From Oscillospiraceae bacterium (GTDB lineage Bacteria; Bacillota; Clostridia; Oscillospirales; SIG519), in contig SVMS01000016.1 of the NCBI GenBank assembly GCA_015067255.1, positions 1 through 45,655 on the forward strand: 45,655 nucleotides of DNA. Reading direction: 5' to 3'. The translations under genes and the position numbers were made by a program. Numbering within the stretch: the stretch's first letter is position 1; each line of letters starts with the position of its first letter. Shown here one piece after another: positions 1-45,655 of the stretch. The notes under the pieces are model-generated. The model did no database searches and was not told where the DNA came from. It worked only from the letters and a program-made list of their open reading frames with translations.

Positions 1-107
1 ATTTTCAGATGGTCTATTGACAGGTATGGATATTTATATTTTTCGAGCAATTTTTGGGCAAGTGCAGTTTTGCCTGTATGCGATGCTCCTGTAATTAAAA
101 TAATCAT
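1..107 (-). CDS. P-loop kinase/ATPase-like protein, N-terminal fragment
   Basis: Only the first 35 codons lie in the window; the gene runs off the left edge. The protein opens MIILITGASHTGKTALAQKL, in which GASHTGKT is a Walker A nucleotide-binding loop directly after the first beta strand, as in adenylate-kinase-like small kinases. The ATG at 107 follows a good Shine-Dalgarno (AGGTGAG) and has its own promoter upstream, so it is probably transcribed independently of the gene before it. The substrate cannot be told from this fragment. Confidence 0.7.
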   Translation of the reverse strand, partial: MIILITGASHTGKTALAQKLLEKYKYPYLSIDHLK

Positions 108-144
108 TATCTCACCTACAAATTCTAATTTATCGGTTAGTTGT

Positions 145-172
145 ATTATAGCATAACTTGACCAACAAACAA
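145..172 (-). promoter_or_regulatory. Sigma-A-type promoter for the P-loop gene
   Basis: On the minus strand, TTGTTT (172-167) and TATAAT (150-145) are separated by 16 bases, about 38 bases before the ATG at 107. It lies in the gap after the QueG-like gene. Confidence 0.55.
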
Positions 173-186
173 TGAAAAGCTGTTTT

Positions 187-972
187 TTAATTGCTTTTTG
201 TTTTAATATTTCTGATAAGAGGTTGTTTGCCTCGCCACGCAAAAGCATATTTGCCGTATTTTTCTTTAAATTCTTTGTTGGTCATATTTTCAAGCTCATT
301 CAGATTTAAAATTATCCTATTATCCCCTGCTACTGCAATTTTTTTATTCATAGGACATACGTTTATACATATATCACAACCCCATATACTATTCCCTTTC
401 AAGAAACATTCTTTTTCAAATTCGGAAAAATCACCCTTTTTCTGACTTATATGAGAAATACATCTTTCTTTATCAAAGCCATTATTTTTCAAAGCTTTTG
501 TAGGGCAACTTTCAATACAAATACCGCAATCAATACAGCTTTGTATATTACCTTCTGTTTCAAAATCCAAATCCGTAACTACAGTACATATATGAACAAA
601 AGAGCCGTATTCTTTTGTTATTATCAAATTATTTTTTCCTATTACTCCTAAAGCACAAAGCGCAGCCGTTTTCACTTCATTTATAGGCGAACTGTCACAA
701 AAGCCAACAAATTTGTTTTGAGTAAATTTTGACCTTACTTCATCTAATGCATTTTTCATCAAACATTCTGCTTTTTTATGATAGTCTTCTGCTTGTGCAT
801 ATGAAGACATTTCCCCTTTTAAACGCTCATAGGGAAATATACAGCAAATGACACCCTTTGCCTCAAAATCAATAGCTTTATTACACTTTAACAGCGGCAA
901 AACATCTTCAAATGCACAAAATCCTACTAAATTAAATTGTTTTTCAAAAATCGTTTTTAATATTTTTTTCAT
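187..972 (-). CDS. queG: Epoxyqueuosine reductase-like iron-sulfur protein (short QueG)
   Basis: Probably reduces epoxyqueuosine to queuosine in tRNA, the last step of queuosine synthesis, in the cytoplasm. At 261 aa it lacks the C-terminal HEAT-like extension of long QueG proteins such as that of E. coli. Eight cysteines suited to two [4Fe-4S] clusters are visible: C146/C149/C152/C156 in CxxCxxCxxxCP, C171 in RCISH, and C199/C202/C206 in a second CxxCxxxCP. The block CDSSPINEVKTAALCALGVI followed by GKN matches the QueG catalytic region, with D93 in the place of the catalytic acid, and AFAWRGKQPLIRN near the end fits the family. ATG follows AAGGAAA. It is divergent from the nucleotidyltransferase gene at 1047. 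A cobamide-dependent reductase with another substrate is possible, because no other queuosine gene is in view. Confidence 0.75.
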   Translation of the reverse strand: MKKILKTIFEKQFNLVGFCAFEDVLPLLKCNKAIDFEAKGVICCIFPYERLKGEMSSYAQAEDYHKKAECLMKNALDEVRSKFTQNKFVGFCDSSPINEVKTAALCALGVIGKNNLIITKEYGSFVHICTVVTDLDFETEGNIQSCIDCGICIESCPTKALKNNGFDKERCISHISQKKGDFSEFEKECFLKGNSIWGCDICINVCPMNKKIAVAGDNRIILNLNELENMTNKEFKEKYGKYAFAWRGKQPLIRNIKTKSN

Positions 973-1046
973 AGTGAATTTTTCCTTATCTTATTGGGCA
1001 TAATACAGCTATTCTATAATGGTTATCATTTAAAGGAGTCGATAGC

Positions 1047-3332
1047 TTGAAAGCAATAATTTTAGCAGGTGGAATGAGCACAAGATTGCGTCCTATTACC
1101 TGCACTATACCTAAGCCTATGGCAAAAATTTGCGGAATTCCCGTTATGGAGCGTATCATTGAGCTTTTAAAGGAAAACGGAATAACAGAATGTGCTGTAA
1201 CACTTCTTTACTTATCCGAAAAAATAAAAGAACATTTCGGAGACGGAAGCAAATACGGAATATCTATAAAATATTTTGAGGAAAAAGCACCATTAGGAAC
1301 AGCCGGAGGAGCAAAAAGCTGTGAAGGCTTCACTGATGATACTGTTCTAATTATAAGCGGAGATGCAGCTTGTGAGTTTGATTTAAAAAGTGTCATATCC
1401 TTTCACAAACGTCAAAAAGCTGATGCAACTATTGTTACTACTCAGGTAGAAGAGCCTTATGAATTTGGAGTAGTTTTAAGTGATGAAGTTGGCTCAGTTA
1501 CAGGCTTTATTGAAAAACCAAGCGTTCAAAACGCATATTCAAACATTGTGAATGCAGGAATTTATATTATGGAGCCTCAATGCTTCGAGCTTATAGATAA
1601 AACACCCTTTGATTTTTCAAAGGATTTATTTCCTTTGATTATGAAAAGAAATTTAAAGCTTTGTGCATACAATGCAAAGGGCTATTGGTGCGATATAGGA
1701 ACAACAGAAAAATATTTATCCTGCAATATAGATGCTGTTACAGGTAAATATCCTTGTAAGCTTGACGGAGCATCTGTAACACAAGGCGTAACTTCAAAAT
1801 CAAAAATACCGGAAAATGTTGTTGTAATACCGCCATGTTATATAGGTGAAAACGTTCAAATCGGAAACAATGCTGTTATAGGACAACACAGTATTATTGA
1901 AGATAATGTTCAAATCGGCGATAATGCAAGCATTAAAAAAAGTATAATAGGAGAGCACAGCAGAATAGGCTCTTTTTGCGAAATTAGAGGCTCTGTTATT
2001 TGTTCTTCGAATATATTAAGTGAAGGTGTGCGTGCTTTTGAAGGAAGCATAATCGGAGATAAATGCACTATAGGAAAAAACGCATTTATTGATAAAGGTG
2101 TTAAAATATGGCCGCAAAAAGGTATTCCTTCAAATTGTAGCGTAACACAAGATATTATATGGGGAAACTGCAAAACCTCTGTTTTTGATGATGACGGTCT
2201 TTGCGGAAAATACGACAGTATAATAACGCCTTCCGTTGCGGCAAATGCAGGAGTTGCTGTTGCAAGCGCTCTTCAATTCGGCTGTATCGCAGTTGCAGGC
2301 AATTCAAAGGAAGACGAAATGCTTTCTGCTGCATTCAGTGCAGGAGTAATGTCTGCAGGTTTAAACGTCTTAAACCTCGATATTTGCCCCGAAAATTTAT
2401 GGAAATTCTGCATAACCTATTATGGTTGCCGTGCGGGTGCATATTTTAAAAGAACAAATGGTAAAAATATAATTTTCCTTTGCTCTGAAAACGGAATTAA
2501 AATTAACAGTGAGCTTGAAAAAAAGATAGAGGTTTGCTTCGAAAATTCAAAAACCGTTTCTCAGAAAATAGGCAAAAAGGAAAACGCTCATTCCTATCAT
2601 ATGCTTTACTCAAATGCCTTAAAAAATTCTGCATTAACTGATTTGAATGGAATTACTGTACAAGTCCACTGCCCTGACACAAGGCTTTATCAAAGCATTA
2701 CAACTGCACTCAGCGCTTTAGGCTGTGAAATTGCCGATGACGGAATTAGCTTCTTTATTTCCCCCGACGGTAATGAGCTTACCTGCATTGATGAGCGTGG
2801 AAGCTTTTATTCAAAAGAATATACAGAAAATTTAGCTATTCTTTGTGATGCTCTTAACGGAAATAAAAAGATAAATATTCCCATAACCGCCCCAAGCATT
2901 GTTAAATCAGTGTTAAAAAATACAGGTGCTGATATAATAACAGTAGAGCAAAGCAAAGATATAACAAATCTCAATTCATATTTAGCACATTGTGATGCAG
3001 GCTTTGCAATAGTTTGTATTTTAACAGCTAAAAAATTAACTAAAAAGCCGTTATATACCTTATCTAAAAACCTTCCTTCTTTCCACGTTCTTAAAACCAC
3101 AGTGGAAAGCTCAATAACACCAGGGGCTGCATTAGATATATTCAGGCATCACGGCTATGACAATACTACAACCGATAGCGGTATAAGGATAAATGACCCA
3201 AAAGGCATAGTAACTGTTTCCCCTTCAAAAGAAGGTAAAAAATTCATTTTAAAGGTAGAGTCAAAGGATACAGAAACCGCTAAAGAGCTTTGCGCCGATA
3301 TAAGCGATTTATTAAAGACTAAAGAACAATAA
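1047..3332 (+). CDS. NDP-sugar pyrophosphorylase fused to a degenerate phosphomannomutase-like domain
   Basis: The 761-aa protein has three parts. Residues 1-230 are a nucleotidyltransferase domain starting MKAIILAGGMSTRLRPIT, the GG-x-TRLRP-T signature of sugar-1-phosphate nucleotidylyltransferases. Residues 255-375 are hexapeptide repeats (left-handed beta helix: IGENVQIGNNAVIG and similar). Residues 385-761 resemble phosphoglucomutase/phosphomannomutase. The N-terminal half should make a nucleotide sugar (GDP-mannose or similar). The C-terminal half has the PMM layout but not its catalytic motifs: the phosphoserine loop TASHNP is not found before NGIKI, the DGDxDR metal loop is replaced by SPDGNE, and the final PSGTEP loop reads PSKEGK. 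The start is TTG with AAAGGAG eight bases upstream. It stands alone and ends in a bidirectional terminator. The substrate is inferred, not shown. Confidence 0.8.
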   Translation: MKAIILAGGMSTRLRPITCTIPKPMAKICGIPVMERIIELLKENGITECAVTLLYLSEKIKEHFGDGSKYGISIKYFEEKAPLGTAGGAKSCEGFTDDTVLIISGDAACEFDLKSVISFHKRQKADATIVTTQVEEPYEFGVVLSDEVGSVTGFIEKPSVQNAYSNIVNAGIYIMEPQCFELIDKTPFDFSKDLFPLIMKRNLKLCAYNAKGYWCDIGTTEKYLSCNIDAVTGKYPCKLDGASVTQGVTSKSKIPENVVVIPPCYIGENVQIGNNAVIGQHSIIEDNVQIGDNASIKKSIIGEHSRIGSFCEIRGSVICSSNILSEGVRAFEGSIIGDKCTIGKNAFIDKGVKIWPQKGIPSNCSVTQDIIWGNCKTSVFDDDGLCGKYDSIITPSVAANAGVAVASALQFGCIAVAGNSKEDEMLSAAFSAGVMSAGLNVLNLDICPENLWKFCITYYGCRAGAYFKRTNGKNIIFLCSENGIKINSELEKKIEVCFENSKTVSQKIGKKENAHSYHMLYSNALKNSALTDLNGITVQVHCPDTRLYQSITTALSALGCEIADDGISFFISPDGNELTCIDERGSFYSKEYTENLAILCDALNGNKKINIPITAPSIVKSVLKNTGADIITVEQSKDITNLNSYLAHCDAGFAIVCILTAKKLTKKPLYTLSKNLPSFHVLKTTVESSITPGAALDIFRHHGYDNTTTDSGIRINDPKGIVTVSPSKEGKKFILKVESKDTETAKELCADISDLLKTKEQ

Positions 3333-3390
3333 AAAGACAAAAAGCGGCAAGAACAAGAAATCAATTCTTGTAAGCCGCAAAAATGTCTTT
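3333..3390. terminator. Bidirectional terminator between the nucleotidyltransferase and radC
   Basis: Nested inverted repeat: AAAGACA/TGTCTTT outside, GCGGC/GCCGC in the middle, ACAAGAA/TTCTTGT inside, followed by a T-rich tract to 3405. It separates two convergent genes and can serve both strands. Confidence 0.8.
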
Positions 3391-3404
3391 ATTTTAATTT
3401 TTTA

Positions 3405-4091
3405 TCAACCTTTAAGCATATTGCTCTGTGCAAGAGAAACATAATCTCCGTCAGAAGCAAAAATAAAATGGTCAATCAATTTTATTCCCAATTCCAACAA
3501 AGTCGCATATAGCTTCTTAGTAGTAGCTACGTCATCTAAAGAAGGAAGCGCTGTTGAAATAGGATGATTATGTGCTATAATAACGCCCGAAGCATTATAA
3601 TTAAGAGCTGTTTCAACAATCTTTCTTGTGTCTAAGGTTACTGTATTAACATTACCTTTTGCGACTATACTATGTCCTAAAATTGAGCTTTTTGCATCAA
3701 GGCATAATAAAGTTATTATTTCATAATCTCTTCCGATAAAAGTCGGAAGCATATATTGTGCTGCGTGGTCAATAGATGTAATAGTTTTTACATTTTTATT
3801 TTTCTCTTGATTATATATCTTAGCAACCTCAAGAACAAGCTTTAACTGAGCCGCAGCAACAGGTCCTATACCGTCAACCTTCTGCAATTCTTCTGCGCTT
3901 GCTTCAAACACACCGCAAAAACCAAATTTTCTTATAAGCTCGTGTGCAAGCTCATTAGTATCACGTCTGGGTACAGCTCCAAAAAGCAAAAGCTCTAAAA
4001 TATTATGGAGTTCAAAATCATCTGCTCCGCTTTTCAAAAAACGATTTGCAAGCCTTTGTCTGTGGCCTGCATGAGGATTTTTGTTTTCCAT
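3405..4091 (-). CDS. radC: RadC family JAB/MPN protein
   Basis: A 228-aa protein of the RadC family, whose cellular role is unsettled despite the DNA-repair name. A helix-hairpin-helix region (about 35-90, LQKVDGIGPVAAAQLKL) precedes the MPN+ domain. The metalloprotease-like zinc motif is intact: H174-N-H176 followed by PSLDD (S184, D187), in the JAMM pattern HxH...SxxD. It is the last gene of the long minus-strand block, 23 bases after pyrE, and ends at the shared terminator. The ATG start gives the normal family length. Confidence 0.92.
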   Translation of the reverse strand: MENKNPHAGHRQRLANRFLKSGADDFELHNILELLLFGAVPRRDTNELAHELIRKFGFCGVFEASAEELQKVDGIGPVAAAQLKLVLEVAKIYNQEKNKNVKTITSIDHAAQYMLPTFIGRDYEIITLLCLDAKSSILGHSIVAKGNVNTVTLDTRKIVETALNYNASGVIIAHNHPISTALPSLDDVATTKKLYATLLELGIKLIDHFIFASDGDYVSLAQSNMLKG

Positions 4092-4114
4092 CGTTACTTA
4101 TGCCTTTCTTATTG

Positions 4115-4690
4115 CTATATTTTTCTGCTTCCGGGCTTTATTGCAGGAGTTCCTTCCTTACAAAGAGGACACTCATCTGCATCCCATGATTCAACTTCCA
4201 TTGAAATAACAGCTTGGAAAGGTACTCCGAAATCCATTTTTCCTCCGGTTCTGTCAACAATAGAGCCAACACCTGCTACAACACCGCCGGCTTGTTTAAC
4301 TATTTCTATTACTTCCTTAACAGAGCCTCCTGTTGTAACAACATCTTCAACAATGAGAACCTTTTCTCCCTCTTTTATCTGGAAGCCTCTTCTCAATGTC
4401 ATTTTTCCGTCTTCTCTTTCAGCAAAATAATTTCTTACCTTAAGATGACGGGAAACCTCATATGCCATTTGAACAGCGCCCATAGCAGGACCTATAACAA
4501 CATCAATACCGTAATCGCTGAATTTTTCTGCAAGGTCAGCACAAAGCTCTTCACTGTATTTAGTATTTTGGAATATTTTTGCACATTGAAGATATTTATT
4601 GCTGTGTCTTCCAGATGTCAACAAAAAATGACCTTCCAATAAAACTCCTGCTTCTTTTAAAACCTCTAAAATTCTCTCTTTGCTAAGCAT
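4115..4690 (-). CDS. pyrE: Orotate phosphoribosyltransferase
   Basis: Transfers ribose phosphate from PRPP to orotate to give OMP in pyrimidine synthesis. The PRPP-binding signature [13 protein letters not shown] is present near residue 115, and the region [19 protein letters not shown] near the N terminus is typical of the family. The 191-aa length and the Cys-containing tail ([18 protein letters not shown]) resemble the clostridial type. The ATG overlaps the end of rluD by 8 bases, so translation is probably coupled. No pyrimidine genes sit beside it; pyrB is about 35 kb away in this window. Confidence 0.95.
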
Positions 4691-5618
4691 TTTTTTCTCT
4701 CCTTAAGCTTTTTAATATATTTTCAAAATAATCGGGTAATTGCTCTGAAAATTCTAAGTATTCCCCTGTTATTGGATGAACAAAGCCCACAGTCTGTGCA
4801 AACAAGCATTGTCCTTCCAATCCAAATTCATTAGTTTTCCTGCCATAAACATCATCACCTAAAACAGGACAGCCTATAGACGACATATGTACTCTTATCT
4901 GATGAGTACGGCCTGTTTCAAGCACGCATTTTACATATGTATATTTATCAAATTTTTCAATAACAGAAAAATGAGTCACTGCCCTTTTTGAATTTACCAT
5001 TGTTACAGTCATCTTTTTCCTGTCGGTACGGTGTCTGCCTATAGGAGCATTTATTGTACCGCTGTCGGTTTTCGGACATCCGTGAATAATAGCGGCATAT
5101 TCTCTTTTAAAGCTATGCTCTTTTATTTGCTGTGATAATCCTATATGCGCCGCATCATTTTTAGCAACCATCAATAGACCGCTAGTATTTTTATCAATTC
5201 TATGTACTATTCCCGGTCTAATCACTCCGTTTATACCTGAAAGACTGTCTTTACAATGATACAAAAGAGCATTTACAAGCGTTCCTTCATAATTGCCTGC
5301 CGCAGGATGAACAACCATTCCACGTGCCTTATTTACAATAAGCAAGTCTTTATCCTCATAAACTATATCCAAAGGAATATTTTGAGGGACAGCTTCCAAC
5401 TCTTTGGGAGGCTCAAAGAAAATTTCTATTTCATCATTTTCAGAAACTATAAGCTTTTTATCTGCAAGTTTGCCGTTAATAAGTATATTGCCTTCTTCTA
5501 TAAGCTTTGTAATTTGTGAACGTGAAAACCCTTCGGTAACATCTGAAAGATATTTATCAAGCCTTACTTTCGGGCTGTTCGTCACCTTTATTTTCAGATT
5601 TTCCATTTCCAAAATCAC
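4683..5618 (-). CDS. rluD: RluA-family 23S rRNA pseudouridine synthase
   Basis: Converts specific uridines in rRNA to pseudouridine. An S4 RNA-binding domain (residues about 15-85, [10 protein letters not shown]...GNILINGK) is followed by the RluA catalytic domain with [11 protein letters not shown], whose Asp is the nucleophile, and [10 protein letters not shown]. The GTG at 5618 is one start; an ATG four codons in (5606) is equally possible because neither has a clear Shine-Dalgarno. Either way it begins inside lspA (50-62 base overlap), so it probably relies on coupling to lspA translation. The exact rRNA target (RluD-like or the ylyB type found beside lspA in Bacillus) cannot be read from the sequence. 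Confidence 0.88.
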
Positions 5619-6096
5619 CGTCCAAAAACAACAGCCAAATTACACCTAATATTGCCCCTATTACAACGCACATATCAGCAACATTGAAAATAGCCGGACA
5701 TATAAAATAGATAAGTTTAAAGTTTATAAAATCAACGACATAACCTAAAAGAACTCTGTCTATAAGATTTCCGATGCCGCCGCCTATTATCAGTGCAACA
5801 CAAATTGTACCAAACTTGCCTTTAATCATTCCTTTAATTAAAGCGAAAACCAAAAAAGCTATAAATACTACTGTTGCCACAATAAATATCCAGCGCTGAT
5901 TGTCAAGCATTCCAAAGGCTGCACCCTTGTTTTCGGTGTAAGTAAAATTCAAAACATTATTTATCACCGTTATATCCTTATCAGGTGCAAGCAATTTTAC
6001 AGCAATAAGCTTGGTTATTTGGTCTGCAACAACAGACAAAATAACCACAGCTACCGTTAACAACATCTGAAAATTAAAATACTTTTTTATATTCAA
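5557..6096 (-). CDS. lspA: Lipoprotein signal peptidase (signal peptidase II)
   Basis: Membrane aspartic protease that removes signal peptides from prolipoproteins; this window encodes several candidate substrates (the amidase, SGNH and cyclophilin lipoproteins). Four hydrophobic segments are visible. The two catalytic aspartates are in GNLIDRVLLGYVVDFI and FNVADMCVVIG, and NFTYTENKGAAFG is the conserved periplasmic-side motif. The start is TTG at 6096 with a weak upstream site. The charged C-terminal tail (about 20 residues, [16 protein letters not shown]) is longer than usual and is encoded in the overlap with rluD. Confidence 0.93.
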   Translation of the reverse strand: MNIKKYFNFQMLLTVAVVILSVVADQITKLIAVKLLAPDKDITVINNVLNFTYTENKGAAFGMLDNQRWIFIVATVVFIAFLVFALIKGMIKGKFGTICVALIIGGGIGNLIDRVLLGYVVDFINFKLIYFICPAIFNVADMCVVIGAILGVIWLLFLDGDFGNGKSENKGDEQPESKA

Positions 6097-6128
6097 GTGT
6101 TCATCAACTCATTTTTATTTTTTGACAA

Positions 6129-8915
6129 TTAGTCAACAACCTCAGCGCAACGTTTGCAAAGTGTAGGATGCTTTTCATTCTTTCCTACTGTATCTGAGAA
6201 TATCCAGCAACGCTCACATTTTTCGCCGTTTGCCTTCAAAACAGATACGGAAAGATTTTCAAGCTCTCCTTTATATTCACCCTCTGCTCCGTTTATTACT
6301 TCGATTTCAGAAACTATAAACGCTGTTGCAAGCTCTTTCTCAACGCTCTTTATAAAGTCATAAAGCTCGTCTTTAGCATAAAGAACAACTTTAGCTTCAA
6401 GAGATTTTCCTATAACCTTTGCATTTCTTGCATTTTCAAGAGCCTTTGATACATCATCTCTTATTTCGTGAATTTTATCCCACATTGAAACAGCATCTGC
6501 ATCAGCTTTAATTTCAAGCTTCTCAGGAATATCATTGTAAAGAACGCTATAATCATTGTCGGAACTTCTGTGAGGCATACAGTTCCAGATTTCCTCACTT
6601 GTAAATGCAAGCACAGGTGCAATTAAGCGCTCCATTGTATCGAGAATTATAAACATTGTTGTTTGTGCTGCTCTTCTTAAATATCCGTCTGTTTTTTCAC
6701 AGTAAAGTCTGTCCTTAAGAACGTCGAGATAGAAGTTAGACATATCAACAACACAGAAATTATGAATAGAATGGAATACTTGATGGAATTCATAAGCTTC
6801 ATATGCTTTTCTTGTTTTTTCAAGCAAAGCAGAAAGCTTACTCAATGCAAATTTATCAATTGAAAGCAATTTATCCTCTGATACCATATCAGTATCGGGA
6901 TTGAAATCACTTAGATTGCCCAAGATATATCTTGCTGTATTTCTTATCTTTCTGTAAGCTTCTGAAAGCTGTTTTAAAATATCGGGAGAAATACGGATAT
7001 CCGCATGATAATCACTTGAAGCAACCCAAAGTCTTAATATATCAGCTCCGTAACCGTCAAAAATCTCCTGAGGCAATATTCCGTTGCCCAAAGATTTAGA
7101 CATCTTTTTGCCCTCTCCGTCAACAACCCAGCCGTGAGTAACAACTGACTTATAGGGAGCTTCTCCTCTCCAAGCAACAGAGGTCAAAAGAGAAGACTGG
7201 AACCAACCTCTATATTGGTCTGCTCCTTCAAGATACATATCTGCAGGCCATTTAAGATTTTCTCTCTCCTCACATACGGCTGCATGAGTAACACCTGAAT
7301 CAAACCATACGTCCATAATATCGTTTTCTTTTTTGAATTCTCCGCAACCGCACTCGCATACTGTTCCCTCAGGAAGAATATCCTTTGCAGCAGTTGTGTA
7401 CCAAGCATCAGAGCCTTTTTCTCTGAACAGCTTAGCTACAGACATAATGCTTTCTCTGGTCATCAGCTCTTTACCGCATTTTTCACAATAGAAAATCGGG
7501 ATAGGAACGCCCCATCTTCTTTGACGGGAGATACACCAGTCCTGTCTGTCTCTAACCATTGAAGTAATTCTGTCCTCGCCCCATTCGGGAATCCACTCTA
7601 CCTTTTTAATTGCTTCAATAGCCTTATCTTTAATACTTTCAACTGAGCAGAACCACTGTTCTGTAGCTCTGAAGATTATAGGATTTTTACATCTCCAGCA
7701 GTGCGGATACTGATGCACTATTTGTTCAAGCGCAAACAAAGCACCTGTCTCTTCCAAATGCTGTGCTATCTCTTTATTAGCAACGTTTATATCAAGACCG
7801 CTGAACTGTCCTGCAAGCTCATTCAGCTTGCCTTGGCTGTCAACAGGAACTATTATTTCAAGCTCTTTATAATTTCTGCATACATCATAGTCCTCTACAC
7901 CATGTCCGGGAGCTGTATGCACGCAGCCTGTACCGCTTTCCAATGTTACGTGGTCTCCCACTATTACAAGAGATTGACGCTCAAGGAAGGGATGCTGAGT
8001 TTTCATATACTCAAGCTCGCTTCCTTTGATTGTTCCTATTACCTCATATTCACTTACACCTTTAGCCGCAAAAGCTTTTTCATAAAGCTCTGTTGCCATT
8101 ACAAAATATTCGCCCTGTGATTTAATAACGGAATATTCAAAATCAGGGCCAACACAAATTGCAACGTTTCCGGGTAAGGTCCAGGTAGTTGTTGTCCAGA
8201 TAACAAAATATGTCTTATCAAGCTCAGCGCCTAATTTGCTTAAAAGACCCTTATCGTCTGTAACTCTGAATTTTACATATATGGAATGACATTTATCGTC
8301 AGCATATTCGATTTCAGCATCAGCAAGCGCTGTCTGACAGTCAGGACACCAATAAACAGGCTTTTTACCCTTATATATATATCCCTTTGTAGCCATTTCG
8401 CAGAATATCTCTATTTGCTTTGCTTCAAATTCGGGAAGCAAAGTGATATACGGATTATCCCATTCACCTATAACTCCCAAACGCTTAAACTGCTTTCTCT
8501 GGTCATCTAAATAATCCAAAGTAAATTCACGGCATAGCTTTCTTAACTCAACCGGCTCAATGGCGCTTGAGTTTTCTACACCTGCTTTTTTTCTTGCTTT
8601 AAGCTCAGTGGGAAGTCCGTGAGTATCCCAACCGGGAACAAAAGGCGCTTTATACCCTGTCATATTCTTATAGCGCACAATAATATCCTTAAGAGCTTTA
8701 TTAAGTGCTGTTCCCAAATGGATATCTCCGTTTGCATAGGGAGGGCCGTCATGTAAAACAAACAAGGGTTTACCCTCATTCTTTTCCATTAAACCTTCGT
8801 ATATTTTCTTTTCCTCAAATTCTTTGAGCATTTCGGGTTCTCTTGTAGGTAATGCTGCTCTCATTGAAAAATCGGTTTTCGGTAAATTTAATGTTTGGTT
8901 ATAATCCTGCGACAT
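6129..8915 (-). CDS. ileS: Isoleucyl-tRNA synthetase
   Basis: Charges tRNA-Ile. At 928 aa it is a full-length bacterial enzyme. The class I signatures are present: PPYANGDIHLG (HIGH) near residue 58 and KMSKS in GKKMSKSLGNG. The editing domain lies between them (GTGCVHTAPGHGVEDYD). A C-terminal zinc site (CERCWIF ... CKRC) closes the protein. The ATG follows AAGGAAG. Only 29 bases separate it from divIVA, so there is no room for a T-box leader, which often controls ileS in Firmicutes; it must be read from upstream promoters. Confidence 0.97.
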   Translation of the reverse strand: MSQDYNQTLNLPKTDFSMRAALPTREPEMLKEFEEKKIYEGLMEKNEGKPLFVLHDGPPYANGDIHLGTALNKALKDIIVRYKNMTGYKAPFVPGWDTHGLPTELKARKKAGVENSSAIEPVELRKLCREFTLDYLDDQRKQFKRLGVIGEWDNPYITLLPEFEAKQIEIFCEMATKGYIYKGKKPVYWCPDCQTALADAEIEYADDKCHSIYVKFRVTDDKGLLSKLGAELDKTYFVIWTTTTWTLPGNVAICVGPDFEYSVIKSQGEYFVMATELYEKAFAAKGVSEYEVIGTIKGSELEYMKTQHPFLERQSLVIVGDHVTLESGTGCVHTAPGHGVEDYDVCRNYKELEIIVPVDSQGKLNELAGQFSGLDINVANKEIAQHLEETGALFALEQIVHQYPHCWRCKNPIIFRATEQWFCSVESIKDKAIEAIKKVEWIPEWGEDRITSMVRDRQDWCISRQRRWGVPIPIFYCEKCGKELMTRESIMSVAKLFREKGSDAWYTTAAKDILPEGTVCECGCGEFKKENDIMDVWFDSGVTHAAVCEERENLKWPADMYLEGADQYRGWFQSSLLTSVAWRGEAPYKSVVTHGWVVDGEGKKMSKSLGNGILPQEIFDGYGADILRLWVASSDYHADIRISPDILKQLSEAYRKIRNTARYILGNLSDFNPDTDMVSEDKLLSIDKFALSKLSALLEKTRKAYEAYEFHQVFHSIHNFCVVDMSNFYLDVLKDRLYCEKTDGYLRRAAQTTMFIILDTMERLIAPVLAFTSEEIWNCMPHRSSDNDYSVLYNDIPEKLEIKADADAVSMWDKIHEIRDDVSKALENARNAKVIGKSLEAKVVLYAKDELYDFIKSVEKELATAFIVSEIEVINGAEGEYKGELENLSVSVLKANGEKCERCWIFSDTVGKNEKHPTLCKRCAEVVD

Positions 8916-8944
8916 AGCTTTTACTTCCTTTTCTATCGTATATA

Positions 8945-9730
8945 TTAGTCTTTTATATTAAAATCAATTTTAACCTGTTCTGTTTCAATTGTATCTTGTA
9001 AATCCAATGCTCTACGAACTTTTTCTTTATCTATATATGCTTCGGTAGTTTTTTCTTCAACAGCTTCTTCCTGCTCTGCTTCTTCATTTTCATTACTGTT
9101 GTCTTCTACCTCTTCAGTCTCTTCAGCCACTTGCTCATTTTCTATCGGCTCAAGAATAACTCCTTTACTTTCTTCGGGCTTCTCATCAAAAATTTTCTCT
9201 TCCTCTTTGGGCTCTTCATAAGTAGGTAAGGAAAGAATTGTCTTTAAATGCTCTTTGTATAGCTCCTGAAGCTTAAGTTTAAAATCGCTTACTTCTTTTT
9301 TTATCTGATCAAGAGCTTTTTTCTCTTTTTCTATCTCTTTTTCGTTTTGTGCTTTAAAGTCAGCAAGTCTTTTCTCTTCCTCTTCTCTTTGCTTTGCTGC
9401 CTTTTCTTCCACATCGTCAATAAGGTCCTTAGAAACCTTTTCCGCTGCTTCGATTATCTCCTTTGACTTAGCTTCTGCTTCAACAGTTGCTTCATCACGA
9501 ATTCTTTGAGAATATAAAACAGCATTTTTGATATTTGTTTCCTGAGTGCGATATTCTTCGACTTTTTGCGCCAAAATAGTTAATTTTTTCTTCAAATCTT
9601 CGTTTTCATTATAAAGCTTCTCATAGTCTTTTGAAAGGCTAAGTAAAAAATTATCTACTTGCTCCTGATTATAGCCTCCCATAAACGAACCTTTAAATGT
9701 TACGTTATCAATATCTGCCGGCTTATACAT
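8945..9730 (-). CDS. divIVA: DivIVA-family cell division/polar organiser
   Basis: A coiled-coil scaffold that recognises curved membrane at septa and poles. The N-terminal membrane-binding region (YKPADIDNVTFKGSFMGGYN) is followed by long heptad-rich stretches (about 35-160) and a glutamate-rich C-terminal tail (about 170-235). At 261 aa it is longer than B. subtilis DivIVA, with the extra length in the acidic tail. It lies 17 bases after ylmH and just before ileS, the standard order of the Gram-positive division cluster. Confidence 0.92.
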   Translation of the reverse strand: MYKPADIDNVTFKGSFMGGYNQEQVDNFLLSLSKDYEKLYNENEDLKKKLTILAQKVEEYRTQETNIKNAVLYSQRIRDEATVEAEAKSKEIIEAAEKVSKDLIDDVEEKAAKQREEEEKRLADFKAQNEKEIEKEKKALDQIKKEVSDFKLKLQELYKEHLKTILSLPTYEEPKEEEKIFDEKPEESKGVILEPIENEQVAEETEEVEDNSNENEEAEQEEAVEEKTTEAYIDKEKVRRALDLQDTIETEQVKIDFNIKD

Positions 9731-9747
9731 TTTTATCCCTCTATCTC

Positions 9748-10521
9748 TTAAATATATTTTCTATAATTTATTTTCAACCTTTCCTTTTTGGTAGGCTGAT
9801 ATTCATCAATAATAAACTTTCCTTTTTTTCTTATGGTTATAACAGCACCGCATTTAACCGGAGTATCTGTTTTTAAAACTTCTTTTCCATCCATCAATAC
9901 AAGACCTTTTAATACAGCTTCCTGCGCCTTAGTGCGTGAGGTTTCAAGCAAACAGCCTGTTACACAGTCAATTCTCATAGCGCTTGCAAAGCCTGTTTTT
10001 TCTTCAAAGGCTTTTTCAAGCTTAGGCAAAGCCTCAAATCCGACTATTTCTAAATTTACTCCAACTCCGCCCACTTTAAAAACATTTTGAATTATGAAAT
10101 CGGAAACTTCGTTTATGACAGCAATAAAGCAAGCTTTAGGGGTAATTATTATATCCCCTATAGCTTCTCTTTTTATCCCCAATGACATAAGTGTTCCTAA
10201 AAAATCACGGTGAGAAAGTCTAGAAAGCTGAGAAGATGAAATGCTGATAATTTTTATAGGCAGCTTTTCACAGTCACAGTAAGTGCTTCCTATAATCGCC
10301 ATTACCCTATCGCAATCCTGTGCAATACTGTAAAAATTATATTCTTTGAAAAGCGCCTTATTAAAAATATCTTCACAAAGCTTTCTTTGTCTTAAATCTA
10401 AAAAAGACGTATATTTCAAGCAATGCTTTCTTTCGCTATCCTTAATCAAGTCAAGTATATGCGCAGCAAAAATTTTATCTTCACTGTCTGCCACAGTCCG
10501 TAAAATTTCTTCTCTTCTCAT
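9748..10521 (-). CDS. ylmH: S4-domain RNA-binding protein YlmH (RqcP2-like)
   Basis: YlmH proteins carry a C-terminal S4 RNA-binding domain and have been linked to ribosome quality control on stalled 50S subunits. Here the S4 domain is at about 180-245 (CVTGCLLETSRTKAQEAVLK then VLMDGKEVLK), after an N-terminal domain with LSHRDFLGTLMSLGIKRE, which is strongly conserved in the family. The 257-aa length is typical. It sits between ylmG and divIVA as in Bacillus. Confidence 0.9.
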   Translation of the reverse strand: MRREEILRTVADSEDKIFAAHILDLIKDSERKHCLKYTSFLDLRQRKLCEDIFNKALFKEYNFYSIAQDCDRVMAIIGSTYCDCEKLPIKIISISSSQLSRLSHRDFLGTLMSLGIKREAIGDIIITPKACFIAVINEVSDFIIQNVFKVGGVGVNLEIVGFEALPKLEKAFEEKTGFASAMRIDCVTGCLLETSRTKAQEAVLKGLVLMDGKEVLKTDTPVKCGAVITIRKKGKFIIDEYQPTKKERLKINYRKYI

Positions 10522-10553
10522 AAAAATTGCCTTTCATTTTACAAACTCAAGCA

Positions 10554-10838
10554 TTAAAACAGACTAAACAGAGGAACTCCCAATATACGTCTTATTGCAT
10601 CAAGCAAAAGAAACAAAACAATTACGGAAAAATCAATTGGGAAATTTCTTAAAAATTCCGATTTGTTAAGCAACGTACGTATAGGTCTGATTAACGGGTC
10701 AAGCAAGGTTTGAACAAACAAATATACTTTTAACGGTCTGCCTGCGAAAATACAGACATATGATAAAATTATATATGCCCACAATAGCACGTCTAAAAAA
10801 GAAAAAAACCAGCTTAATGCTACTATAACAAAGTCCAT
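10554..10838 (-). CDS. ylmG: YggT/YlmG family membrane protein
   Basis: A 94-aa protein with two hydrophobic segments (about 1-28 and 65-88) separated by the conserved loop VQTLLDPLIRPIRTLL, typical of YggT proteins. The family is found beside sepF in Gram-positive division clusters; its biochemical role is not established. Gap of 37 bases to sepF. Confidence 0.88.
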   Translation of the reverse strand: MDFVIVALSWFFSFLDVLLWAYIILSYVCIFAGRPLKVYLFVQTLLDPLIRPIRTLLNKSEFLRNFPIDFSVIVLFLLLDAIRRILGVPLFSLF

Positions 10839-10875
10839 TTCATAATACTCCCGAATGCTGTTTTCCTATTAAAAA

Positions 10876-11280
10876 TTATAAAAACATACTTCCGCTTTCA
10901 AGCTCTTCCAATTGTTCTCCGCTGATATCTGAATTACTGGGAACAATTATATATGTTGCAACGGAAACCTTCTTAACCTGTCCTCTGAGTGCAAAAGAAA
11001 CGCCCGCCAAAAAGTCAATAATTCTGCGAGAGCTTTCCTTTGTTGTGCTTTCAAGATTTAAAACAACTACTTTTTTATCAAGAAGATGGTTTCCGATAGA
11101 AAGGCTTTCATCAAACTTTTCAGGCTTACAAATAACAAAAGAAAGCTTTGAGCCTGAAGATTTTCCTTCGGAATCACGTTTCTTAGGAGAAACTTCGGTT
11201 TCTTTTTCTTGCTCTACTATGTTCTCTTCGTCCTCCTCGATAAGACCAAATTTGTCCTTAAAAGTATCAAATACGCCCAT
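10876..11280 (-). CDS. sepF: Cell division protein SepF
   Basis: SepF tethers FtsZ to the membrane and stabilises the Z ring. The 134-aa protein starts with an amphipathic MGVFDTFKDKFGL membrane-targeting helix, then an acidic/polar linker (about 15-45), then the SepF core (CKPEKFDESLSIGNHLLDKK, VVVLNLEST, RRIIDFLAGVSFAL). It belongs to the ylmE-sepF-ylmG-ylmH-divIVA cluster. Confidence 0.93.
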   Translation of the reverse strand: MGVFDTFKDKFGLIEEDEENIVEQEKETEVSPKKRDSEGKSSGSKLSFVICKPEKFDESLSIGNHLLDKKVVVLNLESTTKESSRRIIDFLAGVSFALRGQVKKVSVATYIIVPSNSDISGEQLEELESGSMFL

Positions 11281-11312
11281 TTTTAAATCTCCTTTTTTAT
11301 GTATTATTTATT

Positions 11313-12017
11313 TTAATTTTTATATTCTCTTTTTCCAAACATAAGGCTTCCGACTCTCACCATATTTGAACCGCATAAAATTGCTTCTTCAAAATCGTTT
11401 GACATTCCCATAGATAAAAAGTCCATACTTATATTATCTATGTTTTTTGCCTTTATGTCAATAAATTTCTTATGCATTTTCTTAAAATATTCCACTGTTT
11501 TTTCTTTATTTTCACAAACCGGCGGAATTGCCATTAAGCCGCGCACTTTCAAATTTGAAAATTCGGCTGATTTTTTTAAAAATTCTTCTACCTCTTCAAA
11601 TCCAATTCCTGATTTGTTAATCTCATTTCCGATATTTACTTCAACGAGAATATCCATTGTTTTATTTATTTTAATACATTGTTTATTTATTTCTTCGCAA
11701 AGCTTAAAGCTGTCTACAGATTGAATCATACTAACCTTGTCAACAATCTGCTTTACCTTATTTGTTTGAAGATGCCCGATAAAATGACAGGTAAATTTAT
11801 CTTTTAAAATTTCGTATTTTTCATTAAGCTCCTGCGCTTTATTTTCACCGATTATATCAATTCCTGCTTCTTTCACCTTTAATATACGATGGGCATCAAC
11901 GGTTTTTGTAACGGCAATAATTGTAATATCCTCGGGATTCTTTCCTACACTTTTTGCAGCTTGAGCAACTTTTTCTTTTATAATCAAAGCATTTTGAATT
12001 TCCATATTCATTACCAT
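11313..12017 (-). CDS. ylmE: YggS-family pyridoxal phosphate homeostasis protein
   Basis: PLP-binding single-domain TIM-barrel protein that buffers pyridoxal phosphate; it has no known catalytic reaction. The PLP lysine is in IIAVTKTVDAHRI, and the family motifs IGENKAQEL, HFIGHLQTNK and LSMGMSNDFEEAI are all present. There are three ATGs in the first five codons; the one at 12017 is preferred because AGGAT lies four bases upstream. It follows the HlyD-like gene by 6 bases. Confidence 0.92.
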   Translation of the reverse strand: MVMNMEIQNALIIKEKVAQAAKSVGKNPEDITIIAVTKTVDAHRILKVKEAGIDIIGENKAQELNEKYEILKDKFTCHFIGHLQTNKVKQIVDKVSMIQSVDSFKLCEEINKQCIKINKTMDILVEVNIGNEINKSGIGFEEVEEFLKKSAEFSNLKVRGLMAIPPVCENKEKTVEYFKKMHKKFIDIKAKNIDNISMDFLSMGMSNDFEEAILCGSNMVRVGSLMFGKREYKN

Positions 12018-12023
12018 TTTATC

Positions 12024-13247
12024 CTATGAAATAATTTTTCCGTCAAAAAGCTCTTTTCCTTCAACAACTATATATTCATTTGGCTGTAAAGCACGTTTTG
12101 TTCCTTCCTGAGAAGAAGCTATTATCATATAGTCGTCTTTTGAGAAAAGCACCTTGACCTCTTTGAACTGAATTTGAGAGCCCGCCTGAACATATACTCC
12201 CGTAACATCTTCAACCATTCTTACAGCATCTCTGTTAACTCTGTATCCGCTATAAGTATTTGTTATAACGTCAACCTTTTCAAAACGAAGATTGACAAAA
12301 GAAGAATCATAGTATTCACACTTAAAAATAATATATATGTTCTCACTGTCAACTTGCTCTGTATGGACAACAACAGCAGGAATGATATCGCTGCTTGCTG
12401 ATTTTATTCTGAGATTTAAAGTATCATCTACATTATAGCTTTTAAATTCAGACGTCGGAAGCGTCGTAGCATAATACCAATAAAATTCAGTTGCAATTTT
12501 TCCGATATAATTTTCAGGCTTATCGGAGCCTTTTTCCAACGCTGATACTGTTAAAAAGGCTTCGTATCCGTTTTCTAACATTTGAGCAGGATTTATAAGA
12601 TTTTCATAACCGTCAAAATGTGAAGAGAAAAAACCTGATTTTTCAGCCTTAACTGTTCCCGATTTAATATCGGAAGCGCTTTGCAATCCCTTTAGCTGAT
12701 TTTTTAAATCATTGATATAAGTGTCTATATCTTCAATTTCACCTAAAACAAGCTGCTTTTTTATAAGCAACAGCTGTAATTCGTTTACCTTATTCTGATA
12801 CTCAGCCATATCTCCCGAAAGCTTCATTTCGTTAATTGAATTAACTGCATTATCAATAGAAATTTCAAGACCTGTTGCATCTGAAAGATAAAGGTCAGTA
12901 TCGTTTTTACCGCTTTCAAAAAGGGCGATTTTATTTTCAATATCACGAATCTGAGCTCTTTGCTCAGCTGTACCTGTTTTTGAATAAACGGTTGCGATTG
13001 TTGAGCTTTTCTTAACTCTCTCCCCGTCACTCAAGCTATATTGAGGAGTACCGCTTACCGACGAACGTATAATTTCTTCAGTTCTGAAGGCTATTCCTTG
13101 GGTTTCATAGCTGTCATACGCTGTAAAGCTCTTAAGCTTTTCAGTCTTTATAGGGCTGGAAAACAAAATAAAGCTTTGATATATAAAATAGAAAGCAACA
13201 ATTAAAATTGCAAGACCTATATAAAGTTTTGCTGTTTTTTTATTCAT
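12024..13247 (-). CDS. HlyD-like membrane-anchored adaptor protein
   Basis: A 407-aa protein with an N-terminal membrane anchor (about 7-30, LYIGLAILIVAFYFIY) and a large external part. Heptad-like helices lie at about 95-190 (RAQIRDIENKIALFESG; YQNKVNELQLLLIKKQLVLG), and the flanking beta-rich halves resemble the lipoyl/barrel parts of HlyD/RND-type membrane fusion proteins (ERVKKSSTIATVYSKTGT; C-terminal QEGTKRALQPNEYIVVEGKE). No transporter partner is encoded nearby. It is read with ylmE and sepF, so a cell-envelope or division role is more likely than efflux, but that is inference. Confidence 0.65.
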   Translation of the reverse strand: MNKKTAKLYIGLAILIVAFYFIYQSFILFSSPIKTEKLKSFTAYDSYETQGIAFRTEEIIRSSVSGTPQYSLSDGERVKKSSTIATVYSKTGTAEQRAQIRDIENKIALFESGKNDTDLYLSDATGLEISIDNAVNSINEMKLSGDMAEYQNKVNELQLLLIKKQLVLGEIEDIDTYINDLKNQLKGLQSASDIKSGTVKAEKSGFFSSHFDGYENLINPAQMLENGYEAFLTVSALEKGSDKPENYIGKIATEFYWYYATTLPTSEFKSYNVDDTLNLRIKSASSDIIPAVVVHTEQVDSENIYIIFKCEYYDSSFVNLRFEKVDVITNTYSGYRVNRDAVRMVEDVTGVYVQAGSQIQFKEVKVLFSKDDYMIIASSQEGTKRALQPNEYIVVEGKELFDGKIIS

Positions 13248-13291
13248 TTTCTTTCACTTCCGAATTGAAACCTTCGTTTGCTTATATTTTA

Positions 13292-14236
13292 TCATATATT
13301 GATGAAACTTTCCACCATATTTTTACAATGCGAAAAAATTTGGTCAAAATCCTTAAATTCATCAATATTAATCCAATTTATGCGTGTATCCTTCTTAAAC
13401 CAGGTAAGCTGACGCTTGGCATATCTTCTGCTTTCCTGTTTTATTTTGTCGACCGCTTCTTCAAGTCCGATACCGTTTTCAAGATAATCTCTAAGCTCTT
13501 TATAGCCTATTGCCTGTATTGCAGTAGATTTTTCCGGTAAATCCATTTCAAAAAGTTCTTTTACTTCCTGCAAAAGTCCATTTTCAAGCATTATATCAAC
13601 ACGTAAATTTATACGTTCATAAAGCTTTTGTCTGTCTGCATAATTAAGACCTATAATAAGAGGTTCGTAAGGGCTTTCTTCAAGCCTTGATTTTTCATTA
13701 TGCTCGCTCTGAGAAACTCCTGTTACTTTATAAATTTCTAACCCTCTGATAATTCTTTTAACATCGTTCTCGTGAAGTCTTGATGCTACTACAGGGTCAA
13801 CCTCTCTCAGTTCTTCAAGTAATACTGCTCCGCCTTCATTTTTTGCTCTTTCTTCAAGAAATGCTCTGTACTCATAATCTGCTTTATAGCTTCCTAAATT
13901 CACATTATCAATAAAAGAGTTGATATAAAGACCTGTACCGCCCACAAGAAAAGGTAATTTTCCTGATACTGATATTTCTTTCACGGCTTTTTGAGCGTGT
14001 TCCTTAAACTTAGCAACGTCAAAGCAATCCCACGGCTCAACAATATCAATAAGATGATGCTTTATCCCCTGCATCTCTTCTTTCGAGGGTTTAGCAGTCC
14101 CGATAGTCATATGCTTATATATCTGCATTGAGTCACCGGAAACAACCTCGCCGTTAAAATATTTGCAAAGCTCTATAGAAAGCTTTGTTTTCCCCGTAGC
14201 TGTCGGACCGACAATTACAATAATTTTTTGTTTCAC
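13292..14236 (-). CDS. miaA: tRNA dimethylallyltransferase
   Basis: Adds the dimethylallyl group to A37 of tRNAs reading UNN codons; MiaB, encoded in the same block, then methylthiolates the product. The P-loop GPTATGKTKLSIEL, the substrate motif GDSMQIYKHMTIGTAKP and GTGLYINSFIDN are visible. At 314 aa it has the usual length. The start is GTG at 14236 with ACGGAG six bases upstream; that ribosome-binding site lies just outside a repeat element that fills the gap to mutL. Confidence 0.96.
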   Translation of the reverse strand: MKQKIIVIVGPTATGKTKLSIELCKYFNGEVVSGDSMQIYKHMTIGTAKPSKEEMQGIKHHLIDIVEPWDCFDVAKFKEHAQKAVKEISVSGKLPFLVGGTGLYINSFIDNVNLGSYKADYEYRAFLEERAKNEGGAVLLEELREVDPVVASRLHENDVKRIIRGLEIYKVTGVSQSEHNEKSRLEESPYEPLIIGLNYADRQKLYERINLRVDIMLENGLLQEVKELFEMDLPEKSTAIQAIGYKELRDYLENGIGLEEAVDKIKQESRRYAKRQLTWFKKDTRINWINIDEFKDFDQIFSHCKNMVESFINI

Positions 14237-14249
14237 TTTATACTCCGTT

Positions 14250-14449
14250 ATAATGATTGTTGTTTGTCGAAACGCTTAAAAGCGTTTCAATAAGCCGATT
14301 TCTCGGCTTTGTGCAATTGAATTTTCATACTATTCAATTGCACACGACACTCATTGCAATGGTTATTGGCAAATTTTCTTTGAAAATTTGTTTCAAAATC
14401 AAAGATTTTGTGTCGAAACACATATGTTTCGACTAACTATAACCATTAT
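14250..14449. repeat. 200-base intergenic element with terminal inverted repeats and a hairpin array
   Basis: The ends are imperfect 24-base inverted repeats: left 14250-14273 (ATAATGATTGTTGTTTGTCG...) and right 14426-14449 (complement ATAATGGTTATAGTTAGTCG...), 20 of 24 positions matching. Inside are consecutive stem-loops: GAAACGCTT/AAGCGTTTC, AAGCCGA/TCGGCTT, GTGCAATTGAAT/ATTCAATTGCAC, CAAATTTTC/GAAAATTTG, AAAATC/GATTTT and GTCGAAACA/TGTTTCGAC. There is no ORF. It covers the mutL stop codon and ends three bases before the miaA ribosome-binding site. A smaller relative lies at 36600-36663. It looks like a MITE-like or palindromic intergenic repeat. Confidence 0.75.
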
Positions 14450-16362
14450 CTTTTAAACATTTTTTCAAGCTTTGTTTTAGTAAGCTCAACCGCAATAGGT
14501 CTGCCGTGAGGACAGTATTTTACATTTTCATATTCAAGTACTTTATTTACAAGCTCCTGCTTTTCTTTTTCAGAGGTATAGTATCCTGCTTTGATTGCGG
14601 CTTTGCACGCCACAGAATGAAGAATATCGTCTCTGACTTTTAAATCTGCAAGATTTGTCGCACCTCTTACAAGCTTCTGAGCAATTTCGCTTATTGCTGA
14701 CTCAATATCAGAATATTCCATAAGCTCCGGTACTTCTCTTACTATTACTGTACCAAAGCCAAATTCATCTATATAAAAGCCTAAGCTTTGGAGCTTTTCT
14801 TTATTAGACAATAATGCTTCCGATTCTGTTTTCGATAAATTCAAAGTAATGGGCTCTAAAAGAACTTGACTTTCAAAACCGTCTTCACGACTCTTTAGCT
14901 GTTCAAAAATTATACGCTCATGCGCCGCATGCTTATCAATTATAAGCGCCTTTTCAGAGTTCTGAGCTATTATATATGTTGAAAATAATTCTCCTGTTAC
15001 AATATAAGGGTCTGAAAACTCTTTTTCTTTCTGTTCAAGCTCAAGCTGAGTCTGCTTATTTATCTCAATTAAAGGCTCTTCCTTTACAATCGGAGCACTT
15101 ACAACAGGCTTTTCAAAGCTCTCTTTTTCACGAATTTCTTTTATATCCTCTTTTTTGAGAACATTCCAGGCAATTCCCAAATCATTACCAATTACACCTA
15201 TCCCGTCAGAGTGTAAAGTGTTTGGCTTTACATACTCTTGAGCATTTATTTCAACTTTAGGAATAACTGTTTGAGCTTTATTTTCCTGAGGAGTGCTTGG
15301 AGTTTTAAAAAAGAAATCCTCAATAAAATCATTTTTAGCTTCTTTAGGGCTGTCTATAGTCATTTCAACCCTGCCGCTATCTTTATCAAGTGTACTTTTT
15401 ACTGCATCACAGATAATATTGAACATCAAAGGCTCGTCAGAAAACTTAACCTGTGCCTTTTGAGGATGAACGTTGACATCTACGTCTTTAGGGTTAATTT
15501 TTACATTTAAAACGCAAGCGGGAAATTTTCCTCCCATAACGCTTCCTCTGTAACCATCCTCTAATGCGGCAGAAAAAAGCTTACTTTTTATGCTTCTTGA
15601 ATTAACAAAAAACAACTGCATATTTCTGTTAGCCTTTGAATAAACAGGCTTTGAAATATATCCCGATACCTCTGTTGAACCGGAAGTAAATTCAACCTCA
15701 AGCATAGATGAAGCAAAAAATTTTCCAAAAAGGCTGTAAATTACGCTCATAAGCTTGCCGTCTCCGGCGGTATAGAGAGCTTCTGCTCCATCCTTTATAA
15801 ACGTAAAGGCAATTTGAGGATTTGAAATAGCTGCATTTTGAACAACTGTTGAAATAAGTGCAGCCTCGGTGCTGTCCTTCTTCAAAAAGGCAAGTCTTGC
15901 AGGAGTGTTATAAAAAAGCTCCCTTACAACAACTGTTGTTCCATTTGCACAGCCACACTCTTTTTTATATATCAGCTCATTTCCTTCAACAAGTATATCA
16001 GTACCTGTTTGAGAGCTTTCTTCTTTTGTAATAAGCTGAGTTTTAGAAACTGCGCATATACTTGCTAACGCTTCGCCTCTGAAGCCTAAAGTATTTATAT
16101 TAAATAAATCATCGGCAGTAGAAATTTTGCTTGTAGCGTGTCTTACAAAAGCAGTTTCAGCATCTTCCTTTGACATTCCGCATCCGTTATCTGTTATACG
16201 TATGTATTCTTTACCGCCGTTTTTTATTTCGACGGTAATTTTGGTAGCGCCGGAGTCTACAGAATTTTCTATAAGCTCTTTAACCACACAGGAGGGGTTT
16301 TCAACGACCTCACCGGCAGCAATAAGCTCCGCTGTTTTTTTATCTAAAACTTTAATTTTCAT
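14446..16362 (-). CDS. mutL: DNA mismatch repair protein MutL
   Basis: Couples MutS mismatch recognition to strand nicking. The GHKL ATPase motifs are present (ELIENSVDSGATKITVEI; DNGCGM; GFRGEALASI). The C-terminal half carries the endonuclease motif DKHAAHERIIFE, as in MutL proteins of bacteria lacking MutH, and CPHGRP close to the end. At 638 aa it is full length. ATG follows AAAGGAGG. The stop codon lies within the terminal repeat of the element at 14250-14449. Confidence 0.97.
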   Translation of the reverse strand: MKIKVLDKKTAELIAAGEVVENPSCVVKELIENSVDSGATKITVEIKNGGKEYIRITDNGCGMSKEDAETAFVRHATSKISTADDLFNINTLGFRGEALASICAVSKTQLITKEESSQTGTDILVEGNELIYKKECGCANGTTVVVRELFYNTPARLAFLKKDSTEAALISTVVQNAAISNPQIAFTFIKDGAEALYTAGDGKLMSVIYSLFGKFFASSMLEVEFTSGSTEVSGYISKPVYSKANRNMQLFFVNSRSIKSKLFSAALEDGYRGSVMGGKFPACVLNVKINPKDVDVNVHPQKAQVKFSDEPLMFNIICDAVKSTLDKDSGRVEMTIDSPKEAKNDFIEDFFFKTPSTPQENKAQTVIPKVEINAQEYVKPNTLHSDGIGVIGNDLGIAWNVLKKEDIKEIREKESFEKPVVSAPIVKEEPLIEINKQTQLELEQKEKEFSDPYIVTGELFSTYIIAQNSEKALIIDKHAAHERIIFEQLKSREDGFESQVLLEPITLNLSKTESEALLSNKEKLQSLGFYIDEFGFGTVIVREVPELMEYSDIESAISEIAQKLVRGATNLADLKVRDDILHSVACKAAIKAGYYTSEKEKQELVNKVLEYENVKYCPHGRPIAVELTKTKLEKMFKR

Positions 16363-16384
16363 TGAAATATCCTCCTTTTTTATT

Positions 16385-18988
16385 TTAAATAATCTCTTTT
16401 TTGATTTCGTAAAGCAAATTAAGAGCTTCTATGGGTGATAATACATTTACATCGGTATCTTTAAGCTTTTGAATTATAGTGTCATTTATAGTGCTTTCAA
16501 AGGAAATTTGCATATCGTCATCCTCTTCAATATGAACAGCAGTAGATTTTTTCTTTTCGGGAATTTCCTGTTCACTTTCAATGCTTTTTAATATTTCCTT
16601 TGCTCTTTCAATAACAGCATTAGGTATTCCTGCAATTTTTGCAACCTCTATACCGTAGCTATCATCTGTTCCGCCTCTGACTATTTTTCTCAAAAAGGTT
16701 ATATCGTCGCCTTTTTTCTTTACAACTACGTTATAGTTTTTAACCCCTTCAAGCTTTCCTTCCAAATCGGTAAGCTCGTGATAATGAGTAGCAAAAAGAG
16801 TTTTAGCGCCTATTTTTTTCTTATCTGCCACATACTCAAGCACAGCTCTTGCTATACTCATTCCGTCAAATGTGCTTGTACCTCTTCCTATCTCGTCAAA
16901 AATCAAAAGACTTTTTTTAGTTGCGTTTTTAAGAATATAGGCAACCTCGCTCATTTCTACCATAAAGGTTGACTGACCTGCCGCCAAATCGTCCGAAGCT
17001 CCTACTCTTGTAAATATTTTATCTACTATTCCTATTCTTGCATAGCTTGCAGGCACGAAAGAACCTATTTGCGCCATAACAGTTATTATTGCCACCTGAC
17101 GCATAAAGGTAGATTTACCTGCCATATTAGGTCCTGTAATTATATGTAGATTTTCGTCCTTATTATCCAAATAAATATCATTTGCGACAAACATTGAGCC
17201 GCCCAACATTTTTTCGACAACAGGATGCCTGCCATCTTTGATATTTATTATATTTTCACAGTCCATTTCAGGACGTACATAGTTATTTTTTTGAGCTGTT
17301 TCCGAGAAAGAACACATAACATCAAGCTTTGCTATACCGTATGCAGCTCTCTGTATTCTTCTTATCTGCGAAGCTATCTTGTTTCTTAAATCAATAAACA
17401 GCTCATATTCAAGAGTATAAATACGCTCCTTCGCAGAAAGGATTTTATCCTCAAGTTCTTTGAGCTCCTGAGTTATATATCTTTCGCAATTTGCAAGAGT
17501 TTGTTTTCTGATATATTCTTCGGGAACAAGCTCTTTATACGAATTTGTAACCTCTATATAATAGCCAAAAACTCTGTTATAGCTAATTTTGAGATTTTTA
17601 ATGCCTGTTCTTTCTTTTTCCCTATTTTCTGTTCTTTTTATTACGTCAGAAACATTATTAACTATATCAATAAGTTCGTCTAACTCGCTGTTATATCCCC
17701 TTTTAATCATTCCTCCCTCTCTTATTGAGAAAGGAGGTTCTTTGACAATAGCAGAGCCTATAAGCTGTGAAATATCGTCAAGATTATCAATGTCATTGTA
17801 AATTTCGTTGATAAGCGCCGTAGTAAAGCCTGATATCATTTTTCTGATATCGGGGAAAAGAGATATAGTTTGATATAAGGACAAAAGGTCCTTTGCATTT
17901 GCGCTTCCCAAAGCTATTCTTGACATAAGACGCTCTATATCATAAGTACTGTTAAGGAGCTCTGAAATCTCTTGCCTTGTAATATGATTATCGTTAAGCT
18001 CGCTGACTGCATTAAGTCTGTTATTTATAGTAACAATATTTATAAGAGGCTGTTCAATATATTTTTTCATCAAACGGCTTCCCATAGCTGTTTTGGTTCT
18101 GTCAAGAACCCATAAAAGAGAGCCTTTTTTCTCTTTATTACGCATAGTTTCGGTAAGTTCAAGATTTCTTCTTGTGGATAAATCAATATCCATTGTCTGC
18201 GCTTGTTCGTAAAGCTTAAGCTCGTTTATATGAGATAGCTCTGTTTTTTGTGTATTATTAAGATAATTCAAAAGCACAGCTACAGAATAAATCGCAGGAC
18301 TCCATTTTTCGAAATCAATATCTTTACATTTATCTTGGAAATGAGAACGAACAATATTTGACGCTTCACTGTCCCCTATTTCCTGAGAAATAGTTTGCAT
18401 ACATTCTAAGCGTTTTGATAGAAAGGCATTTATCTCTTTTATCTTCTGAGTCTGAGAAGTAATAACAACCTCACTGGGCGTAAATTTACCCAGCTCATTT
18501 ATAATTTTATCGTAACGTTTTTCTGTTATTTGAGTGGCAAAAAGCTCGCCTGTAGATACATCTGCAAAAGTAATTCCTGTCCCGTCAGCTCTTGAAATCA
18601 AAGCACATATATAATTATTTTTCTTCTCATCTAAAGCTTCTGTATCAGTGAGAGTACCGGGTGTTACTATCTTAACAACCTCACGTTTAACAAGACCCTT
18701 TGCTTGAGAGGGGTCCTCAGTTTGTTCGCATATTGCCACTTTATAGCCTTTATTTACAAGACGGGCAATATATCCGTCGCTACTGTGAAAAGGCACTCCG
18801 CACATAGGAGCTCTTTCTTCTTGACCGCAATCTCTGCCTGTCAAAGTCAGCTCCAACTCTTTAGAAGCAAGCTTAGCATCGTCAAAAAACATTTCATAAA
18901 AGTCACCTAAGCGATAAAAAAGCACGGTATCTTTATACTGTTCTTTGATTTCTAAATATTGCCTCATCATAGGAGTAAACTCTTTCAC
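16385..18988 (-). CDS. mutS: DNA mismatch repair protein MutS
   Basis: Mismatch-binding ATPase. The Phe-x-Glu mismatch wedge is in RLGDFYEMFFDDA near the N terminus. Walker A is GPNMAGKSTFMRQ, Walker B is LLIFDEIGRGTSTFDG, and GATHYHEL-type switch residues follow (FATHYHELTDL). I place the start at the GTG at 18988 (MKEFTPMMRQYL, 867 aa) because AGAGGTG lies about six bases before it; a GTG three codons earlier (18997) is also open. It lies 22 bases before mutL and after the YmcA-like gene. Confidence 0.97.
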   Translation of the reverse strand: MKEFTPMMRQYLEIKEQYKDTVLFYRLGDFYEMFFDDAKLASKELELTLTGRDCGQEERAPMCGVPFHSSDGYIARLVNKGYKVAICEQTEDPSQAKGLVKREVVKIVTPGTLTDTEALDEKKNNYICALISRADGTGITFADVSTGELFATQITEKRYDKIINELGKFTPSEVVITSQTQKIKEINAFLSKRLECMQTISQEIGDSEASNIVRSHFQDKCKDIDFEKWSPAIYSVAVLLNYLNNTQKTELSHINELKLYEQAQTMDIDLSTRRNLELTETMRNKEKKGSLLWVLDRTKTAMGSRLMKKYIEQPLINIVTINNRLNAVSELNDNHITRQEISELLNSTYDIERLMSRIALGSANAKDLLSLYQTISLFPDIRKMISGFTTALINEIYNDIDNLDDISQLIGSAIVKEPPFSIREGGMIKRGYNSELDELIDIVNNVSDVIKRTENREKERTGIKNLKISYNRVFGYYIEVTNSYKELVPEEYIRKQTLANCERYITQELKELEDKILSAKERIYTLEYELFIDLRNKIASQIRRIQRAAYGIAKLDVMCSFSETAQKNNYVRPEMDCENIINIKDGRHPVVEKMLGGSMFVANDIYLDNKDENLHIITGPNMAGKSTFMRQVAIITVMAQIGSFVPASYARIGIVDKIFTRVGASDDLAAGQSTFMVEMSEVAYILKNATKKSLLIFDEIGRGTSTFDGMSIARAVLEYVADKKKIGAKTLFATHYHELTDLEGKLEGVKNYNVVVKKKGDDITFLRKIVRGGTDDSYGIEVAKIAGIPNAVIERAKEILKSIESEQEIPEKKKSTAVHIEEDDDMQISFESTINDTIIQKLKDTDVNVLSPIEALNLLYEIKKEII

Positions 18989-19024
18989 AAAAAACACCTC
19001 TGTACGTTAATTTTGAAAAATCTT

Positions 19025-19414
19025 TTAATGACAGCCGCCGCAAGTGCTGCATGAACCGCTGCAGGAGCCGGGCTGTTCACCTGTAATATGATAATTTAAA
19101 ATTGTGTATACGGAATTTATTAAATCTTCAAATTCTTTAGAAGCTTTTGTAAATTCAGCCATTGTTTCAGACGCCATAATTTCATTGTAAAGCTCTTGCA
19201 TTTGTGTTTCTATTTGCTTTACTTTTTCATCGTCTCTGTCATCCTTTTGCATTTCGTTGCTTAGTGATATTCTTTTTAAATTAAAATTGCTTATTTTTTC
19301 CTGAAGTGCTTCATCTGCTGATTGCTTTTGTTTTAATTCTTCGTATTTTATAAATCTTTCATCAGCTTTTATAAGCTCTCCCAATTCGTTTGCTTTGTCT
19401 GTAATAATACTCAT
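19025..19414 (-). CDS. ymcA: YlbF/YmcA family protein with cysteine-rich tail
   Basis: In Bacillus, YmcA (RicA), YlbF (RicF) and YaaT (RicT) form a complex that binds iron-sulfur clusters and promotes RNase Y-dependent mRNA maturation. This 129-aa helical protein has the family core (about 1-105, YEELKQKQSADEALQEKI) and ends in a Cys-rich tail, PGSCSGSCSTCGGCH, with four cysteines and a final His suited to metal or Fe-S binding. It lies between miaB and mutS, the same place as B. subtilis ymcA. It could equally be called YlbF; the position favours YmcA. Confidence 0.8.
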   Translation of the reverse strand: MSIITDKANELGELIKADERFIKYEELKQKQSADEALQEKISNFNLKRISLSNEMQKDDRDDEKVKQIETQMQELYNEIMASETMAEFTKASKEFEDLINSVYTILNYHITGEQPGSCSGSCSTCGGCH

Positions 19415-19431
19415 TTTCTTTTCTCCTTATT

Positions 19432-20820
19432 TTAAATAATTTCTCCTATTAATGACCAAGTATTAACCTTGGTAATTTTAACTTCTACATAGCTTCCGAT
19501 AAGACTTTTATCGGCTTTGAAATTAACCAACTTATTAGCATCTGTTCTTCCGCAAAGAACTGTACTGTCGTTTTTACTTTCGCCTTCACATAATACTCTT
19601 ACTGTTTTTCCGAAATATTCCTCATTTATTTCCCTGGAAATTTTATTTTGAACCTCAAGAAGCCTGTTAAATCTGTCGTGTTTAACATCATCGGGGATTT
19701 GCTCCTCCATTTTATCGGCAGGAGTACCTTTTCTTCTTGAATACAAAAAAGTAAACAAAGTATCATACCTTACTTTTTTTATAAGCTCAAGAGTATCTTG
19801 AAAATCCTCTTCTGTTTCACCAGGGAACCCGACAATAATATCACTTGTAAAAACAGGATTTTCTATTTTTTGACGGACATAATCAATTATAGACAAATAT
19901 CTCTCAGTGTCGTAAACTCTGTTCATAAGCTTTAAAATTCTATCAGAGCCCGATTGAACAGGTAAATGAATATGCTTGGAAACCTTAGAACACTCTGCTA
20001 CGGCATCAATAAGTTCAAAGGTTAAATCCTTCGGGTGACTTGTCATAAACCTGATTTTAAAATCCCCATCTATTTCATTTATCATTCTCAAAAGCTTTGC
20101 AAATGTAATCTCTGTATCAAGGCCTTTTCCGTAAGAGTTAACATTTTGTCCTAAGAGAGTTATATCCTTGCAACCGTCTTTAACAAGAAACGTTATTTCT
20201 TTTATAATCTCCTCGGGGTTTCGGCTTCTCTCTCTTCCCCTGGTATACGGAACTATGCAATAGCTGCAAAAATTATTACAGCCGTACATGACTGTTACAT
20301 ATGCTTTAATTTTACTTTCGCGAAGCACGGGAACTTCCTCAGCAATTTTATTTTGAACACTTGTAAGGTCAAAAACTCTCTGATTTTCGGAAATAACCTT
20401 ATATAAAATCTGGGGAAGATTTGTCATAGTATGAGTGCCGAAGACAAAATCTATATGCTTACATTTTTTCAAAATATATTCTCTTACGTGCTCTTGCTCA
20501 GGCATACATCCGCATATACCTATAAGCATATCAGGATTTCTTCTCTTTTGAAGCTTTAAAGCTCCTATATTTCCCAATACCTTTTGCTCTGCACTATCCC
20601 TTATAGCACAGGTGTTAAAAATAACAAGGTCAGCCTCAGAAGCCTTAAAGACAATCTCATATCCTATTTTTATCAATATACCTTTAAGCTTCTCGCTATC
20701 ACTTACGTTTTGCTGACAACCGTATGTTTCCACATAAGCTTTTTTATTGACACAATATTGTCCTAATTTCATTATAAATTCTTGCTGCTCTTGTATAAAA
20801 TTAAAGCTAAAATCAGACAT
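19432..20820 (-). CDS. miaB: tRNA-2-methylthio-N6-dimethylallyladenosine synthase
   Basis: Radical SAM methylthiotransferase acting on i6A37, downstream of MiaA. The N-terminal UPF0004 domain supplies three cluster cysteines (ETYGCQQNVSDSE; FNTCAIRDSAE; GICGCMPEQ). The radical SAM motif is YGCNNFCSYCIVPYTRGRE, and a TRAM domain closes the protein (about 395-460). The ATG at 20820 follows AGAGGAT at long spacing; a second ATG at 20775 would remove 15 residues. It is the first gene of the long minus-strand block, behind its own promoter. Confidence 0.96.
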   Translation of the reverse strand: MSDFSFNFIQEQQEFIMKLGQYCVNKKAYVETYGCQQNVSDSEKLKGILIKIGYEIVFKASEADLVIFNTCAIRDSAEQKVLGNIGALKLQKRRNPDMLIGICGCMPEQEHVREYILKKCKHIDFVFGTHTMTNLPQILYKVISENQRVFDLTSVQNKIAEEVPVLRESKIKAYVTVMYGCNNFCSYCIVPYTRGRERSRNPEEIIKEITFLVKDGCKDITLLGQNVNSYGKGLDTEITFAKLLRMINEIDGDFKIRFMTSHPKDLTFELIDAVAECSKVSKHIHLPVQSGSDRILKLMNRVYDTERYLSIIDYVRQKIENPVFTSDIIVGFPGETEEDFQDTLELIKKVRYDTLFTFLYSRRKGTPADKMEEQIPDDVKHDRFNRLLEVQNKISREINEEYFGKTVRVLCEGESKNDSTVLCGRTDANKLVNFKADKSLIGSYVEVKITKVNTWSLIGEII

Positions 20821-20870
20821 TGTTTTTATCCAATCCTCTACAAAAAATACAATTACCCATATTATTCAAT

Positions 20871-20899
20871 ATTATACCACTTTTAAACGACTTTGTAAA
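20871..20899 (-). promoter_or_regulatory. Promoter of the miaB-led block
   Basis: TTTACA (20899-20894), 17 bases, TATAAT (20876-20871) on the minus strand, about 50 bases before the miaB ATG. It is divergent from the promoter of the hibernation factor gene. Confidence 0.75.
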
Positions 20900-20912
20900 G
20901 TTAAAAAAACAG

Positions 20913-20940
20913 TTGCAAAATATTTCTTATATGGTATAAT
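20913..20940 (+). promoter_or_regulatory. Promoter of the hibernation factor gene
   Basis: TTGCAA (20913-20918), 16 bases, TATAAT (20935-20940), about 58 bases before the chosen ATG at 20999. Confidence 0.75.
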
Positions 20941-20998
20941 GTTAATATATTGAATAGATGTTTTTATGTGGCGCCGATATTATATATGGGGTGTAAAT

Positions 20999-21529
20999 AT
21001 GAAATTTATTTATATAGAAAAAAGCTTTTCTGTTTCAGATAGTGAAAAGCAAAAAATTGAAAACAAATTACTTAAGTTTGAAAAGTTTTTCGAAAACGAA
21101 TGTGTTACAACGGTTAAATCAATTAAAAATAAATATGATTTTTATGTAACGGAAATCAACATTTTTTGCAACGGAATTGATTTTCGTACAGAGCAGACAG
21201 ATAAAACTTTATTATCCTCTGTTGACCTTTGTATAGATACTCTTTTCAGACAAATAATAAAAAGCAAAAAGAAGCTTGAAAGAAAATTCAAAAGCAATTT
21301 AAATATCTCAGCTGATGAATTTCCCGATGTTCCCTACGAAGAGGATACTTTTGAAATAATTAAAACCAAAAATTTTGATATAAAGCCTATGGATCCCGAA
21401 GAAGCTATTTTGCAAATGAATATGATAGGTCATCATTTTTTTGTTTTTTTAAATTCCGAAAACTCTCTTGTAAACGTGGTTTATAAAAGAAAAGACGGAA
21501 AATACGGACTTATAAGTCCAAAAATGTAA
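20999..21529 (+). CDS. hpf: Long-form ribosome hibernation promoting factor
   Basis: Dimerises 70S ribosomes into inactive 100S particles in slow growth. The 176-aa protein has an S30AE/HPF N-terminal domain (about 1-95) and the C-terminal dimerisation domain of long HPF proteins (about 120-176: FDIKPMDPEEAILQMNMIGH, VVYKRKDGKYGLISPK). The C-terminal part is the clearer match; the N-terminal part is divergent. I chose the ATG at 20999, after GGGGTG, over an ATG 11 codons upstream whose extra residues (WRRYYIWGVN) do not fit the family. A DUF1292 gene follows 12 bases later, then a probable 6S RNA. Confidence 0.88.
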   Translation: MKFIYIEKSFSVSDSEKQKIENKLLKFEKFFENECVTTVKSIKNKYDFYVTEINIFCNGIDFRTEQTDKTLLSSVDLCIDTLFRQIIKSKKKLERKFKSNLNISADEFPDVPYEEDTFEIIKTKNFDIKPMDPEEAILQMNMIGHHFFVFLNSENSLVNVVYKRKDGKYGLISPKM

Positions 21530-21541
21530 GGAGAATTTAAA

Positions 21542-21838
21542 ATGAGTGAAGAATTCGGAAATGATATAATCTTTTTCAGCGATGACGACGGTAATGAATA
21601 TCAAATGGAAGTCGTTGATATGTTAGAGCTTGACGATGCAGTTTATGCAGCGCTTATGCCCGTTGAAGAACCGGAAAGCGAAGAAGACGGAAACTTTGTT
21701 GTGCTTCGTGTTGTTGAAGAAGAAAACGGAGACCAATATTTTGAAAGCGTTGACGACGAGGAAACCTTAGATATTATCGCGCAGGAATTTATCCGTCGCA
21801 GTGAGGAATACTATAACGAAGAAGATGAACTAAATTAA
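21542..21838 (+). CDS. DUF1292 family acidic protein
   Basis: A 98-aa, very acidic protein with the DUF1292 pattern IIFFSDDDGNEYQMEVVDML, then YAALMPVEE and VVLRVVEEENGDQYFESVDD. Members are widespread in Firmicutes, often next to RNA-processing or replication genes, and have no assigned function. ATG follows AAGGAG. It is co-directional with hpf with a 12-base gap, so probably co-transcribed. Confidence 0.88.
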   Translation: MSEEFGNDIIFFSDDDGNEYQMEVVDMLELDDAVYAALMPVEEPESEEDGNFVVLRVVEEENGDQYFESVDDEETLDIIAQEFIRRSEEYYNEEDELN

Positions 21839-21844
21839 ACCTTT

Positions 21845-22047
21845 TCCCTGCTATGTACGTGATTTGTAACGCAATTCAAAACCATTGACGAATTAAAGGG
21901 ACTTCGACTTCTGCAAAGGGTTTGCAGACCTCCCGGCCTATCATTTTGGATAGGTTGGACGAAGGGAGCGCGAGTTTGTGGAGAGATAACCCACCTGTGA
22001 GAGCAGGTTTCGGATTTGTTACTTACACGGCTGTGTGGGGATTTTTT
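21845..22047 (+). ncRNA. ssrS: Probable 6S RNA
   Basis: 6S RNA mimics an open promoter and holds the housekeeping RNA polymerase. The segment between the DUF1292 gene and ychF folds as one long rod. The closing stem is UCCCUGC (21845-21851) with GUGGGGA (22035-22041), then CGUG/CACG and GUAAC/GUUAC separated by small internal loops. Central hairpins include CUGCAAA/UUUGCAG, CCUAUC/GAUAGG and ACCUG/CAGGU, with CUCCC/GGGAG enclosing. The ends (CCCUGCUAUGUACGUG ... CACGGCUGUGUGGGG) resemble E. coli 6S termini (CUCUGAGAUGUUCGC ... GCGGCGGCAUCUCGGAG), and the 3' hairpin followed by GUUAC is also shared. A run of U (22042-22047) ends it. The length of about 200 nt fits. No clear promoter was found; it may be processed. 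Confidence 0.72.
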
Positions 22048-22084
22048 ATTTTAAAATTTTAAAAAAAACAGGAGCAAATAAATT

Positions 22085-23179
22085 ATGAAACTTGGTATTG
22101 TCGGTTTACCTAATGTAGGTAAAAGTACATTATTTAATGCAATAACTAATGCAGGAGCAGAAAGTGCTAACTACCCTTTTTGTACCATTGAGCCAAACGT
22201 TGGCATAGTTGCTGTTCCCGATAAAAGATTAGACGTTCTTACAGAGATGTATAATCCCGCTAAAACAACTCACGCAATTATTGAATTTGTTGATATTGCA
22301 GGTCTTGTTAAAGGTGCTTCCCGAGGCGAAGGCTTAGGAAATAAATTTCTCTCTCACATAAGAGAGGTTGATGCTATTGTTCACGTTGTAAGATGCTTTG
22401 ATGACTCTAATATAGTTCACGTTGACGGAAGCATTTCTCCTATACGTGATATGGACACTATAAATTTAGAGCTTATTTTTGCCGATATCGAAATGATTGA
22501 ACGCCGTATTGACAGAGTTACAAAAGCATTAAAGGGTGATAAGAAATATCAAGCTGAGCTTGATTTACTTGTACGTGTCAAGAAAGCTCTTGAACAGGAA
22601 CTGCCTGCAAGAAGTGTTGAGACAACTCCCGAAGAGGCTGCTCTTCTTGCTCAGGTATCTCTTTTGACAAACAAGCCTGTAATATATGCAGCAAATATGA
22701 GCGAGGACGATTTCGTTAACGGTATAGACAGCAACCCTTATTTCAAAGAGGTATGTAAACGTGCCGAAATCGAAAACGCTGAAGTTCTTCCCATATGCGC
22801 TAAAATCGAAGAAGAGCTTTCGGGCATGGATGACGAAGAGAAGCAGATGTTTCTTGAAGAGCTTGGAATTGAGCAATCGGGACTTGACCGTCTTGTGCAA
22901 AAAAGCTATTCATTACTCGGACTTATCAGTTATCTTACAGCAGGTGCTCCCGAGGTCAGAGCCTGGACAATTACCAAAGGAACAAAAGCTCCTCAGGCTG
23001 CAGGAAAAATACACTCCGATTTTGAAAGAGGCTTTATCAGAGCTGAGGTTATTTCTTATGACGACCTTATCGCTTGCGGTTCAATGACTGCTGCAAAAGA
23101 AAAAGGCCTTGTACGCTCAGAAGGAAAAGAATACGTTTTCAAAGACGGAGATATTGTTCTTTTCAGATTTAACGTTTAA
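22085..23179 (+). CDS. ychF: Ribosome-binding ATPase YchF
   Basis: Obg-family P-loop protein (OLA1/YchF) that prefers ATP and binds ribosomes. G1 is GLPNVGKSTLFNAIT at the N terminus, G3 is DIAGLVKGASRGEGLGNKFL, and the nucleotide specificity position reads NMSE instead of NKxD, as expected for an ATP-binding YchF. A helical domain lies in the middle and a TGS domain at about 280-364 (RAWTITKGTKAPQAAGKIH, DFERGFIRAEV). The 364-aa length is standard. ATG follows AGGAG. Confidence 0.97.
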   Translation: MKLGIVGLPNVGKSTLFNAITNAGAESANYPFCTIEPNVGIVAVPDKRLDVLTEMYNPAKTTHAIIEFVDIAGLVKGASRGEGLGNKFLSHIREVDAIVHVVRCFDDSNIVHVDGSISPIRDMDTINLELIFADIEMIERRIDRVTKALKGDKKYQAELDLLVRVKKALEQELPARSVETTPEEAALLAQVSLLTNKPVIYAANMSEDDFVNGIDSNPYFKEVCKRAEIENAEVLPICAKIEEELSGMDDEEKQMFLEELGIEQSGLDRLVQKSYSLLGLISYLTAGAPEVRAWTITKGTKAPQAAGKIHSDFERGFIRAEVISYDDLIACGSMTAAKEKGLVRSEGKEYVFKDGDIVLFRFNV

Positions 23180-23190
23180 TTTTACATACA

Positions 23191-23235
23191 AAAAAGCATT
23201 TGTGTTACCTATCGGTTTCACAAATGCTTTTTTTT
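23191..23235. terminator. Bidirectional terminator between ychF and trhP
   Basis: A 14-bp perfect stem, AAAAAGCATTTGTG (23191-23204) with CACAAATGCTTTTT (23219-23232), flanked by A and T runs on the two sides. It separates convergent genes. Confidence 0.9.
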
Positions 23236-23238
23236 GCG

Positions 23239-24447
23239 CTATTTTCTTCTTCTGATAATTGAATGAGGTAATATAGGCTTAGGAGTCTGAACGTGAAGCT
23301 CCATTTCAGGATGAAGCGCTTCTTCAAGGATATTGCCATATTTATCTGTCATTTTTTCAAGAATAAACTTAGTTACCTCTCCGCCGGGTTCAAGAATTTC
23401 AAGCTCCTCCCCTACTTTAAAACGATTTCTGTGATAACAAAGAACCGTATTATTTTCGGGCTCATATTTTTCTACTAATGCAATTAAATCACATTCTCTT
23501 ATATAGCTTGAGCTTGCATAGACTTGATTTTGAATACTGTTTCCAAAATAAAAGCCTTTGCAGTATTCTCGGTGGCTGACAGAGCAAACCTCTTCAATAA
23601 GCTGAGGATTAAAGGGCTTTCCTGAAAGATAATCATCTATTGCACGTCTGTATGCAGCAGTAATTGTAGCAACATAAAATTCACTTTTTACTCTGCCTTC
23701 AATTTTAAATGAAGTAATTCCGCACTCCGCAAGTTTATCTATATGCTCAATCATACATAAATCTTTAGAATTGAGAATAAATGTACCGTTTTCATCTTCG
23801 AAAACAGGCATATATTCATTGGGGCGCTTTTCTTCCATAAGAGTATATTTAAAACGGCAAGGCTGAGTGCAATTCCCTCTGTTGGCACTGCGCGCTGTCA
23901 TATAATCGCTAAGTAAACATCTGCCCGAAAAGGAAACGCACATAGCACCGTGGACAAAAGCCTCAAGCTCAAGGTTTTTATCAGTTTTTGCTCTTATTTC
24001 CGCTATCTCTTCAAAGCTTAATTCTCTTGCTAAAACAACACGCTTAGCACCCATTTTATAAAAGGCGTTACAGCTTTCATAATTTAACAAATTTGCCTGT
24101 GTTGAAACGTGAATTTCGAGCTTAGGAGCTAATTCTCTGACAGCAGAAAAAAGCCCGAAATCTGTTACTATAACAGCATCTGCTTTTGTCTGCTCTAATT
24201 GCTTCAAAAAGTTAGGAAAACGTTTCAAATCATCATTTCTTGCCACAATATTAGTTGTTATATATACTTTTTTATTATGATTATGAGCATATTCTATTCC
24301 ATATTTCAGCTGTTCAAAATCAGCATTTTCGGAAGCAGTACGCAGTCCAAACATTGTTCCGCCTATATATACAGCATCTGCTCCAAACTGCACTGCAGTT
24401 TCAAGCTTATTTATACTGCCCGCAGGCGATAAAAGCTCAATGCTCAT
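23239..24447 (-). CDS. trhP: U32-family protein, probable tRNA uridine-34 hydroxylase
   Basis: U32 'peptidases' of the TrhP type are needed for 5-hydroxyuridine at the wobble position of tRNA, using prephenate. The family signature is present: EAFVHGAMCVSFSGRCLLSD, then RGNCTQPCRF, giving the conserved cysteines. The N terminus is a TIM-barrel-like region (LLSPAGSINKLETAVQFGAD). The ATG at 24447 (402 aa) is preferred, because AGAGGTG lies just before it; a TTG at 24462 would put that site inside the coding region. It directly follows trmR, whose product methylates the hydroxyl to 5-methoxyuridine; that pairing mirrors yrrM-yrrN-yrrO of Bacillus. Confidence 0.83.
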   Translation of the reverse strand: MSIELLSPAGSINKLETAVQFGADAVYIGGTMFGLRTASENADFEQLKYGIEYAHNHNKKVYITTNIVARNDDLKRFPNFLKQLEQTKADAVIVTDFGLFSAVRELAPKLEIHVSTQANLLNYESCNAFYKMGAKRVVLARELSFEEIAEIRAKTDKNLELEAFVHGAMCVSFSGRCLLSDYMTARSANRGNCTQPCRFKYTLMEEKRPNEYMPVFEDENGTFILNSKDLCMIEHIDKLAECGITSFKIEGRVKSEFYVATITAAYRRAIDDYLSGKPFNPQLIEEVCSVSHREYCKGFYFGNSIQNQVYASSSYIRECDLIALVEKYEPENNTVLCYHRNRFKVGEELEILEPGGEVTKFILEKMTDKYGNILEEALHPEMELHVQTPKPILPHSIIRRRK

Positions 24448-24462
24448 TTTAACACCTCTCAA

Positions 24463-25113
24463 TTATTTTTTATAAGATACAGAAAGTCCGTCTCCCAAAG
24501 GAAGAATGCTCGTTTTCAACTCAGGATTTTCGGAAATTTCTTTTAAAAACTGCTTTAATCTGTTAACTATTGTTCTGTCACGGCGAACAGCACGTTTTTC
24601 ATCGGCAATTACTCCGTCAAAAAGAACGTTATCAGCTATAAAAAGTCCGCCCTTGTTAAGAAGCCTTAAGCAATCGGGTAAAAATACAGGATACTGTCCT
24701 TTAGCGGCATCAAGAAATACAATATCAAAGCCTGTATCAAGCTCTTTTAAAATATCTGCCGCCTGACCTTCCATTAAAGTTATTCTTTTTTCCTCAAAAG
24801 CTTCAAAATTCTTTTTTGCACGCTCTATCATATATGGATATCTGTCAATAGTTATAAGCTTTTCAAGCTGAGGAGATGCATTAACCATAAGCAGTGCCGA
24901 AAAGCCTACGCAAGTGCCGATTTCCAATATTTTTGTCGGTTTCTTCAGCATACATAAAAGCTCTAAAAATTCTGCAGTTTCAGGACGTACAATAGGAAGC
25001 TGAGCTTCACGGCATTCCTGCTCAAGCTTTGCTAATTTTTCATCTCTCTGAGGAATAAGGCCTCTCAGATATGTTGTTATACATTCATAATTTATAAGAC
25101 TTTCGTATTCCAA
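24463..25113 (-). CDS. trmR: tRNA 5-hydroxyuridine O-methyltransferase-like protein
   Basis: SAM-dependent O-methyltransferase of the YrrM/TrmR type. The SAM site is LEIGTCVGFSALLM (about 62-75), followed by ITIDRYPYMIERA, DIVFLDAAKGQYP and LFIADNVLFDG, typical of the metal-dependent O-methyltransferase fold. B. subtilis YrrM converts ho5U34 to mo5U34 in tRNA, and the adjacent U32 gene supports the same role here. The start is TTG at 25113 with AAGGG seven bases upstream. A small-molecule (catechol-like) methyltransferase is the alternative. Confidence 0.8.
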   Translation of the reverse strand: MEYESLINYECITTYLRGLIPQRDEKLAKLEQECREAQLPIVRPETAEFLELLCMLKKPTKILEIGTCVGFSALLMVNASPQLEKLITIDRYPYMIERAKKNFEAFEEKRITLMEGQAADILKELDTGFDIVFLDAAKGQYPVFLPDCLRLLNKGGLFIADNVLFDGVIADEKRAVRRDRTIVNRLKQFLKEISENPELKTSILPLGDGLSVSYKK

Positions 25114-25133
25114 AATATTACCCTTTGCCTTTC

Positions 25134-27938
25134 TTAAGAATAATACTCTTTAACTGCCGTAAATATTTTTTCTGAAAAATATGCGGAATTATCAACGGCA
25201 AATTGATAATCTTTTACGTTTGTTATATAAGCACATTCCACAAGTATTCTCATACCTTCGTGAGAACGAAGACTGTAGAGAGCCTTATATTTACTTCTCC
25301 AACCTGCTGAATGTGTTCTTCCTATAGCAGTCAACACCTTTTCCGCTATACCCTGGCTGAAAGGATAATAGTAATATACCTCCGGACCGTATACAGCAGA
25401 GCTTGTGCTTGCGTTGTGATGGATACTTATTAAAAGAGTAGGCTGTTGTTTCTCGATTATATCAAAAATTTTATCTTTATTATATTCGTTATTTGTAGTT
25501 CTCGAGGTGTAAACAGTTGCACCTGCTTGTTTAAATTTATTTACAAGCTCCTGTGCAACTCTTAGATTAAGAGTTTGCTCCCATACTCCTCCTACACCCT
25601 TTGCACCGGGGTCTTTACCTCCATGTCCTGCATCAACAAGAACAGTAAAGCCTTCGCTGAATTTACCTGTACTTTCATTATAAACCGTAGGATTGATAAG
25701 GCGTATACAAAGCCTTCCCTGTTCGTCATATTTAGAGGTAAAGCCGTAAAATCTTCCTGCATTTTTCAAATTAAGAGTAAGTCTGCAGGAATTTGAAGAA
25801 ACATTCGACATAGAAACATTTGAAAGAACAGGATTTTGCGAAACGTTTATACCCCCGTCAAAATTTACGTTATGAAGCAAAAACGAAATAGTTGAAGGAT
25901 TAAAATTACACGTAAAGTCAAAATATCCCGCTTTTTTATTAAAAGCTTTATAGCTTACATTAAAATCAATCTCAAAAGGCGGTCTTGCCGGTGTATTCAT
26001 TATAATATCGGTATATTTACCGTTATCCACTACCGAAACAGAAGAGATTTCTCCGTAAAGCTTTTCAGAAGATACGTAAGTTTTACTATCTTTTTTATAA
26101 ACACGTTTTCCGCTTTTCATCTTCCAATAGCTTAAATCTTCGCCGTCATCAAAGTAAGTAATCTCACCTATAACGTAGTCTTTTGTGCCTTTGGGAAGAT
26201 AAATATTTATAGGAAGCGCTTTATCAATAACAGATTGCGCCATATCATTGTCAAAGGTTTCCGCTCTTTCAGCCGTTGTTTCAACAATCATATTCTGACC
26301 TTCGGTATTGTTAAATATGCTCTCTACAAAGATTTTTCCGCTTACAAGACTTTCGGTAAATCCATTATAAGAAGCAGTTACACGGCAACTTCCTAAGTTT
26401 TTTGTTTTTTCACTGTTGTTTTGCTCAACAGCAAAAACAGCTTCAAAAAGTGCGAAGTCATTATCTGCATTTTCCGAATCGTCATCTTCAGCCACATTTT
26501 TTTGAGTAAAGGCAATAGTTTTTCCGTTTAAAACACCGCTTACCTTCGCACCGCTTCTTGCATACACACTCATAGCAACGGTTGCACCGGAGGAAACCGT
26601 TATATTATTAACTAAAGATAAATCCTTTATAATTCTCAAATAATAAGTTACGTTCAGAGTTACAGTTTTATCCTTATGCGAAAACTCAATAACGTTCTTT
26701 CCTTTATTAAGCTTATAATCAACAGAAAACAATCCCTTTTCCGAAGGTTCAATTTTTTCACCATTCATATATAAAGGGAAATTATTATCGCAGCTACCCG
26801 AAATAACAATATTTTCTCTTTCTACTGTTATATTGTTTTTAGGTGTTGAAATTTCAAGCTCTATTCCCTTTGTTTCATCATCAATCTGACCTTCAAATTC
26901 TAATTTCAGAGCAAGAAGATAATTTTCATTATGTGCTAAAACTTTACTGTCATAAAATACAGTTCCAAAACATTTTTCCAAAGAAAGCGAGCTTTTGTAT
27001 TCTTCCGCAACATCATAAACCTCGCCCTTAATTTCTTGCTTTAAAACAAAATCAATATCGTCATCAAGAGTTTGAGCATCCTCTTTATTACAAAAAACAG
27101 AGTTAAACAACTTTTTTTGCAATAAAGCATCATAATCCGCATAAACAGTAGCTTCGTAATCAAGCATTACAGGTATTCCCGGAGAGACATTCAAAATAGA
27201 GCTTATTGCATTTACAGTCGCATTTTCAAGTGCTTTTTTTACATATTCATCAGCACTTGTTTCAGTTAATAGGCACTCCTTTTCACACTCAGGAATTTGA
27301 GGAAAATCAAGCTCTGATAAAATATAGCCTTGCGCTTTTATGTCACTGCTCATTCTTGAAAAAATATCCGACATAATCAAAATATTTGAGTATTTGCAAA
27401 TATTCAAATATCTTTTTTCATTAATAGCTAAATCATTTTTATTGATATAGTTAAGATTTTCAAAGCCAAAGCTTCCATCGGAAACAAGAAAAGCATCAAC
27501 CTTTAAAAATACATTTATTCCCAAATCATTCGCTTGAGATATAATATCGTTTATAAGCTTTGCATTCTCAGGGATTATTTTTGCTTGACCCGGCTTTGAA
27601 TAATACATATCCGAAAAATACAGCTCGTAAGGATTAAAATCCGCAACAATACAATTAAAGCCGTTATCCTTTGCAACACTCAATGCGTTTGAAATTGAAT
27701 TATATGTATTTATAGCATTTACTTTTACGTCATTATTTGCAAACACAGCACGCAACGATGTAACAGAAGAAGAGCTGCCCTGAGGCAGCTCTGAATAATA
27801 AAAATCAAGAGCAGTTTTATATTCAAAATTTTCCGATTCCTCGTTACGTATACTGAATTGGCACGAACTTAAAACCATAATAAGTGCAAGTACAAATAAA
27901 TATACTCTTTTGTACCCGCTTTTACCGTAAAGCTGCAT
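25134..27938 (-). CDS. Lipoprotein N-acetylmuramoyl-L-alanine amidase with large N-terminal extension
   Basis: A 934-aa secreted lipoprotein: signal peptide with lipobox LSSC at about residue 26. The C-terminal 171 residues (from about 764) are an Amidase_3 zinc hydrolase that cuts the stem peptide from MurNAc; zinc ligands and the catalytic Glu are visible (VDAGHGG H772, WEQ E787, SIHHNA H840/H841, ILVECAYIT E901). The N-terminal 300 residues look TIM-barrel-like (GFNCIVADFNPYELYFSD; LGINVFLKVDAFLV), as in glycoside-hydrolase-like lipoproteins. The middle has Ig/cadherin-like beta modules (VISGSCDNNFPLYMNGEKIE). ATG follows TAGGAG. It belongs to a minus-strand block with trmR, trhP and the nucleotidyltransferase. 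Confidence 0.82.
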   Translation of the reverse strand: MQLYGKSGYKRVYLFVLALIMVLSSCQFSIRNEESENFEYKTALDFYYSELPQGSSSSVTSLRAVFANNDVKVNAINTYNSISNALSVAKDNGFNCIVADFNPYELYFSDMYYSKPGQAKIIPENAKLINDIISQANDLGINVFLKVDAFLVSDGSFGFENLNYINKNDLAINEKRYLNICKYSNILIMSDIFSRMSSDIKAQGYILSELDFPQIPECEKECLLTETSADEYVKKALENATVNAISSILNVSPGIPVMLDYEATVYADYDALLQKKLFNSVFCNKEDAQTLDDDIDFVLKQEIKGEVYDVAEEYKSSLSLEKCFGTVFYDSKVLAHNENYLLALKLEFEGQIDDETKGIELEISTPKNNITVERENIVISGSCDNNFPLYMNGEKIEPSEKGLFSVDYKLNKGKNVIEFSHKDKTVTLNVTYYLRIIKDLSLVNNITVSSGATVAMSVYARSGAKVSGVLNGKTIAFTQKNVAEDDDSENADNDFALFEAVFAVEQNNSEKTKNLGSCRVTASYNGFTESLVSGKIFVESIFNNTEGQNMIVETTAERAETFDNDMAQSVIDKALPINIYLPKGTKDYVIGEITYFDDGEDLSYWKMKSGKRVYKKDSKTYVSSEKLYGEISSVSVVDNGKYTDIIMNTPARPPFEIDFNVSYKAFNKKAGYFDFTCNFNPSTISFLLHNVNFDGGINVSQNPVLSNVSMSNVSSNSCRLTLNLKNAGRFYGFTSKYDEQGRLCIRLINPTVYNESTGKFSEGFTVLVDAGHGGKDPGAKGVGGVWEQTLNLRVAQELVNKFKQAGATVYTSRTTNNEYNKDKIFDIIEKQQPTLLISIHHNASTSSAVYGPEVYYYYPFSQGIAEKVLTAIGRTHSAGWRSKYKALYSLRSHEGMRILVECAYITNVKDYQFAVDNSAYFSEKIFTAVKEYYS

Positions 27939-27957
27939 AAATAAGTTTTTCTCCTAA

Positions 27958-28854
27958 TCAATACATTCCTTTGTCAACCATAGCTTTTATAGCGGAAACT
28001 ACTTGTTCCTTATCCTCTTTATATGTAACTCCATACCATTTGTCATCTGTCTTTAAAACCTTTACATCTGCTTTTCCTTCGCTTATAAGTTCATCTACAA
28101 CAAAAGGAAGGAAGTATTCGCTTTTAAGCTCATTTCCGCTTTTTTTAAGGAACTCAACAAATCTTATTTTCAATTCATCTAAGAAAGCGTTTGTAAATCC
28201 CCAACAATTCATAGACACAAGAGCGTTTTCATCTAAGTCAACCCAATTAACGTCATCTTCGGTATATTGAATAATTCCGTTATTGCGTTGAATTTTAGTA
28301 CGCTCATTAATATCAGTAAGAATATCGTTTTCGTCAGCAACACAAACACCTCTTGCAACGTGTCCGTTCTCGGTGATTGTGTTTTTCAAAACAAAGCCCG
28401 CCATACAAAAATGCTGCTTTTCGCCGTCCTGAGCTTGTGATGTAAGAAAATCATAAATAATAGAAAATGCTTTGGGACCGTAATAATCATCTGCATTTAT
28501 TACTGCAAAAGGACCTTCGATTTTATCAGCCGCCGCAAGAACTGCGTGCCCTGTTCCCCAAGGCTTTACACGTCCCTCAGGAACACAAAAGCCCTCAGGT
28601 AGATTTGTAAGCTCCTGATAAGCATATTCTATTTTCATATGCTTTTCAAGCCTATCCCCTACAGCCTCTTTAAAAAGCTGTTCATTTTCTTTTTTTATCA
28701 CTATTACAGCCTTTTCAAAGCCTGCTTTTTTAGCATCCATTATAGAAAAATCCATAATGATTTCTCCGTTTGCGCCTATAGGATCAATTTGCTTAAGGCC
28801 TCCGTAACGGCTTCCCATACCGGCAGCCATAATAACTAATGTAGGTTTATTCAT
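27958..28854 (-). CDS. Sugar-phosphate nucleotidyltransferase
   Basis: Single-domain NTP_transferase protein of 298 aa. The pyrophosphorylase motif is MAAGMGSRYGGLKQIDPIG; the variant GSRYGG, in place of G-x-RLxP, is seen in a clostridial nucleotidyltransferase subfamily. PWGTGHAVLAA and FAVINADDYYG form the substrate and metal sites. The sugar is not identifiable. The start codon overlaps the phosphatase stop codon (ATGA), so the two are translationally coupled. Confidence 0.82.
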   Translation of the reverse strand: MNKPTLVIMAAGMGSRYGGLKQIDPIGANGEIIMDFSIMDAKKAGFEKAVIVIKKENEQLFKEAVGDRLEKHMKIEYAYQELTNLPEGFCVPEGRVKPWGTGHAVLAAADKIEGPFAVINADDYYGPKAFSIIYDFLTSQAQDGEKQHFCMAGFVLKNTITENGHVARGVCVADENDILTDINERTKIQRNNGIIQYTEDDVNWVDLDENALVSMNCWGFTNAFLDELKIRFVEFLKKSGNELKSEYFLPFVVDELISEGKADVKVLKTDDKWYGVTYKEDKEQVVSAIKAMVDKGMY

Positions 28855-29291
28855 TTTAAAAGCTCCGTTTCAAATAAATTTTCAATTTCTTGTTTTATCT
28901 CTTTCATAGTTTCAATATATGTATCAAGAGAAAAACCGTAAGGATCGGAAATTCCATTTCCCAAAACTATGATTTTATCCTCATACTCAGGAAAATATCC
29001 TTTTACAGCGTTCATATGAGCCTTGGAAATACAAGCTACAAGGTCAGCTTCCTGTAAAAGTTCATTGCTTATCGGCTTTGAAATATGTCCGCTCAAATCA
29101 CAGCCTTCTTCTTTAACTGCCTCGATGGCATTCTCCGTTGCAGGACTTCCTCCGAAAGTCGCTATTCCGCAGCTATCAGCTGACCAATTTAATTTATTCT
29201 TTTTTGCAAGCTTATCAAAGAGTACCTTTGCCATAGGACTTCGGCAAGTATTCCCGGTACATACAAAAAGAATTTTTTTCAATCCCTTCAC
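28851..29291 (-). CDS. ywlE: Low-molecular-weight protein phosphatase, YwlE (arginine phosphatase) type
   Basis: The CX5R loop reads FVCTGNTCRSPMAKV, with Thr in the position that in B. subtilis YwlE selects phosphoarginine over phosphotyrosine. The general acid region is DPYG near the C terminus (GNGISDPYGFSLD). At 146 aa it is the expected size. The start could be GTG at 29291 or TTG at 29282; the latter gives the usual family N terminus (KKILFVCTGN). It is the first gene of the block that runs down to trhP. No McsB arginine kinase gene is in the window, so the substrate assignment rests on the loop sequence only. Confidence 0.8.
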   Translation of the reverse strand: MKGLKKILFVCTGNTCRSPMAKVLFDKLAKKNKLNWSADSCGIATFGGSPATENAIEAVKEEGCDLSGHISKPISNELLQEADLVACISKAHMNAVKGYFPEYEDKIIVLGNGISDPYGFSLDTYIETMKEIKQEIENLFETELLK

Positions 29292-29322
29292 TTTCCTTTA
29301 ACAACTCTTTTACGCTCTAAAT

Positions 29323-29351
29323 ATTTTAACATTTATATAATATAAAATCAA
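29323..29351 (-). promoter_or_regulatory. Promoter of the ywlE-led operon
   Basis: TTGATT (29351-29346), 17 bases, TAAAAT (29328-29323) on the minus strand, about 32 bases before the first possible start codon. Confidence 0.65.
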
Positions 29352-29399
29352 GTATTTACATCAAATATTTCAACTGCCAAATTTTAAAAATTAAAAGCC

Positions 29400-29428
29400 T
29401 TGCAAAAAGAGTCAAAACAATATATAAT
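29400..29428 (+). promoter_or_regulatory. Promoter of tRNA-Arg
   Basis: TTGCAA (29400-29405), 17 bases, TATAAT (29423-29428), 13 bases before the mature 5' end of the tRNA, so the primary transcript would have only a short leader. Confidence 0.85.
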
Positions 29429-29441
29429 TACTTATATATAT

Positions 29442-29518
29442 GTGCCCGTAGCTCAGTTGGATAGAGCGTTGGACTCCGACTCCAAAGGCAGTGCGTTCGA
29501 ATCGCATCGGGCATACCA
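29442..29518 (+). tRNA. tRNA-Arg (anticodon CCG)
   Basis: Full cloverleaf with encoded CCA. The acceptor GTGCCCG pairs with CGGGCAT (first pair G-U); the D stem is GCTC/GAGC; the anticodon stem TTGGA/TCCAA encloses loop CTCCGAC, giving anticodon CCG for codon CGG; the T arm is GTGCG-TTCGAAT-CGCAT; then discriminator A and CCA. It is a single-tRNA unit with its own promoter and terminator. Confidence 0.95.
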
Positions 29519-29520
29519 AC

Positions 29521-29559
29521 AAAAACCCTGATTTGTCTGGTAGACAAATCAGGGTTTTT
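29521..29559 (+). terminator. Terminator of tRNA-Arg
   Basis: Perfect 18-bp inverted repeat with a GGT loop: the left arm begins AAAAACCCTGATTTG, and the right arm ends in CAGGGTTTTT. It starts two bases after the tRNA CCA. Confidence 0.92.
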
Positions 29560-29566
29560 GAACTAA

Positions 29567-29717
29567 GTGTGCCTTACGGCACGATAAGCACACCTTCGGT
29601 GCACGAAGTGATGCTGCGCATTGTGAAGTGTCTGCGGACGTGAGTGGCACACTTTACTTCACTTCATGCGTAAGCGCGATGCTTCACAGCGGCATTGTCG
29701 CTGCTTCACTTGGGCGA
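29567..29717. repeat. GC-rich array of small hairpins
   Basis: About 150 bases, visibly richer in G+C than the surroundings and without an ORF. It is made of consecutive short palindromes: GTGCC-TTAC-GGCAC, CACC-TTC-GGTG, GTGAAGT/ACTTCAC, GCG-TAAG-CGC, CAGCG/CGCTG and TTGGGC-GAA-GCCCAA. The word TGCTTCAC occurs twice in the array and GAAGTG three times. This composition suggests an intergenic palindromic repeat family rather than a gene. A stretch of T and A runs (29731-29752) follows before the perR promoter. Confidence 0.6.
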
Positions 29718-29756
29718 AGCCCAAACTTCATTTTTTTAATTTTTTTAAAAAAAGTG

Positions 29757-29785
29757 TTGACAAACAAAAATTTATATGCTATGAT
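29757..29785 (+). promoter_or_regulatory. Promoter of the perR-rubrerythrin operon
   Basis: Consensus TTGACA (29757-29762), 17 bases, TATGAT (29780-29785). The Fur/Per-type palindrome starts 8 bases downstream, covering the likely transcription start. Confidence 0.85.
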
Positions 29786-29792
29786 GTAATCA

Positions 29793-29817
29793 CTTAATGA
29801 TAATGATTATCGTTAAG
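29793..29817. promoter_or_regulatory. Fur/Per-box operator
   Basis: A 25-base inverted repeat, CTTAATGATAATG at its left and the complementary arm ending ATTATCGTTAAG; apart from the centre, only one pair differs. The core GATAATGATTATC closely matches the Fur box and the related Per box. Its place over the start site of the regulator gene predicts autorepression by the Fur-family protein at 29905. Confidence 0.85.
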
Positions 29818-29904
29818 GGAATAAAAACCAATAAATTGGAGGCATTAAAAAAATAATACGAAAGGAAGATATTTGCATTTTATCCGCTGTATCAAAAAGC
29901 GACT

Positions 29905-30288
29905 ATGACAAATCAACGGTACTCACCAAAGCGAGAAGAAATCATCAACAATCTTAAATCAAGATGCGACCACCCTACTGCACAGGAAGTTTTCGCCGAA
30001 GTAAAAAACAAGTTTCCAAATATCAGTCTTGCAACTGTTTACCGTAATCTCGGAGAGCTTGCTCAAAGCGGAAACATAACTATCGTAAATGCAGGCGGCG
30101 AAGTTCATTTTGACGGTGACTCTACCCCGCACTATCATCTTGTTTGTATTTCATGCGGAAAAATTGAAGATGTTTTCGATTCTACTGCTGCCAAATTTTT
30201 AACCGAGGTTACACAAACAAAAGGCTGTACACCTCAATCTGCAGAGCTTATTGTTCGGTATCTCTGTAACTGCTGTAAAAATCAATAA
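29905..30288 (+). CDS. perR: Fur-family regulator, PerR-like
   Basis: Metal-dependent repressor of 127 aa, probably peroxide-sensing since it precedes a rubrerythrin. The winged-helix domain contains HPTAQEVFAEVK and LATVYRNLGEL (recognition helix). Metal ligands are visible in HFDGDSTPHYHLVC. Two CxxC pairs, CISCGK and CNCC near the C terminus, form the structural zinc site. No Shine-Dalgarno lies at normal distance from the ATG at 29905: AAAGGAAG is 37 bases upstream and GGAGG 63 bases upstream. The ATG still gives the usual family N terminus. Fur or Zur cannot be excluded. Confidence 0.85.
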   Translation: MTNQRYSPKREEIINNLKSRCDHPTAQEVFAEVKNKFPNISLATVYRNLGELAQSGNITIVNAGGEVHFDGDSTPHYHLVCISCGKIEDVFDSTAAKFLTEVTQTKGCTPQSAELIVRYLCNCCKNQ

Positions 30289-30319
30289 ATAAAATTTATA
30301 TTTAAAAGGAGAAAAAACT

Positions 30320-30862
30320 ATGAAAAAATTTGTATGTACTATCTGCGGTTATACTCACGAAGGAGATTCTGCTCCCGAGGCTTGTCCTCTTTGCAAAGCT
30401 CCTGCTGAAAAATTCAAGGAAGCTTCCGACGAAAAGACATGGGCTGCTGAGCACATCATCGGTATTGCTAAGGGTGTAGACCCCAGAATTATTGAAGGTT
30501 TAAAAGCTAATTTCGAAGGCGAATGCTGTGAAGTTGGTATGTATCTTGCTATGGCAAGAGCTGCTCACCGTGAAGGATATCCCGAAATCGGACTTTATTG
30601 GGAAAAAGCAGCTTACGAAGAGGCTGAGCACGCTGCAAAATTTGCAGAGCTTTTAGGCGAAGTTGTTTCCCCTTCTACAAAAGAAAATCTTGCTGTACGT
30701 GTTGATGCTGAAAACGGCGCAACAATGGGCAAATTCGAGCTTGCTAAGCTCGCAAAAGAATTAGGTCTTGATGCAATTCATGACACTGTTCACGAAATGG
30801 CTCGTGATGAGGCTCGTCACGGCAAAGCATTTGAGGGACTCCTCAACCGCTACTTCAAATAA
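30320..30862 (+). CDS. rbr: Reverse rubrerythrin (NADH peroxidase component)
   Basis: Reduces hydrogen peroxide in anaerobes. The 180-aa protein has the domain order of reverse rubrerythrins: an N-terminal rubredoxin-like site (CTICGY at residue 6 and CPLCKAP at residue 22), then a four-helix di-iron domain with the ligands in [23 protein letters not shown] and [15 protein letters not shown] follows AAAAGGAG. It lies 31 bases after perR and shares its promoter; a terminator follows. A partial copy of its 3' end is found at 31346-31401. Confidence 0.93.
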
Positions 30863-30883
30863 TATCTGCTTGAAAAATCACAT

Positions 30884-30918
30884 AAGATGTGCTATCATTT
30901 TGGTAGCACATCTTTTTT
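30884..30918 (+). terminator. Terminator of the perR-rbr operon
   Basis: AAGATGTGCTA (30884-30894) pairs perfectly with TAGCACATCTT (30904-30914) and is followed by further T. Confidence 0.9.
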
Positions 30919-30930
30919 GGGATGATTTAA

Positions 30931-31263
30931 TTGAAAAAGAAAATTATAATTACATCAATTATCACTATTATAATTTTAGTGTTGGCAATAGGTATTTATT
31001 GGTATTGTCATCTAACACACTATAAATTTAATGACCGATTTATTATTGGTAGTTCAGCAGAAGAAATTGTCGATAAATATGGGGGTTTTTCTAAACAATG
31101 GGTTGACGATAAAACAGGTGAATTAACTCGAGCCTTTTATATGATTCGTGAAAATACCCCTGAACTAATTATGAGTTATGATAACTCCCTTTGGTATGAA
31201 ATTTATTTTGAAAATGGAATTGCCGTAAAAGTAAACCTGCTCGAAGGTTGGTATGGCGGTTAA
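30931..31263 (+). CDS. Small membrane-anchored protein of unknown function
   Basis: A 110-aa protein with basic N terminus (MKKK), one strong hydrophobic segment (about 5-26, IIITSIITIIILVLAIGIYW) and an external domain of about 80 residues rich in aromatic and acidic residues (IIGSSAEEIVDKYGGFSKQW; SYDNSLWYEIYFENGIAVKV). The pattern SSAEEIVDKYG...Y is reminiscent of small BamE/SmpA-like secreted folds, but this is weak. The start is TTG, directly after the rbr terminator, with only a poor GGGATGA upstream. No family recognised. Confidence 0.6.
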   Translation: MKKKIIITSIITIIILVLAIGIYWYCHLTHYKFNDRFIIGSSAEEIVDKYGGFSKQWVDDKTGELTRAFYMIRENTPELIMSYDNSLWYEIYFENGIAVKVNLLEGWYGG

Positions 31264-31345
31264 ACTTTACTGTGATAAAAGTGGGTTTTTGAAAACACAG
31301 CCCCAAAACTCCTTGATTTCAAGCGGTTTTTAAGTGCAGTTTCAA

Positions 31346-31401
31346 GACGAGTTCGTCACGGTAAGGCATTTGAGAGACTTTTGAACAGATACTTTAAATA
31401 A
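31346..31401 (+). pseudogene. 3' relic of a second rubrerythrin gene
   Basis: After one lost base (a frameshift at 31351-31353) the sequence reads RHGKAFERLLNRYFK-stop, matching the last 15 residues of the intact rubrerythrin ([15 protein letters not shown]). At DNA level about 44 of 56 positions agree with 30806-30862, and nearly all differences fall at synonymous sites (for example CGC/AGA, CTC/TTG, TTC/TTT). It is therefore the tail of a once functional paralogue, not a recent copy. Nothing recognisable as the rest of that gene lies upstream in 31264-31345. Confidence 0.82.
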
Positions 31402-31426
31402 TAAAATAAATATTAACAATTATATG

Positions 31427-31456
31427 AAAAGTCACGGTGTAAAATCCGTGCCTTTT
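31427..31456 (+). terminator. Terminator after the rubrerythrin relic
   Basis: AAAAG-CACGG and CCGTG-CTTTT, with one unpaired-base mismatch (T/C) in the stem and an 8-base loop. It probably served the lost rubrerythrin paralogue. Confidence 0.65.
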
Positions 31457-31529
31457 ATGTAACAAAATAGAATCAATTTTCTCGTGTATACTATCTATCA
31501 ACAATTAAAACTTATGGAGAAATTTTTAA

Positions 31530-32162
31530 ATGAATAACATTGAACGTCGAAACAAAGGTTTGGCTTATATTGCCGACGAAGCCGTTATAGAAGAATTGTT
31601 AAACTGTCGAAAAATTTTGCAAAAATTAAATTTTATGGACAGATGTGATATTGACGGGGTTATGAAAGTAGTTAAAGAATTATTGGGAAAGTCAGAAGAA
31701 GCATTTATCAATCCCCCGTTTTATTGTGATTTTGGAACTAATATTGAAGTTGGAAAAAACTTTTTTGCAAACTATAACTGTACAATTTTAGATGTTGCAA
31801 AAGTTAAAATCGGCGACAATTGCCAATTAGCTCCCAATGTATCTATCTTTACTGCCGGTCATCCTATACATCCCGATAGCAGAAATTCGGGTTATGAATA
31901 CGGAAAAGAAATTATCATCGGTGATAATGTATGGATAGGCGGAAATAGTGTAATCTGTCCCGGTGTAACTATTGGCAGTAATGTTGTTATAGGAGCAGGA
32001 AGTGTTGTAACAAAGGATATTCCTGATTGGTGTATAGCAGTAGGAAATCCCTGTAAGGTTAAAAGAAAAATCGGAGAAGAAGATAGACGAAAATTATATA
32101 AAAACGAAGAATTTGATGAAGAAGCCTGGGAAAACATTGTTAGCCGTGTTTTTTCAAATTGA
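31530..32162 (+). CDS. maa: Maltose/galactoside O-acetyltransferase-like enzyme
   Basis: Hexapeptide-repeat acetyltransferase of 210 aa that moves acetyl from acetyl-CoA to a sugar or related acceptor. The N-terminal Mac domain (about 1-55) is followed by a left-handed beta helix with FYCDFGTNIEVGKNFFANYN, the catalytic-His region TAGHPIHPDSRNSGYEYG and GDNVWIGGNSVICPGVTIG. The family cannot give the natural substrate. ATG with GGAGA upstream. It stands alone and ends at the terminator shared with the XRE gene. Confidence 0.85.
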   Translation: MNNIERRNKGLAYIADEAVIEELLNCRKILQKLNFMDRCDIDGVMKVVKELLGKSEEAFINPPFYCDFGTNIEVGKNFFANYNCTILDVAKVKIGDNCQLAPNVSIFTAGHPIHPDSRNSGYEYGKEIIIGDNVWIGGNSVICPGVTIGSNVVIGAGSVVTKDIPDWCIAVGNPCKVKRKIGEEDRRKLYKNEEFDEEAWENIVSRVFSN

Positions 32163-32199
32163 TTACACAGAGCTTTATTTATAATTAATTTTCAAATTT

Positions 32200-32233
32200 A
32201 AAAAGGACACAGATTTTATTCTGTGCCCTTTTT
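32200..32233. terminator. Bidirectional terminator between the acetyltransferase and XRE genes
   Basis: AAAAAGG-CACAG and CTGTG-CCTTTTT around an 8-base loop, one internal mismatch. Confidence 0.8.
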
Positions 32234-32244
32234 GCTATCATATA

Positions 32245-32562
32245 TTATTTATTTAAACAATATTCAATTAACATGTCTATCATTTTATAATCGACATCTG
32301 AGAGGTTAGAAATACGATTCAAAACCGAATTAACATCTTTTTCTGTATGTTTTCCTATTAATATATAGTCAGTACTCACATTAAGTATTTCGCTTATTTT
32401 TATCAGATTTTCTATTTTAATTGCCTTATTTCCCCGTTCAAGATTAGAAATCATTTGAATAGAAACATCCATTTTATCAGCAATTTGTTCCTGCGTATAG
32501 TTTAATTGTTTTCGTCTGTCACTAATACGAGTACCTATTTCCTTCAGTTTATCAGATGTCAT
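32245..32562 (-). CDS. XRE-family helix-turn-helix repressor
   Basis: A 105-aa DNA-binding protein. The Cro/CI-type HTH spans about 8-62 (RISDRRKQLNYTQEQIADKM, VSIQMISNLERGNKAIKIEN, NVSTDYILIG); the last 40 residues form a short helical tail, likely for dimerisation. There is no protease-like or ligand domain. It is divergent from the SGNH lipoprotein gene, and a perfect 12-bp inverted repeat lies between them, making it the obvious regulator of that gene and of itself. Confidence 0.85.
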   Translation of the reverse strand: MTSDKLKEIGTRISDRRKQLNYTQEQIADKMDVSIQMISNLERGNKAIKIENLIKISEILNVSTDYILIGKHTEKDVNSVLNRISNLSDVDYKMIDMLIEYCLNK

Positions 32563-32622
32563 ATTTTCACTCCTTGCATTGACTTATGGATATATTATAT
32601 TACTTCACGGGTTAATTATAAG

Positions 32623-32655
32623 CATCTTTAGGTTGACATTATTAACCTAAAGATG
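32623..32655. promoter_or_regulatory. Perfect inverted-repeat operator between XRE and SGNH genes
   Basis: CATCTTTAGGTT (32623-32634), nine bases, AACCTAAAGATG (32644-32655): 12-bp perfect arms. The left arm ends at the -35 box and the right arm directly precedes the -10 box of the SGNH promoter, so a bound dimer would block RNA polymerase. Confidence 0.8.
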
Positions 32656-32661
32656 TATAAT
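32633..32661 (+). promoter_or_regulatory. Promoter of the SGNH lipoprotein gene
   Basis: Full consensus TTGACA (32633-32638), 17 bases, TATAAT (32656-32661). It overlaps the palindromic operator. A TATAAT also lies on the minus strand at 32620-32615 as a possible -10 for the XRE gene, with a poor -35. Confidence 0.88.
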
Positions 32662-32692
32662 TGATTCAAAATTAATATATGGAGTGATTATT

Positions 32693-33916
32693 TTGAAAGT
32701 TTTTTTTAAAAATATAATGCTTTTTTTAACTTTATTAGCATTATTAATTAGTCTTTTTAGTTGCGGTATTAATAGTAATAATTCGAATTCTGCTTATTCC
32801 GAATTAAACAATATTATTACGTCCAATTCATCAAGTATTATTTCAAGCAACAGCCAGATTACAAATTCTGATGTTTCTCAAACCTCGCCAGATAATACTA
32901 CACAATCACAGTCAAGCAATATATCTTCTCAAGAAAAATTTTCTCCTTTAGCTCTGCCATCCAAAATCTATGCTTTTGTCGGTCAACCTATAAAATTATA
33001 TTTTTTAAATCTTGTTAAATACAATTCTATGGATAATATTGTTTTTAAAGTTGATTCTGAGAACAAAGGAACTGCTTACACTGACCGTTGGGAGTATACG
33101 CCCCAAAAGGCTGAAACTATAAATTTAACTATTGCTGTTTACGATAGAGATAATAATATTTTGAATAAAGGAACAACAAAAATTGAAATTAAAGATAAAA
33201 CTCAAAAAGATAGTCTTTCTATATTAATAATTGGAGATAGTACAATAGCAGCTAATATAGAACCTCAGACCGTACTAAGTCTTGCTAACAATAATAATTA
33301 CAGCTTAACTATGCTTGGAACCGAAGGAAAGAATTTAAACAAACACGAAGGAAAAAGTGGCTACACTGCTAAAATGTTTGTAGAAACAAAATCTACAACA
33401 AGCTGTTCAAACCCATTTTATAATCCTAACACAAAGAAATTTGATTTTTCTTATTATATGCAATCTCAAAGCTATCCAAAAATTGATTGTGTTTCCATAC
33501 AATTGGGAATTAATGATTTAACTAAATGTACATCAACCCAACATTTAAACAATAATATGAAAACATATTTTGAAAATATGGAATTTATAATAAATAATAT
33601 TCATTCATACGATTCAAATATTAAAATCATTTGGAATTTAATTTTACCTTGTACCGTTGAACAAGAAAAATTCAATGAGCAATATGGAGAAAACATCTAT
33701 AAAGCCGAACGCTGTAAATCAAATACATACACGGCTAACCTTAAAATTATTGAAAAATATTCAAATTTAAAGAATGTATTCATAGCACCAACAAACGCAT
33801 CTTTAGATACAGTTAAAAATATGGAAAAGGGCGGTGTAGGCGCAATACATCCCTCAGCAGCAGGATATACTGAAATAGGAACACTATTATATAGTTTTAT
33901 TCGTGCAATAAATTAA
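32693..33916 (+). CDS. SGNH-hydrolase-like lipoprotein
   Basis: A 407-aa secreted protein: signal peptide with lipobox LFSC at about residue 24, a Ser/Asn/Gln-rich linker (about 25-85), a beta-rich module (about 90-165), then an SGNH hydrolase domain. Block I is IIGDSTIAANI with the nucleophile Ser, block III is LGINDLTK, and block V is GAIHPSAAGY. In block V the usual DxxH has Gly where Asp is expected. Such enzymes deacetylate carbohydrates or lipids, so a sugar O-acetylesterase is the best guess. The start is TTG at 32693 with GGAGTG upstream; a GTG at 32684 overlaps that site. It is markedly AT- and Asn-rich. Confidence 0.78.
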   Translation: MKVFFKNIMLFLTLLALLISLFSCGINSNNSNSAYSELNNIITSNSSSIISSNSQITNSDVSQTSPDNTTQSQSSNISSQEKFSPLALPSKIYAFVGQPIKLYFLNLVKYNSMDNIVFKVDSENKGTAYTDRWEYTPQKAETINLTIAVYDRDNNILNKGTTKIEIKDKTQKDSLSILIIGDSTIAANIEPQTVLSLANNNNYSLTMLGTEGKNLNKHEGKSGYTAKMFVETKSTTSCSNPFYNPNTKKFDFSYYMQSQSYPKIDCVSIQLGINDLTKCTSTQHLNNNMKTYFENMEFIINNIHSYDSNIKIIWNLILPCTVEQEKFNEQYGENIYKAERCKSNTYTANLKIIEKYSNLKNVFIAPTNASLDTVKNMEKGGVGAIHPSAAGYTEIGTLLYSFIRAIN

Positions 33917-33920
33917 TATA

Positions 33921-33958
33921 AAAACAGGGCTCGAAGTTTTTACTCCGTGCCCTGTTTT
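33921..33958. terminator. Bidirectional terminator between SGNH gene and ispH-rpsA
   Basis: AAAACAGGGC (33921-33930) and GCCCTGTTTT (33949-33958), perfect 10-bp stem with A/T flanks on both sides. Confidence 0.88.
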
Positions 33959-33973
33959 ATTTATACGTTATGT

Positions 33974-35974
33974 TTATTCTTCTGCTGTAGCTTCTTCTGT
34001 TGTTTCTGCTTCAACTGTTTCTTCAACTTCTGTTTCAACAGGAGCAACAGGCTCAAGAAGTTCTCTTATTGAAAGAGAAACTTTCTTTGCATTTTCAGCA
34101 ATATCTGTAATTTTTACAGTTACGTTTTGACCTACCTTGAGGAAGTCTTCAACCTTATTTACTCTTTCGTTAGCAATTTGAGAAATATGAATAAGTCCGT
34201 CTATACCGGGGATAATTTCTGCAAATGCTCCGAAAGGAACTATTCTTACAACCTTAACATCAATAACATCACCGACATTATATTTAGCAAGGAACAATGT
34301 AACGGGGTTTTCTGCTTCGTTTTTGTAGCCTAAAGAAATACGCTTCTTTTCTGCGTCAAATTCTTTGATGTATACCTCTATATTCTGTCCTATTTCAAGA
34401 ACTTCAGAGGGGTGCTTAATTCTAAGCCAGGAAAGCTCGGAAATGTGAACAAGACCGTCTACCCCGCCGATATCTACAAAGGCACCGAAGGATGTAAAGG
34501 ATTTAACAGTACCTGTATATTTCTTTCCAACTTCAATATCTGCAAAGAGCTTTTGCTCATTTTCCTTGCGGATATCTCTTGTTGCTGCTTTGATTGAGCC
34601 GATTATCTTCTTTCTTCTGCCTCTGCTTTGAACGTCGATAACCTTCAATTTTACTTTTTGATTAAGAAGAACTGACAAATCTCCGTCTCTTGCAATTCCT
34701 GTTTGAGAAGCGGGTACAAAAATATTTACGCCCTTATGACTTGCTATAACACCTGCATTAACATTTTCGGTTACAACAGCATCAATTGTTTCTTTTGACT
34801 CAACAGCTGCAGCAACAGTTTCAAAAGCTTTTGCAGACTCAATACGTTTACGAGAAAGCATAACGGTTCCATCAACGTCATTTAAGCGAACAACTTGAAC
34901 TTCTATTTCATCACCCACCTTAACAGAATCCTCTAATTTTACTGACGGATCTGCTGAAAATTCTGCGGCGGCAATGTAGCCTGCCTGTTTTGCGCCTAGG
35001 TCTACCGTGATTTCGTTGGGAGCAACTGCAGTAATGATACCTGTTACAATATCACCATTGCTTATGGGTCTTAATGACTCCTCCAGCGCCTCCTCGAAAG
35101 ATATTTCGGTAGCTTCGTCCATTGTGTACTTTTCTGACATTGTTTGTAAAACCTCCTTGATTATATCATCAGGTGTTGAAGCACCTGCTGTTATACCAAT
35201 CCTTTTATATTTTTCCAACCCATCAGGAAGCTCCTTAGCAGTTTCTATATGAAAGCTATTGGGACAATAATAAGAACAAATTTCAAACAGCTTAGTTGTA
35301 TTTGAACTTTCCTTGCCTCCTATAACAATCATAGCGTCATTTTCTTTAGCGAGCTTTTGAGCTTCATTCTGACGTTCATCGGTTGCAACACATATTGTAT
35401 CAAAAATTTTTACGTTTGTATATAGTTTTCTTAAATATTCGTTAATTTTTTTCCATTCTTTTTTAGAAAATGTCGTTTGAGCGACCAAAATCGAGTCTTT
35501 TTCTACAATTTCTGCATTATTTTCTATCTCTTTTTTTAGTTCTTCTAAGTTTTTAAACACAAAAACATCTTTTGCATAGCTTACTATTCCCTTTACCTCG
35601 GGATGCTCAGGATCACCTGCTATAAGAATTTTTTTGTTTTGTTCCTGTTGTTCTTTAACTATTTTATGAATCTTTTTTACAAAAGGACAAGTTGCATCTA
35701 TATATCTGAAGCTTTTTTCCTGTAATTGATTAAGAATATCTTTTTCTATTCCGTGCGTTCTGATAACAATAAGCTTATCTTTATCAATATTGGAAAAATC
35801 TTTTACTGCAAATACATTATTTTTTTCAAGAGAAGCTATCATTTGCGGATTATGAATTATCGGTCCGAGTGTATAAATATCCTGATTTTCTTTTTCAACA
35901 CAATCCCAAAGAATATCAATTGCTCTGCTTACTCCAAAGCAAAAACCTGCAGATTTGGCAACTGTAATTTTCAT
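33974..35974 (-). CDS. ispH: IspH (HMBPP reductase) fused to ribosomal protein S1
   Basis: One 666-aa reading frame. Residues 1-280 are IspH, the last enzyme of the MEP isoprenoid pathway: the three [4Fe-4S] cysteines are in GFCFGV (C12), DATCPFV and FDTICVATDERQ, and the conserved TTFS and HNP motifs are present. Residues from about 300 to 637 hold four S1 RNA-binding domains (GDIVTGIITAV; IDAVVTENVNAGVIA; KYTGTVKSFTSFGAFVDIGG; DVIDVKVVRIVPFGAF), followed by an acidic tail. Such fusions are known in Clostridia. The chain has no visible frameshift or linker stop. It ends the pyrB-to-plsC block. Confidence 0.95.
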   Translation of the reverse strand: MKITVAKSAGFCFGVSRAIDILWDCVEKENQDIYTLGPIIHNPQMIASLEKNNVFAVKDFSNIDKDKLIVIRTHGIEKDILNQLQEKSFRYIDATCPFVKKIHKIVKEQQEQNKKILIAGDPEHPEVKGIVSYAKDVFVFKNLEELKKEIENNAEIVEKDSILVAQTTFSKKEWKKINEYLRKLYTNVKIFDTICVATDERQNEAQKLAKENDAMIVIGGKESSNTTKLFEICSYYCPNSFHIETAKELPDGLEKYKRIGITAGASTPDDIIKEVLQTMSEKYTMDEATEISFEEALEESLRPISNGDIVTGIITAVAPNEITVDLGAKQAGYIAAAEFSADPSVKLEDSVKVGDEIEVQVVRLNDVDGTVMLSRKRIESAKAFETVAAAVESKETIDAVVTENVNAGVIASHKGVNIFVPASQTGIARDGDLSVLLNQKVKLKVIDVQSRGRRKKIIGSIKAATRDIRKENEQKLFADIEVGKKYTGTVKSFTSFGAFVDIGGVDGLVHISELSWLRIKHPSEVLEIGQNIEVYIKEFDAEKKRISLGYKNEAENPVTLFLAKYNVGDVIDVKVVRIVPFGAFAEIIPGIDGLIHISQIANERVNKVEDFLKVGQNVTVKITDIAENAKKVSLSIRELLEPVAPVETEVEETVEAETTEEATAEE

Positions 35975-35994
35975 ATTAAATTAACATACCTTTC

Positions 35995-36585
35995 TTAACT
36001 CAAAGAAAGAGAATTTATGATTTCAAGAATTTTATTGCTTACTTGTGCAAACTCTTCCTTACTTCCATCCTTAAAGCCTAATTCTTCAAAGCTTAAAGGC
36101 TTTCCGTAAATAATATCTGTTCTTCTTAAAAAGCCCGGCTTTGTTTTATAAATTATTTTTACAGGAAGAACTGTTGCCTTTGTTTTATAAGCGAGCATAG
36201 CAAGTCCCATTTTCGCATCAGCGCTCTCCCCTTCTTCCACACGCTTTCCTTGAGGGAAAATTCCTAAAACGCCGTCATTTTTAAGTATTTTAAGAGATGT
36301 TTTTACGGAAGTTAAATCCGCCTTACCTCTTACTACGGGGAAAGCTCCTAAGCATCTTAAAAACCAATTTGCAATCTTATTTTTAAACAGTTCTGCTTTT
36401 GCCATATAGTTTATTGTACGGTCTGTTGCAATAGCAAGCACTATAGGGTCAAGCAAGGAGCTGTGATTAGCACATATTATCATTGAACCTTCTACTTTTT
36501 GAAGCTGTTCATTATGTCTGTTAACTCTGAAAATAAGCCCTATAAGCCATCCTAAAAAAAGCTTTATCCATTTATACGATTTCAA
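35995..36585 (-). CDS. plsC: 1-acyl-sn-glycerol-3-phosphate acyltransferase
   Basis: Makes phosphatidic acid from lysophosphatidic acid at the membrane. HX4D is NHSSLLDP (about 40), followed by ELFKNKIANWFLRCLGAF and FPQGKRVEEGES, the glycerophosphate-binding block (FPEGTR-like, with Gln for Glu). One N-terminal hydrophobic stretch (FLGWLIGLIF). At 196 aa it is a short family member. The start is TTG at 36585 with GGGGG seven bases upstream; that site lies directly beside the repeat element at 36600-36663. Confidence 0.9.
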   Translation of the reverse strand: MKSYKWIKLFLGWLIGLIFRVNRHNEQLQKVEGSMIICANHSSLLDPIVLAIATDRTINYMAKAELFKNKIANWFLRCLGAFPVVRGKADLTSVKTSLKILKNDGVLGIFPQGKRVEEGESADAKMGLAMLAYKTKATVLPVKIIYKTKPGFLRRTDIIYGKPLSFEELGFKDGSKEEFAQVSNKILEIINSLSLS

Positions 36586-36599
36586 CTGTTTTCCCCCTA

Positions 36600-36663
36600 A
36601 TAATGATTGTTGTTTATCGAAGCAGTTTATTTAATTACTGTTTCGACAAACTGTATTCATTAT
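36600..36663. repeat. 64-base element with the same terminal inverted repeats as 14250-14449
   Basis: The left end (36600-36623, ATAATGATTGTTGTTTATCG...) matches the left end of the larger element at 22 of 24 positions. The right end (36640-36663) is its imperfect inverted copy (18 of 24). Only 16 bases lie between the ends, so it is an internally deleted or minimal form. It covers the last 10 cmk codons and stop and the gap up to the plsC ribosome-binding site. Confidence 0.75.
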
Positions 36664-37329
36664 AATCTCATAAAGCATATCTATACACTGCTGTAAATCG
36701 TACTGTGTACTGTCAAAAAGTATAGCATCGTCAGCTGCTTTTAAAGGAGCTGTCTTTCTATGAGAATCATTGTAATCCCTTTGAGCAATCTCTTCTTTAA
36801 GCTCTTCAAAATTAACCTCAAAGCCTTTTTCGGTAAGTTCTTTATATCTACGTTTTGCACGCTCTTCAACAGATGCAGTTAAAAATATTTTAACCTGTGC
36901 ATTGGGAAGAATTACCGTACCTATATCTCTTCCGTCCATAAGACAGTTATTCTTTGCGGCAATATCACGCTGTAAAAACAAAAGAAATTCTCTTACCTCA
37001 GGAATAGCCGAAACATCCGAAGCCGCCATAGAAGCTGGAGGTGTTCTTATCTCTTCGGAAACATCTTCTCCGTTAAGTATTACACGCTGTGTTCCATTTT
37101 CATAAGCAAGTTTTAAATCTATTTGCTCTAAAAGCTCAATTACCTTTTGTGAATCCTTTGTATCCACATTATTTCTAAGAGCATAAATTCCTATTGAACG
37201 GTATAATGCACCTGTATCAATATAAACGTATGACATTTTTTTAGCTAAAGCTTTTGCAATAGAGCTTTTTCCTGCACCTGCAGGACCGTCAATTGCAATA
37301 TTTATTGTTTTCAAATTATTCACCGCCAT
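36631..37329 (-). CDS. cmk: Cytidylate kinase
   Basis: Phosphorylates CMP/dCMP. Walker A is DGPAGAGKSSIAKAL, YIDTGALYRSIG is the NMP-binding block, MDGRDIGTVILP and the lid RAKRRYKEL follow. Length is 232 aa, as usual. The final residues (IIMNTVCRNSN) are encoded by the terminal repeat of the element at 36600-36663, so the natural C terminus seems to have been replaced. It follows the FAD protein by 6 bases and precedes plsC, an order often seen in Clostridia. Confidence 0.95.
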   Translation of the reverse strand: MAVNNLKTINIAIDGPAGAGKSSIAKALAKKMSYVYIDTGALYRSIGIYALRNNVDTKDSQKVIELLEQIDLKLAYENGTQRVILNGEDVSEEIRTPPASMAASDVSAIPEVREFLLFLQRDIAAKNNCLMDGRDIGTVILPNAQVKIFLTASVEERAKRRYKELTEKGFEVNFEELKEEIAQRDYNDSHRKTAPLKAADDAILFDSTQYDLQQCIDMLYEIIMNTVCRNSN

Positions 37330-37335
37330 TTAATA

Positions 37336-38550
37336 TTAAAATTCCATAGCTTTGCCTGCAAGATACCCTGTAGAAAAAGCAATTTGCAGATTAAATCCAC
37401 CCGTATAGGCATCAACATCTATAATCTCACCTGCAAAATACAGTCCTTCTACAAGCTTTGATTGCATAGTTTTAGGATCAATCTCTTTTACGTTTATTCC
37501 GCCTGTTGTAATTATAGCTTCTTCAACGGGACGAAAACCTTTAATATCTACTTTAAAGCCTTTTATACACTCTATAAGCTTTTTTCTCATCTCTTTTGTA
37601 AAAGAGTTTATTTTAACTGTGCTGTCAAGTCCTGCTTCTTTTATCAGTACAGGAATGAGAGAGGAGGGCAACAATGCTCTTAAAGCGTTCTGAAGCTCTT
37701 TATTTTTATTCTGCTCAAAGTCTCTCAAAATTCGATTTTCAAGCTTTTCATAGCTAAGTCCGGGCTTTAAATCAATTTTTATTGTATATTTTAAGCTTTG
37801 CTTCATATGAGAGCTTGCAGATAGAACAAGAGGCCCTGAAATACCGAAATGAGTGAACAGCATTTCTCCCAATTCGTTGTAAAGCTCTTTTGCTTTACCC
37901 CTTTCAAACAGGCTTACTGTAACGTTTTTAAGAGATAGTCCCGAAAGTTGTGCACAAAAAGAGTTTTCGCAAACTAAAGGTACAAGAGATGCCCCCAACG
38001 GAGTAACAGTATGTCCCAAGCTCTTTGCAAGACGGTATCCATCCCCTGTTGAACCTGTAAGCGGATAGGAAAGTCCACCTGTTGCAATAAGCACTTTATC
38101 AAAATGCTCCTTGCCGTTTACCAAAAATCCGTTTTCACTTTCTGAAATAGATTTTACAGGAGTATTAACAACTTTAATATTGCTTTTATTTATATATTTT
38201 TTTAAAGCTGAAAGAATATCATTAGAACGGTCAGACTGAGGAAAAACTCTGTTTCCCCTTTCGGTTTTCAGCTCAACACCAAGCTTTGTAAAAAAGTTCA
38301 TTGTATCAGACGGTGTAAAGCTATTAAAGGCGCTATATAAAAAACGTTTATTAGACACTACGTTTTCAAGGGCTGTTTCAACGTCGCAATTGTTTGTAAC
38401 GTTGCATCTGCCTTTACCTGTTATAAGCAGTTTCTTTCCTATTCTGTCATTCTTCTCAAAAATTGTAATTTGATTTTCTTTATTTTGAGCTGCCGTTCCT
38501 GCTGCCATAAGTCCCGCAGGTCCTGCTCCGATTATACATATCTTATTCAT
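37336..38550 (-). CDS. HI0933-like (BaiN/YhiN family) FAD-dependent oxidoreductase
   Basis: A 404-aa flavoprotein. The N-terminal dinucleotide fold is IIGAGPAGLMAAGTAAQ, followed by the family signature GKGRCNVTNNC, TGGLSYPLTGSTGDGY and the C-terminal FAD site GEIIDVDAYTGGFNLQ. Substrates of this family are mostly unknown; the best studied relatives include the bile-acid enzyme BaiN, but this member sits in a housekeeping operon with cmk and need not share that role. It overlaps the end of the RpiR gene by 8 bases. Confidence 0.85.
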   Translation of the reverse strand: MNKICIIGAGPAGLMAAGTAAQNKENQITIFEKNDRIGKKLLITGKGRCNVTNNCDVETALENVVSNKRFLYSAFNSFTPSDTMNFFTKLGVELKTERGNRVFPQSDRSNDILSALKKYINKSNIKVVNTPVKSISESENGFLVNGKEHFDKVLIATGGLSYPLTGSTGDGYRLAKSLGHTVTPLGASLVPLVCENSFCAQLSGLSLKNVTVSLFERGKAKELYNELGEMLFTHFGISGPLVLSASSHMKQSLKYTIKIDLKPGLSYEKLENRILRDFEQNKNKELQNALRALLPSSLIPVLIKEAGLDSTVKINSFTKEMRKKLIECIKGFKVDIKGFRPVEEAIITTGGINVKEIDPKTMQSKLVEGLYFAGEIIDVDAYTGGFNLQIAFSTGYLAGKAMEF

Positions 38551-39409
38551 TGTTCAACTTCTCATAAACATCGTATTCGTCCCATACGTTTTCAAGCTTT
38601 TCAAAGGATAATGAAACATCTTCTTTTTTAGCCATTGATATTGCTACTATTAACGAATTTATAAGACTTAGAGGAGCAACAAGAGAATCAACAAAGGAAA
38701 CCATATCACTTCTTGCGGCAAGAACAGTATTCGCATACTGACACATTGGAGAATTTTCTGTATCGGTTATTGCAATTACATTTGCTCCGTTATCGTTAGC
38801 AAACTGCATAGCTTTCACTGTACGCTTCGAGTACCTTGGAAAGCTTATACCTATTACAACATCATCTTTGGATACTCTCAGCATTTGTTCAAACATTTCG
38901 CTTGCACTTGCAGTATTTACAAGCTTAACATTTTCAAAAATCAAATTAAAGTAAAAATCAATAAAAGCTGCAAGAGGCGCAGAGCTTCTGACACCAATGA
39001 TATATATTCTTTTTGCTGAAATTATTGATTTTACAGCAGTTGAAAAAGTTTCCTTATCAATATTTTCAAGAGTAAGCCTGATTTTTTCAATATCCGAATT
39101 TAAAACGCCCGACAAAACGTCATTTTCATCAATTCTGCTTTTTGCAACCTCGATACGCTGTACTGCAGTCAGTTTATTTTTAATTGTGCTTTGAAGCTCT
39201 TTTAAAAATTCCGGATATCCTGCAAAGCCTATTTCCATCGCAAAACGAACAACTGTTGATTCGCTTATGCCAACCGTTGTTCCAAGCTTTGATGCTGTCA
39301 TATATGCGGCTTTGTCATAATTTTCAAGAATATATTTTGCTATAAGTCTTTGTCCTTTTGAAAAATCGGACATTTTAGACTCTATTACCTTAAATAAATT
39401 CTCACTCAT
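38543..39409 (-). CDS. MurR/RpiR-family regulator with SIS domain
   Basis: A 288-aa regulator. The N-terminal HTH_6 domain (about 1-77) contains FSKGQRLIAKYILENYDKAAY and ISESTVVRFAMEIGFAGYPEF, the diagnostic block. A SIS sugar-phosphate-binding domain follows (about 125-250: RIYIIGVRSSAPLA, DVVIGISFPRYSKRTV). Such proteins usually control sugar-phosphate genes, none of which is adjacent here. It overlaps the small upstream gene by ATGA and the downstream FAD gene by 8 bases, so all three are coupled. Confidence 0.9.
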   Translation of the reverse strand: MSENLFKVIESKMSDFSKGQRLIAKYILENYDKAAYMTASKLGTTVGISESTVVRFAMEIGFAGYPEFLKELQSTIKNKLTAVQRIEVAKSRIDENDVLSGVLNSDIEKIRLTLENIDKETFSTAVKSIISAKRIYIIGVRSSAPLAAFIDFYFNLIFENVKLVNTASASEMFEQMLRVSKDDVVIGISFPRYSKRTVKAMQFANDNGANVIAITDTENSPMCQYANTVLAARSDMVSFVDSLVAPLSLINSLIVAISMAKKEDVSLSFEKLENVWDEYDVYEKLNNE

Positions 39410-39726
39410 TTATTAGCGCATCCTTTTTCAAAGTATCCATTCAAATCAACACAAAAGCCTTCATCAGTATTTTTAAAGCCGTTTTTCTGACAAATATCTA
39501 TTTCTTCAGTACCGTTATAAAAAACCTTTTTGACACCGTGAAGGTCAAAATAATTTAAAACAGCCTTAAGTAAATTGAACTTCACAAAATCAGAAATAGT
39601 TTCGTCTTCAATTTCAAAGCCTACAATACTTTTTGTCAAAATATCATATTTGCACTTTCCCAGTATTTTATCGCCATCAACCATTGAAAAATACTGTTCA
39701 AGCTCGTTTTTCTTCATTGTAATCAT
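39406..39726 (-). CDS. Short GNAT-like protein
   Basis: A 106-aa protein with no confident family. The second half (ISDFVKFNLLKAVLNYFDLH, KVFYNGTEEIDICQKNGFKN) has the helix-strand-GF pattern of a GNAT acetyltransferase C-terminal half. The acetyl-CoA P-loop (Q/RxxGxG/A) is absent, so an acetyltransferase activity is unlikely. A strong AGGAGG lies about 25 bases before the ATG, with a small AAGGG/CCCTT hairpin in between that could bring it closer. It ends in a four-base overlap with the RpiR gene. Confidence 0.6.
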   Translation of the reverse strand: MITMKKNELEQYFSMVDGDKILGKCKYDILTKSIVGFEIEDETISDFVKFNLLKAVLNYFDLHGVKKVFYNGTEEIDICQKNGFKNTDEGFCVDLNGYFEKGCANK

Positions 39727-39765
39727 TTTATCACAAAAGGGACTTACCCTTCCTCCTAATAAAAA

Positions 39766-40839
39766 TTATTCTGCTCTGTAATCACAATATTTGCAAGCCT
39801 TTGTTTTTCTTGTTCCGTTAACATCGTAGAAAATTCCGGGTAAGTAAGGCTCGCTTGTTGTTATACATCTGGGATTAGGACACTTAAGAGATTTATCGCC
39901 TTTTACCAAGTCGGGTGCATATCTTCCGTTTTCCAGCATTTTTAAAATCAATGCCATTCTGACATACATACCGTAACGAGCCTGAGTAAAATATAAAGCT
40001 CGTTTATCATAATCCACTTCATCTGTAATTTCATCTATTTTGGGCAACGGATGAAGAATTGCAAGGTCAGGCTTTGCTTTTTTCATTTTTTCACTATCTA
40101 AAACATATACGCCTTTTTGACGGTTGTAAAGCTCTTCGGAAGCAAAACGCTCTTTCTGAATACGTGTCATATATAAAATATCAAGCTTATCTATGCACTC
40201 ATCAAGAGTGTTAACCTCATAAAATTCGTTTCCTGATGCTTTTAAAATATCTGTTATATATTTAGGTGTTCTTAGTTGGAAGGTTGAGATTAAATAAAAT
40301 TTATTGTTTTTAAAAAGAGACATAGCCTTTAAAAGTGAATGAACAGTACGGCCGTTCATAAGGTCTCCGCAAAGACCGAAGCTTAAATTTTCAAGGCGTC
40401 CCTTCTCTTTGGTAATTGTAAAAAGGTCGGTCATTGTCTGAGTGGGATGCAAATGGCCGCCGTCACCTGCATTGATAACAGGAATCTGAGAATAAAGAGA
40501 TGCTGCATAAGCTGCTCCCTCATTGGGATTTCTCATAACAGCAATATCTGCATAATTGCTGATAATACGAATTGTATCTTTAAGGTTTTCTCCCTTTGAA
40601 ACCGATGAATTTCCGGGATTATCAAAGCCTATTACGCTTCCTCCCAAACGAAGCATAGCAGTCTGGAAAGAAAGCATAGTTCTTGTACTCGGCTCATAAA
40701 ACAAAGTAGCAAGAATTTTTCCTGCACATTTATTTGCATATTTTTCGGGATTTTTTAAAATATCATCTGCTGTTTCATAAATATCATACCACATTTCAAG
40801 AGGCATATCGTTAAAATCAATTATATGTTTTATTCCCAA
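39766..40839 (-). CDS. pyrB: Aspartate carbamoyltransferase with fused PyrI-type zinc domain
   Basis: Catalyses the committed step of pyrimidine synthesis. The catalytic chain (about 1-310) has the carbamoyl-phosphate motif YEPSTRTMLSFQTAM, the lysine loop SSVSKGENLKDT, HPTQTMTDL and ILHPLPKIDEI. The last 38 residues form a four-cysteine site, CPNPRCITTSEP (C320, C325) and ACKYCDYRAE (C349, C352), closely resembling the zinc domain at the end of E. coli PyrI (CPNxxC...EP...CKYC). The PyrI allosteric domain is missing. The start is TTG at 40839 with AGGTGAG upstream. Confidence 0.93.
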   Translation of the reverse strand: MGIKHIIDFNDMPLEMWYDIYETADDILKNPEKYANKCAGKILATLFYEPSTRTMLSFQTAMLRLGGSVIGFDNPGNSSVSKGENLKDTIRIISNYADIAVMRNPNEGAAYAASLYSQIPVINAGDGGHLHPTQTMTDLFTITKEKGRLENLSFGLCGDLMNGRTVHSLLKAMSLFKNNKFYLISTFQLRTPKYITDILKASGNEFYEVNTLDECIDKLDILYMTRIQKERFASEELYNRQKGVYVLDSEKMKKAKPDLAILHPLPKIDEITDEVDYDKRALYFTQARYGMYVRMALILKMLENGRYAPDLVKGDKSLKCPNPRCITTSEPYLPGIFYDVNGTRKTKACKYCDYRAE

Positions 40840-40877
40840 CTTTATCTCACCTTTTTATTATAAATTTGTTTCTAATT

Positions 40878-40906
40878 ATTGTACCATTTTTTTATGCTTT
40901 TTGCAA
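40878..40906 (-). promoter_or_regulatory. Promoter of the pyrB-led block
   Basis: TTGCAA (40906-40901), 17 bases, TACAAT (40883-40878) on the minus strand, about 39 bases before the pyrB start. No attenuator-like hairpin is evident in the short leader. Confidence 0.78.
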
Positions 40907-40939
40907 GTATTATTCTTGCATTATTCAATATTATTTTTC

Positions 40940-40968
40940 TTGACATATAAAAGAATTGACATTAAAAT
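40940..40968 (+). promoter_or_regulatory. Promoter of the cyclophilin gene
   Basis: TTGACA (40940-40945), 17 bases, TAAAAT (40963-40968), 30 bases before the ATG. A second TTGACA at 40956 lacks a spaced -10. Confidence 0.8.
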
Positions 40969-40997
40969 ATATACAAACAAAGAAAGGAAAAAAGAAA

Positions 40998-41588
40998 ATG
41001 AAAAAGCTTATATCTGTTATTACTTTTATTTGCCTTATTTCAATTCTTGTATGCTCCTGTACAAAGGCTTCCGAGCCTGAAACTCCAAAAGAGCTTTTGT
41101 CGGGAAAATATAATATTGAAATTACTATTAAGGATTACGGTGTAATTCGCGCAGAGCTTGATGCTGACAGCGCTCCGATTACTGTAACTAATTTCGTAAC
41201 TCTTGTTAAAGAAAATTTTTATGACGGACTTACATTCCACCGCATAATGTATGATTTTATGATGCAAGGCGGCGCCTCTGAAACTAAATCAGTTAAAACC
41301 ATAAAGGGTGAATTTGAGTCAAACGGAGTTAAAAATCCTCTTAAGCATACAAGAGGTGCTTTATCTATGGCAAGAACTAATGATCCAAACAGTGCTTCAT
41401 CTCAGTTCTTTATAGTTCAAAACAAGCATGCCGAGCATCTTGACGGAGATTATGCTGCTTTCGGCTATGTTACAAGCGGAATGGAAATTGTTGATGAAAT
41501 TTGCAACAAAACTTCTATTCAAGGTGCTAACGGAGCAGTTTTGCCCGTTAATCAGCCTGTTATAGAGTCTATCAGACTTATTGACTGA
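40998..41588 (+). CDS. Lipoprotein cyclophilin-type peptidyl-prolyl isomerase
   Basis: Extracytoplasmic foldase of 196 aa. The signal peptide ends in lipobox VCSC (Cys about residue 20). The cyclophilin domain (about 38-196) has TVTNFVTLVKENFYDGLTFH, RIMYDFMMQGG with the catalytic Arg and Gln, ARTNDPNSASSQFFI and GYVTSGMEIVD. I chose the ATG at 40998 (AGAAAGGA upstream) because it gives a proper signal peptide; an in-frame upstream start would put 14 residues, including KKGKK, before it. Single gene with own promoter and terminator. Confidence 0.92.
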   Translation: MKKLISVITFICLISILVCSCTKASEPETPKELLSGKYNIEITIKDYGVIRAELDADSAPITVTNFVTLVKENFYDGLTFHRIMYDFMMQGGASETKSVKTIKGEFESNGVKNPLKHTRGALSMARTNDPNSASSQFFIVQNKHAEHLDGDYAAFGYVTSGMEIVDEICNKTSIQGANGAVLPVNQPVIESIRLID

Positions 41589-41606
41589 TATTTATTTCAA
41601 TGCGCA

Positions 41607-41647
41607 AAAAATCACCATAAGCTCAAAATTGAGTCTATGGTGATTTT
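41607..41647. terminator. Bidirectional terminator between the cyclophilin gene and purA
   Basis: AAAATCACCATA (41607-41618) and TATGGTGATTTT (41636-41647), perfect 12-bp stem, with an inner GCTC/GAGT-like pairing. Confidence 0.88.
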
Positions 41648-41651
41648 ATTT

Positions 41652-42980
<1,329 letters not shown>

Positions 42981-43004
42981 TCATATTACAAACAAACCTA
43001 CAAT

Positions 43005-43032
43005 ATTATATCATATTTATAATAGTATACAA
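43005..43032 (-). promoter_or_regulatory. Promoter of purA
   Basis: TTGTAT (43032-43027), 16 bases, TATAAT (43010-43005) on the minus strand, giving a leader of about 75 bases. The remaining sequence to 43111 is AT-rich and holds nothing I recognise. Confidence 0.65.
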
Positions 43033-43111
43033 GTCCTAAACTGTGCAAAAACTTTAAAGATTAAGGCTGTTTTTTTAATAATATAACAATTTCAAGTATT
43101 ACAAAGAGAAA

Positions 43112-43152
43112 AAATAACGCTTTTTGGAATAAATTTCAAAAAAGCGTTATTT
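43112..43152 (-). terminator. Terminator of the gatA-gatB operon
   Basis: AAATAACGCTTTTT (43112-43125) and AAAAAGCGTTATTT (43139-43152), a perfect 14-bp stem 7 bases after the gatB stop codon. Confidence 0.88.
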
Positions 43153-43158
43153 GAAAAA

Positions 43159-44592
43159 TTACATATTGCCTATCATTTCAGCAATAAGCTTATTTAAAAT
43201 TTGAGGATTTGCCTTTCCTTTTGATTCTCGCATTGCCTGTCCTACAAGGAAGCCTATTACGTTTGTTTTACCGTTTTTATAGTCATCTACTACTTTAGGA
43301 TTTGCATCAAGAATTTTTTGAGCAAGGACTCTTATTTCGTCCTCGTTGCTGTTTTGAACAAGTCCCATTTCTTCTACAAGTGCTTTAGGAGAGCCTCCGT
43401 CTGCAAGCATCTTTTCCAAAACTGTCTTAGCAGCTGTTGATGAAATAACCTTAGTTTCGAACAAAACAATAAGCTCAGATAACATTTGAGGAGTAACCTT
43501 AACCTGTGTGAAATCGCTGTTTGTTTCGTTCATATACTTGCCCAAATCTGTCAAAATCCAGTTTGCAGATGCTTTTGCAGATGCACCTGCTTTTACGCAA
43601 GCTTCAAAATATTCTGCTCTGTCTTTATTTTGTGAAAGAAGATTAGCCTCATATTCGGAGAGTCCCATTTGAGAAATATATCTGTCCATTTTTTCATTGG
43701 GAAGCTCAGGAATTTGACAAGCTATGGAATTATACCACTCATCATCTATTATTATCGGACAAAGGTCAGGCTCAGGGAAATATCTGTAATCATGAGCATC
43801 TTCCTTAGTTCTCAAAATTATATTTTCGCCCTTCGCATCATCCCAACGTCTTGTTTCCTGGCTTATCACTCCGCCGTTTTCAAGCACTTCAATCTGACGT
43901 GCTGCTTCATATTCTATTGCTCTGTATGCAGCTGAAAAAGAGTTTACGTTTTTCATTTCAACTCTTGTACCGAAAGGTTCTCCGGGCTTTCTTACAGAAA
44001 CGTTTATATCGCAACGTATAGAGCCTTCCTGCATTTTACAGTCTGAAACATCAATGTATTGAAGAATAGATTTTATTGTTTCAAGAAAATCCTTAGCCTC
44101 TGCCGCACTTCTGATATCAGGCTCGGTAACGATTTCTATAAGGGGTACTCCGCAACGGTTAAGGTCTACAAGAGAGCCACCGAATCTATCATCGTGAAGA
44201 AGCTTTCCCGCATCCTCCTCGATATGTATTCGAGTAATACCCACAGTTTTTTTCTCACCGTTTGAATAGAACTCCACACTACCTTTTTCGCAAAGAGGTA
44301 CATCGAATTGAGATACCTGGTAAGCTTTAGGTAAATCGGGATAAAAATAATTTTTTCTGTCTTGCTTACTCTTTCTGTTTATTGTGCAATTTACTGCTAA
44401 TCCCATTTTCATAGCATAGTCTACAACTGTTTTATTTAGCACCGGAAGAGTACCGGGCATTCCTGTACAAATCGGACAGCACTGAGAATTTACTTCATTA
44501 CCAAACTCGTTTTTGCAGGAGCAATAAATTTTCGTTTTAGTTTTTAACTCACTGTGTATCTCAAGTCCGATTATTGTTTCATAGCTACTCAT
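43159..44592 (-). CDS. gatB: Asp-tRNA(Asn)/Glu-tRNA(Gln) amidotransferase subunit B
   Basis: With GatA and GatC converts Glu-tRNA(Gln) or Asp-tRNA(Asn) to the amidated form, in organisms lacking GlnRS or AsnRS. Family signatures: IGLEIHSELKTKTKIYCSC, zinc cysteines continuing in QCCPICTGMPGTLPVLN, RKNYFYPDLPKAYQVSQ, and the tail domain (about 330-477, YqeY-like). Length 477 aa is standard. The gene is 32 bases after gatA in the same operon. Confidence 0.97.
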   Translation of the reverse strand: MSSYETIIGLEIHSELKTKTKIYCSCKNEFGNEVNSQCCPICTGMPGTLPVLNKTVVDYAMKMGLAVNCTINRKSKQDRKNYFYPDLPKAYQVSQFDVPLCEKGSVEFYSNGEKKTVGITRIHIEEDAGKLLHDDRFGGSLVDLNRCGVPLIEIVTEPDIRSAAEAKDFLETIKSILQYIDVSDCKMQEGSIRCDINVSVRKPGEPFGTRVEMKNVNSFSAAYRAIEYEAARQIEVLENGGVISQETRRWDDAKGENIILRTKEDAHDYRYFPEPDLCPIIIDDEWYNSIACQIPELPNEKMDRYISQMGLSEYEANLLSQNKDRAEYFEACVKAGASAKASANWILTDLGKYMNETNSDFTQVKVTPQMLSELIVLFETKVISSTAAKTVLEKMLADGGSPKALVEEMGLVQNSNEDEIRVLAQKILDANPKVVDDYKNGKTNVIGFLVGQAMRESKGKANPQILNKLIAEMIGNM

Positions 44593-44624
44593 ACTTTATC
44601 TTTCCTTTCAATTTGCAAAGCTTA

Positions 44625-45655
44625 TTATAGCTTTGCAGCCATTGCTTTTAACATTCCGGTATTTTTATCGTAAGCATCTGCAACCTTCATTAAGAAACCG
44701 TCTTGTCTTTCCTTGCCTATCAGCTGCATACCTATAGGCAATCCCTTACTGTCTTTTCCGCAGGGAGTAACCAATGCAGGAATTCCCGCAATATTTATTG
44801 CAACGGTACAGATATCGCTCATATACATTTTTAACGGGTCATCTGTTTTCTCGCCCATTTTAAAGGCTGTTTCAGGTGTTGCAGGGGTAAGAATTACATC
44901 AACCTTTTTGAAAGCTTCTTCAAAGTTATTCTTTATCATTTTTCTTGCCTGTAGCGCCTTTTTATAATAAGCATCATAATAACCCGAGCTTAAAACATAT
45001 GTGCCCAACAGTATTCTGCGCTTAACCTCGTCTCCAAAACCTTCGCTTCTTGTCTTTACATAAAGCTCATTCAAATTAGTAAAATTCTCAGTTCTGTAAC
45101 CGTATTTAACACCATCAAAGCGAGCAAGGTTTGAAGATGCTTCGGCAGAGGATAAAATATAATAAGTGGGCAATGCAAAATCTGAAAGTGAAAGAGAAAT
45201 CTCTACCAACTCAGCGCCCATTTTTTCATATGTTTTTGCCGCATTAAGTATTTGCTCTTTTACATCTTTATCTATACCCTCTGAAAAATACTCTTTAGGA
45301 AGTCCTATCTTTACGCCCTTTACATTACCGTCAAGGTCTTTTGTAAAATCTTCAAATTTATAATTAAGACTTGTAGAGTCATAGCTGTCATGTCCATATA
45401 AGGTATTTGCAACAATAGCCATATCCTCAATAGAACGTGTAAGAGGTCCTATCTGGTCAAGAGAGCTTGCAAAGGCTACAAGACCGTAACGGGAAACTGC
45501 TCCATAGGTAGGCTTAAGACCTGCTACACCGCAATAGGAAGCAGGCTGACGGATTGAACCGCCTGTATCAGAGCCTAAGGAAAAGATATTTTCAAAGGCT
45601 GCAACGGAAGCTGCAGAACCACCCGAAGAACCTCCGGGAACTCTTTCAAGGTCGT
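44625..45655 (-). CDS. gatA: Asp-tRNA(Asn)/Glu-tRNA(Gln) amidotransferase subunit A, C-terminal part
   Basis: Amidase subunit that releases ammonia from glutamine. The gene enters from the right edge; about 343 C-terminal residues are visible out of some 485. The reading frame is open past the first in-window Met at 45422. The amidase signature [15 protein letters not shown] and the catalytic cis-Ser/Ser block [11 protein letters not shown] are both in the edge portion; further on are [17 protein letters not shown] and [19 protein letters not shown]-like sequence. The Lys of the triad would lie outside the window. Confidence 0.96.

Follow-up and report, generated by a model that had tools for sequence, protein, structure and literature searches.

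What is a 200-bp, strongly folded, non-coding sequence doing inside the mutL-miaA operon of an Oscillospiraceae bacterium, and how did it come to be there? An earlier note on the 45,655 nucleotides analysed here (the window, meaning the whole stretch of DNA) had suggested either a MITE-like mobile element or a structural RNA cassette. We consider, with a probability of roughly 0.86, that the element is a non-autonomous, MITE-like DNA transposon composed of two self-closed three-hairpin units, which would insert at the AT within TTATAA-like sequences and would be moved by an enzyme acting in trans. The dispersed copies, the AT target, the empty sites and the identical recent copies lead to this reading. 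The features concerned are as follows.

13292-14236, minus strand: miaA, the host gene downstream of the insertion (Pfam IPPT).
14250-14251, unstranded: left AT of the putative target dinucleotide; the target is TT-AT-AA, here TT-AT-element (flank counts and empty sites).
14252-14355, plus strand: unit A, a three-hairpin cloverleaf AATG...CATT whose closing stem is formed by its own two ends (fold and covariation).
14269-14288, plus strand: hairpin 1, GAAACGCT/AGCGTTTC (inverted repeat and fold).
14292-14309, plus strand: hairpin 2, AAGCCGA/TCGGCTT (fold).
14310-14344, plus strand: hairpin 3, with a perfect 13-bp stem (inverted repeat and fold).
14356-14357, plus strand: central dinucleotide GC between units A and B (alignment of copies).
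14358-14447, plus strand: unit B, a three-hairpin cloverleaf AATG...CATT with a closing stem of 14358-14366 and 14439-14447 (inverted repeat, fold and covariation).
14370-14390, plus strand: hairpin 4, CAAATTTTC/GAAAATTTG (inverted repeat and fold).
14394-14410, plus strand: hairpin 5, CAAAATC/GATTTTG (fold).
14412-14433, plus strand: hairpin 6, GTCGAAACA/TGTTTCGAC (inverted repeat and fold).
14446-16362, minus strand: mutL, the host gene upstream of the insertion (Pfam MutL_C and DNA_mis_repair).
14448-14449, unstranded: right AT of the putative target dinucleotide, which together with 14446-14447 gives the TAA of mutL on the minus strand (sequence).
36600-36663, plus strand: second family member in the window, a 64-bp internally deleted form with both ends and one hairpin (end match and fold).

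The window also holds a 6S RNA (RF00013, 63.1 bits) at 21842-22045 and a tRNA-Arg (CCG) at 29442-29518.

The two ends of the element (14250-14273 and 14426-14449) are inverted repeats that match at 20/24 positions (83%), as the earlier note had read them, and the six hairpins and lack of an ORF that it reported were recovered as well. The RNA fold of 14250-14449 had a minimum free energy of -74.2 kcal/mol, whereas shuffled sequences averaged -33.0 kcal/mol (z -12.1) and none of 200 was as stable; the DNA fold gave a z of -11.7, and no ORF of at least 100 aa was present inside these coordinates. In the predicted fold, the six hairpins fall into two adjacent groups, each a multiloop of three, and the outer ends do not close one structure.

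This two-unit structure was strongly conserved, with 96.4% of cells paired across 51 distinct full-length copies. Covariation was pronounced: 37 of the 76 pairs changed on both sides, none of 500 shuffles reached any of five measures, and a tree-based count gave 48 double compensatory changes. The two unit-closing stems also covaried when taken alone; in the stem of unit B, whose arms enclose three hairpins and lie about 80 nt apart, 7 of 10 pairs did so. The ends had been described as pairing the element, which did not hold: pairing of the outer ends in an end-to-end helix showed no covariation (306/500 shuffles as good) and was ruled out as a conserved fold, whereas the closing stems of the half-elements covary. 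The resemblance of the outer ends reflects that of the outer parts of units A and B. Each half closes on itself as a three-hairpin cloverleaf that is preserved by compensatory change, and the outer-end pairing is not so preserved. Between the units, the central spacer reads CATT-NN-AATG or nearly so, NN being GC in 38/51 copies and AT in none.

At the junction itself, the 25 other genomes compared (order relatives and family carriers) have mutL immediately before miaA, lack the insert and show a gap of -17 to +18 bases, versus 209 bases here. The element had been said to stop three bases before the miaA ribosome-binding site, and AAC indeed separates its end from the GGAG of miaA. In-silico excision of AATG...CATT together with one AT yields TTTAAAAG-AT-AACGGAG, with a gap of 11 bases, an unchanged MutL end (Lys-Arg-stop, AAA AGA TAA) and an intact miaA ribosome-binding site. 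The mutL TAA (plus strand 14446-14448) does fall within the element end, as the earlier note had it, but the stop was regenerated and not newly contributed, since AAA AGA TAA is present even in the reconstructed empty site. The difference in gap length and the reconstruction of the site indicate, by sequence comparison, that the insertion is specific to its own lineage among the genomes compared and leaves both proteins unchanged. The copy would have entered the junction after the split from the 25 compared relatives and carriers, with MutL unaltered.

The element is one of many. Copies were found both in the same genome (G000; 1.84 Mb, 54 contigs) and in relatives. Ten copies in G000 span the full length, in both orientations and with unrelated flanks, and the nine outside the window are 74-91% identical to the window copy. 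The covariance model R1, built from these full-length copies, gave 49 matches in the genome, both strands and fragments counted, and revealed in addition a second subfamily (C1:119592-119806 and C17:35291-35504) and short forms. At C13:14470-14675 (L010 1491-1697), a chimera of the two subfamilies combines unit A of one with unit D of the other and keeps the two-unit order, an arrangement suggestive of an exchange of modules at the central spacer. The matching relative that had been noticed in the window is real: the 64-bp, single-hairpin short form at 36600-36663 matches the end sequence at 19/20 positions, where 0.00 such matches would arise by chance. The ends of the 200-bp form recur in internally deleted short forms of 54-65 bp and in a variant of 131 bp with four hairpins. 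Neither of the outcomes that the earlier note had set against its own proposal, a lack of further copies and fixation of the sequence in all relatives, was found.

Beyond this genome, the end pattern occurred in 60 stretches of MAGs, mostly of ruminant-gut origin and assigned to Clostridia, Oscillospiraceae, Ruminococcaceae or Clostridiales, with one labelled only as "uncultured bacterium". Within those loci, R1 recovered 46 full-length copies with unrelated flanks, and 19 carrier genomes had 2 to 42 R1 matches each (both strands counted). The family is multi-copy, dispersed and mostly intergenic. Under strict thresholds, G000 was the sole match among 148 genomes in a class-wide sample, and the strict end pattern was present in 4/394 genomes of the order, of which G008 looks like a chance match. 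G126, G020 and G178 represent other families of the order; the first two have diverged copies that retain the six-hairpin plan, and those of G178 were recognised by the R1 model and sequence only. The element was not found in phage and viral-contig collections. A plasmid origin was rejected, the sole plasmid match being 46 bases in a Rhizobium plasmid that was read as chance. In the MAG G399, several contigs (L176-L180) end inside element copies, so the repeats probably limit assembly.

Most of 59 copies have ATAATG...CATTAT ends. Outside these ends, 58 copies showed T at positions -1 (44/58) and -2 (42/58) and A at +1 and +2 (47/58 each), and beyond TT/AA their flanks were unrelated. At locus L123 the site that is occupied in L110 is empty and reads cctcc-AT, with a single AT. 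In L102, a copy is nested at TT-AT-AA in the hairpin 3 loop of another copy, whose register is recovered when the flanks are rejoined with a single AT. The flank counts, the L123/L110 pair and L102 point to a target TT-AT-AA with a 2-bp AT duplication, a reading well supported by sequence on few empty sites, namely one clear interspecies case (82% identity, with a diverged right flank), a second and weaker one, the nested copy and the reconstructed mutL-miaA site. In the MAG SIG604, three copies of 198 bp are identical yet sit at different sites with different flanks.

Prokaryotic MITEs are described as shorter than about 500 bp, lacking a transposase gene, having terminal inverted repeats and a target-site duplication, being multi-copy, dispersed and mostly intergenic, and having a related autonomous element with matching ends (PMC10969869). 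The present element shares the length (200 bp, with no transposase gene inside), the terminal inverted repeats, the target-site duplication and the multi-copy dispersal. A search for an autonomous partner with the same ends, covering the hits in G000, the fetched loci and the viral-contig, plasmid and phage collections, found none; the MAG assemblies among these are fragmented and break at repeats. An end-pair search of the fetched loci and of unpaired ends in several genomes returned only truncated, short or nested copies. An IS630/Tc1-mariner source was rejected, as the target is AT and not TA and PF13358 is absent from 20 carrier genomes. An IS30 source was rejected as well, PF13936 being above cut-off only in G000 and G401, weakly in G404, and absent from most carriers; the ends of the IS30 loci of G000 and G401 do not match the element.

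We propose that an enzyme acting in trans, either a transposase or a recombinase, would recognise the ends AT-AATGRTTRT..GTCGAAA and place the element at the AT within a TTATAA-like sequence, which would leave AT on both sides. The 200-bp form consists of two three-hairpin units joined by a 2-bp spacer, the ends of each unit pairing together. The fold is probably needed for mobility, or makes the element tolerable in transcripts, and would not serve the host genes. The internal structure is conserved beyond what an ordinary deletion-derived MITE would require, and may therefore serve in some way other than those proposed.

Two alternatives concern the fold and are compatible with mobility. One is that the cloverleafs act as folded single-stranded DNA and are seen by a single-strand-specific recombinase, like IS200/IS605 hairpins or attC. 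The structure is conserved and no strand is clearly preferred, since a tree-based wobble test on the A-to-B strand gave 43 changes to G-U versus 27 to A-C (p = 0.07); the six-hairpin architecture is retained across subfamilies with quite different hairpin sequences, and carriers lack IS630 and few have IS30. However, the TT-AT-AA preference is symmetrical on both sides, as expected for a double-strand enzyme, whereas known IS200/IS605 insertions are one-sided and without duplication, and the one-hairpin short forms also have intact ends and AT flanks. We regard this substrate as unlikely, if worth keeping in view. The other alternative, to which we give a similarly low weight, is that the element is an ordinary MITE and its compensatory changes arose by hairpin-templated mutation (quasi-palindrome correction) and not by selection. 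Transversions that lack a wobble intermediate occur in many of the double changes, and both strands behave alike, as this would predict; the covarying closing stem of unit B, with its distant arms, and the six-hairpin plan common to diverged subfamilies argue against it.

A structured regulatory or processing RNA, whose transcript (terminator, stabiliser, RNase III site or riboswitch-like) would control the adjacent gene, is quite improbable. It would agree with the very stable, conserved fold and its compensatory changes, with the slight G-U excess on the A-to-B strand and with the position of the window copy inside an operon. However, among 48 placeable copies, 14 were codirectional on the plus strand, 16 codirectional on the minus strand, 10 divergent and 8 convergent, and both strands fold about equally well (means of -76.1 versus -76.8 for 51 copies; -74.2 on the given strand versus -72.3 on the opposite strand for 14250-14449). 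No terminator-like site was found inside 14250-14449, the Rfam 15 covariance models gave no family at the gathering score and only sub-threshold chance matches under relaxed thresholds, and the closest relatives and carriers have mutL-miaA without the element. The cassette half of the earlier proposal is therefore not favoured, because the copies have no orientation bias towards genes, whereas its MITE half agrees with the copies, AT target, empty sites and short forms.

A mobile AAA_14/DUF4143 ATPase gene as cargo or ancestor of the element is scarcely credible: a gene for a 411-aa AAA_14 plus DUF4143 protein does lie between a truncated B unit and an A-like unit at C17:35503-36995 (L043 1501-2993) in G000, adjoining a complete D-C element, but this possible composite is a single case, and its right-hand unit has the look of an independent, complete insertion. 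Neither of the other two DUF4143 genes in G000 has such ends, and the fetched loci held no further association, so the gene was rejected as cargo. Long arrays of short palindromes (TCGATATG...) flank a second AAA_14/DUF4143 gene on both sides (L133 ~400-870 and 2166-2450, C21 of G000), and palindrome units (CATGAATTG...) near 1900-2130 of L138 (C24 of G000) end in a tail like that of the present family (CGACAAACTACAATAATTAT); the arrays of C21 and C24 are probably different structured repeat families.

Returning to the MITE-like transposon, its relation to known repeats was assessed by their descriptions. REPs are short single hairpins, and REP/RAYT elements are recognised by a RAYT Y1 transposase and a GTAG-type foot; the present units measure about 90-105 bp and combine an AT target with inverted ends. 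REP/BIME/REPIN systems with RAYT transposases are alike in having paired palindromic units dispersed between genes (PMC2817692, PMC3116915). RUP, BOX and SPRITE of Streptococcus pneumoniae are also small, AT-rich, dispersed, intergenic and highly paired, with modular forms, nested insertions and no transposase coding capacity, and RUP and BOX have terminal inverted repeats and target-site duplications (PMC3049150). Their terminal inverted repeats pair together in the predicted fold, and RUP is linked to IS630-Spn1 (PMC3049150), whereas here the outer ends lack covariation, each half is self-closed and the carriers have no IS630. Correia/NEMIS and ERIC resemble the element as non-autonomous, 100-200 bp sequences between genes with inverted ends and target-site duplications (PMC2229807, PMC10969869), but have 5'-TA-3' termini and stem-loops formed by 5'-end/3'-end pairing (PMC2229807) in place of the AT of TTATAA and two three-hairpin multiloops. 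CIR of Caulobacter and Brucella shares two separately folding arms with a linker (PMC2229807); each of its arms is a simple inverted repeat that carries a GANTC motif, in contrast to the closed three-hairpin multiloops and the mobility evidence here. QMITE2 of Coxiella burnetii is similar in size (about 190 bp), in its terminal inverted repeats of 23-29 bp, in a very stable predicted transcript and in many truncated copies (PMC10969869), but its direct repeats measure 7-9 bp and no two-unit fold has been described for it. No description of the family was found in the literature on MITEs in Ruminococcaceae, Oscillospiraceae and rumen Clostridia, and as far as this literature was searched the family in gut Clostridia is previously undescribed.

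This new repeat family has an architecture unmatched in the literature searched: two self-closed units of three hairpins are joined by a 2-bp spacer, the target is AT and the structure is maintained by compensatory change. It raises the question of why a non-coding transposon retains so elaborate a fold and which enzyme moves it. A speculative answer, which we rate slightly below the two alternatives for the fold, is that the two folded cloverleafs would themselves be the transposition substrate of a recombinase of a not-yet-linked type with a 2-bp AT core, in a structure-guided system restricted to some gut Clostridia. In these bacteria, the repeats appear to enter operons of housekeeping genes and to break MAG assemblies.
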